Below the pieces are notes generated by a model. It did no database searches. It was not told where the DNA came from and saw only the letters and a list, made by a program, of their open reading frames with translations. From Aegilops tauschii subsp. strangulata (taxonomy: Eukaryota; Streptophyta; Magnoliopsida; Poales; Poaceae): a DNA stretch of 64,000 nt. A program made the translations under genes and the position numbers. Shown here one piece after another: positions 1-64,000 of the stretch; position 1 is the first letter of the stretch, and every line of letters starts with the position of its first letter. The stretch is taken from positions 120,992,318 to 121,056,317 of the forward strand of contig NC_053041.3 of the NCBI RefSeq assembly GCF_002575655.3. Direction: 5' to 3'.

Positions 1-144
1 TTGCAAGAATTGCAGAATCATCTGAGCATTGGCGTTGGTGGCTGCCATGATAGCTTGCCATGCCTCCGGAGGCGGAGGTGGTGGCGGAAGGTTCGCTTGA
101 CTCCCTTCATTGCGTTCCGGATTCTGACGAGTTGGCGGAGCCAT
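1..144 (-). CDS. gag: gag N-terminus of TE1 (partial)
   Basis: From ATG at 144-142 the frame stays open to the window edge (48 codons). It starts MAPPTRQNPERNEGSQ, followed by a run of seven prolines and a stretch ending in NANAQMILQFLQ. A proline-rich N-terminus followed by a hydrophobic and glutamine-rich helix is usual for gag of Triticeae chromovirus-like gypsy elements, which forms the virus-like particle. The call rests on this short segment and its position about 1.2 kb downstream of an LTR. The rest of gag and all of pol are to the left of the window. Confidence 0.7.
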   Translation of the reverse strand, partial: MAPPTRQNPERNEGSQANLPPPPPPPEAWQAIMAATNANAQMILQFLQ

Positions 145-1302
145 CCTGAAGAGGGTGACATCCGTTAGCATCTTGATAGACAAATAGACAAGTAGAATCA
201 ACAGATAGAAATTGCAACATATAGTATTCACAATAAACATTCGAACGAGGATGAACGAATGAATTCCATAGTAAATCATCACACTTCCATTAGTTGAGAA
301 GCCACTTAGAAAAAAAAGGTATGGAATCAACATTTGACTCCGAAGCAACTCGAATACCACAATTGAAAACAAAACAAAGTATTGGCTTGCAGAATAAGCT
401 GGAACAAACATATGATAGAGATTTCGTCCGAAGTTTTCGTGGTGGGGCCCACACGGGCTCGATCGTACAGCACCATCATGTACAAGGCAGTGCACATGAC
501 ATACGAAGCGTCCCCGAGTCGGCATAGCCAAGGACTCTTTAAGACACTACGAGACCACTGTAAAACCAACCGTGGAAAGGCGGACCACTAGACGTCGAAC
601 CCCAATCTCATATCATGCGTCTGTCGGAAAGATATCCTAGGAGCTACTTGAATTCCCACTTCTAAACTCCCGAAACTTTCTGGTTATGCAATCTGGTGTT
701 GGGGATACAGGGGACACAAAATATATCACCCAAACTAGCAATCCCTAGATCCAGCTGTATCCATCCGTCAACACATAACCAAGAAACCTTCGGAAATCGT
801 GTACCTCAACCTTCGAAAAGCATCCGTTATACGAGTTATGGCAATACTCCCGAACTCCCGCCCCAGTACTGGGTGGCGTCGAGGTGATCTCACCAACAAC
901 TTCATAAAAGAGATTTCGATGTCGGCGAAACTCAGGTATTCCAGAACTGCAACGATAAAATTGTGACGACAACACCTCGGAGCTCAACTCCCTGGGACAC
1001 TGCCACAACCCCTAAATGTCAGGAGGCACCAAGAACAATGTTCTCGTGACAAAACCATCGGAACGATTCTAAGATACCCGTGAGATCCTAAATTTTTTTA
1101 GTGAAATTTGAGGAGAGAAGAGTCAAAATTTCTACGTCAGGAGGCCTCACCAGAGCGACGAAGGGACTGAGGAGTAAAAAGAATCCTACTCTCCGATATA
1201 TATAATCCTAAGACTCAAAACATTTTTGTTCTAGACTCAACAACGCCAGCGATTCGATCAAGCAGGGGGCTTCTAAGCCGGGGATGGATTTGATTATCAA
1301 CT
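145..1302 (-). other. TE1 untranslated leader with degraded primer binding site
   Basis: No credible coding frame. Beside the LTR (about 1287-1300, minus strand) the sequence TTGATAATCAAATCC stands where the intact TTGGTATCAGAGCC of TE2 occurs. It may be a decayed initiator-Met tRNA primer site; the match is weak. Confidence 0.5.
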
Positions 1303-4300
1303 TGTCACGCCCACGATGCGGCTATATCTCCCACGTGTCAAGGCATGACTTAGAGGCATAACCGCATTGTGGTTTTGTCGCAAGAAGGGTCATCTTCACA
1401 CAATCCCATGTAATGAACAAGAATGGGATAACGAGAGTTGGCTTACAATCGCCACTTCACACAATACATAAAATATAATTCATACATCATCCAAAATCCA
1501 CACATAGACCGACTACGGCCGAAATCCAAATAAAAATAAGATAACCCCAAATGCTAGATCCCCGATCGACCCAACTGGGCTCCACTACTGATCATCAGGA
1601 AAAGACACATAGTAACGACCACGTTCCTCATCGAACTCCCACTTGAGGTCGATCTCATCATCTGCACTGGCATCGTCGGCACCTGCAACTATTTTGGTAG
1701 AATCTGTGAGTCACGAGGACTCAGCAATCTCACACCCGCGAGATCAAGACTATTTAAGCTTATAGGAAAGGATGGTGTAATGAGGTGGAGCTGCAGCAGG
1801 CACTAAGCATATATAGTGGCTAACATACGCAAACGAGAGCGAGAAGAGAAGCAACGGAACGGTCGTCAACTAGCAATGACCAAGAAGTGATCCTGAACTC
1901 CTACTTACGTCAATCATAACTCAAACCGTGTTCACTTCCCGGACTCCGCCGAGAAGAGACCATCACGGCTACACACACGGTTGATGTATTTTAATTAAGT
2001 CAAGTGACAAGTTCTCTACCACCGGACATTAACAAATTCCCATCTGCCTCATAACCGCGGGCACGACTTTCGAAAGATAATACCCTGCAGGGGTGTCCCA
2101 ACTTAGCCCATCATAAGCTCTCACGGTCAACGAAGGATAAACCTTCTCCCGGAAAGACCCGATCAGTCTCGGAATCCCGGTTTACAAGACATTTCGACAA
2201 TGGTAAAACAAGACCAGCAAAGCCACCCGAATGTGCCGACAAATCCCGATAGGAGCTGCACATATCTCGTTCTCAGGGCACACCGGATGGGCAAGACGTC
2301 GGGTTGGCATAGACCCTGGTTGCCCAGGGGGCGCCGGACATCGCCCAGTTTGGGCCAGCACTCGAAGGAGCACTGGTCCGGGGGTTTAAAATAAAGACGA
2401 CCCTCGGGCTCGCGAAAACCCGGGGGAGAAAGGCTTAGGTGGCAAATGGTAAAACCAAGGTTGGGCCTTGCTGGAGGAGTTTTATTCAAGGCGAACTGTC
2501 AAGGGGGTCCCATAAATCACCCAACCGCGTAAGGAACGCAAACTCAAGGAACATAATACCGGTATGACAGAAACTAGGGCGGCAAGAGTGGAACAAAACA
2601 CCAGGCATAAGGCCGAGCCTTCCACCCTTTACCAAATATATAGATGCATTAAATAAATAAGAGATATTGTGATATCCCAACATATCCATGTTCCAACATG
2701 GAACAAACTTCATCTTCACCTGCAACTAGCAACACTATAAGAAGGGCTGAGCAAAAGCGGTAACTTAGCCAAACAACGGTTTGCTAGGAAAGGATGGTTA
2801 GAGCCTGTCATGGCAATATGGAACATACGATATAACAAGTGGTAGGTAGCGCAGCATGGGAAATAGAGCGAACAACTAGCAAAGCAAAGATAGTAGTGAT
2901 TTCGGGGGCATGGTCATCTTGCCTGCAAGGTTCTCAGAGTTGTGGAAAGCTTGATCCTCGTAAGCGTACTCAACAGGTTCCTCGTTCATGAACTCATCTC
3001 CCGGCTCTACCCAACACAAGAACACAAGCAAAGGAACCACAATCAATCACGGGAAATGCATAAGCAACATGATGCAAAACATGAATGATATGCGAGATGG
3101 GATATGCGATGCATATGCGTGCTCCGGAAGAAAAATGATGAACAAAGCAGTACCTTGGCAAACCAAGCATGCCACTGGAAATATGAGATGATTTCGGTCG
3201 AAATCGATATAAAGATCACCGGAAACGGATGCACGGTTTGCAAATGGCAAGCAAAACAAGAATGACACGAATCTGCGATTAACAGCATGATAGCACTTAG
3301 AGTGCAACAAGTAACAAGGCTACAACACTTCGACGTAGCAACAAAGCATATGGCTGTAATCTACAGGAGATGCTTGACAAAATATGAACACTGAGCTAGG
3401 GCTAGATCATAACATAACAGGCTCAAACAAGCATGGCAAAAGTGCAAAAGATAACAGGTTCACAGACTTGGAGAAAATTACTGGACATGCCTGAAACAGC
3501 ATCAGGTAGCAATGTCCAGAGCACGAAATCAACATGCTACAGGAACTTAACATGTGAAAACAAGGCATGGAAGTATTCTACTAAATGCATATGACAGAAG
3601 TCCCTTACTGACCATAAGCCAAAAAGGAGCAGAAGATATGATGGCAACCATGTAAACATAGCAAGTTTCGTTATCAGGTTTCAGACTTAGCAGAAAACAG
3701 AGCATGGCAGAAACAATAATATGAAGGGATCTTGGTGAGCTTGATGCACTCACCCCAAAGCAATGCATGATAAAAAAAGCATACCTACAGCAAGATGGCA
3801 AGTTTATGAAGCTATCCATGGCAAGATCAAATACATAGCATGTATGAAACAACTACAACAAGCTTGGCGAAATTGAATATCATGTAAACAATCTGCCAGA
3901 AATATTTAATAGCAAAAGTAGTGGAAGATTGAGTCATGCTATGGCACTCCATAATTGCAAACAAGGGCATGAATGGATCAATTACAACAATATCTAAAAA
4001 ACATCCTTACTGAACATCTCGAAAATAAGCATGGATCTCTCTGTAGACACATGGATACATAGCAACAAAATAACAGCAGTCACAGACAGTAAATTTACTA
4101 AGTCCCTGAAATCAGAAACATTACGAAGCCTAGTTTGCATGCTTGTGCTAGTCACCACAGAGATCCAAAAAATACATGGAATACACCTCTGTAAAGATGG
4201 CATGGCATACATCAAGACACATGTAGAGCTCATGCCCATAAGATGCACAAATTAAATGCAACAAAAATAACAAATCCTCAAGTTCTGATAAGTAACAGCA

Positions 4301-5573
4301 GATAACAGCAATTAGCACTCTTGCACCAGAGATTTGGGCATCAAGATGGACTCAAATGAACATGCTGCAATGGAACAAAATGAAGAGCATCACGAGACAA
4401 ACATTTCTATATATTACACGCGCGAAACGGAGCTATATGCAGAGAGTTATGATGCAATGAACAGGGGTATATCTCGTAAAAATCACAGGACTTGCAGATT
4501 TCGGGGAGAAGGAGAAGTCAACCTCGGCGTTGACTGGATCGAGATATGGAGCAGTTTGCCGGGGCAGCGGGCTCGCCGGAGTCCTTGCTGGCCGGGGCTC
4601 GACCGGAGGGAGAGGGAGGAGGGAGAGGGCGGCGCTCGGGGGCGACCGACGACGGGAGGAGGCGGAGGAGAGGGGCGGCGACCCCGGGCGGCGCGGCACG
4701 GGTCCCGCGGGAGCGGGCGGCGGCGCCGGCGATGGGGCGGCGGGCGGCGCCGGCGGAGTCCGGCAGGCGGCGGGGGAGCTTCGGCGGCGCGGGAGGAAGA
4801 AGGAGGCGGGGCGCGGGGCGCTGCGGGCTCGCAGCGAGGAAGACGGGCCCGGCGGGGGCCGAACGCGGGCTTCCCGGGCCGCGGCGGCGCGGCGTACGAA
4901 GGCGATACGTGTCGCCCTCTGAGTTGCTGGGGCGGCGGCGGCGATGTGTCCGGCCCCGGGCGGACACGTCCGGCGGCGCGGAGGAGCGGGTTAGGGTTTG
5001 GACTGCGAAATATTTTGGGAGGGGAGGTGTATATATAGGTAGAGGGAGCTAGGAGACTCCAAATGGAGTGCGGTTTTCGCCCACACGATCGTGATCGAAT
5101 GACCGAGAGCATGGAGGTGAGTTAGACGTGTTTTGGGCTGTTTGGAGGGGGGTTTTTCTGCAACACACAAACGGACTTTGCGGTTACCCAGTTAACCATT
5201 GGAGTACCAAACGACCTCCGAATGGAACGAAACTTGACCGGTGGTCTACCAGTGGTATACCAAGGCCACTTGACAAGACTCGGTCCATTCCGAGAACGTT
5301 CAACACCCGCTCACGAGAAGAAAACAAGAGGGGTGCGCCGGAGGAGGTGGGAGTGCCGTATTGCAAAACGGACAACGGGGAAAATGCTCGGATGCATGAG
5401 ACGAACACGTATGCAAATGCAATGCACATGATGACATGATATGAGATGCATGACATGAACAAAAATACAAAACGAAAGACAAAACCCGACCACGAAGGGA
5501 ATATCATAACACATAGCCGAAAATGGCAATAGTTGGAGTTACAAAAATGGAAAGTTACATCCGGGGTGTTACA
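1303..5573 (-). repeat. TE1 5' LTR (about 4.27 kb)
   Basis: Bounded by TG...CA on the minus strand (TGTAACACCC at 5573, ...GTGACA at 1303). It contains a TATA box near 5033, then a very GC-rich block (4530-4990) that would lie just downstream of the transcription start, then an AT-richer tail to 1303. Long overlapping open frames in 4330-5110 exist on both strands and reflect GC-rich composition, not genes. The 3' LTR is outside the window, so age cannot be estimated. Confidence 0.8.
5029..5037 (-). promoter_or_regulatory. TATA box of TE1 LTR
   Basis: TATATATAC on the minus strand, about 540 bp from the LTR start and just upstream of the GC-rich block. It is the best candidate core promoter for TE1 genomic RNA. 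Confidence 0.55.
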
Positions 5574-6761
5574 ATATACCTACGTACCCCCAAACCATCA
5601 GCGGCATCCACGAAAACCTAATTCCACCGCCGCAACCTTCTGTACCCATGAGGTCCCATCTTGGGGCCTTTTCCGGCATCCTGCCGGAGGGGGCATTGAT
5701 CACGGAGGGCTTCTACATCAACACCATAGCCTCTCCGATGATGTGTGAGTAGTTTACCTCAGACCTTCGGGTCCATAGTTATTAGCTAGATGGCTTCTTC
5801 TCTCTCTTTGGATCTCAATACAAAGTTCTCCACGATTCTCGTGGAGATCTATTCGATGTAATCTTCTTTTGCGGTGTGTTTGTCGGGACCGATGAATTAT
5901 GGGTTTATGATCAAGTTTATCTATGAACAATATCTGAATCTCATCTGAATTCTTTTATGTATGATTGGTTATCTTTGCAAGTCTCTTCGAATTATCAGTT
6001 TGGTTTGACCTACTAGATTGATCTTTCTTGCTATGGGAGAAGTGCTTAGCTTTGGGTTCAATCTTGCGGTGTCCTTTCCCAGTGACAGTAGGGGAAGCAA
6101 GGCACATATTGTATTGTTGCCATCGAGGATAACAAGATGGGGTTTATTTCATATTGCATGAGTTTATCTCTCTACATCATGTCATCTTGCTTAAAGCGTT
6201 ACTCCGTTCTTATGAACTTAATACTCTAGATGCATGCTGGATAGCGGTCGATGTGTGGAGTAATAGTAGTAGATGCAGGCAGGAGTCGGTCTACTTGTCA
6301 CGGACGTGATGCATATATACATGATCATACCTAGATATTCTCATAACTATGCTCAATTCTATCAATTGCTCGACAGTAATTTGTTCACCCACCGCCACTA
6401 GTGAAACCTATGGCCCCCGGGTCTATTCTCCATCATATTAATCTTCCAACACTTAGCTATTTCTATTGCCTTTTATTTTACTTTGCATCTTTATTTCTCT
6501 TTATCATAAAAATACCAAAAATATTATCTTATCATATCTATCAGATCTCACTCTCGTAAGTGACCGTGAAGGGATTGACAACCCCTTTATTGCGTTGGTT
6601 GCAGGTTCTTATTTGTTTGTGTAGGTGCGAGGGACTTGAGCCTGGTCTCCTACTGGATTGATACCTTGGTTCTCAAAAACTGAGGGAAATACTTACGCTA
6701 CTTTACTACATCACCCTTTCCTCTTCAAGGGAAAAATCATCGCAGTGCTCAAGAGGTAGCA
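5574..6761 (+). repeat. Gypsy LTR fragment (plus strand, 5' part missing)
   Basis: Begins ATATACCTACGTACCCCC, which I remember as the TATA-box region of a common Triticeae gypsy LTR (the group starting TGATACGTCTCC). It runs through CTTCTACATCAACACCATAGCC and ends ...CTCAAGAGGTAGCA at 6761. TE1 is inserted exactly at its TATA region, so the 5' part of this LTR should lie left of the window. No primer binding site follows 6761, which suggests a solo LTR or a truncated element. Identity rests on memory. Confidence 0.65.
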
Positions 6762-6857
6762 CCGTACCACATACCTATTCCTTTCCGGAGTCTGAAATGT
6801 TCTGGAAAGTGTCCCTTATGTATTCCTCCGGAGTTACGGTTTCAATAACATTAGTTT
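6762..6857. other. Unassigned 96-bp spacer
   Basis: Short non-repetitive stretch between the LTR fragment and the start of TE3. No coding or structural signal seen. AGTTT (6853-6857) is the presumed left target duplication of TE3; its partner is outside the window. Confidence 0.4.
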
Positions 6858-7745
6858 TGTAACATCCCAAAATTCTAAATTTTGGAATGTTATATTAAAT
6901 AGATAGTTATGATTGATTGTCTGATTGATTGTGTGAAATTGAGTGGAATTTGAAACTTTTTGAAAGTTAAATGAGAGGGAATAAAAGGACTTTCCCAAAC
7001 TTTCATTTTTTTTATTTTATGATCTCCATGAATTCAAATTCTTTTCATCGCAAAACCCTGGAGAGAAGATGACATGACTTCTTTCATTTAAATAAATGAA
7101 AAGGGTTTAGAAAAGATTTGAATTTTATCTGGAAATATTTTCCGATTCAGAAACTTTAAGCAACTCAATGATTTTCATGAGAGAAGATAAAATGACTTCT
7201 TGAAAACATATGAAATATGAGTTGGAAGTTTAAAAGAATCAAATTTAAAGTCTCTTTGAAATTATTTTCAATTTGCAGTTATTTAGTTTTTATTCAAATT
7301 ATTTTCTCCAGAAATTAAATATGGAAAATAGGGTAAAATGATTCCCTACATCAGAAAATTGGAGAGAACTAAATTTGAAATCATTTTGGTATTTTTAAAA
7401 TGATTTTTATTGGATTTTATTGCAACAGTAGCACTTTTTGCTTTACTTCAAATTTTTTGGATTTTATTTGACGTTCGAAAAATGTTCTGAAAATTTTGAG
7501 ATATTATATGCCTATATAATATTTTTTATTTCTTTTGCTTTTATTTTTTTTGTCTGTCTTAAAAAAAACTCTCTTCGGGCCGACCGAACTGGGCCGCGCC
7601 CAGCCCAGCCGGCCCAGCGGCCCAGTCGCGCGCCACCGTCTCCGAGCTCGGGACGAAGTCCCGAGCGTGACCGACATCGCCGCCGCCATAGTGCCGCCTC
7701 CGGCCTCCTCCTGCCCCCCCTCCACGCCTCGCCGCCCCGGCCACC

Positions 7746-7753
7746 TATAAATA
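7746..7753 (+). promoter_or_regulatory. TATA box of TE3 5' LTR
   Basis: TATAAATA within CACCTATAAATAGCGGG, about 890 bp into the LTR and directly before GC-rich sequence. A start site near 7778 would be expected. Confidence 0.6.
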
Positions 7754-9094
7754 GCGGGCCCCGGACCCCACTTCTCCTCCCCATCGCCGCATCAGGCAGC
7801 CCCGCCGCCAGCGCCGTCGCCGCCGCTGCACACCGCGCCGCGCCGTTCGCCGCCGCACCCCTTGCCTGCGCACCGCCGCCGCCGCTCGCCTGCGCCGCCC
7901 CACGCCTCACAGCCCCGCCGCCGTCTCGCCGTTGCCACCCCGCAGCCGCCGGAGCTCGCCACCACGCCGGAGCCGCCGTTGGTTTTTCTCACCGAACCGG
8001 CCGAACCGGTAAAACCGCCGAACCCTAAATCGTTTTTTTATAAAAACGGTTTTGTTTAGGTTTACTTATTTAGAGAACGTTTGCTGGTTAGGTTTAGAAA
8101 ACGAACGTTCTCTTTTTAGGCTTTTCTTTTTCTGTTATTTTTTCGTCAGGGACCTATCTGCGATTAAAGTTTTTACAAATTAGTCCCTAATCTTAAAACA
8201 ATCACTACTTTTTGGTCGTTAGTCGGAATTAGATGAAACCAACGCCCACTTCTTCGCTATGATTCCCTCTATCTAGTAAAACAACTTAAACATATTTTTG
8301 AAAATTTTAAATTTTAAATTCAAACAGATTTGTATTTGAACTTTGTTTGATTGTAACTCGAGTTTTATAACTCCGTTGGAGTTGATTCTTTTTGCAAATT
8401 AAAGCTCTTGACCTAAACTTTCTGATCAGGCCAAATTCACTTAATTTTGGTACTGTTAGAAATTGTTTTCTTTTGCAAGAGTTAATTGCTTGTTTTCGAA
8501 GTTTTCCGAGATCTTTTCTTTGATTCTTTTGCATGATTGCTTATGTGTGGTTGCTATTGCTTGCTTACGATAGATTGATCGGAGTGTGACGAGTAGAACT
8601 ATCAGGAATTACGAGTGCGAATCATCTTCATAAATAGTACAAGGCAAGTTCACACTTTGATCATATCCCATTTATTACCTAGTTTTTATGCATTAGTTTC
8701 AACCCTCAAACATTGCATGGTTAGGATTTGATAACATGTGGGTATTGGGAAGTAGTTGGTGAGGTAGGAACCTATTGTCCTTACTATCAAACCCTGGGTG
8801 TTACTACGTTATGCTTATACTGCTATGCTATGCTCGTAGACGTGGACTGGTTTGCGTGTATCCATGAAAGATGTGAGAGATTACTATTAACTAAGGTTTA
8901 ACTTAAGGTGGCTACTTTAATACACATCTGGGTGGAATGGTTGGGGCACCCTGGAGCACCCAGTGGTTTGCCCGGGCACTTGGAGAACCCACTGCTTGCC
9001 CAAGGGAATCCCGGAGTACCCGTGTGATCACCCTATGGAATGCCACCCAGTCTCAAAGGGATCATAAGATTATTCATGCTAGAAACTTCCGTGT

Positions 9095-9099
9095 GCAGC
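9095..9099. repeat. Left target-site duplication of TE2 (GCAGC)
   Basis: Matches GCAGC at 22091-22095. The intact second LTR copy near 63780 reads GTGTGCAGCCACAAG, i.e. the target in single copy. Confidence 0.9.
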
Positions 9100-12000
9100 A
9101 GTGACGCCCCCGATTTGACCGTACACTAATCATGCACGCAAATGTGTACGATCAAGATCAGGGACTCACGGGAAGATATCACAACACAACTCTACAACAT
9201 AAATAAGTCATACAAGCATCATAATACAAGCCAGAGGGCTCGAATACAAGTGCTCGATCATAGACGAGTCAGCGGAAGCAACAATATCTGAGTACAGACA
9301 TAAGTTAAACAAGTTTGCCTTAAGAAGGCTAGCACAAACTGGGATACAGATCGAACGAGGCGCAGGCCTCCTTCCTGGGATCCTCCTAACTACTCCTGGT
9401 CGTCGTCAGCGGGCTGCACGTAGTAGTAGGCTCCTCCAATGCCGTAGGAGTCGTCGTCGACGGTGGCGTCTGGCTCCTGGACTCCAGCATCTGGTTGCGA
9501 CAACCAGGTAGAAAGGAAAGGGGGAAAAGAGGGAGAGAAGCAACCGTGAGTACTCATCCAAAGTACTCGCAAGCAAGGAGCTACACTACATATGCATGGG
9601 TATATGTGTAAAGGGGCATATCAGTGGGCTGAACTGCAGAATGCCAGAATAAGAGGGGGATAGCTAATCCCGTCGAAGACTACGCTTCTGGCCATCTCCA
9701 TCTTGCAGCATGTAGAAGAGAGTAGATTGAAGTCCTCCAAGTAGCATCGCATAGCATAATCCTACCCGGCGATCCCCTCCTCGTCGCCCTGTTAGAGAGC
9801 GATCACCGGGTTGTATCTGGCACTTGGAAGGGTGTATTTTATTAAGTATCCGGTTCTAGTTGTCATAAGGTCAAGGTACAACTCCGGGTCGTCCTTTTAC
9901 CGAGGGACACGGCTATTCAAATAGATAAACTTCCCTGCAGGGGTGCACCACATAACCCAACACGCTCGATCCCATTTAGCCGGACACACTTTTCTGGGTC
10001 ATGCCCGGTCTCGGAAGATCAACACGTCGCAGCCCTACCTAGGCTCAACCGAGAGGTCAGCACGCCGGTCTAAATCCTATGCGCGCAGGGGTCTGGGCCC
10101 ATCGCCCATTGCACACCTGCATGTTGCGAGGGCGGCCGGAAATAGACCTAGCCCAGCAGGCGTTCCAGTCCAATCCGGCGCGCGCCGCTCCGTCGCTGAC
10201 GTCAAAAAGAGCTTCGGCTGATACCACGACGTCGAGTGCCCATAACTGTTCCCGCGTAGCTGGTTAGTGCGTATAGACCAAATGGCCAGACTCAGATCAA
10301 ATACCAAGAACTCGTTAAGCGTGTTATGTTGAAGTAACCGCGGACGCCGTCCAGGGCCAGGCCCACCTCTCGCCTAGGTGGTCTCAACCTGCCCTGTCGC
10401 TCCGCCACAAAGATCCACTTGCGGGTACTCCTACGAGCCGACCCGACTTTCGTCACCACAGGTGTCATGTATAGAGTATATAAGTACATACCCGTGATCA
10501 CCGCCCAAGTGATCATGGCCCGATACTATAGCACAGCAGACGGACAAGAATGTAGGGCCACTGATGGAAAACTAGCATCCTATACTAAGCATGAAGGATT
10601 GCAGTTAAAGGTAACAACAGTAGTAGCAAGGACAGGCTATGCATCAGGATAGGATTAACGGAAAGCAGTAACATGCTACACTACTCTAATGCAAGCAGTA
10701 TAGAGAAGAATAGGCGATATCTGGTGATCAGGGGGGGCTTGCCTGGTTGCTCTGGCAAGTAGGAGGGGTCGTCAACTCCGTAGTCGAACTGGGCAGCAGC
10801 AGTGTCGGTCTCGTAGTCTACCAGAGAGAAGAGGGGGAAGAAACAGTAAATACAAAGCAAACATAAGCATGACGATGCGTGACATGACAATGAGCAGTGC
10901 TAGGTGTGCCCTAACGCAGCAGTAGGTGGTACCGGCGAAGGGGGGGGGGGCATCCGGGAAAGTATTCCCGATGTTTCGCGTTTTCGGACAGACGGACCGG
11001 AGGGGGAAAGTTCCATGTTCGCTATGCTAGGAACGTGTGGCTGACAAATGGACTATGTATTCGGATTCGTCTCGTCGTTCTGAGCAACTTTCATGTACAA
11101 AGTTTTTCCATCCGAGCTACGGTTTATTTTATATTAAATTTAGAAGATTTAAATCATTTTTAGAATTTAATAAATCAATTTAATTCGAAATTTAATTAAT
11201 GCATCAGCATGACGTCAGCATGACGTCAGCAGTCAACGTTGACCGCTGACCTTGTCAACCTGACAGGTGGGTCCCACCTGTCAGGGGCTGTTAGCTAATT
11301 AATAGTAGTTAATTAGGTTAATTAGTTATTAGGTTAATTAATCTAATTAGTTAATATTAACAGGATTAATTAAGTTAATTAATTATCTTTATTATTTATT
11401 TATTTATTTTTATTAAATTTTTTAAAATCTTTTTTATTTATTAAAACGTTCTCTGGGCGGGGCCCACCTGTCTGTGGCCCATAGGGGGTTCGGGCCCAGG
11501 GGCAGTGGCTCAGGGGCGCGGGGCCCCACCTGGAAGTGGCCCAGGGGCCACAGGCGGGCGCGGGCGCGGGCGCACGAGCGTGGGCGTGGGCGACGGACGC
11601 CCGTAGCCTACGCGGGGCAGGACGGGGCCGTGGCCATGGCGGGGGGTTTGCCGCAGCAGGGCACGAGGGCCACGGCAGGCGGAGGCGGGGCGAGCGGCGA
11701 GCGCCGTGCGGGGTGGAGGAAGTGGCCGCGGGGCAAAGTGGCAGAGGAGACGGCGGTCGCGGGCGAGCACGGGATGGAGGGGCGGGTGCGGCGCGGCGGA
11801 GCGTGGGGCGGTGCACGGGGCGAGGTGAGCGCAGGCGTGGGGTCTCGGCGAGGTGCGGGCGCGGCGGTGAGCGCGGCCGAGCGCGCACGCGGGGCGCGGC
11901 GACCGCGGCGTGTGCGCGCTGGGCAGGGGGGGTGCGGGGCAGGCGACGGGACTGCAGAGGCGGGGCGGAGTGCAGTGGCCGGACGCGGCCACGCACTGGC

Positions 12001-12659
12001 GGGGCGTGGGGAAGAGGAGAAGGAGGGGGTCCTCACGGGGGGGGGGGGGAGGGGGGCGGGGTCTGGGGCAGCGGGGCTCGGGGTGGAAGGCGAGGACGAC
12101 GGCGTCGAGGGGAAGCAGACCGGCGGGGAGGAGGAGGCAGGCCGGCGAGGACGAGGCGGCGTTGGGCGGTCCGGGCGGCGGCGTTCTACTCCTCTCGATC
12201 CCGATCCAATCGGGGGAGAGGGGGGAGATATTTTCGGGGGGGGGGAGTGGGGTGTCGGTGGTGGTTCGGGTGGGGGATGGAGAGTGGATAAGGGGGGGGG
12301 GACTGGGTGGCCGGCTGGGCCTGATGGGTTGGCCCAGTTGGGCCACGGCCCAGGGGGTTTTCTCTTTTTTTCTTCTGTTTTGTAATTTCTTTTCTTTTAT
12401 TTATTTTCTTTTCTGTTTTAAATCATTTTAATTTATCTAGGCATTTTATAAAAATGTGTTTATTACACCATATTTACTTATGCAAAATATGGCACCTCCC
12501 GAATATTTTGTTTTAAATTTTGAAAAACTTTTATTGTTGACATTAATTTGAATTCAAATTTTCAAACGGTTTGACCTAACGGTAGATTAGCAACAGTAAC
12601 TGTGGTGACGTGGCACCATTAGCGTGGGATTACTTTAGCTTGATTATCCGGGCGTTACA
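9100..12659 (-). repeat. TE2 3' LTR (3,560 bp)
   Basis: Direct repeat of 18506-22090. Its outer end reads AGTGACGCCCCCG instead of the TGTGACGCCCCCG of the other LTR, so the terminal base has mutated T to A on the plus strand. It contains an AT-rich block (11130-11440) and a G-rich block (11450-12360). Confidence 0.92.
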
Positions 12660-12675
12660 AAACTCCTCCACTACA
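12660..12675 (-). promoter_or_regulatory. TE2 polypurine tract
   Basis: On the minus strand GTGGAGGAGTTTT lies directly before the 3' LTR, the usual place of the plus-strand DNA primer in LTR retrotransposons. Confidence 0.6.
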
Positions 12676-12694
12676 AGAAATCTCATGCCGAGAT

Positions 12695-15600
12695 TTAGGA
12701 GGTAGAAGGAAAAAGGGCGGGGTATTCATCACGCAGGCGATCCTCGCGTTCCCAGGTGGCTTCATCTTCAGAATGGTGCGACCAATGGACTTTGAGGAAC
12801 TTGATCGCCTTCTGACATGTGCGGCGTTCAGCTTGGTCGAGAATGCGGACCGGATGCTCCTTATAGGAGAGGTCCTGCTGCAATTCGAGCACTTCATGAT
12901 CCACTGCTCGGATTGGGTCCTTGAAGCAACGACGGAGCTGTGACACATGGAACACATCGTGAACCTGAGAAAGGTTTGGCGGAAGCTCCAGTTGGTATGC
13001 CACTTTTCCACGTCTTTCGAGAATAGTGAATGGGCCAATATATTGAGGAGCTAGTTTGCCCCTGATTCCGAAGCGGTGAGCACCATTCATTGGTGTGACT
13101 CGAAGATAAGCCTTTTCGCCAGGTTGATAGACCATGTCTTTATGATGACGGTCATACTGACTTTTCTGACGTGACTGAGCAGTCTTGAGATTCTCACGAA
13201 TAATGCGGACTTGTTCTTCGGCATGTTGGATAATATACGGACTGAAGAGTGGACGTTCCCCAGTTTCTGACCAGTTCAGAGGGGTTCGGCACTTTCGTCC
13301 ATATAACACTTCGAAGGGGGCCATCTTCAGACTAGCTTGATAGCTATTATTATAAGAGAACTCAGCATACGGGAGAGATTCCTCCCATTTCTTGCCGAAG
13401 GAAATAACACAAGCTCGAAGCATGTCTTCGAGAACTTGGTTGACGCGTTCAACTTGCCCTTGAGACTGAGGATGAAACGCAGTACTGAATGACAGATGAG
13501 TTCCCATAGCTTCTTGGAAACTTGCCCAGAATCTTGAAGTGAATAAGCTGCCACGGTCTGAGCTGATAACCAATGGAATACCGTGGAGTGAAACAATCTT
13601 GGACATATAGAGCGTTGCCAGCTGACTAGCAGTGATCGTTTCTTTGGCCGCCAGGAAATGTGCAACTTTGGAAAGCCGGTCAATGATGACAAGAATAGCA
13701 TCATTACCTTTCTGTGATTTGGGAAATCCAGTGACGAAGTCCATCTCAACATGGTCCCATTTCCATTCAGGAATAGAGATAGGTTGCAGAGTTCCAGCAG
13801 GCCTTTCATGTTCTGCTTTGGTACGACGGCAAACGTCACACTCAGCAACATAACGAGCAATGTCTTGCTTCATATTAGACCACCAGAATCTCTGACGGAT
13901 GTCTTGGTACATCTTTGTACTACCAGGATGGATACATAGGGGCGTATCATGAGCTTCTTTCATAACTTCCTGTGTCATATCCAGGTTTTTCTCTGCACAT
14001 GGCACCACTAGGCGGCCCTTGAAGTATAAAGTGCCATCTTCAGCAATAGTGAAGAATGAGGGCTTTCCTTCTGCGAGGTAGCGCTTAATCTTGTGGGCTT
14101 CTGAGTCATATCCCTGTATTCTCTTGATGGAGTCCAAGAGATCTGGCTCGACAGCCAGGGTATTGAGGGAACCCTGGGGAACAACATGGAGGTTCATCTT
14201 GCGAAACTCCTTAGGAGGGGGAGCGAGTGCACCCGGAGGAACAATATGGAGGTTCAGGTTCCTGAATTCTTTAACAAGCAAAGGCTGAACTTTGTGAACC
14301 TGGAGGTGGTTGCAGTAAGACTTGCGGCTCACGACATCAGCCATTACATTAGCCTTGCCTGGCGTATAGGAAATACCCAAGTCAAAGTCTGCAACAAGCT
14401 CCATCCATCTCTGCTGACAGAGGTTCAGGTCTGGCTGAGTAAACAGATACTTCAGACTTTGGTGGTCGGTGAAGATCTCGCAACGATTACCGAGAAGGTA
14501 ATGTCGCCACTGCTTCAGCGCATGAATGACAGCAACAAGTTCGAGGTCGTGAACTGGGTAGTTCTCTTCGTGAGGGCGCAATTGCCGAGAGGCATAAGCA
14601 ATCACTTTGCGGTCTTGCATTAGGACACAGCCTAATCCTTGACGGGAAGCGTCGCAGTAAATGACGAAGTCCTTCTTAGTATCAGGTGGAGCTAGAACTG
14701 GGGCAGAAGTCAACTTGTCTTTGAGTGCCTGGAAACTTTCCTGACATTTGTCTGTCCATTGGAACTTGACGCCTTTATGCAACAGGTTAGTCAGAGGCCT
14801 GGCGATCTTGGAGAAGTTCTCGACGAATCGACGGCAATAGCTGGCGAGACCGAGAAAACTTCTGACTTGCTTAACGTTCTTGGGAGGAGTCCAATCAAGG
14901 ATAGCCTGGACTCGTTCAGGGTTGACGGCAATACCATCCTTAGAGATGACATGACCAAGATAGGTTACTTCGGGTAGCTAGAATTCACATTTAGAGAACT
15001 TGGCATATAGTTGATGCTCTCATAGCTTTTCCAGCACAAGCCGAAGATGTTCAGCATGTTCTTCTTCGTTCTTGGAAAATACCAGGATATCATCCAGATA
15101 AACCACGACGAACTTGTCGAGGTAATCCATGAATATATAGTTCATCAGACGAGAGAAGGTGGCTGGAGCATTGGTTAAACCGAAAGACATGACGGTGTAC
15201 TCGTATGAACCATATCGAGTCACGAAGGCGGTCTTTGGATATCCTCTTCGCGAACACGGATCTGGTGGTAACCCAACCTCAAGTTGAGCATAGAGAACAC
15301 TGATGAACCCGCCAGTTGATCATACAGATCATTGATCCGAGGAAGAGGGTATTTATTCTGAATGGCAGCTTGGTTTATAGGACGGTAGTCTTGAACTAAT
15401 CGGTTTGTCCCATCCTTCTTCTTGACAAAGAGAGAAGGTGCTCCCCAAGGAGAGAAACTTGGGCGAATGAATCCTTTGCGAAGAGATTTGTCGATTTCCT
15501 CCTTAAGCTCAAGGAGTTCATGCGGCGGCATCTTGTAGGGTCGCTTGGCTATAGGAGTGGTGCCTGGTTTCAAGTCGATGATGAATTCGACAGCTCTAGC

Positions 15601-16139
15601 AGGGGGAATCCCTGGAAGTTCTTCAGGGAAGACGTCGAGGAATTCACGCACGACGGGAATGTTTTCAATGCCCTCGAGTGGTGCAGCGTTCAATGCATTC
15701 AATGCATAGAGCCTCGCCTCGGCATTTTGCACCAGATGAGCTTGGTAAGTAACTATTTCATCTGAAGGGTGTAGCAGATGGACGGTCTTAGTGGTGCAAA
15801 CGATTGAAGTAGTATGCGCTTTTAACCAATTCATTCCCAGAATGAGATCAATGCTACAGGACTTCAGTACGATGGGAGAGACAAGAAATTCCAGTCCTTC
15901 GATTTCAACGGGGACGTCGTTGCAAATCATGGAGGTTCGACATTGGCCCGTAGGGGTGTGTACTAATAGTGAAGCATTCATGTCTTCGCTTTTAATGCCA
16001 TGCATGAATGCAAAATCTTCTGACATGAATGAATGTGATGCACCTGTATCAAATAAAATGGATGCTGGTACTGAATTTACGAGGAGTGTACCCATCACAG
16101 TAGCAGGCTGGTCTTGAGCTTCATTGAGATCAACGTGGT
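12695..16139 (-). pseudogene. pol: TE2 pol: protease, reverse transcriptase, RNase H, integrase, chromodomain-like tail (inactivated)
   Basis: Protease shows [11 protein letters not shown] near 16060. RT runs about 15500-14900 and has YLDDILVFS, but the first catalytic motif reads [13 protein letters not shown] with Asn where Asp is expected. RNase H has YCDASRQG and FTDHQSL. Integrase has CDVC of the zinc-binding part, [15 protein letters not shown] and [13 protein letters not shown], so its acidic triad is present. The C-terminus contains [17 protein letters not shown], a chromodomain-like tail. Breaks: a 1-bp deletion near 15235, stops at 15020-15022 (probably CGA to TGA) and 14978-14980 (TGG to TAG). 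From 14977 to the end at 12695 the frame is open. The enzyme would copy RNA to cDNA and insert it; this copy cannot. Confidence 0.9.
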
Positions 16140-17171
16140 TGGCATGAGCACGACCATAAGACTTGGCGTTGTTGCTGCGGGGCTGGTTGCTTCCATGGCT
16201 AGTTGCTGGAAGGGCCAGTTGATTCTGATTCTGGTTGCATTCTCTAGCACGGTGTCCTGGTTGACCACACCTGAAGCACAAACCATTATCGGGAGTGGGA
16301 ACAGGAGCTTGGGGTGGTGGAGCTGGAAGTCTTGACTGCCTAGATGGTGGTGGGGGCAGACGAGGTGCAGCATAGGTCTGCCTTGGGGCAGATGCATTTG
16401 GACGGTACATGTTGTTCGGGATCCATATCTTACACTTCTGTGAGGGCGGGCCCGAAGATGAGCCCGTGTCATGGTTCCGCCTGTGAGAGCTCTGGTATTC
16501 CTGCAGACCAGTTTAAACATTGATGGCCTTGTTCACCAGGGTGGCGAAATCAGCAAAGTCATGCACTAGAAGTGCGAGCTTGATGTCAACTTGAAGGCCA
16601 TCACGGAACTTCTCCTGCTGCGTGCATCAGTTGCAATGTCCTCTTCAGCATAGCGAGACAAGTCCAGAAACTCCCGCTGATAAGCTTCAACAGTTTTGTT
16701 GCCTTGGGTGAGGTTGCGGAACTCACGCTTCTTCCGGTCCATGACTCCCTGAGGAATGAAGCGGGCACGGAAAGCTGCTTGGAAGTCTGGCCAGGTGATG
16801 ATTGTTCCAGCTGGCAGAGTACGCCTGTGGCTGTCCCACCATTGAGCTGCGGGTCCCTTCAGGAAGAAGGAAGCAAAGGTGACATAGCTGGCAGGAGCTA
16901 CATTGGCAGACTCCATCTCATAGGTGATGTCACGGAGCCAGTCATCAGCATCCAGAGGCTGAGTTGAGCTACGGTACACAGTTGGATTGAGGCGCATGAA
17001 ATCCTGCAGAGTTACTGGGGTTGGTTGCTGGTCCATATTGGGACGGGGAAACTGAGCCATCATATTTTCCATGAATTGGCGGTTCAGTTCGAACTGTTGG
17101 ATCATACCAGCCATGTACTCAGGTGGTGGTGGGGCATTGCCACCACTACCACGACCACCTGGTCTAACCAT
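16140..17171 (-). pseudogene. gag: TE2 gag with zinc knuckle (frameshifted)
   Basis: ATG at 17171 starts MVRPGGRGSGGNAPPPP. A retrotransposon gag domain follows (WWDSHRRTLPAG, FRARFIPQGV, YQREFLDLSRYAEED). Near 16620 one G is missing compared with the expected reading (GCACGCAGGCAGG reduced to GCACGCAGCAGG), so the frame is lost. A stop TAA stands at 16513-16515. The downstream frame has a CCHC knuckle [17 protein letters not shown] near 16280. Gag would coat the RNA and form the particle. No ribosomal frameshift is needed in this lineage, so both breaks are likely decay. Confidence 0.85.
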
Positions 17172-17421
17172 CCTGCTAATATATAATAGGGGTAGTTCAG
17201 CATTGAGAAATTTGCAAAGACAAGAATCATTCATGATAAAACATGCATAATGAAAGGAGCACGATAGCTACTACATAGTAATCGGCATAACTTACAAAAG
17301 GGGTCATGCATAGAGTTCAGTACACAGAGTTCAGTACACGGAGTTCAGTACATAGACTAAAACAATATAGGCGGCACACAGGCTCGCGGCGAATGCATCT
17401 AAAACTACAAGCAAGCCTACA

Positions 17422-18170
17422 TCAGTCCCAAGAGGTACTGTGGAAGTAGGTGTAGCCTGAAAGCTGGTAGTGTTGCATCGGGAACTCCACGTCAGCAACC
17501 TGGGGTCCGCGAATACTCTGGTGCAGAACATGACGCTCAGGTGGCAGAAGAGGTCCAAGTGCGGGAGAGTGGCCTCCCACATCTGGCCAGCCGACACCCT
17601 GGGGCATCACAGTCCTGGCTGGGTAGATCGCAGAACGGGGCAGCTCCCTAGATCGGACAAAGGGGTGCAGCAGCGTCAGAGCACGGTAAATGTGCTGACG
17701 GGTGGTGTACAACTCGTGGCGAAGAGCTCGGTTAGCTCGATCCAGCCCATCAGCATGCAGAACCAGCTTCTGATGGTAGAAGGGCTCTCGGGTGACAGTG
17801 GAGTAGGCAGCAGTATAGTATCCCTCCGCACCAACATCAGATGCGATAGCAATGTGCCTGAAAGGGGAGGTGTCCAACTCCCGATACTCTCCACGAAGAC
17901 GTGTCAGAGCAGCATAGGCAGCATCGAGGATAGCCAGGTCACTCCAACACCATGAGCGGTGTGCAGCACAGTAGTGGAGTCATACTCCCGCGAGTAGAGG
18001 TGGACGATGGCACGGTACTGCTCCTGGTTAAAGTCCTGGTACTCCTCGTAGACGGTGTTCTCAGGGTGCCAGCGATAACCCAGATAGGTCATCATCTCAG
18101 CTAGCACAGCTGGTGATCCCGAGGCACCAATGGCCGTCGTGTGGCGCACGACCTGCCTCGTGGGTTCCAT
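17422..18170 (-). pseudogene. TE2 extra reading frame between primer site and gag
   Basis: ATG at 18170 (MEPTRQVVRHTTAIGASG) is open to about 17945. One frame change near 17940 joins it to a second open stretch ending at 17422 (...QLSGYTYFHSTSWD). Together about 245 codons, in the sense orientation, upstream of gag. Contents: short acidic/aromatic segments (YLGYRWHPENTVYEEYQDF), a helix-rich middle (GLDRANRALRHELYTTRQHIYRALTL) and a proline-containing tail. I recognise no enzyme domain. Its length and protein-like composition on one strand, in a place usually untranslated, suggest an accessory protein of this family. Function unknown. Confidence 0.55.
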
Positions 18171-18489
18171 CTGAAAGCAAAGACGTTTCAAAGGGGTCAA
18201 ATGACAGTGTGTGAATTGTTCAAAATACTATTCTAAGAAACAACTATGGCTTATCCAACTTTGGGGTGAATGCGGTCACGGGATCCTAGTGTTAGAGTTA
18301 GTAAATTCGTTTAACCCGAGTAGAAGAGAGTTCAGAGTCCCAGAGTAAAGGTCGAGGAGTAAAAGATCCTAGTACCACCCAATGGCAACGTGGGCCCGTA
18401 AGACACACAACCATGTTAGTAAAAGTTTTGTAATGTCTAGACTCGACTTCGGCCAAGGAGTGTGGAAAGGGGGATTCCTACAGGCAGTC

Positions 18490-18503
18490 GGCTCTGATAC
18501 CAA
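18490..18503 (-). promoter_or_regulatory. TE2 primer binding site (initiator-Met tRNA)
   Basis: Minus-strand TTGGTATCAGAGCC two bases inside the 5' LTR end. TGGTATCAGAGC is complementary to the 3' end of plant initiator methionine tRNA. Confidence 0.9.
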
Positions 18504-18505
18504 CT

Positions 18506-21500
18506 TGTGACGCCCCCGATTTGACCGTACACTAATCATGCACGCAAATGTGTACGATCAAGATCAGGGACTCACGGGAAGATATCACAACACAACTCTA
18601 CAACATAAATAAGTCATACAAGCATCATAATAGAAGCCAGGGGCCTCGAGGGCTCGAATACAAGTGCTCGATCATAGACGAGTTAGCGGAAGCAACAATA
18701 TCTGAGTACAGACATAAGTTAAACAAGTTTGCCTTAAGAAGGCTAGCACAAACTGGGATACAGATCGAACGAGGCGCAGGCCTCCTGCCTGGGATCCTCC
18801 TAACTACTCCTGGTCGTCGTCAGCGGGCTGCACGTAGTAGTAGGCTCCTCCAATGCCGTAGGAGTCGTCGTCGACGGTGGCGTCTGGCTCCTGGACTCCA
18901 GCATCTGGTTGCGACAACCAGGTAGAAAGGAAAGGGGGAAAAGAGGGAGAGAAGCAACCGTGAGTACTCATCCAAAGTACCCGCAAGCAAGGAGCTACAC
19001 TACATATGCATGGTTATATGTGTAAAGGGGCATATTAGTGGGCTGAACTGCAGAATGCCAGAATAAGAGGGGGATAGCTAATCCTGTCGAAGACTACGCT
19101 TCTGGCCATCTCCATCTTGCAGCATGTAGAAGAGAGTAGATTGAAGTCCTCCAAGTAGCATCGCATAGCATAATCCTACCCGGCGATCCCCTCCCCGTCG
19201 CCCTGTTAGAGAGCGATCACCGGGTTGTATCTGGCACTTGGAAGGGTGTATTTTATTAAGTATCCGGTTCTAGTTGTCATAAGGTCAAGGTACAACTCCG
19301 GGTCGTCCTTTTACCGAGGGACACGGCTATTCGAATAGATAAACTTCCTTGCAGGGGTGCACCACATAACCCAACACGCTCGATCCCATTTGGCCGGACA
19401 CACTTTTCTGGGTCATGCCCGGCCTCGGAAGATCAAGACGTCGCAGCCCCACCTAGGCTCAACCGAGAGGTCAGCACGCCGGTCTAAATCCTATGCGCGC
19501 AGGGGTTTGGGCCCATCGCCCATTGCACACCTGCACGTTGCGAGGGCGGCCGGAAACAGACCTAGCCTAGCAGGCGTTCCAGTCCAATCCGGCGAGCGCC
19601 GCTCCGTCGCTGACGTCAAAAAGTGCTTCGGCTGATACCACGACGTCGAGTGGCCATAACTGTTCCCGCGTAGCTGGTTAGTGCGTATAGACCAAATGGC
19701 CAGACTCAGATCAAATACCAAGAACTCGTTAAGCGTGTTATGTTGAAGTAACCGCGGATGCTGTCCAGGGCCAGGCCCACCTCTCGCCTAGGTGGTCTCA
19801 ACCTGCCCTGTTGCTCCGCCACAAAGATCCACTTGCGGGTACTCCTACGAGCCGACCCGACTTTAGTCACCACAGGTGTCATGTATAGAGTATATAAGTA
19901 CATACCCGTGATCACCGCCCAAGTGATCACGGCCCGATACTATAGCACAGCAGACGGACAAGAATGTAGGGCCACTGATGGAAAACTAGCATCCTATACT
20001 AAGCATGTAGGATTGCAGTTAAAGGTAACAACAGTAGTAGCAAGGACAGGCTATGCATCAGGATAGGATTAACGGAAAGCAGTAACATGCTACACTACTC
20101 TAATGCAAGCAGTATAGAGAAGAATAGGCGATATCTGGTGATCAGGGGGGGGCTTGCCTGGTTGCTGTGGCAAGTAGGAGGGGTCGTCAATTCCGTAGTC
20201 GAACTGGGCAGTAGCAGCGTCGGTCTCGTAGTCTACCGGAGAGAAGAGGGGGAAGAAACAGTAAATACAATGCAAACGTAAGCATGACGATGCGTGACAT
20301 GACAATGAGCAGTGCTAGGTGTGCCCTAACGCGGCAGTAGGTGGTACCGACGAAGGGGGGGACATCCGGGAAAGTATTCCCGATGTTTCGCGTTTTCGGA
20401 CATACGGACTGGAGGGGGAAAGTTCCATGTTCGCTATGCTAGGAACGTGTGGCTGACAAATGGACTACGTATTCGGATTCGTCTCGTCGTTCTGAGCAAC
20501 TTTCATGTACAAAGTTTTTCCATCCGAGCTACGGTTTATTTTATATTAAATTTTAAAAATTTAAATCATTTTTAGAATTTAATAAATTAATTTAATTCGA
20601 AATTTAATTAATGCATCAGCATGACGTCAGCATGACGTCAGCAATCAACGTTGACCGTTGACCTGGTCAATCTGACAGGTGGGTCCCACCTGTCACGGGC
20701 TGTTAGCTAATTAACAGTAGTTAATTAGGTTAATTAGTTATTAGGTTAATTAATCTAATTAGTTAATATTAACAGGATTAATTAAGTTAATTAATTATCT
20801 TTATTATTTATTTATTTATTTTTTTAATTTTTTTAAAATCTTTTTTATTAAAACGTTCTCTGGGCGGGGCCCACCTGTCTGTGGCCCAGAGGGGGTTCGG
20901 GCCCAGGGGCAGTGGCTCAGGGGCGCGGGGCCCCACCTGGCAGTGGCCCAGGGGCCACAGGCGGGCGCGGGCGCACGAGCGTGGGCGTGGGCGACGGGCG
21001 CCCGTAGCCTGCCCGGGGCAGGGCGGGGCCGTGGCCATGGCGGGGGGGGGGGGGTTGCCGCAGCGGGGCACGAGGGCCACGGCGGGCGGAGGTGGGGCGA
21101 GCGGCGAGCGCCGTGCGGGGCGGAGGAAGTGGCCGCGGGGCAAAGTGGCAGAGGCGACGGCGGTTGCGGGCGAGCACGGGATGGAGGGGCGGGTGCGGCG
21201 CGGCGGAGCGTGGGGCGGTGCAGGGGGCGAGGTGAGCGCAGGCGTGGGGTCTCGGCGAGGTGCGGGTGCGGCGGTGAGCGCGGCCGAGCGCGCGCGCGGG
21301 GCGCGGCGACCGCGGCTTGTGCGCGCTGGGCAGGGGGGTGCGGGGCAGGCGACGGGACTGCAGAGGCGGGGCGGAGTGCAGTGGCCGGACGCGGCCACGG
21401 TGGGCGCGTGCGGGCACGCACTGGCGGGGCGTGGGGAAGAGGAGAAGGAGGGGGGTCCTCACGGGGGGGGGGGGGGCGGGGACTGGGGCAGCGGGGCTCG

Positions 21501-22090
21501 GGGTGGAAGGCGGGGACGACGGCGTCGAGGGGAAGCAGACCGGCGGGTAGGAGGAGGCAGGCCGGCGAGGACGAGGCGGCGTCGGGCGGTCCGAGCGGCG
21601 GTGTTCTCCTCCTCTCGATCCCGATCCAATCGGGGGAGAGGGGGGGAGATATTTTCGGGGGGGGGGGGGGGAGTGGGGTGTCGGTGGCGGTTCGGGTGGG
21701 GGATGGAGAGTGGATAAGGGGGGGGGGGACTGGGTGGCCGGCTGGGCCTGATGGGTTGGCCCAGTTGGGCCACGGCCCAGGGGGTTTTCTCTTTTTTTTT
21801 GTTTTTTGTTTTGTAATTTCTTTTCTTTTATTTATTTTCTTTTCTGTTTTAAATCATTTTAATTTATCTAGGCATTTTATAAAAATGTGTTTATTACACC
21901 ATATTTACTTATGCAAAATATGGCACCTCCCGAACATTTTGTTTTAAATTTTGAAAAACTTTTATTGTTGACATTAATTTGAATTCGAATTTTCAAACGG
22001 TTTGACCTAACGGTAGATTAGCAACAGTAACTGTGGTGACGTGGCACCATTACCGGGGGATTACTGTAGCTTGATTATCCGGGCGTTACA
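18506..22090 (-). repeat. TE2 5' LTR (3,585 bp)
   Basis: Starts TGTAACGCCCGG (minus strand, at 22090) and ends GGGCGTCACA at 18506. Near-identical to 9100-12659. Contains the same AT-rich and G-rich blocks, including homopolymer G runs (for example 21040-21053 and 21657-21671) that are length-variable between the two LTRs. Confidence 0.92.
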
Positions 22091-22834
22091 GCAGCCACAA
22101 GCTATTATGGGCTCTAGCATAGTTGAGTATGTTGCGTGACCTTATTCAGTGGTAGGCTAGCAGATGTAGGGGATGTCGGTTGGTACTGTCTACCTAGAGT
22201 AAAGAGTTAATGCTTCTGAAAGACTGTGTCTCGGTCATCCGTTTCTCAAACACCATGTAGTGCGAGAAATCCAACGGAGGAGATCGAGTCTTGTGGGGAA
22301 AAGTGCGCAAACCTCTGCAGAGTGTACAAACTAATCATGATCAGCCGTGTCCCCAGTTATGGACATCCCGAGTCTCTGGTATTTGGATTATCATGTTGAT
22401 CTCATCACTTTAATTAATAAGATTGTTGGGTTATTCATATTTTAATTGGGGTTGAGTTGGAGGAACCTTCTCAACGTTTTCAACCAACTTTGTAGTTAAA
22501 CAAAATATATTCCTTTGAGGTAGGGAAAAATTGGCTTTATGCAAAAATAAACCTAGAGCTTTCCACCAGCCATATATGCATGTAGTGATAGCTATTATTC
22601 ATCATTATCCTATGGTGTGAATTTGCCAGTACTTTCAATGTACTGACCCTTTGTGGCTGCAACGTCTCATGTTGGAGGATTCTTACGACGAGTAAGTGAT
22701 ACGTTAGGGTTACAATTTCTACACTCAACTTTGCCGTTGGTGTTGATGGGAATCCACAACCTTGTTGTTACTTCCGCTATATGCATTGAGGTAATAGTAT
22801 TTACGTTACTTTATACATGTGATTTACCTCTGTT
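22091..22834 (+). repeat. TE3 5' LTR, segment 2 (starts with right target duplication of TE2)
   Basis: GCAGC at 22091-22095 is the right TE2 duplication. The sequence CACAAGCTATTATGGGCTC onward matches 63786-64000 and continues to 22834, where GTT (22832-22834) is the left duplication of CACTA1. No gene. Confidence 0.85.
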
Positions 22835-22852
22835 CACTAGTGCAGAACCGGG

Positions 22853-23040
22853 CTTTAGCGCCGGTTCGTAAGGGCCTTTAGTGCCGGTTCTGCAACCGGC
22901 ACTAAAGAGTGGAGAATACAGGCCCCCCTTTACTACCGATTCGGCACGAACTGGCGCTAAAGTGCCACCACGTGGCACGAGCCAGGCCCGGGTGCTGGTA
23001 GACCATTAGTATCGGTTGGTAGCACCAACCGGTACTAAAT
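22853..23040. repeat. CACTA1 left subterminal palindromes
   Basis: Inverted copies of TTTAGTGCCGGTT and AACCGGCACTAAAG with variants (for example 22880-22910 and 23005-23040). In En/Spm-type elements subterminal repeats bind an element-encoded accessory protein; that role is inferred here. Confidence 0.75.
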
Positions 23041-25395
23041 GTTTGGGGGGGGGTTTGGTTTTAATTTTTATTTTTCCATTAATTTTGTGTTTTCCATTTA
23101 ATTCTTTTTTGTTTGCTGGTATTTTACAATACTACATATTGTGCACGTTATGCATATATATAAATAGATTTTCTCGTAGAACCGATCATATATATAGATA
23201 TAATCGAATGTCTCACAACCATCATTAATTATTCACACATACACATGTATATATATATATACAATTTCTCCTACATGTTGCCTTGGTGCCTTCGGAGCAC
23301 GATGACAAGTGGTTCATGGGGGCGGTAGCGGGTAATAGTATTCTCCTTTGGGATCTATGACCTGGTCGAGCAAAAATCCCGCTATTTCCTCTTGAAGTGC
23401 TCGTATGCGCTCTGTTGATAGGAGCTGGTCCCGCACCTCTTTGAACTGTTAAGAAGGAGATCAATATGCATGTGTATTAGTTGTGTGACTAGATATCGAC
23501 AATCATGTAAGATTTGTGAATAGTGTTCTGGCAAATGTACCCAGTCCTGTCTATCAGACCTGCTCCTTTCGGACGCCATCATGCGAATGTTCTCGCAAAC
23601 GTAGTATGCACACACTTCAGTCCCCGGCGCCTGCTTCAGGGCCTTTACGAGAATAGAATTTAATCAGATAATAATTAATCAAGCATGTTAATTAATTAAT
23701 GGTATTGAATCAAGAATTAAAGAGAAGGTAGCTAGCTAGCTAGTACTACTTAATTACTTACCTTGGGTCGATACCAACATAGCTTTTGTCGCCATTTTCC
23801 CGGAGTCACCTTGATGTACTTTGGCCAAGCCCTGCCCGCCGGCAAAGAAAATTAATAAAGGGGTTATTAAAAATAGTTCATATCAGGAAATGACGAACTA
23901 AATAGGCCGAGATATAGTTACTAATGATTGAAATAACCTGTCGACTATCCCCTTCACGATGCTGTAGTCACTATCTTTTTTAAGTAGTGAGTCCAGTACT
24001 TCAATTTTTCCTTCGTCAACTTTAATGTCTAACAAGATCCAGTGGAAGCTGCATGCGCATACGTTTGCATGTATAAATTAAGCGGGCATGTGCATAACAC
24101 CAATCAACTATAACCCTAAACCCTATACACTTATTAACATCTAGCTAGTAAGCAAAAACAGAATTTGTAGTACAAGACAATGTGACTCACTCGAAGTTGT
24201 AAGGAAGTAGTATATCTTCATTGCTATTGAGGCGCTTCAAGAACTCTAGCATGCATTTCTCTACATCTTGTCTACACCATTCCAATTTCCATGTGTATTC
24301 ATTAACGGTATTTGGGTCAATGAACCCAATGCCATAGCGTCCAGCTTTTTTCATTTCATACATCTTCATCCTGCATAATACCACAGAAAAGAATATATAG
24401 CGAGGATATATAATTACAGGTAATTAATGATCAATCAATGAGCACTAGAGCTAGCTTGAGACTTAAATTACAGAAAGAAATCACTTACAGACAATAGCAA
24501 CTGACGATAGATTTGTCGAGTGCATCTTGATTGAATAACTGAAATAGTTCTGAATACTCAACGGACACAGCTTTCTCATGGAAGTAATGCTCCTCCTTGA
24601 CATTCACCATGCGGGACCCTCGATTGGAAATCTTGGTAATGTTCATGTACCACTGATGCAATTCATACATTCTCGTTGGGAGGTTCTTGACCTCGTCTGG
24701 CTCGACCAAAGGTTGGCCCCGGACATATTTCCGTTTTATTTCCTCCTCTCTAAGCGGAGACATGGGCTCGATCTCGTGGAGTTGTCCAACAGTGATCTTG
24801 AGCATTTCAGCCTGCATTATATGCTCCTCGATTATTACCACATCGCCCAGCTCGGGAACGTAAACGGTTTGCCCACAATAATATTGGGTGCGCGTACTCT
24901 CATGTGTTGTTGGCACAACAAGTGGGGGGGGGGTCGATTGCGCCGCCTGTTCTCCCAGCTGGGGAACGGTTTTCCCGCATTTTTTGTCAGCTGCTTGTTG
25001 GCTCGAGCTCGAGCTCTCTTCTTTCTGTAGTCGTGCTCAATGTGCCTTCCTAATTTGGCACTCATAGTCTGAGTCAACAGGCTTGGGAGCTGGTGGTCTA
25101 GCCATACGAATGAAGTGGTCAATCTTTTCCCCAGGCACTTTCTCCCTCGGCGGTGTTGCCGGTTTCGGTCGAAAATGAGCGTCCACTTCGGCCCACACTA
25201 TTGCATCGTTTTTCTCCTCGGTCATGTCGTAAGGCCTCTGAGGAAGAGGAGCGAGGCTGCTTGGACCATATTTATATCGCTTGTCTCTGCCTGTACTTTC
25301 TGTACTACCTCGACTCGTACTGCTACGTACCATAGCTGCGGCGTGTCTCTTCTGCGATTGCTTAGGCGGCGGAGACGGCTGACGTGGCTTTGTTG

Positions 25396-25590
25396 GAGCA
25401 GGAGGAGTGGCCTGACGCTGTGCCGGACTTGAAGCAGGAGGTGTGGCCTGACACGGTGTCAGACTTGAAGCAGGAGGTGTGGCCTGACGCTGTGCCGGAC
25501 TTGAAGCAGGAGGTGTGGCCTGACACGGTGTCAGACTTGAAACAGGAGGAGTGGCCTGACGCTGTGCCGGACTTGAAGCAGGAGTCTGCT
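25396..25590. repeat. 36-bp tandem repeat in the proline-rich part of CACTA1 ORF2
   Basis: About five units of GGCCTGACGCTGTGCCGGAC plus 16 bases. Two versions alternate (GCTGTGCCGGA and ACGGTGTCAGA), giving a 72-bp higher-order unit. On the minus strand it would encode repeats of AQRQATPPASS and TPCQATPPASS. Confidence 0.85.
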
Positions 25591-26249
25591 CACGCGTTCG
25601 TGGACTTGGAGGAGCGGGAGTCTATTGACACGGTGGCGGACTTCGAGGAGGAGTCGGCAGACGCGGTGTCGGTGGACTTCGAAAGATGATGCAATCCTTT
25701 CTCCATAGGATGATACGATGTATGGCCTCTCCCAGTGTGCGCTCGTCGTCACCTCCAGGAATGTCAAGATCTAGCCCCGAATATGGGTCCACCACCTCAT
25801 CAACCAAGACACGAGCATAGCCCTCTGGAATCAGGGCGCAATGGAAGGTTGCTTCGGGGGTAATTGTAAAAGCAACGGCGTTCGCCACCTTCATGGATAT
25901 GTTCTTCATTTTGAAGTGTAGCTCACAGTTAGTGTTCTCTATGATGTCATCCACAGGGTATGTATCCAGCAGTGCGTCGCCCGGGGCGGAACCAACGCTG
26001 CTTCTCGGCATGGATGGGATGGTGCTATCCAATGCTGGATGATCATCCGCTTGCTGCGGCCACTGCTGAGACCCCCTTTCCTGGCTTAGTGAGTCGATCT
26101 GCTGCTACTGGAATTTGAGTGCCAAGTCCACGTGCCTTGCTTCTAGGCCTTGAAGGCATTCCGCGTCCTACTTCCTCTACTCCTCCTCCAGCTTCCTCTT
26201 CTTCTCCTCCTCCATCTTCTTTCTTGCACGGGTCCTGTCACTACAGGAA

Positions 26250-26520
26250 TCAGGTAATTTGCCGTCTGTGGATTACAGACGGCAAAGGCCTAAAAACAGA
26301 CGGCAAAGATTTTGCCGTCTGTCAGCAGACGACAAAGATAAGTCGGCAAAGAGTTCTTTGCCGTCAGCATTTTGTCGGGCAAACGGCAAAATCTTTGCCG
26401 TCAACAAAACTTCAGCTTTGCCGTCAACCAAATAATAGCATACGGCAAAGAAAGACAGATTTGCCGTCAGCCAGACTCTGTCTTTGCCGTATGCCTCATA
26501 CACCCCAGACGGCAAAGAAA
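26250..26520. repeat. TTTGCCGTC subterminal repeats, left side
   Basis: About a dozen copies of TTTGCCGTC or GACGGCAAA in both orientations, forming many small palindromes. Confidence 0.85.
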
Positions 26521-26889
26521 ATTATTTCATTTAAAAAATATGAACCACCAGTAGAGGTGCAGAGGTCATAGTCGCTCGATGGCGTAGACAATATAAAATC
26601 ACAACGATTTCACGAACTACAGTTCGATAATGTATGACAACATAACAGTTTTTACAAGACAAGAATACTCTATTTGCACAATATATCCATCGTCACAATA
26701 TTTACACAGAAATGCACTATTTACAATATGAAGTTCCCCGTTTACATGACGAACAAATGAACAAATCAGCACATGTAAAAACTACAATATTTCACAAAAA
26801 AGGACGCACTGGCCCTTGCCAGCGGCTAGATCTAAGCGTGAGCAGATGGAGGGCGAGGGAGACAGAAGGAGAAAGGGGTGCTGCAGGTA

Positions 26890-27370
26890 GCTCCGGCGAG
26901 CTCTTGACGAAGCTGCGGCGCGGCCAGGTCGAAGGGCCGCAATGATTGACGAACAGAGGAGCTCGAGATCGGGAGGAAGGACGGGGTCGCGGTCAGGGAG
27001 GAGGATCATGTGGCGGGGAGGAGGAGGATCCCGCGACGGCCTCCTGCTCGCACGGCGGCGAGCTCTTGCGCTGCGGCCGGATCGAAGGGCAGCGGCAGTT
27101 GACGAGCAGAGGAGATCGGGATCGGGAGGAGGCATGGGGTCGCAGGCAAGGAGGAAGAGGAGGACCCAGCGGCGAGGAGGAGGAGGATGCCGCGGTGGCC
27201 TCCTGCTCAGGCGGCGGCGAGCTCTTGCGGTGCGGCCGGATCGAAGGGCGGCAGCGGTTGACGAGTTGGGGAGCTCGGGATAGCGAGGAGACGGGAGGTC
27301 GGGAGCACGGAGGAGGAGGAGGATCCCAAGGCGAGGAAGAGGTGGAGGATCACGTGGTGGCCTCCAACTC
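26890..27370. repeat. About 159-bp tandem repeat, three copies
   Basis: CGGCGAGCTCTTG recurs near 26897, 27057 and 27216, and CCGCGACGGCCTCCTG / CCGCGGTGGCCTCCTG at 27031 and 27190. Long open frames here exist on both strands because of composition. Confidence 0.75.
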
Positions 27371-27667
27371 AGGCGCCGGCGAGGTGGGGTCGACCAGTGC
27401 GGGGGCGAGGTGGATCGAGAGAAGGGAGGGAGGGAGCCAGAGGAGGAAAGTATCGAGGGAGAGATGGGGTCGAGTAGGGAGAGAGAGGTCATGTTGGGGA
27501 TAAGGGAGAGATGGGGTCGGGTTGGGAGAGAGAGTGGTGGGGTCGCGCGGGTTGGGAGAGAGAGAGAGAGTGGTGGGGTCGGCGTGGGACAGAGAGAGAT
27601 CGTGGTGTGTGTGGAGCAGATGATGCCATGTCATCGATCCGTGGGTTCGATCCGCGTGGTGTGTTTC

Positions 27668-27965
27668 CTTATTTGCCGTCTGTAAAAAAAATACTGACGG
27701 CAAAGACATACTTTGCCGTCTTCAAATATTTTACAGACGGCAAAGACATAGTTTGCCGTCTTCTTTTTTTGCACAGACGGCAAAGTATGTCTTTGCCGTC
27801 TATGAAAAAAAGCAGACGGCAAATTATGCCTTTGCCGTCTGTAAAAAAAAAGCAGACGGCAAAGTTCATCTTCGCTATCAGCAGCTGACGGCAAAAGTAG
27901 TCTTTGCCGTCTACCCCGATGAAATGCTGACGGCAAAGAGCAATACTGACGGCAAATCTCCTATT
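27668..27965. repeat. TTTGCCGTC subterminal repeats, right side
   Basis: Alternating TTTGCCGTC and GACGGCAAA about every 20-30 bp, with poly-A or poly-T spacers between palindrome halves. Confidence 0.85.
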
Positions 27966-29344
27966 TCCTGTAGTGTGTAGTCGTCGTTCCATTCCGAAAA
28001 GCCCTCATACGAGGGAATAACTCCCTTGCCTCGTGTTCTTCCCGGGTGTTCAGGATTTCCCAGGGCGCTTGTAAGCTCGTCGTTCTCTTTGTTGGGCATG
28101 AACACCCCCTTTCGAGCATCTTCTATTGCGTCAAGTAACTTTTGTTCTGCTCCTTTTAGACTTGCCTTCTTCGAAACCAGGCCTGTCTTCGAGTCCAACG
28201 CCCCCCATGCGCATAGAACCAAGTTCTGCACCTGGGGGGCCAGCTCCTAGTAACCGGAGTGACCCCTGCATCCTCCATCTCTTGCTCAGACTTATCCCAC
28301 TTAGGCATTGCCACCGCGTAGCCACCTGGAGCCAGCCTATGGAACTGCGTCTTTTTTGCGGCATTGGCCTTGTTTTTTCTCGACCGTTCCTTAGATAATT
28401 TTGATTCCTTGAATTTCACGAAAGCGGGTCAGTGTTCTCTTTGCTTCTCCAGTGTTCCCTTGAATTCTGGAGTCTTCCTTTCTGCAGCAAGGTAGTTGGC
28501 CCATATAGTTTTCTTGTGGGTGTTGAATGCAATTGCCATCTTCTTAAGAGCAGCGTCCTTGACTTTCTGCACATCTGCATCAGTGAAATAATCTGGTAGG
28601 GTGAAATGTTCCATTAGAGATTCCCAAAGCTTTTGTTTTGCTCTGTGTTCGACCCAAGTAACATCTGGGCGTTTAGTTTTTGGCTCTTTCCATTCTTGAA
28701 TGGAGATCGGGAGTTGGTCCTTCACAAGAACTCCGCACTGACGAACGAACTTGTTCGCAATGTTCTTAGGCGTGAGGGGTTCGCCACTAGCTTTGATGGA
28801 ATCGATGTTGTACTTTACACCCTCCTTCAACTTTTTGCCCGGGCCGCGCTTTGTCCTGCTGTCTGTAGAAGCAGATTTGCTTGATCCGGAGGGTTGAAAG
28901 AAGAAAGATCGATTCGTTAATATATCTTCAAATAAAAAAACATGTGATGCTCACTAGATGCCTGCTTATATAAATATACCTCGCCGGTAGTCTTTGTTAT
29001 TTCTAGATCAACATTGTATTCGTCATCATAATCATTGTCTGCGTCATCATAATCATAACCATAGTTCATGACTTCATCAGCTCGGTCGTCGAGATCGAAT
29101 ATCTTATCATCACCCTCCCCGGTATTGTTCAGATATTGGGAGCCATCATTTGCTTCATTCAGATCATCTGGCCTGCTAGGGCTGCGTATGACCTTGAACA
29201 GGGCCTCTTCTCCCTCTCTGCCGGTATTGTCCACCATAGCTTTTATTTAACTAATACAGAAGAAATATAAAACAATTTAGTATTCAAATTACAATGCATG
29301 GATGCAATCAATAAGGAAAAACTGAATCATATAGTACATAATAT

Positions 29345-29470
29345 GCATTGTCTCGAATAATATATAATCTCGAATACATCGTCTCGAATAATATATAATC
29401 TTGAATACATCGTCTCGAATAATATATAATCTCGAATACATCGTCTCGAATAATATATAATCTCGAATAT
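29345..29470. repeat. 31-bp AT-rich tandem repeat
   Basis: About four copies of a unit containing CGTCTCGAATAATATATAAT, upstream of CACTA1 ORF2 exon 1. Confidence 0.85.
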
Positions 29471-29529
29471 ATCACTGCCTAGGTAGCTAATAAAGATCGA
29501 ATACTATAGAAGAATCTAGGCCACTCACG

Positions 29530-29950
29530 GTTCCTGGGGCGCGGGCGGTGGACACCCAAAGACAAGGAACCATCACAGGATCATATCTCCGGTCATCTGC
29601 CCAAAGAACCTCCAGGTATTGGAGAACCTGACATCCATAGCAGCCATGTAGCGATGGACGTGCTCGTCCTCCTCCCTGACACGATGACGCACCACCTCCG
29701 GCGGGGCCGGCTCCCTCTGCACCGAATGTGGCCCACGCGAACGACACCAAAGGAGATCAGGGTCGACGACGGGACCCGAGGTCGGGTTCCTCACCAAGCG
29801 TCGTGCCCCTCCAGGTAGCACCTTCCAGTGCTAGCCCGGCGAAGCCCAATCCCGGACATGGGTCCTCTGAAGCAGGACGTCATCGCGAACGGGTCGACGG
29901 CGAGGATGCGGGCCGGGCATCGTCGACAACAAATACTATATGCCGCAAAA
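29530..29950 (-). other. Probable upstream exon or leader of CACTA1 ORF2
   Basis: GC-rich block between AT-rich flanks. On the minus strand an open frame (29821-29573) contains EPAPPEVVRHRVREEDEHVH and ends in ...TWRFFGQMTGDMIL before a stop. I remember similar sequence upstream of ORF2 in other Triticeae CACTA elements, but splicing to 29237 is not clear. Could be a decayed coding exon. Confidence 0.4.
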
Positions 29951-30109
29951 GTAAAGTAACATTTTTTAAATGATTGGATTGTGATTTCTTATATGCAAAT
30001 TCTAAATTTTATAACTAAAAATATAATAAACTAAAAAAACATCGACCATATCTAAAACTAACATTTCTAACATTTCTATAACTAAAATTGTATAACTAAT
30101 TTTTCTTTA

Positions 30110-30420
30110 ACATTTCTATATAACAAACATTTCTATAACATTAATACAGAAAAAGCTAACATTTCTATATATAACTAACATTTCTATATAACTAACATTT
30201 CTATTACATTAATACAGAAAAAACTGAAAAAACTAATAACTAATAACTAATAGCAGAAAAACTAAAAACTAAAAACAGAAAAACTAAAAACTAAAAACAG
30301 AAAAACTAAAAACTAAAAACAGAAAAACTAAAAACTAAAAACAGAACAAAAATTGTGTATGTGTGTGTGTGTGTGTATGGTGTGTGTGTGTGTATGTGTG
30401 TGTATGTGTTGTGTGTGCAG
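30110..30420. repeat. Simple and short tandem repeats
   Basis: AACATTTCTATATAACT-type repeats (30110-30220), then about four copies of GAAAAACTAAAAACTAAAAACA (30250-30345), then a TG-rich microsatellite (30353-30420). On the minus strand they would lie in an intron or leader of ORF2. Confidence 0.8.
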
Positions 30421-30735
30421 GCAACGGCGACGGCGAGCCAAGGCGACGGCGCCGGCGGCGTGCGCGGCGGCTTCGATTGGAGGAAGAGGAGAGGGGGGAC
30501 AAAGGCTCACAGCGCGGGCGAGGTCAAGGCAACGGCGACGGCGACGCGGGCCGGTGCTGGGACGGGGACGCGGGCCGGTGCGGGGATGGGGACGGGCCGG
30601 CGACGTGGACGGCGCGACAAGGACGGGGGCGGCGCAGAGTCGACGGGGACGGCGCGATGGCGACGGCGCGGGACGGGGCGGCGGCGATGAAGCAGAGAGA
30701 AGTGGGAGGAAACTGACGAAATTTTCGTAAGTGTT

Positions 30736-30744
30736 GTTTATATA
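30736..30744 (-). promoter_or_regulatory. TATA box of CACTA1 ORF2 promoter
   Basis: Minus-strand TATATAAAC, flanked upstream by CCGGT/ACCGG palindromes and followed by a GC-rich, CTTCATCGCCGCCGCC-containing leader. The equivalent place in CACTA2 has CTATATAACC at 44249, which supports a conserved promoter. Confidence 0.6.
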
Positions 30745-30754
30745 GGAGGGGCCT

Positions 30755-30905
30755 TTAGTACCGGTTGGAGCCACCAACCGGTACTAAAGGTCGATTTTGG
30801 CCAGGCCAAGCGGCGGGAAGCGCACCCCTTTAGTACCGGGTGGTGGCTGCAACCGGTACTAAAGGCCCCCCTTTAGTACCGGTTGGAGCCACCACCCGGT
30901 ACTAA
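30755..30905. repeat. Internal CCGGT/ACCGG palindromes of CACTA1
   Basis: Several inverted copies of CCTTTAGTACCGGTTGG and its complement, of the same type as at the element ends but located between the two genes, next to the ORF2 TATA box and the Pol III unit. Confidence 0.85.
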
Positions 30906-30944
30906 AGGGGGGGCGCTAGCGCACGTGCGGTGCGGGCAGGTTTC

Positions 30945-30986
30945 GTCCCACCTTCTAGCCGAAGGGCGCCCGCACCTGCTTATAAG
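30945..30986 (+). promoter_or_regulatory. U6-type (USE + TATA) promoter of CACTA1 Pol III unit D
   Basis: GTCCCACCTTC (30945-30955) matches the plant USE consensus RTCCCACATCG at 8 of 11 positions. CTTATAAG (30979-30986) follows after 23 bp. Plant Pol III snRNA genes have this arrangement with about 24 bp between boxes. It points away from ORF2 and antisense to both CACTA1 genes. Confidence 0.6.
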
Positions 30987-31009
30987 CCCCATCGCGGCAG
31001 CTGTCTCGA

Positions 31010-31158
31010 GCTCCTCTCTATTGCAGGCCTTCTGGGCCTACCTGTTCTGTGCTGCCCTGTGGGCCTATTGGGCCTTTGCGGGCCTGCATCCTGGCCCAAC
31101 AACAGGTTGGGTTTCTAGTCGTATGCATGCCGCTTTGGCCCAGTAGGCGGGCTTTTTT
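31010..31158 (+). ncRNA. Candidate Pol III small RNA, unit D (CACTA1)
   Basis: Predicted start G at 31010, exactly 23 bp after the TATA-like box, with GCTCCTCTC as in units A and C. Stem 1: 31064-31074 (CCTATTGGGCC) pairs with 31137-31147 (GGCCCAGTAGG), with one U-G wobble. Stem 2: 31081-31089 (GGCCTGCAT) pairs with 31123-31131 (ATGCATGCC), one mismatch. It ends in T6 (31153-31158), a Pol III terminator. About 149 nt. Function unknown; it has no open frame of note. Transcription is not shown by sequence alone. Confidence 0.5.
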
Positions 31159-31731
31159 ATTTTCTTATTTTTTTGCTTTATTTATTTTTGTTTTATTTAT
31201 TTTTGAGTTGTTTTTTGCTGTATTTAGAGTTTCTTTGTGAATATTTTTGCTTTAGGTACAAAAAAGTACAAACTTTCTATTAGTGCCGGTAGTTTACAAA
31301 TTTGAATAGTTTACATTTTGAATTATTTGAAATTTGTGTGAATCACTAGTTTGTGAATAACTTAACTTTGAAAATAGATTTTTCAGTGATTCTTTTATCT
31401 TATGTTTAATATTAGTCTGGTTTATCATTATATTCAATTTGGTAATGCTTAGGTTATTTAAAAAATGAAATGTCTTTGTAACAATTGAGTTTTCGTCCGA
31501 AACCCTGATACTTCGAAAGAGATTGTCCATTTTGTACACGAAGTGCATCCAGTTTTTGCGGTAACCCTCTCTACTTTTTTGCACATGCTATGTGGGTGAA
31601 ATTATGATACCATGCCAACTTTCAACCTTTTCTGAGTTCATTTGAAATGCTTTTCAAGTTCAGGGTCATTTAGCTGAAAAAATCTGTAAATGCATGAAAG
31701 AATTTGTTTGCACATAAAATTTCTTCGCTTT
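31159..31731. other. CACTA1 spacer
   Basis: AT-rich spacer between Pol III unit D and the transposase 3' end. Similar wording (TACAAGAAGTGCATC, CTTTCAACCTTTTC) recurs at 42130-42370 in CACTA2. No gene seen. Confidence 0.6.
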
Positions 31732-34700
31732 TCAAATGCCAAAACACATAACTACCCTAACTATTACAGAGATTCCCTCCTGGGTGTGAAACACAGAAGA
31801 AAGTGATGATAGTGAAGCCGATCGCTTCCCAGATCTTTGGGTGTGAAACATTTTCTTCGCGTGTGTCCCTTTGCGCCGTAGCCATGGAAAATCTTCATCA
31901 TTTAACTGGATGCTCGGGTCAATATTCACTGTGAATGGAGCAATTTCATCAAACTTTTCATAATCTTCTGACATGTCTGTCTTGTCATCCACTCCCACGA
32001 TGTTTCTCTTCCCAGAAAGAACTATGTGGCGCTTTGGCTCATCGTATGATGCATTCGCTTCCTTATCTTTTCTTTTTCTCGGCTTGGTAGACATATCCTT
32101 CACATAGAAAACCTGTGCCACATCATTAGCTAGGACGAATGGTTCGTCTGCATACGCAAGATTGTTGAGATCCACTGTTGTCATTCCATACTGCGGGTCT
32201 TCCGTTACCCCATATCGTGTCATATTGACCCATTTGCACCGAAACAAAGGGACCTTCAAACCACGTCCATAGTCAAGTTCCCATATCTCCTCTATGTAAC
32301 CATAATATGTTTCCTTTCCTGTCTTGGTTGTTGCATCAAAGTGGACACCACTGTTTTGGTTGGTGCTCTTCTTATCTTGGGCGATCGTGTAAAATGTATT
32401 AACATTTATCTCGTACCCTTTGAAAGTCATTATATTCGAAGATGGTAACTGGGACAGCGAGTACAGGTCATCTTCAATAGAGGCGTCATGCATGGTACGT
32501 GTCTGCAACCAGCCGGCGAAACTCCTGGTTTTTCACGTGTAATCCAGTAATCAGACCGCTTCGGGTGTTTGGAGCGTAGAAAATTCTTGTGTTTGTCCAT
32601 ATACGGAGCCACCAAGGCGGAATTCTGTGTAACTGTGTAGTGTGCTTCAGTGAGAGAATGTCCGTCCATACATATTTTTTGATTCCCTCCTAGCGTGCCT
32701 TTTCCATCCAGTCTGCCCTTATGCCGCGATTCAGGAACACCAATCGGCTTAAGGTCAGGAATAAAGTCAATACAAAACTCAATGACCTCCTCATTTTCAT
32801 GGCCCTTGGAGATGCTTCCTTCTGGCCTAGCACGGTTATGAACATATTTCTTTAAGACTCCCATGAACCTCTCAAAGGGGAACATATTGTGTAGAAATAC
32901 AGGACCCAAAACGTTAATCTCTTCGCATAGGTGAACTAGGACATGCGTCATGATGTTGAAGAAGGATGGTGGGAACACCAACTCGAAACTGACAAGACAT
33001 TGCACCAAATCATTCTCTAACCTTGGTATGATTTCTGGATCGATTACCTTCTGAGAGATTGCATTGAGGAATGCACATAGCTTCACAATGGCTAATCGAA
33101 CGTTATCCGGTAGAAGCCCCCTCAATGCAACCAGAAGCAGTTGCGTCATAATCACGTGGCAGTCATGAGACTTTAGGTTCTGGAACTTTTTCTCTGCCAT
33201 GTTTATTATTCCCTTTATATTCGACGAGAAGCCAGACGGTACCTTAATACTGAGCAGGCATTCAAAGAAGATTTCCTTCTCTTCTTTGGTAAGAGCGTAG
33301 CTGGCATGACCCTGATGTATGCCGTCTTTTCCATGCATATGTTGCTGGTCCTCCCGTGCCTCAGGTGTATCTTTTGTCTTCCCATACACGCCCAAGAAGC
33401 CAAGCAGGGTCACGCAAAGATTCTTCGTCACGTGCATCACGTCGATTGCAGAGCGGACCTCTAGATCTTTCCAATAGGGCAGGTCCCAAAATATAGATTT
33501 CTTCTTCCACATGGGTGCGTGTCCGTCAGCGTCATTCGGAACAGGTTGTCCGCCAGGACCCTTTCCAAAGACTACCTTCAAATCCTTGACCATATCATGT
33601 ACATCAGCACCAGCACGGTGGCGAGGCTTCGTCCGGTGATCCGCCTCACCTTTGAAATGCTTGCCTTTCTTTCTTACGGGATGCCTGCTTGGAAGAAATC
33701 GATGATGTCCCAGGTACACATTCTTCCTACAATTGTCCAAATATATACTGTCGGTATCATCCAAACAGTGCGTGCATGCGCGGTATCCCTTGTTTGTCTG
33801 TCCTGAAAGGTTACTGAGAGCAGGCCAATCATTGATGGTCACGAACAGCAAGGCCTTTAGGTCAAATTCTTCCCCCATGTGCTCATCCCACGCACGTACA
33901 CTTGTTCCATTCCACAGCTGTAAGAGTTCTTCAACTAATGGCCTTAGGTACACATCAATGTCGTTGCTGTGTTGCTTAGGGCCTTGGACGAGCACTGGCA
34001 TCATAATGAACTTCTGCTTCATGCACAACCAAGGAGGAAGGTTATACAAACATAGAGTCACAGGCCAGGTGCTATGGTTGCTACTCTGCTCCCCAAAAGG
34101 ATTAATGCCATCTGCGCTTAGACCAAACCATACGTTCCTTGCGTCATCTGCAAACTCCTTCCCGTACTTTCTCTCAATTTTTCTCCACTGCCACCCGTCA
34201 GCGGGTACTCTCAACTTTCCATCTTTCTTACGGTCTTCTCTGTGCCATTGCATTGCCTTGGCATGCTCTTTGTTTTGGAACAAACGTTTCAACCGTGGTA
34301 TTATAGGAGCATACCACATCACCTTGGCAGGAATCTTCTTCCTGGGGCGCTCGCCCTCGACATCACCAGGGTCATCGCACCTGATCTTATAGCGCAATGC
34401 ACTGCATACCGGGCAAGCGTTCAAAATCCTCGTACTCACCGCGGTAGAGGATGCAGTCATTAGGGCATGCATGTATGTTCTGCACCTCTAACCCTAGAGG
34501 GCAGACAACCTTCTTTGCTTCGTACGTACTCTCGGGCAATTCGTTGTCCTTTGGAAGCATATTCTTTATCATTACCAGCAACTTTCCAAATCCCTTGTCA
34601 GACACACCATTCTCTGCCTTCCATTGCAGCAATTCCAGTGTGGTGCCCAACTTTTTCTTGTGAGCTTCGCAATTCGGGTACAACAATTTCTTGTGATCCT

Positions 34701-35160
34701 CTAACATGTGCTGCAACTTCTTCTCCAAATCACTTGCACAGTTTCTCTTTGCATCGGCAATGGCCCGACCTAGATCATTAGCGGGCTCATCTGATGCCTC
34801 TTCTTCAACTTCTTCCCGCATTGCCGACTCAGCTTCTTCCCCCATTGTTCTATCATCGTATTCAGGGAACCCATGGCCAGGATAGCTGTCGTCGTCCTGT
34901 TCTTCTTCATTGTCTTCCATCATAACCCCTCTTTCTCCGTGCTTGGTCCAAACATTATAGTGGGGCATGAAACCGGACTTAAACAAGTGGACGTGAATGG
35001 TTCTTGACGTAGAGTAATTGTGATCATTCTTACAGACTAAACATGGACAAGGCATAAAACCATCCGCCCGCTTGTTTGCCTCAGCCGCAAGCAGAAAAGT
35101 TTGCACGCCATTAATGAACTCGGGAGAGCATCGGTCATCGTACATCCATTTTCGGCTCAT
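31732..35160 (-). pseudogene. CACTA1 transposase (TNP2-like), frameshifted
   Basis: ATG at 35160 starts MSRKWMYDDRCSPEFINGV, the transposase-associated domain with CPCLVCKN. An acidic segment follows. The transposase_21-type core starts near CPVCSALRYK (about 34410) and includes KVMWYAPIIPRLKRLF, VWFGLSADGINPFG and DIDVYLRPLVEEL. Next comes a DUF4218-like region (LLVALRGLLPDNVRLAIVKL, near 33110), and a DUF4216-like C-terminus (YYGYIEEIWELDYG, near 32290). The protein would bind the TIRs and cut and join DNA. Breaks: one extra T near 34425 (GATTTTGAACGC where GATTTGAACGC is expected) and a second frame change near 32515. Otherwise long open stretches (34430-32520, 32508-31732) remain, so decay is recent. 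Confidence 0.9.
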
Positions 35161-36208
35161 CTTCATTACACAACACCGAATAGACCAAATTAATACAAGT
35201 TCATACATAAAGTTCATACAAGACTTAAATGCAACAAACAAATAACTCTCTAACTAAAGAATTTAAATGCAACAACAAATGCGATCAAAATCGCAACTAA
35301 GGTAACAATTGATCCAACAGCATAATGATACCAAGCCTCACTATCAATGGCATATTTTCTAATCTTTCTAATCTTCAAGCGCATTTTCTACATCTTGATC
35401 TTGTGATCATCGACGACATCGGCAACATGCAACTCCAATTCCATCTTCTCCCCCTCAATTCTTTTCAATTTTTCTTTCAAATATCGTTTTCTCTTTCAAC
35501 TAAATTTAACCTCTCGACAATAGGGTCGGTTGGAATTTCCGGTTCACAAACCTCCTAGACAAAAATATCTATGTCAACTTGATGGGCATAATTTGTCATA
35601 AACACAAAATGCAACAACTAGTTTTAAAAGAGAATATACCACATTCGAATCATAACAAGGACGAGGGCCGACGGGGACGGATATGAAAACCATGGCACTA
35701 TGTATAACAAACAACGTACGGGTAAGATAATTATACGGGTAACTATATATCCAAATCACACAAACATCAATTTGGTAATGTAAAACATTCATGAACAAGA
35801 GGCTCACCACAAGGTGGTGCCGGCGACGGAACGGTGCGGGCGATCGACTGTGGTTACGACGGAGATTTAGAAGGCACTAAGTAAACCACACCTACATATG
35901 CAAACTAAGTGTTAGTTTTGACCACAAATTGCATATAAATCAAATACTAGCACATATATTTTCTACCAAATTACTAAACTCATAAATTAATCACTATACA
36001 AAGCATTGCAAGAGCTAATCAAGCAATGAGAGATGAAAGGACAAAGTTGCTAACCTTTGTGATCATTTGAATGGATGGGGGCCTTCAAATCTTGACAAAT
36101 TTTGGGCAAAATGTGTGATGAGCTCGAGAGGAAGAGGGGAAGAACAGAGAGGAGAGGGGAAAGGGGAAGAACAGAGCGAGCTCAGGTGGACGAAGGGCTT
36201 ATGTAGGA
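35161..36208 (-). other. CACTA1 5' leader and intron region
   Basis: AT-rich sequence between the transposase ATG and the right subterminal repeats. It probably holds 5' leader exons and introns. No protein-coding exon recognised. Confidence 0.4.
36198..36205 (-). promoter_or_regulatory. Possible TATA-like box of CACTA1 transposase
   Basis: Minus-strand TACATAAG directly inside the right subterminal palindromes, the position expected for the transposase promoter. Weak match. Confidence 0.3.
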
Positions 36209-36430
36209 CGACCTTTAGCACCGGTTCGTGCCATGAACCGGTACTAAAGGTGCTGGAGGGGCCCCGGACTAACAAAATCCTGCCACCACTCACTTTAGTA
36301 CCGGTCCATGGCACGAACCGGTGCTAAAGGTCGGCCACGAACCGATACTAATGAAAGCGGCTGGCTAGCCATTGGAACCGGCACTAATGCACACATTAGT
36401 GCCGGCTCAAAAGCAAACCGGCACTAATGT
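36209..36430. repeat. CACTA1 right subterminal palindromes
   Basis: Inverted CCTTTAGCACCGGTTCG / CGAACCGGTGCTAAAGG units and shorter AACCGGCACTAATG copies up to the terminal repeat. Confidence 0.8.
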
Positions 36431-36460
36431 GCTTGACATTTGACCCTTTTTCTACTAGTG

Positions 36461-36529
36461 GTTATAAATCCTTGAGTACTGTGCGTGTCAGCATACTGAT
36501 CTAGGGATGACACTTAGGTCTGGTCGCTA
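36461..36529 (+). repeat. TE3 5' LTR, segment 3 (starts with right target duplication of CACTA1)
   Basis: GTT (36461-36463) repeats the bases before CACTA1. The sequence then runs to the LTR end GTCGCTACA at 36529. Confidence 0.8.
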
Positions 36530-36532
36530 CAA

Positions 36533-36544
36533 GATGGTATCAGA
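36533..36544 (+). promoter_or_regulatory. TE3 primer binding site (initiator-Met tRNA)
   Basis: TGGTATCAGAGC three bases after the LTR end. Confidence 0.9.
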
Positions 36545-37743
36545 GCACATGTTGACTGTAGGACGTGACCCCTAGAAACTGGCAAGCCCATAGGAAATAT
36601 TTTCTCTACAAACTTCATTTTCAAAAAGATCCTTTACCTCTCTTCTCTTCTGAGGTTACTCAAATATTCCCTTTTAGAGAGACTATGCCCTTTCCCCTTT
36701 TGACCACGTGAAGATTTAGCTGATGAGACCACTCGAGAAGAACAAGATATCGGACAACTAAGACCATTCAGAATGAAGAGGATTTTTGCCGTGCATTATA
36801 ATAATGGAAACTACAACGGTTGAAGACTCTGAAGACTAGGGGAATTTGAAGGCTTTGAAGAATTTTCGGATTGGTATGACCTAGGAAGGCAACCCCTATA
36901 AAAAAATTTAGACTATGGAAGCTGTCAATACCCGAGATCAAGGTGTATCGGAGAAAGACTAGAACATGGAGCATTAGAACTTGAAGTTTTGCCAAGGAAA
37001 CCCTAAAGGCAGGAGATATCAACTACGGAATGGTAGCACATGGCAGAGACATGGGAATAAACATGGCTAACCATGATATTATCGCCCACTTATGTTATTG
37101 TCACCGTGCTGAGTTAAGCATGCATTTCTTCGGAAGGATTGGATGGTAGAAGGCTGATGGAGCACCTATCAGCAAGAGATGAAGTTTTAACCTTAGCTGG
37201 TGTATCACCAGGATCTGGAGAATTACATCAGGAGTTTTAAAATGGACCTGCAGGAAGCCATATTTTGACAAAGAAGCATTTCGTGAAGAACTCGGGACCC
37301 AGAAGCTGAAAGTAGCCAAGCTAGAGAGCAAAACCTCGAGATACCGGAGAATTCGTCAGGAACTGAAGGACAGTAGGACCATGGTTCATGCCAAGGATGT
37401 GGAAACCCAGAAGTTTGGAATGCAACTCCAGAAATATTGAAGGACGTCACGAGACACTTCGCGTCAACAGTGATGACCTGGCAAAAGAACTTGAGAAGGA
37501 CAAGCACGATTGGAAGAAGCCATCGGAGACATGAACAAGACTTGAAGAGTTTGATGACTTTGAAAATTTATTAACCTTTAGAAGACCAAACCCCTGCTAT
37601 ATACCTACGTTAGATGCGACGTTTGTGAGCTGTCATTTGTTTGATGTTTTTTTCCAACAGCCACAAATAAAATCTGTCTTTTCAAAACTATTGTTTGCAT
37701 TGTGTGTATCCCTCTCTATCCCTCTTATCTCACCCCAGAAACC
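36545..37743 (+). other. TE3 untranslated leader
   Basis: About 1.2 kb between primer site and gag with no sustained frame. Confidence 0.6.
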
Positions 37744-38710
37744 ATGGACCCAATAGAGGATGAATGGAGATGAACTCACAATTCCGGGACCGATAAGTCA
37801 ATTGGAGACAGACCGATGGATTCAGAACATGGAAGATCATATGGAGAATAATACTATAGCCGGAAAGGATATGGCCCAGCATGCTCTTCAGTGCTTTGAA
37901 AGAGGTGCTGCTACTTGGTGGAGGATGTACCAAACCATCAATGGATGGCAAGGAGTAACCACTTGGAAAGAATTTAAGTTGACTATGCAAAGGTCTCAGG
38001 TTGTGTCCCAGAAATTGAAGCCTTATGGAAATGGTATGAAGAAACCCTGTGCATGCAAGCTTTGTGGAGAAACAGGACACAACCATAAAGAACACAAGGA
38101 TGAATGCCCTAATTGTGAAGGAAGTCACCCAGCTGAAGAATACCCCACTAGGCAGGTGACTTGGTTCTTGTGTGAAGGAACTACCCACTACCCTGCTCAG
38201 TGTTACATTTACCCCATGGTACAAAGAACCATCCAGCAGAAGAAAGAGGCAATGAAAGGAGCCCTCATGGAAATCTTAGAAGAACCTGTGATGAAGGAAG
38301 AGGTGGAGGACACACCCAAAGAAGACCCAATTAAACCCTGCACCAAGTCTTGCTATTCATGTGGAGAAGGACACATCTCCCAGAATTGTTTGAATGTGGA
38401 TCTAGTAGAATTCCCGACAGAGGAAGTAGAGTATGACCCATAGGAAATAGAAGCCCTGATTGGAACGGAAAAGTCCAGGAAGAGAAATAGATTGGATTCC
38501 AGGAAGGACCTGAGTCATATCAACTATTTCAGGTGTAAGGAGTTAGGTCACTATTTCAGCGGTTGCCCAAAAAGGAAGCCGAGGACCCAAGGAGGCTATA
38601 TAATCACAAGGAAACCTCGAGACTTGTCAGAAGTAATATGTTTTTGTTGTAATGGAGCAGGGCACTTTGCCAGAGATTGTCCCAATAAGAAGGAGACTTG
38701 TACTAAATAG
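37744..38710 (+). pseudogene. gag: TE3 gag with several zinc knuckles
   Basis: ATG at 37744 is closed after nine codons (TGA at 37771). A shifted frame from about 37760 carries a gag core (WIQNMEDHMENN, FERGAATWWRMYQ, WKEFKLTM). It then has knuckle-like Cys/His clusters: CKLCGETGHNHKEHKDEC, CYSCGEGHISQNC, FRCKELGHYFSGC and CFCCNGAGHFARDC. A stop TAG at 38440-38442 separates the third and fourth clusters; the final stop is at 38708-38710. Four clusters is more than the one or two usual in plant gypsy gag. Protease, RT and integrase are absent downstream, so the element is non-autonomous or has lost pol. Confidence 0.75.
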
Positions 38711-39290
38711 TTGAGTTTGCAACGAAAGAAATATTGTAGTAGTAGTGGGACAATTCTTTTATATTGAGGTGTTGAGTTGAGGCATGTAATGGAAAAGCAA
38801 GAGATTGTAGTCATTTGAGAATCAATAAAGTTAGCATCGTTGTTACTGATTGGATCTTATGAGTTGTTACTCCATGAAGAAAGATTTTAATCATTTTCGA
38901 GAATATGAGAAATATGGTCTATGGATAAATTTGTGCATTTCAAGGGTGGTAGAACCCTGTGAGGACCCTTGACTCCTGGAAAAGATAATGATATTCCACG
39001 GAGTGGACATCGGACAAAATAAGTATGAGTTTTGTCTCGATATGTGGGATACCCCAAGAAGTATGAAGGGATGAAGTACTATTGGATATAAAGGAGGTAG
39101 AATGTTGGTAATATGGAGCAATTGTAACTCCATGATGAGACGGAGTAATCACGTCTTAGTTTGGTACCAATAGAAGGAACAGAGACAATACAATTGGATG
39201 AACTTAAGAATGCTAGGAAGCTGGATGTTGGAATAATGATCAGTTGCCCCCGATGATGAATTCAAGGTTTACAAGTGATGAGGTGAGCCC
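38711..39290 (+). other. TE3 internal non-coding region
   Basis: No coding frame, no recognisable protease or RT. Ends where an unrelated LTR begins (TGATACGTCTCC at 39291). Confidence 0.5.
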
Positions 39291-40824
39291 TGATACGTCT
39301 CCGTCGTATCTACTTTTCCAAACACTTTTGCGCTTGTTTTGGACTCTAACTTGCATGATTTGAATGGAACTAACCCGGACTGACGCTGTTTTCAGCAGAA
39401 TTGCCATGGTGTTATTTATGTGTAGAAACAAAAGTTCTCGGAATGACCTGAAACTCCACGGAACTTATTTTTGGAAAATATTAAAAATACTGGAAGAAGA
39501 ATCCACGTCAGGGGGGCCTCCACCTGTCCACGAGGGTGGGGGGCGCGCCTGCCCCCCTGGGGAGGTTTGAATTTTCATCTTCACGCAATTCTCAAACTGT
39601 CCTGTTTGATATTTATGAAAAATCTTATACTATGGAGTTAGAGGATTTTACCACTGCTTGCAAACTTCCACAATGGGGTAGCCCTCGTGAACCTCGCAAA
39701 TCTGAATTTAGAGATTTTCTTGCCAGTATAACTATGGGTGAATCTAGAGACATAACACAAGCTACAATAGGGAGTATTCATTTTCCTGCTATACATTATT
39801 TTGCTCTCTTCATAGGTAGGTGCATAAATGATAAGGATGAAGCATGTCACATGTGTGTCCCTGACCTCAGTATTCTTAGGAGTGCCGTGTTAGGAGATAA
39901 ATCTTATAATTTGGGAGCTATTGTTGCACGTAGGTTGCATAATAATAAAATTAATGGAGATTTTTTTGGAGGAATTTATGCAACCTGCTTAGCTGATTTT
40001 CTTGGTGTAACCATACGTGATGATGATATTGAATTGCCTCCTACTTATCTAGACTTTAGTGCTATGGTTCACCATCAGTTTGTTGAGAGGAATGAACCGC
40101 CTCTCCAGTACCGACTAATCTTTGACAGGCGTCACGCTGTCAATATTGTCCTCCCTGCTCCCGCTTTCTTTGACTCTCAGGAAAAGGGAGATATTACATA
40201 ACCAGAGAGGAGGCAGAGGAGTATAAGAGGAGGGCTGAGATAGCTCGCCTCCAAGCTGCAGCACACGATGCAATGACCGCTGCATCTCAGTACGACCCCA
40301 ATTATTACTTTGGATATCCGCTAGGCCATCCGTGGCAATAAACCAACTTAGGCCAAAAGCCTAAGCTTGGGGGAGTACGTATTTCTCACTGACATTACAT
40401 TCATGTCCACACACTCATTGCTAGTTGTCGGTGCTCATACATTTTCACTGTAATATCCATGCTAGTTTACTTTATTTTTCTTGATTTCTTCTTGTGTGTT
40501 TGATAAACCTTAAGAAAAACCAAAAAAATTAGTAATAACTTTTAGCTAGTTTACTTTCTTGCTGTAGTAATAATAATTAAATAGAAAACACAAAAAGATT
40601 TCCCGTTCTTCTTTTGCTTGTTGGGAGCTTTCCCATGTAAATAGTTTTATTTCTTTTCTTTTCTTTGGGGGTCGATAGGAGAAGACCATAATGAAATTGT
40701 TGAAGTGGCTCTTATATGCATTATTGTTGAATTACCCAAGAGCCCATATTGCCTTGTCTTCTCCTATTTATTGAATGCTTGCAGATTCCAGCTTAGTCCA
40801 ATGCACGTGCACTATTATTATTAT
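39291..40824 (+). mobile_element. Rearranged fragment of a gypsy element: LTR start fused to its 3' accessory region
   Basis: 39291-39558 is the first about 270 bp of an LTR (TGATACGTCTCCGTCGTATC...GGGCGCGCCTGCC). At about 39558 it jumps to internal sequence near the 3' end of such an element, carrying an accessory frame, and continues as AT-rich 3' internal sequence to 40824. Most of the LTR and the whole gag-pol are missing, consistent with one large deletion. Confidence 0.65.
39567..40341 (+). pseudogene. Accessory protein of a gypsy element (partial)
   Basis: The frame from about 39567 reads YEKSYTMELEDFTTACKLPQ, then HYFALFIGRCINDKDEACHM, then LGVTIRDDDIELPPTYLDF. It resembles the plant-transposon-type accessory protein I know from the 3' part of some Triticeae gypsy elements. 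Near 40195 one base is missing (AAGGGAGA where AAGGGGAGA is expected). The shifted frame runs YITREEAEEYKRRAEIARLQ to a stop at 40339-40341. The N-terminus is cut off by the deletion junction. Function unknown. Confidence 0.65.
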
Positions 40825-41150
40825 TGTCAGGACCCCGATTCTAAGTCACACCGATCTAGCCTGTAACACCTCATATCACATTGCGGCCTCACGCACGGTA
40901 CTCCCACGGGTGTCGCCTTACCATGGCCCGGGACCGTTTGCGCCTTTTGGCTCACGTATATGACAATGTCGCTAGCATCCATATGACAGAGAACCCGGGC
41001 CGACATGGCTAGTCGTGAACCCAAAGCGGCACTAACGTATGGGGACAGGCATACATGAATCAACATCGAACGTGTCGGTCAGCAGCGTGTGAATCCGGGC
41101 TGTAGCACTGGGCTAACAGGACTTCAGGCAAGATGAATAGGTCTTCAGGG
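40825..41150 (+). repeat. Partial LTR of another gypsy element
   Basis: Starts TGTCAGGACCCCGATTC inside a run of TTA repeats and reads GTTTGCGCCTTTTGGCTCAC, then CATCGAACGTGTCGGTCAGC. I remember this as the beginning of a long Triticeae LTR. It breaks off around 41150; no partner LTR is in the window. Confidence 0.6.
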
Positions 41151-41277
41151 GCACGACGGCAGCGGCGACGCCATGGCCGGGACTGGTGACGACGGTGGCG
41201 GCGAGCGAGCGGGAGGGTGGCGGCGGCTGCGTGCGAGTGGGAGGCCGGAGGATCACCACTCATTGTGCTCGACATAT
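41151..41277. other. Unassigned GC-rich stretch
   Basis: Short GC-rich sequence, no clear frame or repeat identity. Confidence 0.3.
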
Positions 41278-41478
41278 CACTACAAGAAACCTGTTAATCC
41301 ATGACGGATTTCTAATGACATTTTTGGAAACTCTCATCGATGACCTGGTAAAACCCCACAAGCCCGGTGAAAGCCCGCTAAAGCCCGTCTAACCGTTCCC
41401 GTATAAAAACTTAACCCTAAATACCCTCCTCGGCCCCTGCATCATGTCCCACAGCACGTCGCCACCCCTCGTCCCTCC
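41278..41478 (+). mobile_element. Terminal fragment of a different CACTA-like element
   Basis: CACTACAAGAAACCTGTTAA followed by GACGGATTTCTAATGAC looks like a CACTA 5' end. It fades into sequence without a matching right end. Truncated; could be a MITE. Confidence 0.45.
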
Positions 41479-41734
41479 CACAGCTCGTAAACCTTAATAA
41501 AATAAAATAACATAAACTATAGTAACTACATTAAATAAACCTTAATAAATTAAGTAAAAATAGCAGTAGTAAAATAAATAAAAATAGCAGCAGTAAAATA
41601 AATAAAAATAAAATAATTAAAGTAAAATACATAAGTAATTAGAAATAAAATAAATAAGTTTTTTGTTGTAAGTAGCAACAAAACAAAACAAATAAAGCAA
41701 AAGAGAATAAAAAACAGAGGAAAAAAATTATGCC

Positions 41735-41815
41735 ACCTACTAGGCCACCACGGCCTGAATACGACTAGAAACCCATCCATGGGCCAGGATTCAGGCCCGC
41801 AGAAGGCCCAGACGA
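41735..41815 (-). repeat. Truncated copy of the Pol III RNA unit
   Basis: The 3' half of the unit A/C sequence (GGGCCTTCTGCGGGCCTGAA to TAGGTGGCATAA plus a T-run, minus strand) without promoter or 5' half. It is fused directly to transposase coding sequence at about 41812. Confidence 0.7.
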
Positions 41816-41915
41816 TGTGCCCAACGGGGGAAGCTGCTGAAGATCAAGAGGAACCAGACGATGTGCCCAATGATGCTGCAAGGGGGGGGAAGCTGCTGAA
41901 GATCAAGAGGAACCA
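41815..41915 (+). repeat. Tandem duplication at the transposase remnant
   Basis: GGGGAAGCTGCTGAAGATCA and the following bases (AGAGGAACCAG) occur twice, next to GACGATGTGCCCAA copies. Confidence 0.7.
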
Positions 41916-42131
41916 GTGCCCGATGATGATGATCTCCGCCGCCACAGAGTTCTTTCAGGAAAAAGGGACATTGTGGGAGTAGAGGGCAAGACAGACATGT
42001 TTGAAGATTATGAAAAGTTTCATGAAATTCCTCCCTTCAAAGTCAAGGCTGACCCAAGCATCCTGATAAACGATGAAGATTGTCCATGGTTACGGCGCAA
42101 TAAGCAAATGACACAAGCGAAGAAAAAGTGA
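41860..42131 (+). pseudogene. CACTA2 transposase C-terminal remnant
   Basis: The frame ends VLSGKRDIVGVEGKTDM, FEDYEKFHEIPPFKV and DEDCPWLRR, then a stop at 42129-42131. The same region of the CACTA1 transposase reads VLSGKRNIVGVDDKTDM, DYEKFDEIAPFTV and DEDFPWLRR. Everything upstream, including the catalytic core, is missing, so CACTA2 cannot supply its own transposase. Confidence 0.85.
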
Positions 42132-42392
42132 AGACTTTCTCCCGCAACTATTATGATGATACCATGCCAACTTTGTAATAGACGAGTATGATACCATTGT
42201 CCGTTTTGTACAAGAAGTGCATCTAGTTTTTGCCGTAACCCTCTCAACTTTCTTGCACATGCTATGTGGATGAAATGATGATACCATGCCAACTTTCAAC
42301 CTTTTCAGAGTTCATTTGAAATGCTTTTCAATTTTAGGGTCTTATAGCTCAAAATAATTAGTGAATGCATGAAAAATAACAGGCCACAAATT
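42132..42392 (+). other. CACTA2 spacer after transposase remnant
   Basis: Contains ACCATGCCAACTTTCAACC-type repeats and sequence matching 31560-31650 of CACTA1 in reverse complement. No gene. Confidence 0.6.
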
Positions 42393-42538
42393 AAAAATTA
42401 TGCCACCTACTGGGCCACCACGCCCTGAATACGATTAGAAACCCATCCAAGGGCCAGGATTCAGGCCCGCAGAAGGCCCAGTAGGCCCACAGGCATGTAC
42501 AGAGAGGTTAGGCCCGTAAGCCTGCTTTAGAGAGGAGC
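42393..42538 (-). ncRNA. Candidate Pol III small RNA, unit A (CACTA2)
   Basis: Minus strand. Predicted start G at 42538, exactly 23 bp after the TATA-like box, with GCTCCTCTC at the 5' end. Stem 1: 42475-42485 (GGCCCAGTAGG) pairs with 42406-42416 (CCTACTGGGCC), perfect 11 bp. Stem 2 near 42422-42430 and 42449-42457 has one mismatch. Ends in T5 (42397-42393). About 146 nt. Homologous to units C and D. Confidence 0.5.
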
Positions 42539-42561
42539 TCGACAGCTCAGGCGCACCGCAC

Positions 42562-42604
42562 CTTATAAACAGGTGCAGCTCTCTCTTAGCTAGCGAGTTG
42601 GGAC
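42562..42604 (-). promoter_or_regulatory. U6-type promoter of unit A
   Basis: USE-like GTCCCAACTCG (42604-42594, 9 of 11 with RTCCCACATCG), 24 bp, TTTATAAG (42569-42562). Confidence 0.6.
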
Positions 42605-42636
42605 TAAACTCACCACCACGCCGCTGTGCAAGGCCA

Positions 42637-42775
42637 TTGGTGCCGGTTGGTGGCACGAACCGGGACCAATTCCACCCTTTGGTCCCTGTTGGTGCCACGA
42701 ACCGGTACTAATGAGGCTGTGGCCCCACGAGCACCTTTAGTACCTGTTCGTGGCACGAACCGGTACTAGAGTATC
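42637..42775. repeat. Internal CCGGT/ACCGG palindromes of CACTA2 (first cluster)
   Basis: Imperfect inverted copies of GGTGCCGGTTGGTGGCACG and CGTGGCACGAACCGGTACTA, lying between divergent Pol III units A and B. Confidence 0.8.
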
Positions 42776-42793
42776 TTACTAAGCAGTTTTTCA

Positions 42794-42836
42794 GTCCCAC
42801 CTTGCTAGCTGAGAGGCACTAGGAGCGGTTTATAAG
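42794..42836 (+). promoter_or_regulatory. U6-type promoter of hairpin unit B
   Basis: USE-like GTCCCACCTTG (42794-42804, 9 of 11), 24 bp, TTTATAAG (42829-42836). Similar in sequence to the promoters of units A and C but pointing the opposite way. Confidence 0.6.
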
Positions 42837-42859
42837 CCCTGAGTGCAGAGACGATGAAG

Positions 42860-42991
42860 AAGAGGCGCAATGCTCACGTTGCTTAGCTTCAAGCCTTGAG
42901 GAATAAGGTAGACTGCATCGAGCTATGTGCAGTGCAGTCTACACTATTCCGAAAGGCTTGAAGCAAATCAATGAGCATTGCGCCTCTTTTT
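42860..42991 (+). ncRNA. Candidate Pol III hairpin RNA, unit B (CACTA2)
   Basis: The predicted start (24th base after TTTATAAG) is 42860, the first base of a long foldback. Stems: 42860-42876 with 42972-42988 (17 bp), 42886-42897 with 42953-42964 (12 bp), 42900-42905 with 42945-42950 (6 bp), 42908-42917 with 42933-42942 (10 bp), 15-nt loop. It ends in T5 (42987-42991). About 45 paired positions, like a miRNA or siRNA precursor. It does not resemble units A, C and D downstream of the promoter. Transcription and processing are inferred. Confidence 0.55.
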
Positions 42992-43766
42992 ATTTTTAAT
43001 AACTTATTACAACTCTGGACTTCTTTTGTTCCGACAAAATAAAATAATCTTTAATAAAATTTATGAAACTAAAATTAACAAAGTATTTTCTGTTCAAAAC
43101 ATTATAAGAAACCTCTATTATTATTGAAACTAAAATCATATAAAATTGATGCAACTAAAATTATCGAAGTATTTTCTGTTCAAAATCATTAAAAGCAAAA
43201 GGAATTTTCATAAAGAACTTTTTTTGATAGAAACTTTAATAGCAAAAAGAATTATCATAAAGTAAAATAAATAAGTAATTAGAAACAAAATAAAATAAAG
43301 TAAATAAGTTTTTTGTTGTAAGTAGAAACAAAACAAAATAAATATAGCAAAATAGAAAAAAAACTAAATACAGCAAAAAGAATTTTCATAAAGAACTAAT
43401 GGCACTAATAGAAAGTTTATATTTTTTCTAAAACTAATGGCACTAACAGACAGTTGGTAATTTTGCTGACCTAAAAGCAAAAAGAATTAAAAAATAAAGC
43501 AAAAACCAAAAGAAAATAAATAATGCAAAAAACAAAACAAAAAAACTGAAAAAAACTATTTTTATAGTAAAGTTAATCACAAACTTGTGATTCACACAAA
43601 TTTCATAGAATTCAAATTTTAACTATTTAAATTTGAAAACTAATGGCACGAACAGAAAGTTTATAAATTTTCTGACCTAAAAGCACAAAGAATTAAAAAA
43701 TAAAACAAAAAACAAAAGAAAATAAATAATGCAAAAAACAGAACCAAAAAACTGGATTTTTTTAAT
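42992..43766. other. AT-rich CACTA2 spacer
   Basis: A-rich sequence with repeated words (AAAATTATCGAAGTATTTTC, GCAAAAAGAATT). No gene seen. Confidence 0.5.
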
Positions 43767-43909
43767 AAAACTGCCACCTATTGGGCCACCACGGCCTGAA
43801 TACGACTAGAAACCCAACCTGGGCCAGGATTCAGGCCCGCAGAAGGCCCAATAGGCCCACAGACAGCACAGTGTGACATTAGGCCCGTAAGCCTGCATTT
43901 GAGAGGAGC
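43767..43909 (-). ncRNA. Candidate Pol III small RNA, unit C (CACTA2)
   Basis: Minus strand. Start G at 43909, exactly 23 bp after TTTATAAG, again GCTCCTCTC. Stem 1: 43845-43855 (GGCCCAATAGG) with 43777-43787 (CCTATTGGGCC), perfect. Stem 2: 43829-43837 (ATTCAGGCC) with 43793-43801 (GGCCTGAAT), perfect. Ends in T4 (43770-43767). About 143 nt. Versus unit A stem 1 has U-A for C-G; versus unit D stem 2 has A-U for C-G. Confidence 0.55.
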
Positions 43910-43932
43910 TCGAGAGGGCAGCCGCAGTGGGG

Positions 43933-43975
43933 CTTATAAACCACTCCGAGCCCCTCTCAACTAGCGAGGTGGGAC
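43933..43975 (-). promoter_or_regulatory. U6-type promoter of unit C
   Basis: USE-like GTCCCACCTCG (43975-43965, 10 of 11), 24 bp, TTTATAAG (43940-43933). The best match of the four. Confidence 0.65.
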
Positions 43976-43994
43976 TAAACTTTTGCCCGCGGGC

Positions 43995-44245
43995 AGCGCA
44001 AGGCCTTTGGTCCCGGTTGGTGGCACCAATCGGGACTAAAGGGGGCATTGGTACCGGTTCGTGGCACCAACCGGGACCAATGCCCCCCCTTTAGTGCCGG
44101 TTGGTGCCACCAACCGGGACCAAAGGCCGCCGCTTCCCGCCCTTTGGGCTGCTGAAAAGGGACCTTTGGTCCCGGTTGGTGGCACCAACCGGGACTAAAG
44201 GGTGGCATTTGTCCCGGTTGGTGCCACGAACCGGGACCAACGCCC
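43995..44245. repeat. Internal CCGGT/ACCGG palindromes of CACTA2 (second cluster)
   Basis: Several units of TTTGGTCCCGGTTGGTGGCA facing CACCAACCGGGACTAAAGG, directly before the ORF2 TATA box. Confidence 0.85.
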
Positions 44246-44249
44246 TTGC

Positions 44250-44256
44250 TATATAA
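44250..44256 (+). promoter_or_regulatory. TATA box of CACTA2 ORF2
   Basis: TATATAA within CCCTTGCTATATAACCAGG. The leader after it (CACATCTCCGTCGCCTCCC) is GC-rich, as in CACTA1. Confidence 0.65.
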
Positions 44257-44275
44257 CCAGGTCTTGTGAAAATTT

Positions 44276-44690
44276 CACATCTCCGTCGCCTCCCTCGCCA
44301 GTTGCCCCCGCCGCCAGGCTGCCCAAATCGCTCGCGTGCTCCTCGTTGCCGTCTACGCCGCCGCCAACGCCGTCGCCTCCCCGAGCCCGCGCCTTCCTCG
44401 TCGCCGGCATCCCTCAGCCCGCCGTCCTCGTCGTCCCCGTCGCCGCGTGCCTCCCCGAGCCCACCCCTCCACGTCCCTGTCGCCGCCTGCCGTCCCGAGA
44501 CCGCCGTCACCGCGTGCCGCCCCGAGCCCGCCGTCCTCGTCGCCGGACTCCTGCCATCGCCGCCCCCTCGAAGTGAGCCTTCCCCTTTCCCATGGTCCCG
44601 ATCGAGCGCCGCTCTTGCGCCCGAGTGCCCCTTGCTCTCTGCCACCCCTGCTCCATGGTCGCCGCCAGCCCCGACGCATTGAAGAGCAGA
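44276..44690 (+). other. Probable 5' untranslated exon of CACTA2 ORF2
   Basis: GC-rich, proline/arginine-biased open frames on both strands indicate composition only. Lies between TATA box and AT-rich intron-like sequence. Confidence 0.4.
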
Positions 44691-45364
44691 AGGAGAGGAG
44701 AAGGAGAGGAGAGGAGAAGGAGTGGAGCAGCAGCAAGACGCCGTCCAATTTTCTGAATTTTCTGAATTTTTTTACAGATATGAACAGTGCATATAGAGGG
44801 TGTTTGATCAAATGCTAGATGGCTTTGGGCATTTTTAGAATTTATGATATTTTTTGTGGTGAGGTACTGATGCAAGACAAAGGTGATGGCAAAATTTCAG
44901 AATTTTTGGAGTGGTTTAGAATAGGTTTTCAGCAAGGAATTTGAATCTGGTTCAAATTTCATTTGAATGGAATTTGAAAATTTTGAACTATGGATCAGAA
45001 GGTTTTTGGTGAAATGGAGTGTGGGTACTGTCATGAAGTTGGAGTAATTTTTGTGGTTGTAGAAGAGTTAGGAAAATTTAGAATGTGCTAAATATGTCAA
45101 AAAATGTTTTCTTGTTCATATACAGAAAGTTTTTATATATGAGTATGGATATATGAGCAATGATGATCCATGGATGTATGCATTGATATATATGAGAAAC
45201 GATGTTCATAGAATATTTACCAAGTATATATGTATTTTTGTTCATAGCATTTTTTCCATTTATATATGTATGTGGCTATAGATGGATATATATGAGAAAT
45301 GAAGATCCATGGAAAAGTTTTATATATGCAAAAGTTACATTTTTAGAAAAGTTTTATATATCTA

Positions 45365-45660
45365 GCTAGGAAAGGAAGAAGAAGAAAAAGAAGGATAGGA
45401 AAAAGGAAAATAAGAAGAGGAAGAAAGGAGAAGAAGAGGAGAGGAAGAAGAGGAGGAATAAATAAGAAGAGGAAAAAAGAAGAAAAAGAAGAGGAGAAGA
45501 AGAAAGGAATAGAAGAGAATAAGAAAAAATAGAAAAAATTCTATTTTTTCTTCTTCTCTCATCTATTCCTTTCTTCTTCTCCTCTTTTTTTTCTTATTTT
45601 TTTCTTTGATCTTCTCCTCTATTCCTTTTCTTCTTCTCCTCTTTTTATTTCTTCTTCGTT
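45365..45660. repeat. Purine-rich arm followed by pyrimidine-rich arm (large inverted repeat)
   Basis: About 175 bp of A/G-only sequence changes to T/C-only sequence at 45540. Around the centre about 50-bp arms (AAGAGGAGAAGAAGAAAGGA and its complement) are nearly perfect. Confidence 0.8.
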
Positions 45661-45669
45661 TTCTTATGT

Positions 45670-45985
45670 TTTATCGGGTCTGTCGTCGTCGATATACCCC
45701 TCTCCAGATAACTTCAACACGAGGGGGGGTCGATATACCCCCTCCCCGCCGATAATAGTATTTTCCCATGTACGTATGTCGTCGTTGTCGATATAACCCC
45801 CTCCCGATAACTTCAACACGTGGGGGGGGGGGTCGATATACCCCCTTCCCGATAACATTATTTTCCCATGTATGTATGTCGTCGTTGTCGATATATATAA
45901 CTCCCTCCCAGATAACTTCGACATGATGGACGGTCGATATTTATACCCCCTCTCGACCGTGATAACTTATACCACGGGAGCACCC
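45670..45985. repeat. Degenerate tandem repeat with GTCGATATACCCC
   Basis: Three irregular copies with GATAACTTCAACACG plus a G-run, TCGATATACCCCCT and TTTTCCCATGTA(C/T)GTATG, period roughly 110 bp. Confidence 0.75.
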
Positions 45986-46199
45986 CCCGACCCTCTCGCT
46001 CGACCAAAACTCTCGAGGACACCCAAACCCTAGAAAAAAACGATGTCGGTCTCCTACCCCCTCCCGCCGCGCCCCTACCCTTGAAGCGTTGCCTAGGCCA
46101 CCCCAAACCCGGAATAAGCTAGGTCTACATTTGCACTAATATATCCACCTGCTGTCATGTTTGTGTAATAATTGCCATGTTGTAATATTTGCAGAAACA

Positions 46200-49100
46200 A
46201 TGGAGCACGGACGAGATGAGCAAGCAGAAGAGGTGTTGGGGGACATAATCTTAGCCGGAGGTTATATCTTGTCGTATCTTAACGACAATGATGGTCTGGA
46301 AGAACAGGGTGAAGAAGCAGGCTACGGTGATCGAAGAGTGGAGGAGGAAAGACATGATTATGATGGCTCCGGTGACCCAATGCTGGTGCAAGAAGGAGCC
46401 CGTGGTGACGGTTCCGGTGACCGAACAGAGTCCGGCCAGGTAAATATATTAGTTAAGCCTGTGCTAACTAGCTAATTGATGCATTCATTGTTTTGGTATG
46501 TACACATATTAATTAACACTCGTCTTTCTCTTTTTTCTAGCCCTCCGGATCGAGCACAACTTCGGTAAAGAGACGAGGCCCGAAGAGAAAGTTGCGCTCG
46601 GATGAAAGGTTTGAGATCACAGCAATCGCGCGCGACGGCCAACCGATTGAACCCCTCCGGACAAAGGATGCATTTGCTGCTCAGTGCGGGGTTCTAGTTA
46701 GGGACAAGATCCCGATCAGCATCCACCAATGGTATAAGCCTAATAAGGAAGACCCTAAGGTGTCTTATGTCAATGATATGCAGAAAGATGATCTTTGGAC
46801 TGAGCTGAAGGCAAATTTCACCCTACCGCCAGAGGAGGATCCGGAGAAGCCAGTTATAGAGCAATTAATCAAGTCTCATGCTCTTAAGAAGATGGCAGAC
46901 CTATTCAGGAGGTGGAAGAATGAGCTGAAAACGTTTGTCGACAAAGAAGATACACCAGAATTCATCGGCCGGTGTGAGAAGATCAGAGATCACTGGCCCG
47001 CATTTGTGGCCCACAAGACATCGGAAAAGAGTAAGAAGATGTCAGCGACAAACAAGAAGAATGCTGCGAAGAAGAAGCTTCACCATCGCACGGGGTCAGG
47101 TGGCTACCTCAAAGCCCGACCTAAGTGGGCCAAGGCTGAGAATGATCTGCTTGAAAAAGGGATCGAACCACAGACAATGAACTGGACAGACCGTTGCCGG
47201 ACTTGGTTCTTCGGGGCTGGCGGAACCTTGGACCCTGTATCAGGGAGGTGCGTTTGGACGAACGAGCTTTTGAGAATACCAGTCAAGAAGATTCAGCAAT
47301 ATATCGATAGAGCGCAGGAAGGGACGTTCGTTCCAGACAGAGAGAATGACGAGCTCACAATGGCCCTCGGGAATCCTGAGCACCCTGGACGGACACGAGG
47401 CACGCCAGGCTCCGTTCCGTGGAAGGCTGGTTTTCCGGACGTGGGTGGTTACAAAAGCCAGGAGAGGAGGAAAAAAGTGGAGCAGATCCAAATTCAGAAG
47501 CTGCACGAAAGGGTTCAAGCGCTAGAGGAACGAGACGGCAATCGACATGCCGAAACTGCCCCTGAAGCTACACCGCCATCTCAGCGAAGAAGCAGCGTGG
47601 CTTCCACCGAGCTGCTTCAGCTGGAGCATGCGGCTCCTGCTAGCTACCCTGTTGAGGATATAGACCTTAGAGTCACCCGCCAGGAGGGGCCGGGTTACTC
47701 ATATGGTCACTGCCAGAAGCTCGATGCCAAGATTAAAGACGGTGGGCCAAGGATGGGCTTAAGACCCGGCGGAGGCTTAAGGCCCGTAGTTACAATCATG
47801 GTTATGGAAGAACTTGTAGTGTAAGGCAAGAGTAGTTGAGAGTCCGAGCCGGACACTCTTATGAGCCGGCCAGGACTCTGAGAGCTGCAGGGCGTCAGCC
47901 TCCTTATATAAAGGGACGACCCGGCAGCAGTTTAAGGGCGACAACAATCTAATCGAGAACCGGGGATTGCAGTCTAGCTCCCTGGTGATCGTAATCCTAA
48001 TCAATACCACCTCAAACTGGACGTAGGCATTTACCTTCACCGTAAGGGGCTGAACCAGTATAACCCTCGTGTTCCTTATCCCACATTAACCCCTTCAAGC
48101 TTCCTAGCTGCGATGGCTCCACGACTAAGTCCTAGCTCGAGGACATCTGCCGTGACAATTCCATGACAGTTGGCGCCCACCGTGGGGCCAACGCACGGTG
48201 GATTTGAGTTCTTGAAGGGCAGCTTCGAAGGGCTCAAGGGATACGCTGTGGGCCGGATGACCAAGAGTCGTCGCGGCAAGCTCTACATCGACGATGCAAA
48301 CTGGGGCCCCGACGCCGGCTCAATTGAGTTCGGGTACCGGGTCCCATTCGGCGGAATTCATGTTTTCATTGGCAAGATTGGTGAGCCGGGCCCTGAGCCG
48401 GATCTCTGCGCCGATCTCGTCGAGACGGCTTAGCGTGTACGACCCGCCCGGGCCCGGCCTGCCTTAAAGCATGCTTTTGTGGGGTGTATCCATGGAGGGC
48501 TCTCTGATCCATCTGGATCTGGTGATGAGACGGCCGCCGGCTCTGACGGCGAGTCGGCCACCGATGAGTCAAACTCATTGTATCAACTTCAAGATGGCAG
48601 GCTCATGGGTTGTTCCGATGGTGACAGTATTCCGGACCCGTTTGAGCCGCCAAGTCAGGTCGGAGTCTTTATGGCCGGCGCGCAGCCTGTTCAGAACCCC
48701 GCTGCTGGAGCGGGAAACCCGGTGCCTTCTCTGGCTCAGGTGCTGATGGATCTCACGGATAAGATAACGACCCTGTTAACCGCCACGGTTGACCCGGCGG
48801 ATCAGGCTCAGCATGATGCAGAGGTAGCACAGTTAAAGTTCGATTTAGTGAAAGCTAAGGAGGAGCTTGCAGCAGAAGGGATCAGGCTGGCTGCGGAGAG
48901 GGCGGCTCTCGATGCCCAAACTCAGCTGATCCAGGTGCAGTCCTTCCAACTCACGATGGATCAGAACGCGGCCAATGAGGTCATGAGAAGGAGGCATCAA
49001 AAGGCCCATTCTAGACTCCCTCCAGTTTACGATCCACGCAACCTCTTCAACACGCCAGGTGCTGGGTCTAGTAACCCGCCAGGGGTCATAGTGCTTGGAT

Positions 49101-52100
49101 CTGGAGCCCCTATTCAGCCACGAGTGATGGGGCCTCCCCAGGTGCCCCCTGCCCCGCCTCAGTACGTGCCAATACCCCCGGGCCATTATAATAACCCGCT
49201 GGAGAACATGGTCGCTGCGGCAGCACGGCTGGCGGCTCTCCCAGTTGACGGCGACTCTCCAACGGCTATTGAAACCCGCCGGGTCAGGGAACTCCTTCAG
49301 ACAGCACTGGCGCAGCAAGAGGCGTACTCCTACAGCCGGGACAGGATCCACTCGACCCCTCGTCCAGGCCAGAGCCCGAGTTATAGCAGACACATGGTCT
49401 CCGCGACCGGCTCAAGTAACGTCCGACGCCATGACCCGCCTCCTGGCCATGGCCCGGCTCATAACAGAGCCTTTCACGTAGCGGACCAGGACAGAGCGTG
49501 GCAAGAGGCGGAGCAGGTGCCTCAATTGACGGCTTACCAGACCCCCCCGGCTTATCCGACGACTTCCGTTGATGTGGGTATCCCCACCAGGACTGGGGGT
49601 GTCCCTTGCTTAGTACCAGCTATCCGCAATGAACGTCTGCCCAAGGACTTCAAGGGCCCTAGGAAGGTGCCTAATTACACAGCGGACTTACAGCCTGCGG
49701 CCTGGATCGAGAGTTATGAGATGGCTATGGAGCTGCTGGAGGTCAGTGAGGCGGCCATGGCTAAGTATTTCACCATGATGTTAGATGGGACTGCCCGCAC
49801 TTGGTTGAAAGGGCTACCACCGAATTCCATTGGGTCTTGGGCAGAGCTGAAAGCCCGGTTCATCCAAAACTTTAAAGATACCTGTAGGCAGTCTATGCCA
49901 ATCGTGGATTTGACTAACTGTAAGCAGCAGGAGGGTGAGTCTACGACACATTGGGTTCGCCGGGTTAAGGAGATCATACACTCGTCAGACAAGATGGATG
50001 CCGGCTCAGCTGTTTTAATGCTGGAGCAGAATTGTCGTTTTGTGCCCCTGAAGATGAAACTCGGGCGGCTTAAGCGCGACTGCAGTGATATGGGTACTCT
50101 AATGGCGGCTCTTGTCAAGTATGCCGATTCGGATGGTACCAAGGATCCCCCTTCAGATGATGAAAGGACAGGGAAGGGAAAGAAGAACGGCAATGGCAAG
50201 GGTCCTCAGTTTAACCCGGGGAACCAAGGAGGAGGCAAGCGCAAGGCTGATGGCAGCCTAGAGTTTGTAGCCAACGCCAGCTCGCAAGGTAATAACCAGC
50301 GACGCAAGGGGAGGCCCCCTCCCCGAGGCGGCGGGTTAGGTCCGACGCTGGAGCAGCTGTTGAATGAACCTTGTCCAAGGCATGGCTCTAGAGAGAAGCC
50401 AGCGACTCATCTGTGGAAGGATTGTGCAATCATGAAGGCTTTTAAGAATTACAATGGCCCGGGCGGCGGCTCAGGCGCCGGCGGCTTTCATGGCCCGGGG
50501 GCGGCTCAAATTCTGGTCCTCAGAACTGTCAAGGGGGCTTTAATCAACAGTCTGGCCAGGGTCATCAACAGCAGCAGGGGGGCTATCAGACCAATCCAAA
50601 GCAGCTTAGCGGTGGACAGTATGATGTGTTTACCACTAGTTTGTACAAGCGAGATCAGAAGCTTCACAAGAGAGCTGTGCATGCTGTTGAGCCGGCGGTT
50701 CCATGCTACTTGCGGTGGTCTGAACAGCCTATAGTGTGGAGCAGGGAGGATCACCCTCCCCGGGTGGATAACCCGGGCCACCTGGCCTTAGTGGTGGCTC
50801 CTCAAGTGGGAGGATATAAGTTCACAAAGGTGCTCATGGATGGAGGTAGCAGCATCAACATCCTCTATTATGAGACTTTTCGCCGTATGGGGTTGGTTGA
50901 TAAGCACCTCAGCCAGTCAAACACTATCTTCCATGGTGTGGTACCTGGTAAGTCGGCTTATCCAATCGGCAAGATCGAATTGGAAGTGGCCTTTGGAGAT
51001 GAGAACAACTACAGGGTGGAAAAATTGACCTTCGAGGTGGTCAAGATAAGAAGTCCGTACCATGCTATATTTGGGCGACCGGCTTACGCCAAGTTCATGG
51101 CACGGCCGTGTTATGTTTACTTACAGCTCAAGATGCCGGGTCATAATGGGACCATTACGGTTCACGGCAGTCGGAAAGGTGGCCTTGGAATGTGAGGAAG
51201 GCGATGGAGCTTATACAGAATCTGTTTGTGCAACAGAGGAGTTGAAGTTTTACAAAGACAATGTTGACCCAACTGATATGACCTCTCTGAAAAAGCCGAC
51301 TACGGAGCATGAGCCGGCAATGAAATTTAAGTCAGCTGATGAGACTAAACTTGTTGATTTCGTTCCAGGAGACTCATCTCAGCAATTTAGCATCAGTGCC
51401 AATCTGGATCCAAAATAGGAAAGCGCGCTCATCGAGTTCATCCGTGAGAATAGGGACATCTTCGCATGGAAACCTTCTGACATGCTAGGTGTACCTAGAG
51501 AACTCGCTGAGCACACTCTTAATGTTGATCCAAAATTTAAGCCGGTCAGGCAGTTCCTTCGGCGGTTTAATGAAGAGAGGCGGAAAGCTATTGGGGAAGA
51601 GGTGGCCCGGCTCTTGGCGGCCGGGTTTATTGTTGAAGTTTTTCACCCAGAGTGGTTGGCTAACCCGGTGCTTGTACTCAAAAAGAACGGCACCTGGCAG
51701 ATGTGTGTGGACTATACGGACTTGAACAAGGTGTGTCCGGCTGATCCTTTTGCCCTCCCCCGTATTGATCAAATTATTGATGCTACGGCGGGTTGTGCAC
51801 GCTTAAGTTTCTTGGATGCTTATTCCGGATATCATCAGATTAAGATGGCAGTTAAGGACCAGGAGAAGACAGCGTTCATCACTCCCTTTGGAGCCTTCTG
51901 CTATGTGTCTATGCCCTTTGGGCTCAAATGTGCACAGGCGACTTACCAGCGCTGTGTACAGAACTGTCTTCATAAACAGATTGGGCGCAACGTTCACGCT
52001 TATGTGGACGATATTGTGGTTAAATCCATAAAAGAGGAAACCCTGATAGATGATTTAAGAGAAACATTTGATAATCTCCGGGTCTACAAGATGATGCTTA

Positions 52101-55100
52101 ACCCAGCCAAGTGTGTCTTTGGTGTTCCTGCAGGCAAACTATTGGGGTTTTTGGTTTCTGACAGAGGCATTGAAGCTAACCCGGAGAAGATCAAGGCCAT
52201 CACCTCCCTGGCTAAGCCGGCGTGTATAAATGACGTTCAGCGCTTGGCGGGTCGCATCGCTGCTTTAAGCCGGTTTATAAGCCGTTTGGGTGAGAAAGCC
52301 ATGCCATTGTATCAGTTGATGAAGAAAACTCATAACTTTGTCTGGAATGATGCAGCTAATACCGCTTTTGAGGATTTGAAGAAGCAGCTGGCAGAGCCCC
52401 CAGTCCTTGCTGCTCCGGTTGATAAGGAGCCCCTACTACTGTATGTGGCGGCAAACGCAAGAGCTGTTAGTGTGGCTATTGTGGTGGAGCGCAAGGAGGA
52501 GGGTAAGGAGCATCCGGTTCAGCGGCCGGTTTATTATGTCAGCGAAGTACTCATTGAGTCCAAGCAGCGGTACCCGCATTGGCAGAAGCTTGTGTATGGT
52601 GTGTTCATGGCAAGCCGGAAACTTAAGCATTATTTTCAGGGTCATCCCATCACTGTGGTTAGTGCTGCCCCTCTTGGTGATATCATTCAAAACAGAGAGG
52701 CCACAGGGAGAATTGCTAAGTGGGCTATAGAACTTGGACCTCATGGTCTCAAATATGTGCCATGCACTGCTGTTAAATCTCAGGCCTTGGTGGATTTCAT
52801 CAATGATTGGACAGAGTCACAAGTGCCCGAGCAAAAGCCGGATAACACGTATTGGACTATTCACTTCGATGGGTCCAGGCAGTTGGAGGGCTTGGGGGCT
52901 GGCGTTGTATTGGCTTCCCCTAAAGGTGACAAGTTCCATTATGTGCTACAGTTGATGTTTCCTTGCACTAACAATGCAGCTGAGTATGAGGCCTTGCTCC
53001 ACGGTCTTCGGATGGCTAAGGAGATGAGCTTGAGCCGAGTGAGGTGCTTCGGTGACTCGGACTTGGTGGCTCAACAAGTATCAGGCAAGTGGGACTCTAA
53101 GGACCCTCTCATGGCGGCTTATCGCCGCGAAGTGGATGCCATTGCTGGGCACTTTCAGGGCTACCAAGTAGAGCACATTGATCGCAGGAAGAATGAGGCG
53201 GCTGATGCTCTAAGCCGGCTAGGCTCTCAGCGAAAGCCGGTGCGGCCTAACACTTTCCTGGACGTCCTGTATAGCCCTTCGGTTAAGTTGCCTACGGAGG
53301 AAGACTTGGCTGTCCCTGACCCGGAGGCACGACTGGTGGCGGCTCTCCATATCATACCAGACTGGACAATGCCATATCTGGCTTACATGACCCGGGGCGA
53401 GTTGCCTGAGGATGAAACCTTGGCCAGGCAAATAACCCGGCGGGCTAAGTCAATGATTGTTATCGATGGCGAGTTGCATCACCGCAGTGTTACGGGAGCG
53501 TTCCAGCGTTGTGTTTCCCCTGAGGAAGGTCAAGAAATCTTGCGTGAGATCCATGAAGGGGATTGTGGCCACCACGCTGGCTCAAAGTCTCTTGTGGCCA
53601 AGGCCTTTCGCCATGGTTTTTATTGGCTGACGGCACATGCTGATGCGGAGGACTTGGACAGTAAATGTGATGGTTGCCAGAGGTTCTCACGACGGGCTCA
53701 TGTGCCGGCTCAGGAGTTGAGGATGATCCCAATCACTTGGCCCTTTGCGGTCTGGGGGCTTGACATGGTTGGGCCTTTTAAAAGGTCCAAGGATAAGAAG
53801 ACCCACCTCTTGGTGGCAGTTGACAAATTCACAAAGTGGGTGGAGGCTGAGCCAGTTAGCAAGTGCAATGCAGCCACGGCGGTTCAATTTATGAAAAAGG
53901 TGATTTTCCGCTTTGGTTTTCCGCACAACATTATAACTGACAATGGCACCAATCTCTCCAAAGGTGCCATGGAAGAGTTTTGTCAACGAGAGCATATCCG
54001 ACTTGATGTTTCCTCAGTGACTCATCCTCAATCGAATGGTCGAGCTGAGAGAGCTAATCAGGATATTCTGAAGGGCATCAAGCCCAGGCTTTTGGTCCCT
54101 TTACAACGGACGCCGGGTTGTTGGGTGGAGGAGTTGCCCTCCGTGTTATGGAGCATCAACACTACTCCCAACAGATCTACAGGTTTTACACCTTTCTTCA
54201 TGGTTTATTGAGCGGAAGCAGCCCTCCCCAGTGACATCCGTCATGACTCACCTCGCGTGGCGGCTTACATTGAGGCGGATAATGAACAGGCGCGCCAAGA
54301 TGCTCTTGACTTGTTGGACGAATAGCGTGATGTGGCAGCAGCCCGTTCAGCGATTTACCAACAAGACCTGCGCCGTTATCATAGCCGTCGGGTTAAATCC
54401 CGGGTCTTCCAGGAAGGCGATCTCGTGCTCCGGCTCATCCAGGATCAAACAGATGCACACAAGTTATCCCCGCCTTGGGAAGGGCCCTTTGTGGTCAGCA
54501 AGAACTTGCACAACGGGTCATATTACCTCATTGACGTTCGGGAGCACAAAGATTCACGTAAGTCGGAGGAAGAGACCCGTCGGCCGTGGAACATAGCTCA
54601 GCTTCGGCCTTACTACACTTGAGCCACTGGCTCTCGTGGTGTACATATTTCTCTCAGCCATGTATATATTATAATAAGCAATAAAGCAGGACCTCTGTCC
54701 TTTTTTCTCATCCAAATATGCACGTGTTGTTTTCATTGCAAGATTACATGATGACTTAAAGGAGGATCCGGCTTACGATCGTATTCGAATCTAGCCGTAA
54801 GCAATAACGCCACTTGGGGGCTTCCTGTTCAAACATGGGTCGTATTCGAACGAAAGAGAACATAGCTGTCGATACCCATTTGATTGGCAAAGTGCCGAGC
54901 TCATTTGGAGGTTACCTTTGGTCATATTTGAATCATAGTTTAACCCCTCTGGGAACCGACGTGGATCGTATTCGAATCAGCGTCGTTAAACAATTCTTAA
55001 AATCACTTGGGGGCTTCCAGTTCAAACATAGGTCGTATTCGAACCAAAGAGAACATAGCTGTCGGTACCCTCTTGATTGGCATCGCCACACCCACTGGGG

Positions 55101-58100
55101 GCTATATGATCGTATCCAAATCTTAGCTTAACCCCTTTGGGCTGGGTCTCTGGTCGTATTCGAACCGGAAGCCCCTAAGTTCTGCTTTATCACAAGTTTT
55201 CTCTGATCATGTCAAGGTGTGTACAGCCGGGTCTTACTTTGCCGGCTTAAACTTTGGTTTACAGTATTGCTGAACGCAATGGGTGTTATAAGATAGGTAA
55301 CCCGGAGTTGTTTAAATCGGAAGTGTGCTTGCAGGCCGTTAAGTATGTTCTTACGGCTGTATTCAGGATATCATTTAAGACAAGTCCTTTTTTGATTCAT
55401 ATTCCGGGTTATCTAAAGCTTATGATTCTTAGGGCGGTAAGCCGCTTGGAGACTTGTGATTCGTCTTTCTATGCAGGATAGTTAAAGGCAATTATTTGAG
55501 GTTAAGGGGAAAGTATGACCCGGAGAAATATCCAAGAGACAACTTCAAAAGACTTTAGCATTCAATACGTGCACGATGGCACGGCAGAGTTTAACTGTTG
55601 CACCTATTCTATTACATAACTCATCACAGTCTAGAAGGATGGAGCATTGTTTGGTGAACCGCCAGCCGAGTTATGACGCTGGCTGAGTTGACGACTCCGG
55701 CTCGTTCCTATCCTCTCCTCTGGCTGATCCCAAGACCTAGAAGGTGGATGACTTCCAATCGATGCCGCTGAGAGCTTCGAATTGGGCTTCCTCGTCAATT
55801 AACCCGGATGGGTCAATCTCCGGGGCGAAAGTGTGCTGACGAGCCGGTGGGATCAAGTTGAGGGCTTCATAGCGAGGGGTTGGAATCCTCTGATTCTCCG
55901 CGTTGTAACCCGGCTGGTACTTGGTCAGATCTATATCGTTGCCGATAAGAGTAGCCACCGGGCGTACAGCCTTCACACAAGCTGCGAAGTCCTTCTGATC
56001 GAAAGCTGAGCCGTCTTCCTTCAGGCTGGGATAGCCAAGGGCGATGTCCGCCGGGTCTAACTCCGGCAGGAATGCCTTGGCCCGGCTCAGCGCGGCGATC
56101 GCTCCGGCTCTCGCAGAGGCCCATCGCAGCTCTTGGATCCGCTGAGGCAGAACGGCGAGCCGGCGCAGGACTTCTGCCAGATGAGTCGGCACCTCGTTGG
56201 ATAGGGCCACCACAGCTAAGGCACGCTGTGACCCGGTGTAGAGCTGCTCTACCAGGGTATACACGGCCTTTAGCTTGGTGACCACGCTCTGGTAGAGATT
56301 GGCACTTCTGGGACCTGTTTAACAGACTCAGGTAAGCCGGTGACAAGGATAAATCATGAGGTATAAACACTTTAAACTTGCTGCAAGCCGGTGAGGCGAC
56401 TTACCGAAGATGGCGGCCACCATTGGGGAAACCTGGCGCTTTAGGCCGGAGAGCTCGGCGATCTTCTCAGAGAGAGCCTTCTCCGCCTGTTCCGCCCGGG
56501 TCACCAGTGCGGCCTTCTCTTCGGCCCAGGCTTTTCGCTCAGCATCAAATTCTGTCTTCAGCTTCTCTTGAGCAGCGATGCTGGATACAAACTTGGCGTC
56601 TGCCTTCCGGGTCTCCATCTCTTGCATCTTCAGCCGGCTCTTGACATCAGCAAGGTCAGCCTCAATCTTCTTGCCAGCAACCTGTATAAGTTTCCGGGTT
56701 ATGGCGTGAACAGTAACTAAATAAGTCCCAAGCGTTTTCCAAGCAAAGACACTTGGCACTTGGGGGCTAATGCATATTGAACGTATCTATCTACAAACTG
56801 CCGGTTCAATGGAGTAAGCCGGAACCTAAGTCTACAACATATTCAATCATAAGTCGTTGACTTGGGGGCTAGCATGGTAAAGATAACTATGCAGTACGTA
56901 AGAGGACAGTAGAATGATACCTCAGATTTTTTCTGGATTTGGTTCACCATGGCGACTTCCGCGTCCCGGCTCTTGTGCACTTGGTTGATGTAGCCAGAGA
57001 CGAGCTCTCCAATGCTCAAGTTGGTGTAGTCGGAGAGGTCCAGGTTCACCCGGTGGGGCTGCAGCAACTCCCCCTAGGCGGAGCATTTGGCCAGCACGGT
57101 AGGCCTCCCCGGCTCAACGAACTCCGTCCGGGTGATTACCACGTCCGGGTCGTCTGCTGGTGGAGCCGAGCTGGAAGCTTCCGGGTTAACAGAAGCCTCT
57201 GTAGTTGCCTGAGTGGTTGTGGCTGCGGTCTCAGGGGTCTTGTCGGTTGGAATGGTGGCTTCAGGGGCGGAGGCGGCTGGCGGTTCTTGAGCCGTCACCT
57301 CTGGTTCAGATAAGTCCGGCACTCCGGCTGATTTGGTCTTTTTCGCTCTCTTGGTGAGCTTTGCCTGGGCACTGAAAATACAGAAATGTTAAGCATCAAA
57401 AGGGGTAAGTACGGACAAGTATAATAAGAATTGATTGTCATTACCCAGGCGCGGTCTTGAAAGCTGGAAGACTCGACTGCATAGAGTCGCCCGAAGAAGG
57501 GGAAGTCTCCTGATAATTGGAGTCAGAAGAATTGAGTGGCTGACGGATAACACCCGCCAACGGGTGAAAAGGGTACAAGTGGGAAATAACCTCAGTTCGG
57601 CATTTCCTTGTTGCGTCAGGTAACCCGGCGGAGAGGTCGGTGTCCTTATTGGTCCGGGTGTGACGCCGGCTTTCATGAACCTGTCGCTTTAAAATAAATT
57701 GAGGATCTTGATAAGCTAAAGGATGTGAAAAGCTTACTTTCCGGGTTACCCTTCGGACTTTCAGTTGTGGCAAGGGCTCCGAGTCAGAGGGAAGTGACAT
57801 TACCTCTTCAACCACCGGGTTACTTGCGCCGGTGTCATCCTGTCAATGAGCAAGTATTGATAAGGCAGACAACAAACAAACAGGGAATATAGTAAGGACT
57901 TAAAAGCTTAGGGGTTACCTCTGACTCGGAGCTGTCGCTTAATTGCATCAGCTCAGAGGCAGTGGGCCTGCTTCCTTTCTTGCGAGGGGCGGCTTTCTTG
58001 GCGGCTTTCTTCGCCTTCCTGGCCTTCTTGGCCGCCTCATGGTCGTATTTGACCCGCCAGAACTTATCATCAGCCTGAACAACATAATGACGAATTCTTA

Positions 58101-61100
58101 AAACGGTTCAGATGAAGGTTATATGCAGAAGAAGATAAAATGTTAAAGACAGCGGCTTACCGCAGGGGCTGGGTTGGTCTTGCAGAAGGGGGCTAGCCCG
58201 GTTCTTCCGCAGTCTCCCAGGCTCTCGTTCAAAAGAGCTTTGGTCTTTTCTTCTGCAACGTCTTCAGGCAGATCGTTGCGGCTGTGTCTTTGAGGGTCAT
58301 CCTTTCGGCCCGTGTACTCACACATTAAGCCGGGGCGGCGGCTCAATGGGATCACCCGCCATGAGATCCAGACCCGGACCAGGTCGATTCCGTTCAGACC
58401 ATTGCCAAGGAGAGCCTTGATCTTGTTGATAGTGGGGAGCAGAGGCTGGCGCTCTGCTTGAGTCAGCTTGTCCGACAGTGGGTGAGTCGGCTCCAGACGT
58501 GTTGGGCGGAAGCCGGGCAGCGGGCTTTCATCAGCCGGGGACGTATCTTGGCAGTAGAACCAAGTCATGTTCCAGTCTTTGGGGTGGCTCGGCGGCTCTG
58601 CGTAAGGGAAAAGGCAGTCTCTACGCCGCTGGATGGAGATACCACCTAACTCCAGACTTGGCCCATTGGCGCACTCATTCTGACGGTTTAAGTAAAAAAG
58701 CTCTCTGAAGAGCAGCAGACTAGGTTCTTCTCCAAGGTAAACCTCACAGAAGACTTGAAAATTGCAGATGTTGGACACTGAATTGGGTCCTATATCTTGA
58801 GGCCGCAAGTCGAAGTAGTTGAGCACGTCCCTAAAAAACTTTGAGCCGGGCGGTGCGAAGCCCCGGTTCATGTGATCCACAAAAATCACTACCTCCCCAT
58901 CCTTTGGCTGTGGCCTCTCTTCTGACGGGTCAGGGGCACGGTAGGACATGATGTCTTTCTTGGGCAGATATCCAGACTTAACAAAATCAGCTAGAGTCTC
59001 GTTGGTCACATTGGACCTCGTCCAGTTGCAAGTAATGGGAGCTTTGGGAGGCATGGTGAAAGTCGGCAGTCTATGACAAAAAGGAAAAACGTCCGGGTTA
59101 ATTATAAGCTGGAGGAGATTTACAGTTCAAAGCTAAGGTGGCGGCTTATGAAGGGGACTAATGGTATACACCTAAGTACAGTGGGTTATTTAAGCCGCAG
59201 GGGCATTCAGAATAAGTTGATTATCTACGGCTTTATCACAGTTAAGCCGGAGGATTCTATGGCGCGTGGTTTCTTTAAACCGGAATTATAAGCCGCCAAG
59301 ATTCAATGGTTGCAGTTTTTACTAAGTGCGGTAAAACAGGTTTCACACACCGCAGTAAAATTTTTGGATCAAAATGGTCGGGTGAAATGAAAAATTTCTA
59401 GACCTAGAAACAGACGAGCGGATGTTCTTGAGCTCGAACGAAGCCGTTATGCAGTGGAAAGAGACATACTGGCGTTTGGAATAAGTGCCAAACAGCCGCC
59501 GCACTAATTCTATGCAGATCTAAGATCAAACAAGGACAGTAACTATGAGAACTACCGAAGCTTGCGGACAATGGCGACGAACACGAAGAACGTGGGCAAA
59601 TCCTACGACAGATCTACTCTACAGGTCAAGCAGGACTTACCGGAGCTGGAAAGGTGTGGGGGTCGCCGCCGTTTGTCTGGTCCAAGTCAGGGTGATGCAG
59701 CAGCCAAGGTTGACGAAGACCAGAGGCGAGACGGCGGCGGCGGGGTGCGAGCTCAGGCAGAGAGGCAGTGGCGCAAGGAGGAAGAAGAGTGGCAGAGAAG
59801 CCCGTCGGGCCGGCCTATTTATAAGGTGAGCTCGTAAAGCAGGCACGAGAATCAAGGAGACTGTGGCGTGGTTATCTCCCCCCACAACGCCTCGATTTTC
59901 GGAATGACAGTAAAAGCAAAAGATCCGTTGCGGATCTGGCGGAGTAAAAAACGGGCTTAATGGACGATGACGTCACGGCGGATTATCCGGAGTCCAGAGG
60001 ATGACGTCACGCCGGGTTATGGCCTTCACATAAATGGTAAGCCGGAGATTTTTTCTGTTGAAAGAATTGAAGATTGACATGAGCTGGCTCAAATCAATGT
60101 GGGGCCTAATGTTGAGGATATAGACCTTAGAGTCACCCGCCAGGAGGGGCCGGGTTACCCATATGGTCACTGCCAGAAGCCCGATGCCAAGATTAAAGAC
60201 GGTGGGCCAAGGATGGGCTTAAGACCCGGCGGAGGCTTAAGGCCCGTAGTTACAATCATGGTTATGGTAGAACTTGTAGTGTAAGGCAAGAGTAGTTGAG
60301 AGTCCGAGCCGGACACTCTTATGAGCCGGCCAGGACTCTGAGAGCTGCAGGGCGTCAGCATCCTTATATAAAGGGACGACCCGGCAGCAGTTTAAGGGCG
60401 ACAACAATCTAATCGAGAACCGGGGATTGCAGTCTAGCTCCCTGGTAATCGTAATCCTAATCAATACCACCTCAAACTGGACGTAGGCTTTTACCTTCAC
60501 CGTAAAGGGCCGAACCAGTATAACCCTCGTGTTCCTTGTCCCGCATTAACCCCTTCAAGCTTCCTAGCTTCGATGGCTCCACGACTAAGTCCTAGCTCGA
60601 GGACATCTGCCGTGACAATTCCACGACATACCCCGTGGATGCTATCACGGAGTCTCAACATTGCCACCTTATGGCGGAATGGCAGAACTTCAAAGTCAAG
60701 GCGGCTGTTGGCTCTGTTTTACCTCCTGAACCCGGCGCAACCTACCACTGCCGGCCGATTCCAGAAGGATATGCTAGGGTGATGGTGGATGAAATAACGG
60801 AGGGATTTGAGGAGCTCCAGCTTGACCACCCTACCGGTGAAGGGGAGACTCGGCTGGGTTCTGCTCTGAAGACTCCAGGCCTATGGCGGAAGGAGCTCAT
60901 CAAGCTTCCGAACTGGACGGCTCCGGCGAGTAAGGGCACTCCGCCTCCTCCTGCGGCGAGTGATCAGGGCACTCAGCCTCCTTCTCCGGCGCGTGGCGGC
61001 ACTCCGCCTCCTTCTCCGCCAGCGCCGGCGCGCCAGAGCAGCCAGCCTCCTCCTTCTCCGCCTCGTCAGCAAGGGCGGAAGAGACCCGCCACCGCTGCGG

Positions 61101-62998
61101 CTGCTCCGGCGCGTCGTAGTCCTTCTCCTCCGCCTCGTAAGCAAGGAAAGAAGACAGCTGCAGCCGCTCCGTCTACTCTGCCGGCGTCTAGCAGTACAGC
61201 TGCCAGAGGCGGGAGGCAATACAGATTCGGTCCTTCTCTGAAGACTCCAGAGAAGTTACCATACGACATGACCGAGGAGGAAACCAGGAAGATCGTGCGA
61301 GCCGAAGTGACAAACTTCTTTGAAGGGGTGAAAGCAAAGAAACATCCACCTCCGGAGGAGAAGGTAGATCCGGTGAAAGCAAAGCGCACTCTGGCTGCCC
61401 TGACAAAACCACCAAAGTCTCCGCCGAGAGGCAACTATGAGCGCATTGCAAAGACATATGCCGAAGCGGAGCGGTCGGGAAGTACTGTCAGTGATAAAAG
61501 GTTAAAAGAACGACGAGCTGGGAAAAAAATTGCCCAGCTCGGCGAACAAGCGAACCAAACGTGCCCCCCGCTCAAGGTGTCAAAAGACATCGTCGCTAAT
61601 GATCAGAGTATGGTGCCCGGTTATAGCAATCTTGGAGATTACCTGCCCGACGATGTACATTATGAAATCATGGAGGTGGACGAACACAAATACCATTACG
61701 GGAAGCCTCTCGTCAAAGATGAAAGATCTCTAAGCACGATGATGCGAAGACTACATGATTGGTACATGAAAACCTGCAGAGAGTCTGATGGGATGGATAC
61801 TTTGACGCTGAGAGTTAAACCGGAGCATGACCTCGTTGGAATTGATCTGCTGAATGTTCCATTTGAGGATTTCTTCCAGTTTTACAATCAAAAGTCCCTC
61901 GATAAAACAACGATCACTTGCTACTGTCTGTAAGTAGTACTACTTCTGTCATTAAGTCTCTCTATATAGGTCAGCTCTTTCATTGCATGTATTTATACTT
62001 ATCCTCACTATATTATGCAGGTTGAAGATCGCCGAATTGAAGAAAAGACAAATCGGTGATATTGGGTTCATTAACACAAATCTCATAGATGCATATACGG
62101 TTGAAAAACATCCCAAAGAAGCCGAGGCCAACTTACTACAATCGTTGGTATTAAATCAAAGCAAAGATATAATACTCTTTCCTTACAACTTCAAGTGAGT
62201 GTTACTGTCTTGTGCATATTCGGTTTCCCTTATTAGTCCAGGTTATGGTAATGTAATTGATGACTTATGCATGCATGCGTAGCTTCCACTATATTCTCCT
62301 AGAGATTAAGCTTGAGGAGGGAGTAGTAACCGTCTTAGACTCGAGACGAAAAGATCCCCAGGACTATGCGAACATGACTCAAATGCTCGAGAAGTAAGTT
62401 AAATCGATCATTATCCACCATATCAGCAACTTTGTTCATTTCCTGATATCAAGTAATTGTTTTCTTTGTCTGGCAGGGTTTGGAGAAAATTCACCTCAAA
62501 AGCTCCGGGACTGCCGAAGAAGCTGCAATTTAATCACCCGAAAGTAAGTACTATAGTAGCATGTTCCGCGCATCTCCTAGTGATTCAAGCGCTAGTTTCA
62601 TCAATACCATTTAGCATTGCTTATCAGTTTGATTGACCTCTATTTCTTGTAAAGTGGTTGTGGCAGGAACCCGGGAATAATTACTGTGGATACTACGTTT
62701 GCGAGTCCATCCGCTACACGACCTGTGAGCGGGGCTACACTGAAGAACAATATGAAGTGCGTAAGCAATAATATTCACAATTTTATTTTATTACCATCAT
62801 TTGTGTTGAGTTTCATTTATTCATATATATATGTATTGACCCCCTTCTTCAAATTAGATGTTTCGGAAGCGGGATGAACTCCTAGCACAAGATCGTATGC
62901 GAGGAATTCAAGAGGAATTGGCGGCATTCTTCCTTGACCACGTGATCGCTGAAAACAGAGAATACTATGTGGACCCTGTGTTCCTACAATTTAATTAG
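46200..62998 (+). CDS. CACTA2 second gene (ORF2) with Ulp1-like C-terminal domain, split by TE4
   Basis: Exons inferred from splice sites: 46200-46439, 46541-47649 continuing at 60634-61929 across TE4, 62021-62194, 62283-62393, 62477-62543, 62667-about 62756 and 62858-62998. Apart from TE4 I see no stop or frameshift. Contents in order: acidic N-terminus; basic VKRRGPKRKLRSDE; conserved AAQCGVLVRDKIPISIHQW; coiled-coil-like QIQKLHERVQALEERD; a proline-rich linker (60920-61200); then FHYILLEIKLEEG, TVLDSRRKD and NYCGYYVCESIR, which place His, Asp and Cys as in Ulp1/C48 peptidases. Function in CACTA elements is uncertain: an accessory DNA-binding role or a SUMO-type protease are possible. TE4 lies in exon 2, so the present allele cannot make the whole protein unless TE4 is spliced out. 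Confidence 0.8.
47645..47649. repeat. Left target-site duplication of TE4 (TACCC)
   Basis: Repeated at 60629-60633. The reading frame of ORF2 is kept across the duplication. Confidence 0.92.
47650..48168 (+). repeat. TE4 5' LTR (519 bp)
   Basis: TG...CA bounded; contains TTATATAAAG at 47904-47913 as TATA box. Same length as the 3' LTR. Confidence 0.95.
47904..47913 (+). promoter_or_regulatory. TATA box of TE4 5' LTR
   Basis: TTATATAAAG, 255 bp into the LTR; conserved in the 3' LTR at 60364-60373. Confidence 0.75.
48171..48188 (+). promoter_or_regulatory. TE4 primer binding site
   Basis: TGGCGCCCACCGTGGGGC two bases after the LTR. TGGCGCC is complementary to tRNAs ending GGCGCCA (for example Asp). 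Confidence 0.75.
48257..50497 (+). pseudogene. gag: TE4 gag
   Basis: The first in-frame ATG is 48257 (MTKSRRGKLYIDDANWGP). The frame is open to 50497 except for TAG at 48431-48433. An alanine/glutamine-rich helical region (EVAQLKFDLVKAKEELAAE) precedes the retrotransposon gag core (WAELKARFIQNFKD, HWVRRVKEIIHSSDKMD) and a basic glycine-rich tail. No CCHC knuckle is obvious, only PCPRHGSREKPATHLWKDC. Near 50497 one G is missing from a G-run (CCCGGGGGCGG), so the frame leaves the protease frame. Confidence 0.85.
50498..51418 (+). pseudogene. pol: TE4 protease region
   Basis: YKFTKVLMDGGSSINILY is the aspartic protease active site in the DGG form usual in the Tat branch. FGRPAYAKFMARPCYVY marks the end of the domain. 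Near 51178 an extra G (AAAGGTGGCC) changes the frame. The downstream frame ends at TAG 51416-51418 just before RT. Confidence 0.8.
51419..54622 (+). pseudogene. pol: TE4 pol: RT, RNase H, second RNase H, integrase (two internal stops)
   Basis: Open from 51419 to TGA at 54209-54211, then the same frame continues to 54622 with a further TAG at 54323-54325. RT shows SFLDAYSGYHQI and AYVDDIVVKS, both catalytic motifs intact. The first RNase H region follows (LLYVAANARAVSVAI). The second, archaeal-type RNase H shows HFDGSRQLEG, NNAAEYEALLHGL and GDSDLVAQQ. Integrase shows CDGC, WGLDMVGPF, ITDNGTNL and HPQSNGRAERAN, so the Asp-Asp-Glu set is present. The C-terminus has VFQEGDLVLRLIQD. It would make and insert cDNA; the few stops suggest recent loss of function. 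Confidence 0.9.
54760..55180 (+). repeat. TE4 3' tandem repeats with TCGTATTCGAA
   Basis: CACTTGGGGGCTTCCTGTTC (54812) and CACTTGGGGGCTTCCAGTTC (55006) start two copies of a roughly 195-bp unit. TCGTATTCGAA occurs at 54778, 54841, 54966, 55032 and 55158. Such arrays after pol are typical of Tat-lineage elements. Confidence 0.8.
55181..55736. other. TE4 non-coding segment
   Basis: No clear frame; separates the tandem repeats from the 3' end of the antisense gene. Confidence 0.4.
55737..59054 (-). pseudogene. TE4 antisense gene (about seven exons)
   Basis: ATG at 59054 opens a 298-codon first exon (MPPKAPITCNWTRSNVTNET, then FFRDVLNYFDLRPQDIGPNS, RELFYLNRQNECANGPSLEL). It ends at a GTAAGC donor near 58160. 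Further minus-strand exons are bounded by AG/GT sites near 58076-57919 (Lys/Ala-rich), 57840-57740, 57680-57445, 57372-56921, 56684-56405 (coiled coil, KTEFDAERKAWAEEKAAL) and 56318-55737 (ends ...FEALSGIDWKSSTF). One in-frame TAG (57075-57077) interrupts exon 5. Exon 1 resembles the plant putative gypsy-type transposon family. Antisense genes of this sort are known in Tat-lineage elements; their function is not. Splicing could regulate or compete with genomic RNA. Confidence 0.7.
59055..60095. other. TE4 region upstream of the antisense gene
   Basis: Probable promoter and leader of the antisense gene (minus strand) and 3' internal region of the element. GC-rich 59550-59830 has open frames on both strands but no recognised protein. 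Confidence 0.4.
60096..60109 (+). promoter_or_regulatory. TE4 polypurine-tract position
   Basis: CAATGTGGGGCCTAA directly before the 3' LTR. Only GGGG is pure purine, so it is a short or decayed tract. Confidence 0.4.
60110..60628 (+). repeat. TE4 3' LTR (519 bp)
   Basis: Differs from the 5' LTR at 12 positions (8 transitions, 4 transversions), no indels. Confidence 0.95.
60629..60633. repeat. Right target-site duplication of TE4 (TACCC)
   Basis: After it ORF2 resumes in frame with CGTGGATGCTATC. Confidence 0.92.
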
Positions 62999-63364
62999 GA
63001 GATTGTATTGTAAGAGATAATTATTGTATATATGTAGTCGGTAGTGTCGGATAGATATACGAGAACTTGTTGTTCGACCAATATCTTGGAGAAGGAGAGG
63101 TGGTCGATATCACTTCTCTCTGTATGCATATGTTCATGACGATCTTCTGTTTCCTTCATTTGATTACTAGCTAGCGTGTCTACTCCTCTCCATACGTATA
63201 TAGTACGTAGCGTCGACGAAGCACGGAGATAAGAGAGGACACTTCTCTCTATTAATTAGCTAGCTAACACAATATATGAAACACCTAAATTAACCCCCCA
63301 AAATCCCTAAACCACCCCCTTTAAAAAAACAAAAACCTCAGCTCCTGCCAGCTGCTGACGCGTG
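62999..63364 (+). other. 3' untranslated region of CACTA2 ORF2
   Basis: AT-rich sequence after the ORF2 stop. No further gene seen. Confidence 0.5.
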
Positions 63365-63600
63365 GATGCCTATTGGTCCCGGTTGGTGACACCAACCGGG
63401 ACAAAAGGCCCTGCCTATTGGTCCCGGTTGGTGGCACCAACCGGGACCAAAGGCCCTTCTGCCTGGGCTCCCCGCACCGGCCACGTGGACGGCCTTTAGT
63501 CCCGGTTCGTGTAAGAACCGGGACTAAAGGGCTAGGGCATTAGTAACGACCCTTTAGTCCCGGTTCCAGAACCGGGACTAAAGGCCCTTATGAACCGGGG
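63365..63600. repeat. CACTA2 right subterminal palindromes
   Basis: At least four palindromes such as GGTCCCGGTTGGTGGCACC with its complement, and CCTTTAGTCCCGGTTC with GAACCGGGACTAAAGG. Confidence 0.88.
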
Positions 63601-63624
63601 TAAAAGCCCCTTTTCCTACTAGTG

Positions 63625-64000
63625 GTTGGGGCACCCTGGAGCACCCAGTGGTTTGCCCGGGCACCTGGAGAACCCAGTGCTTGCCCAAGGGAATCCCGTA
63701 GTACCCGTGTGATCACCCTATGGAATGCCACCCAGGCTCAAAGGGATCATAAGATTATTCATGCTAGAAACTTTCGTGTGCAGCCACAAGCTATTATGGG
63801 CTCTAGCATAGTTGAGTATGTTGCATGACCTCTTTCAGTGGTAGGCTAGCAGATGTAGGGGATGTAGGTTGGTACTGTCTACCCAGAGTAAAGAGTTAAT
63901 GCTTCTGAAAGACTGTGTCTCGGTCATCCATTTCTCAAACACCATGTAGTGCGAGAAATCCAACGGAGGAGATCGAGTCTTGTGGGGACAAGTGCGCAAA
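63625..64000 (+). repeat. Second TE3-type LTR copy, probably part of the TE3 3' LTR
   Basis: Collinear with 8943-9099 joined to 22096-22320; 12 differences in about 375 bases. It keeps the uninterrupted TE2 target (GTGTGCAGCCACAAG at 63776-63790). Runs off the window. Confidence 0.8.

What the first reader, a model, noticed from the sequence alone, without database searches (positions are those of the whole stretch)
42393..43975. CACTA elements carry U6-type RNA polymerase III gene cassettes (units A, C and D)
Three homologous units, A (42604 to 42393), C (43975 to 43767) and D (30945 to 31158 in CACTA1), share a USE-like box, 23-24 bp, a TTATAAG box, exactly 23 bp and a purine, then a 143-149 nt region ending in T4-T6. 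The 23 bp between TATA and predicted start vary in sequence but not in length. The first transcribed bases (GCTCCTCTC) are conserved. USE plus TATA with about 24 bp spacing is how plants select Pol III for U6-type genes. I know of no such cassette described in CACTA transposons.
Basis: partly seen in the sequence, partly recalled or inferred. Interest (0 to 1): 0.92.

Follow-up and report, generated by a model that had tools for sequence, protein, structure and literature searches.

The report
Transposon-borne U6-type microRNA hairpin genes
A very abundant wheat-family DNA transposon carries small hairpin-RNA genes, one of which matches the published microRNA miR9654, behind a promoter that has the layout of the host's own U6 (RNA polymerase III) genes.

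Summary
In detail: A, C and D have a USE-like box, TTATAAG, 23 bp to a purine, and 143-149 nt ending in T4-T6. A fourth unit, B (42794-42991), has the same promoter.

The own genome allowed a direct test. All 15 exact-match U6 genes have USE-25 bp-TTATAA. In 78 CACTA loci 168 of 169 USE/TATA pairs have 25 bp. Seven of 8 U2 (Pol II) loci have 32-33 bp to TATAA, against 26 here.

The bodies are hairpins. B's hairpin runs from the predicted start to T5 and contains exactly the published miR9654c and its star, with 2-nt 3' overhangs. A/C/D share a hairpin with compensatory changes. A third hairpin (E) has the same promoter.

Best reading: the CACTA spacer is a small array of U6-type Pol III hairpin genes, at least one a microRNA gene (1,223 copies of its core). 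Pol III use, and dicing of A/C/D/E, are inferred. CACTA microRNAs (rice miR820) and U6-promoter microRNAs (Cuscuta) were known separately; an incomplete search found no report of the combination.

The parts
42594..42604 (-). Unit A: USE-like box GTCCCAACTCG (9 of 11)
42562..42568 (-). Unit A: TATA box TTATAAG, 25 bp from USE
42393..42538 (-). Unit A: predicted 146-nt transcript, leader GCTCCTCTC, 3' hairpin (about 42494-42398), ends in T5
42794..42804 (+). Unit B: USE-like box GTCCCACCTTG (9 of 11)
42830..42836 (+). Unit B: TATA box TTATAAG, 25 bp from USE
42860..42991 (+). Unit B: predicted transcript, near-perfect hairpin from its first nucleotide to T5 (-83.3 kcal/mol, z -12.7)
42884..42905 (+). 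Published miRNA* UAGCUUCAAGCCUUGAGGAAUA, exact
42947..42968 (+). tae-miR9654c UUCCGAAAGGCUUGAAGCAAAU, exact
43965..43975 (-). Unit C: USE-like box GTCCCACCTCG (10 of 11)
43933..43939 (-). Unit C: TATA box TTATAAG, 25 bp from USE
43767..43909 (-). Unit C: predicted 143-nt transcript with 3' hairpin, ends in T4
30945..30955 (+). Unit D: USE-like box GTCCCACCTTC (8 of 11); one base shorter here than the D-like copy L061
30980..30986 (+). Unit D: TATA box TTATAAG, 24 bp from USE
31010..31158 (+). Unit D: predicted 149-nt transcript with 3' hairpin, ends in T6
41723..41811 (-). Partial copy of the 3' part of the A unit (95.5% over 89 bp), without its promoter
32433..34487 (-). Tnp2 transposase ORF (PF02992, E 2.8e-79) of the CACTA element beside unit D
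46541..47818 (+). Transposase_24-like ORF (PF03004, 22.7 bits, below the 28.7 cut-off) beside units A-C
36444..36460 (-). CACTA terminal sequence CACTAGTAGAAAAAGGG

Best explanation
The spacer of these CACTA transposons is a small array of hairpin-RNA genes driven by U6-type (type 3) Pol III promoters. USE and TATA, set 25 bp apart, recruit the host snRNA activating complex and Pol III. Transcription starts 21-23 nt after the TATA box, runs through a hairpin and stops at T4-T7. In unit B the ends of the transcript are the base of the hairpin. Dicer cutting about 22-24 nt in from that open end would release exactly the published miR9654c/miR9654c* duplex. Shown: promoter anatomy, its identity in layout with U6, hairpins, T-runs, copy number, and exact match to a published miRNA and star. 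Inferred: Pol III occupancy, end-measured dicing, and that A/C/D/E hairpins are diced.
For: 15 of 15 U6 genes of the same genome have USE-25 bp-TTATAA and 14 of 15 have GTTTA before the USE, as A and C do (B and D do not). 7 of 8 U2 (Pol II) loci have 32-33 bp to TATAA and 64-66 to the start. Spacing 25 in 168 of 169 USE>=9/11 + [TG]TATAA pairs in 78 CACTA loci (L001-L008 were picked by a promoter pattern, the rest by the miR core). Free of promoter selection: B 70 of 70 at 25 between the aligned boxes (one has a broken TATA, one a USE insertion) and 69 of 70 at 23; A/C 69 of 70 at 25 and 66 of those 69 at 23; E 19 of 20 at 25. Types A, B, C, D-like, E and F differ in sequence (mean identity of seven cluster representatives, one of them an A copy with a deletion, 0.60 in the 25-bp spacer and 0.37 in the 23-bp stretch). 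All six spacers resemble U6 spacers more than shuffles do (0 to 3.2% of 500 shuffles reach them). Hairpins: B z -12.7; A/C/D pairs kept 86.7% against 27.5-43% when slid, with double changes; E -56 to -66 kcal/mol in the 18 of 20 copies with a T-run. miR9654c and star exact in B, 2-nt 3' overhangs at both ends. In the B alignment divergence rises from 3% in the body to 23% beyond the T-run.
Against: No transcript-level evidence of Pol III was available. RGCCCR motifs, present upstream of 15 of 15 U6 genes, are absent in 4 of 4 window units. 18 of 54 A-type copies matched only the 5' part of the body; in 16 of 51 the next T-run is 253 nt away and the hairpin is gone although the promoter stays. 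Whole A, C and D transcripts fold only moderately (z -2.5 to -2.7), and one C-type 3' part gives z -1.78. The A/C/D pair test uses a structure taken from one of the rows, which favours it. In B 3,014 of 3,052 cells pair but only 1 of 52 pairs shows a double change. Within A and C copies the promoter is not clearly more conserved than its surroundings. U2 locus L096 has its best USE match 52 nt from the start and no TATA. No published small RNA was found for A/C/D/E (one search of six substrings). An EST-type accession (CA737852) stands in the miR9654c row of PMC4591353; its meaning was not checked, and it could point to a polyadenylated transcript.
Confidence: 0.8

Rival explanations
1. Ordinary Pol II miRNA/hairpin genes with a TATA box, the USE-like box being a coincidence of the TTTAGTCCC repeat ends of CACTA.
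For: CACTA palindromic repeats end in GGGACTAAA, the complement of TTTAGTCCC. Plant miRNAs are usually made by Pol II (stated in passages of PMC8664484, and PMC10745700).
Against: USE identity reaches 10 of 11, spacing is the U6 value and not the U2 value, and the bodies end at T-runs right after or close to the hairpin in A, B, C, D and E.
Confidence: 0.1
2. Dead passengers: a U6-type hairpin cassette was captured once and is copied by transposition without being transcribed now. This overlaps with the best explanation, since the promoter would still be of U6 origin.
For: Many near-identical copies; shallow within-class conservation; hairpin lost in an A subclass; RGCCCR motifs missing in the window units.
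Against: 22-nt miR9654c and star sequences are published from wheat, though which copies produce them is unknown; several unrelated payloads keep the same promoter geometry.
Confidence: 0.15
3. The TTATAA box (a palindrome) serves a Pol II promoter on the opposite strand, fed by the GGCCCA-rich body of A/C/D.
For: In A and C the opposite strand reads GGCCCA repeats followed by CTTATAAAC.
Against: Does not explain the USE, its fixed spacing, the T-runs or the hairpins; B and E lack the GGCCCA body.
Confidence: 0.04

Closest known systems
Plant U6 snRNA genes (type 3 Pol III promoter, USE + TATA)
   Same: USE, 25 bp, TTATAAG, GTTTA before the USE in A and C, start about 54 nt after the USE (15 U6 genes of the same genome)
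   Different: Payload is a hairpin, not U6; carried by a transposon; no RGCCCR motif within 116 bp upstream in the four window units
Cuscuta campestris interface-induced miRNA loci (Hudzik et al. 2023; original not held; known here through the commentary PMC10226582, whole text, and passages of PMC10745700)
   Same: USE 54-55 bp from the start; uncapped primary transcripts that end at poly-T
   Different: There the loci belong to a parasitic plant and its trans-species miRNAs; here they are inside CACTA elements of a grass
Rice miR820 (PMC3459959, passages read)
   Same: miRNA encoded inside CACTA elements
   Different: Five copies, target OsDRM2 known; the words TATA and upstream do not occur in its main text and promoter only in construct passages; here 1,223 core copies and no known target
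tae-miR9654 family (PMC4029127, PMC4591353, PMC3997425, PMC4015866; passages read)
   Same: Unit B contains the mature 22-mer and the star exactly
   Different: CACTA occurs in none of the three main texts searched for it, and Pol III not in PMC4591353

Membership tests
U6-type plant Pol III promoter | USE close to RTCCCACATCG (consensus recalled) | tested here: met
   A 9, B 9, C 10, D 8 of 11; the 15 U6 genes score 9-11
U6-type plant Pol III promoter | USE-TATA spacing of the Pol III class, not the longer Pol II class | tested here: met
   25 bp as in 15 of 15 U6 (D 24); U2 6-7 bp longer to TATAA in 7 of 8
U6-type plant Pol III promoter | T4 or longer terminator at the end of the transcript | tested here: met
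   T4-T6 in A, C, D and T5 in B; in 70 B copies 0 of 347 T-run cells substituted, two copies with a shorter run; 16 of 51 A-type copies have no T-run near the body
U6-type plant Pol III promoter | Monocot-specific upstream RGCCCR elements (recalled) | tested here: not met
   0 in 116 bp upstream of each of the four window units, 2-4 upstream of each of 15 U6 genes
U6-type plant Pol III promoter | Uncapped Pol III transcript | not testable with these tools
   No RNA data held
MIRNA locus (unit B) | Hairpin with miRNA/miRNA* duplex, 2-nt 3' overhangs | tested here: met
MIRNA locus (unit B) | Sequenced mature miRNA and star | tested here: met
   Published wheat sequences match exactly; which copy produced the reads is unknown
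MIRNA locus (units A, C, D, type E) | Sequenced mature small RNA | tested here: inconclusive
   No paper holds any of six arm substrings; no read data held
CACTA (En/Spm) transposon | CACTA termini and Tnp2-type transposase | tested here: met
   Beside D: Tnp2 PF02992 and one end CACTAGTAG. For A-C only an end at 63624 and a sub-threshold Transposase_24 match; no left end was found
Described Rfam families | Match at gathering score | tested here: not met
   0 matches in the window

The most novel reading that the evidence does not exclude
A DNA transposon has taken over the host's snRNA promoter grammar to run a multi-gene Pol III hairpin array that supplies miRNAs genome-wide. Pol III transcription would let the copies be expressed although their Pol II genes are silenced by RNA-directed DNA methylation. 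The palindromic repeats that sit upstream of the USE in the four window units, in place of the U6 RGCCCR elements, could couple hairpin output to the transposon's own DNA-binding protein. The hairpins would be mobile regulators acting on the host, in the manner of rice miR820.
Probability: 0.3. Interest if true: 0.92.

Novelty: new variant of a known kind. Interest (0 to 1): 0.82.

Why it matters
If true, a plant miRNA family (miR9654) catalogued as ordinary is made by a different polymerase from a transposon with over a thousand copies of the miRNA core. It would extend Pol III miRNA genes beyond parasitic plants to the wheat tribe, offer a route by which a silenced transposon stays expressed, and provide compact natural Pol III hairpin promoters. 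It also makes a testable claim about how transcript ends set the miRNA register.

Tried and rejected
Known RNA family: no Rfam match at gathering score. With relaxed settings on 42300-44050, eight sub-threshold matches appear, among them MIR5387 at the CACTA palindromes and mir-4803 and mir-962 on the minus strand of the B hairpin.

Whole A/C/D transcript as one conserved structure: RNAalifold on the mixed 81-row alignment gave nothing useful (-9.1 kcal/mol). One reason is a C subclass (12 rows by my rule) that does not fit the common 3' hairpin. Class-wise analysis showed that hairpin.

Selection within classes: attempted with column divergence. TATA and T-run are low, but these boxes hold few C, so cytosine deamination in methylated DNA could explain part of it. 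I do not rely on it.

Self-targeting: within the window and all fetched loci, sites complementary to miR9654c with 4 or fewer mismatches have the letters of miR9654-type hairpin arms; I judged this by their sequence, not site by site. A genome-wide target search did not complete.

Predicted targets in print differ between papers and I drew nothing from them.

Full report
OBSERVATION. The boxes are not a chance hit: 4 occurrences against a shuffle mean of 0.06. A fourth unit, B, lies between A and C. The window lies in a 4.10-Gb genome of 692 contigs. That size and the contig lengths are close to Aegilops tauschii (inference: C1 is 507.5 Mb; chromosome 1 of Aet v5.0 is 502.0 Mb in a passage of PMC8664484).

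PROMOTER TEST AGAINST REAL snRNA GENES. I fetched the 15 places that match the first 29 nt of U6 exactly and the 8 that match the first 32 nt of U2 exactly. U6: USE 9-11 of 11, 25 bp to TTATAA in 15 of 15, then 21-22 nt to the first G after TTATAAN, and GTTTA just before the USE in 14 of 15. U2: 32-33 bp to TATAA and 64-66 to the start in 7 of 8; the eighth, L096, has its best USE match 52 nt from the start and no TATA, and may be a pseudogene. Measured to TATAA the CACTA cassettes have 26, the U6 value.

FAMILY TEST. An exact 23-mer pattern of the promoter occurs 3,108 times in the genome, its reversed control 0 times. The miR core TTCYGAAAGGCTTGAAGC occurs 1,223 times, control 0. In 78 loci, 168 of 169 distinct USE>=9/11 + [TG]TATAA pairs within 10-45 bp are at 25 bp; the exception is a 17-bp pair in L014 with an unlike sequence (15 U6 pairs counted apart). 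Because L001-L008 were chosen by a promoter pattern, I repeated the count on L009-L078, chosen on the miR core alone. Of 72 core sites 70 are distinct: all 70 have 25 bp between the aligned boxes and 69 have 23 to the start; one has a broken TATA box and one an insertion in the USE. A/C-type copies found by body homology: 83 merged hits, minus 12 duplicates and 1 without a 5' end, leaves 70; 69 have USE>=8 and TTATAA, all at 25; 66 of 69 have 23 to the start. Clustering gives seven clusters, of which one (L042) is an A copy with a deletion downstream of the TATA box; the types A, B, C, D-like, E and F remain, and their spacer sequences differ while the length does not. The distance to the T-run is not fixed and follows the body variants.

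THE BODIES ARE HAIRPINS. B folds from its first predicted nucleotide to its T5 (-83.3 kcal/mol, z -12.7). It contains exactly UUCCGAAAGGCUUGAAGCAAAU, published as tae-miR9654c (PMC4591353), Ta-miR036-3p (PMC4015866) and tae_44 (PMC3997425), also listed for durum wheat (PMC7076468). It also contains exactly the star printed with tae_44. Both ends of the duplex have 2-nt 3' overhangs. The star begins 24 nt after the predicted start, and about 22 nt lie between the end of the miRNA and the T-run end, so counting from the transcript ends would give the register (inference). Across 59 B rows 3,014 of 3,052 cells pair, but only 1 of 52 pairs shows a double change, so covariation in B is weak. A, C and D share a 3' hairpin: z -3.85, -4.34 and -3.92 for the 99-105 nt 3' parts, z -2.5 to -2.7 for the whole transcripts; one fetched C-type 3' part gives -1.78. 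On pairs taken from the window C unit 2,517 of 2,904 cells pair against 794 to 1,255 of about 2,890 when slid by 1-3 columns; the structure comes from one row, which favours it. Compensatory types: C-G in A, T-A in C, T-G in D at one pair; A-T in A/C and C-G in D at another; two more in the outer stem. The 81 rows left out copies without a T-run within 175 nt and identical rows (51 A gave 32 rows, 47 C gave 44). A C subclass (12 rows) does not fit these pairs; the one row folded has its own hairpin (z -4.55). Type E (81 exact core copies; 20 fetched): 19 of 20 have USE at 25 bp, the twentieth (L114) a damaged USE; 18 of 20 reach a T6-T7 after the hairpin; 17 of 20 have the leader GCTCCTCTC of A/C/D.

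WHAT SPEAKS AGAINST. The 15 U6 genes carry 2-4 RGCCCR-type motifs in about 115 bp upstream; the four window units carry none. That these motifs are required in monocots is recalled, not read. In place of them the four units have CACTA palindromic repeats upstream. 18 of 54 A-type copies match only the 5' part of the body (copies too close to a locus end were dropped), and in 16 of 51 the hairpin is gone while the promoter stays. Within-class conservation is too shallow to prove selection. In wheat about half of the small RNAs matching CACTA elements fell in their outermost tenths (PMC2996936, passages), not in the interior. No RNA data could be examined.

CONTEXT. D lies beside a Tnp2 transposase on the opposite strand, with a CACTA end at 36460. 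A, B and C lie upstream of a weak Transposase_24-like ORF. In loci that show them together, A and B are about 190 bp apart and divergent, and C faces B at roughly 0.75-1.4 kb, as in the window.

NOVELTY. Rice miR820 shows that CACTA elements can encode a miRNA (PMC3459959, passages). Cuscuta shows that plant miRNAs can have U6-like promoters (PMC10226582, whole text; original not held). A study of Ae. tauschii reports many predicted pre-miRNAs in En/Spm elements (PMC4855405, passages); miR9654 and polymerase III do not occur in its main text. Of the 20 papers listed (of 22), none holds both 'upstream sequence element' and 'CACTA'. Other answered searches. The direct searches pairing CACTA with Pol III or miR9654 failed or met the cap, so absence from print is weakly supported.

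ODDS. The passenger rival overlaps with the best explanation, so the stated odds are not exclusive and do not sum to one.

Noticed in passing
window 41723-41811: An 89-bp copy of the 3' part of unit A without its promoter, 95.5% identical.
   Followed up: partly
L047 (G000:C1:49946172, 49948317, 49950462): Three miR9654 core copies exactly 2,145 bp apart on one strand: the cassette region looks tandemly triplicated.
   Followed up: no
window 42689-42759: Sub-threshold Rfam match to MIR5387 (39.3 bits, cut-off 69) on the CACTA palindromic repeats; that miRNA family may itself be CACTA repeat derived.
   Followed up: no
L005, L006, L008 and others (A-type, first T-run at 253): A-type cassettes that keep promoter and leader but have lost the hairpin downstream.
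   Followed up: partly
L096: A U2-like locus without a TATA box at the usual distance, possibly a pseudogene.
   Followed up: no
units A, C, D and type E (L029, L102-L121): The leader GCTCCTCTC is shared by unrelated hairpin payloads but absent from B; its role is unexplained.
   Followed up: no
window 51419-54205: Gypsy-type reverse transcriptase/integrase ORF between the Transposase_24-like ORF and the CACTA end at 63624, probably a nested insertion.
   Followed up: no
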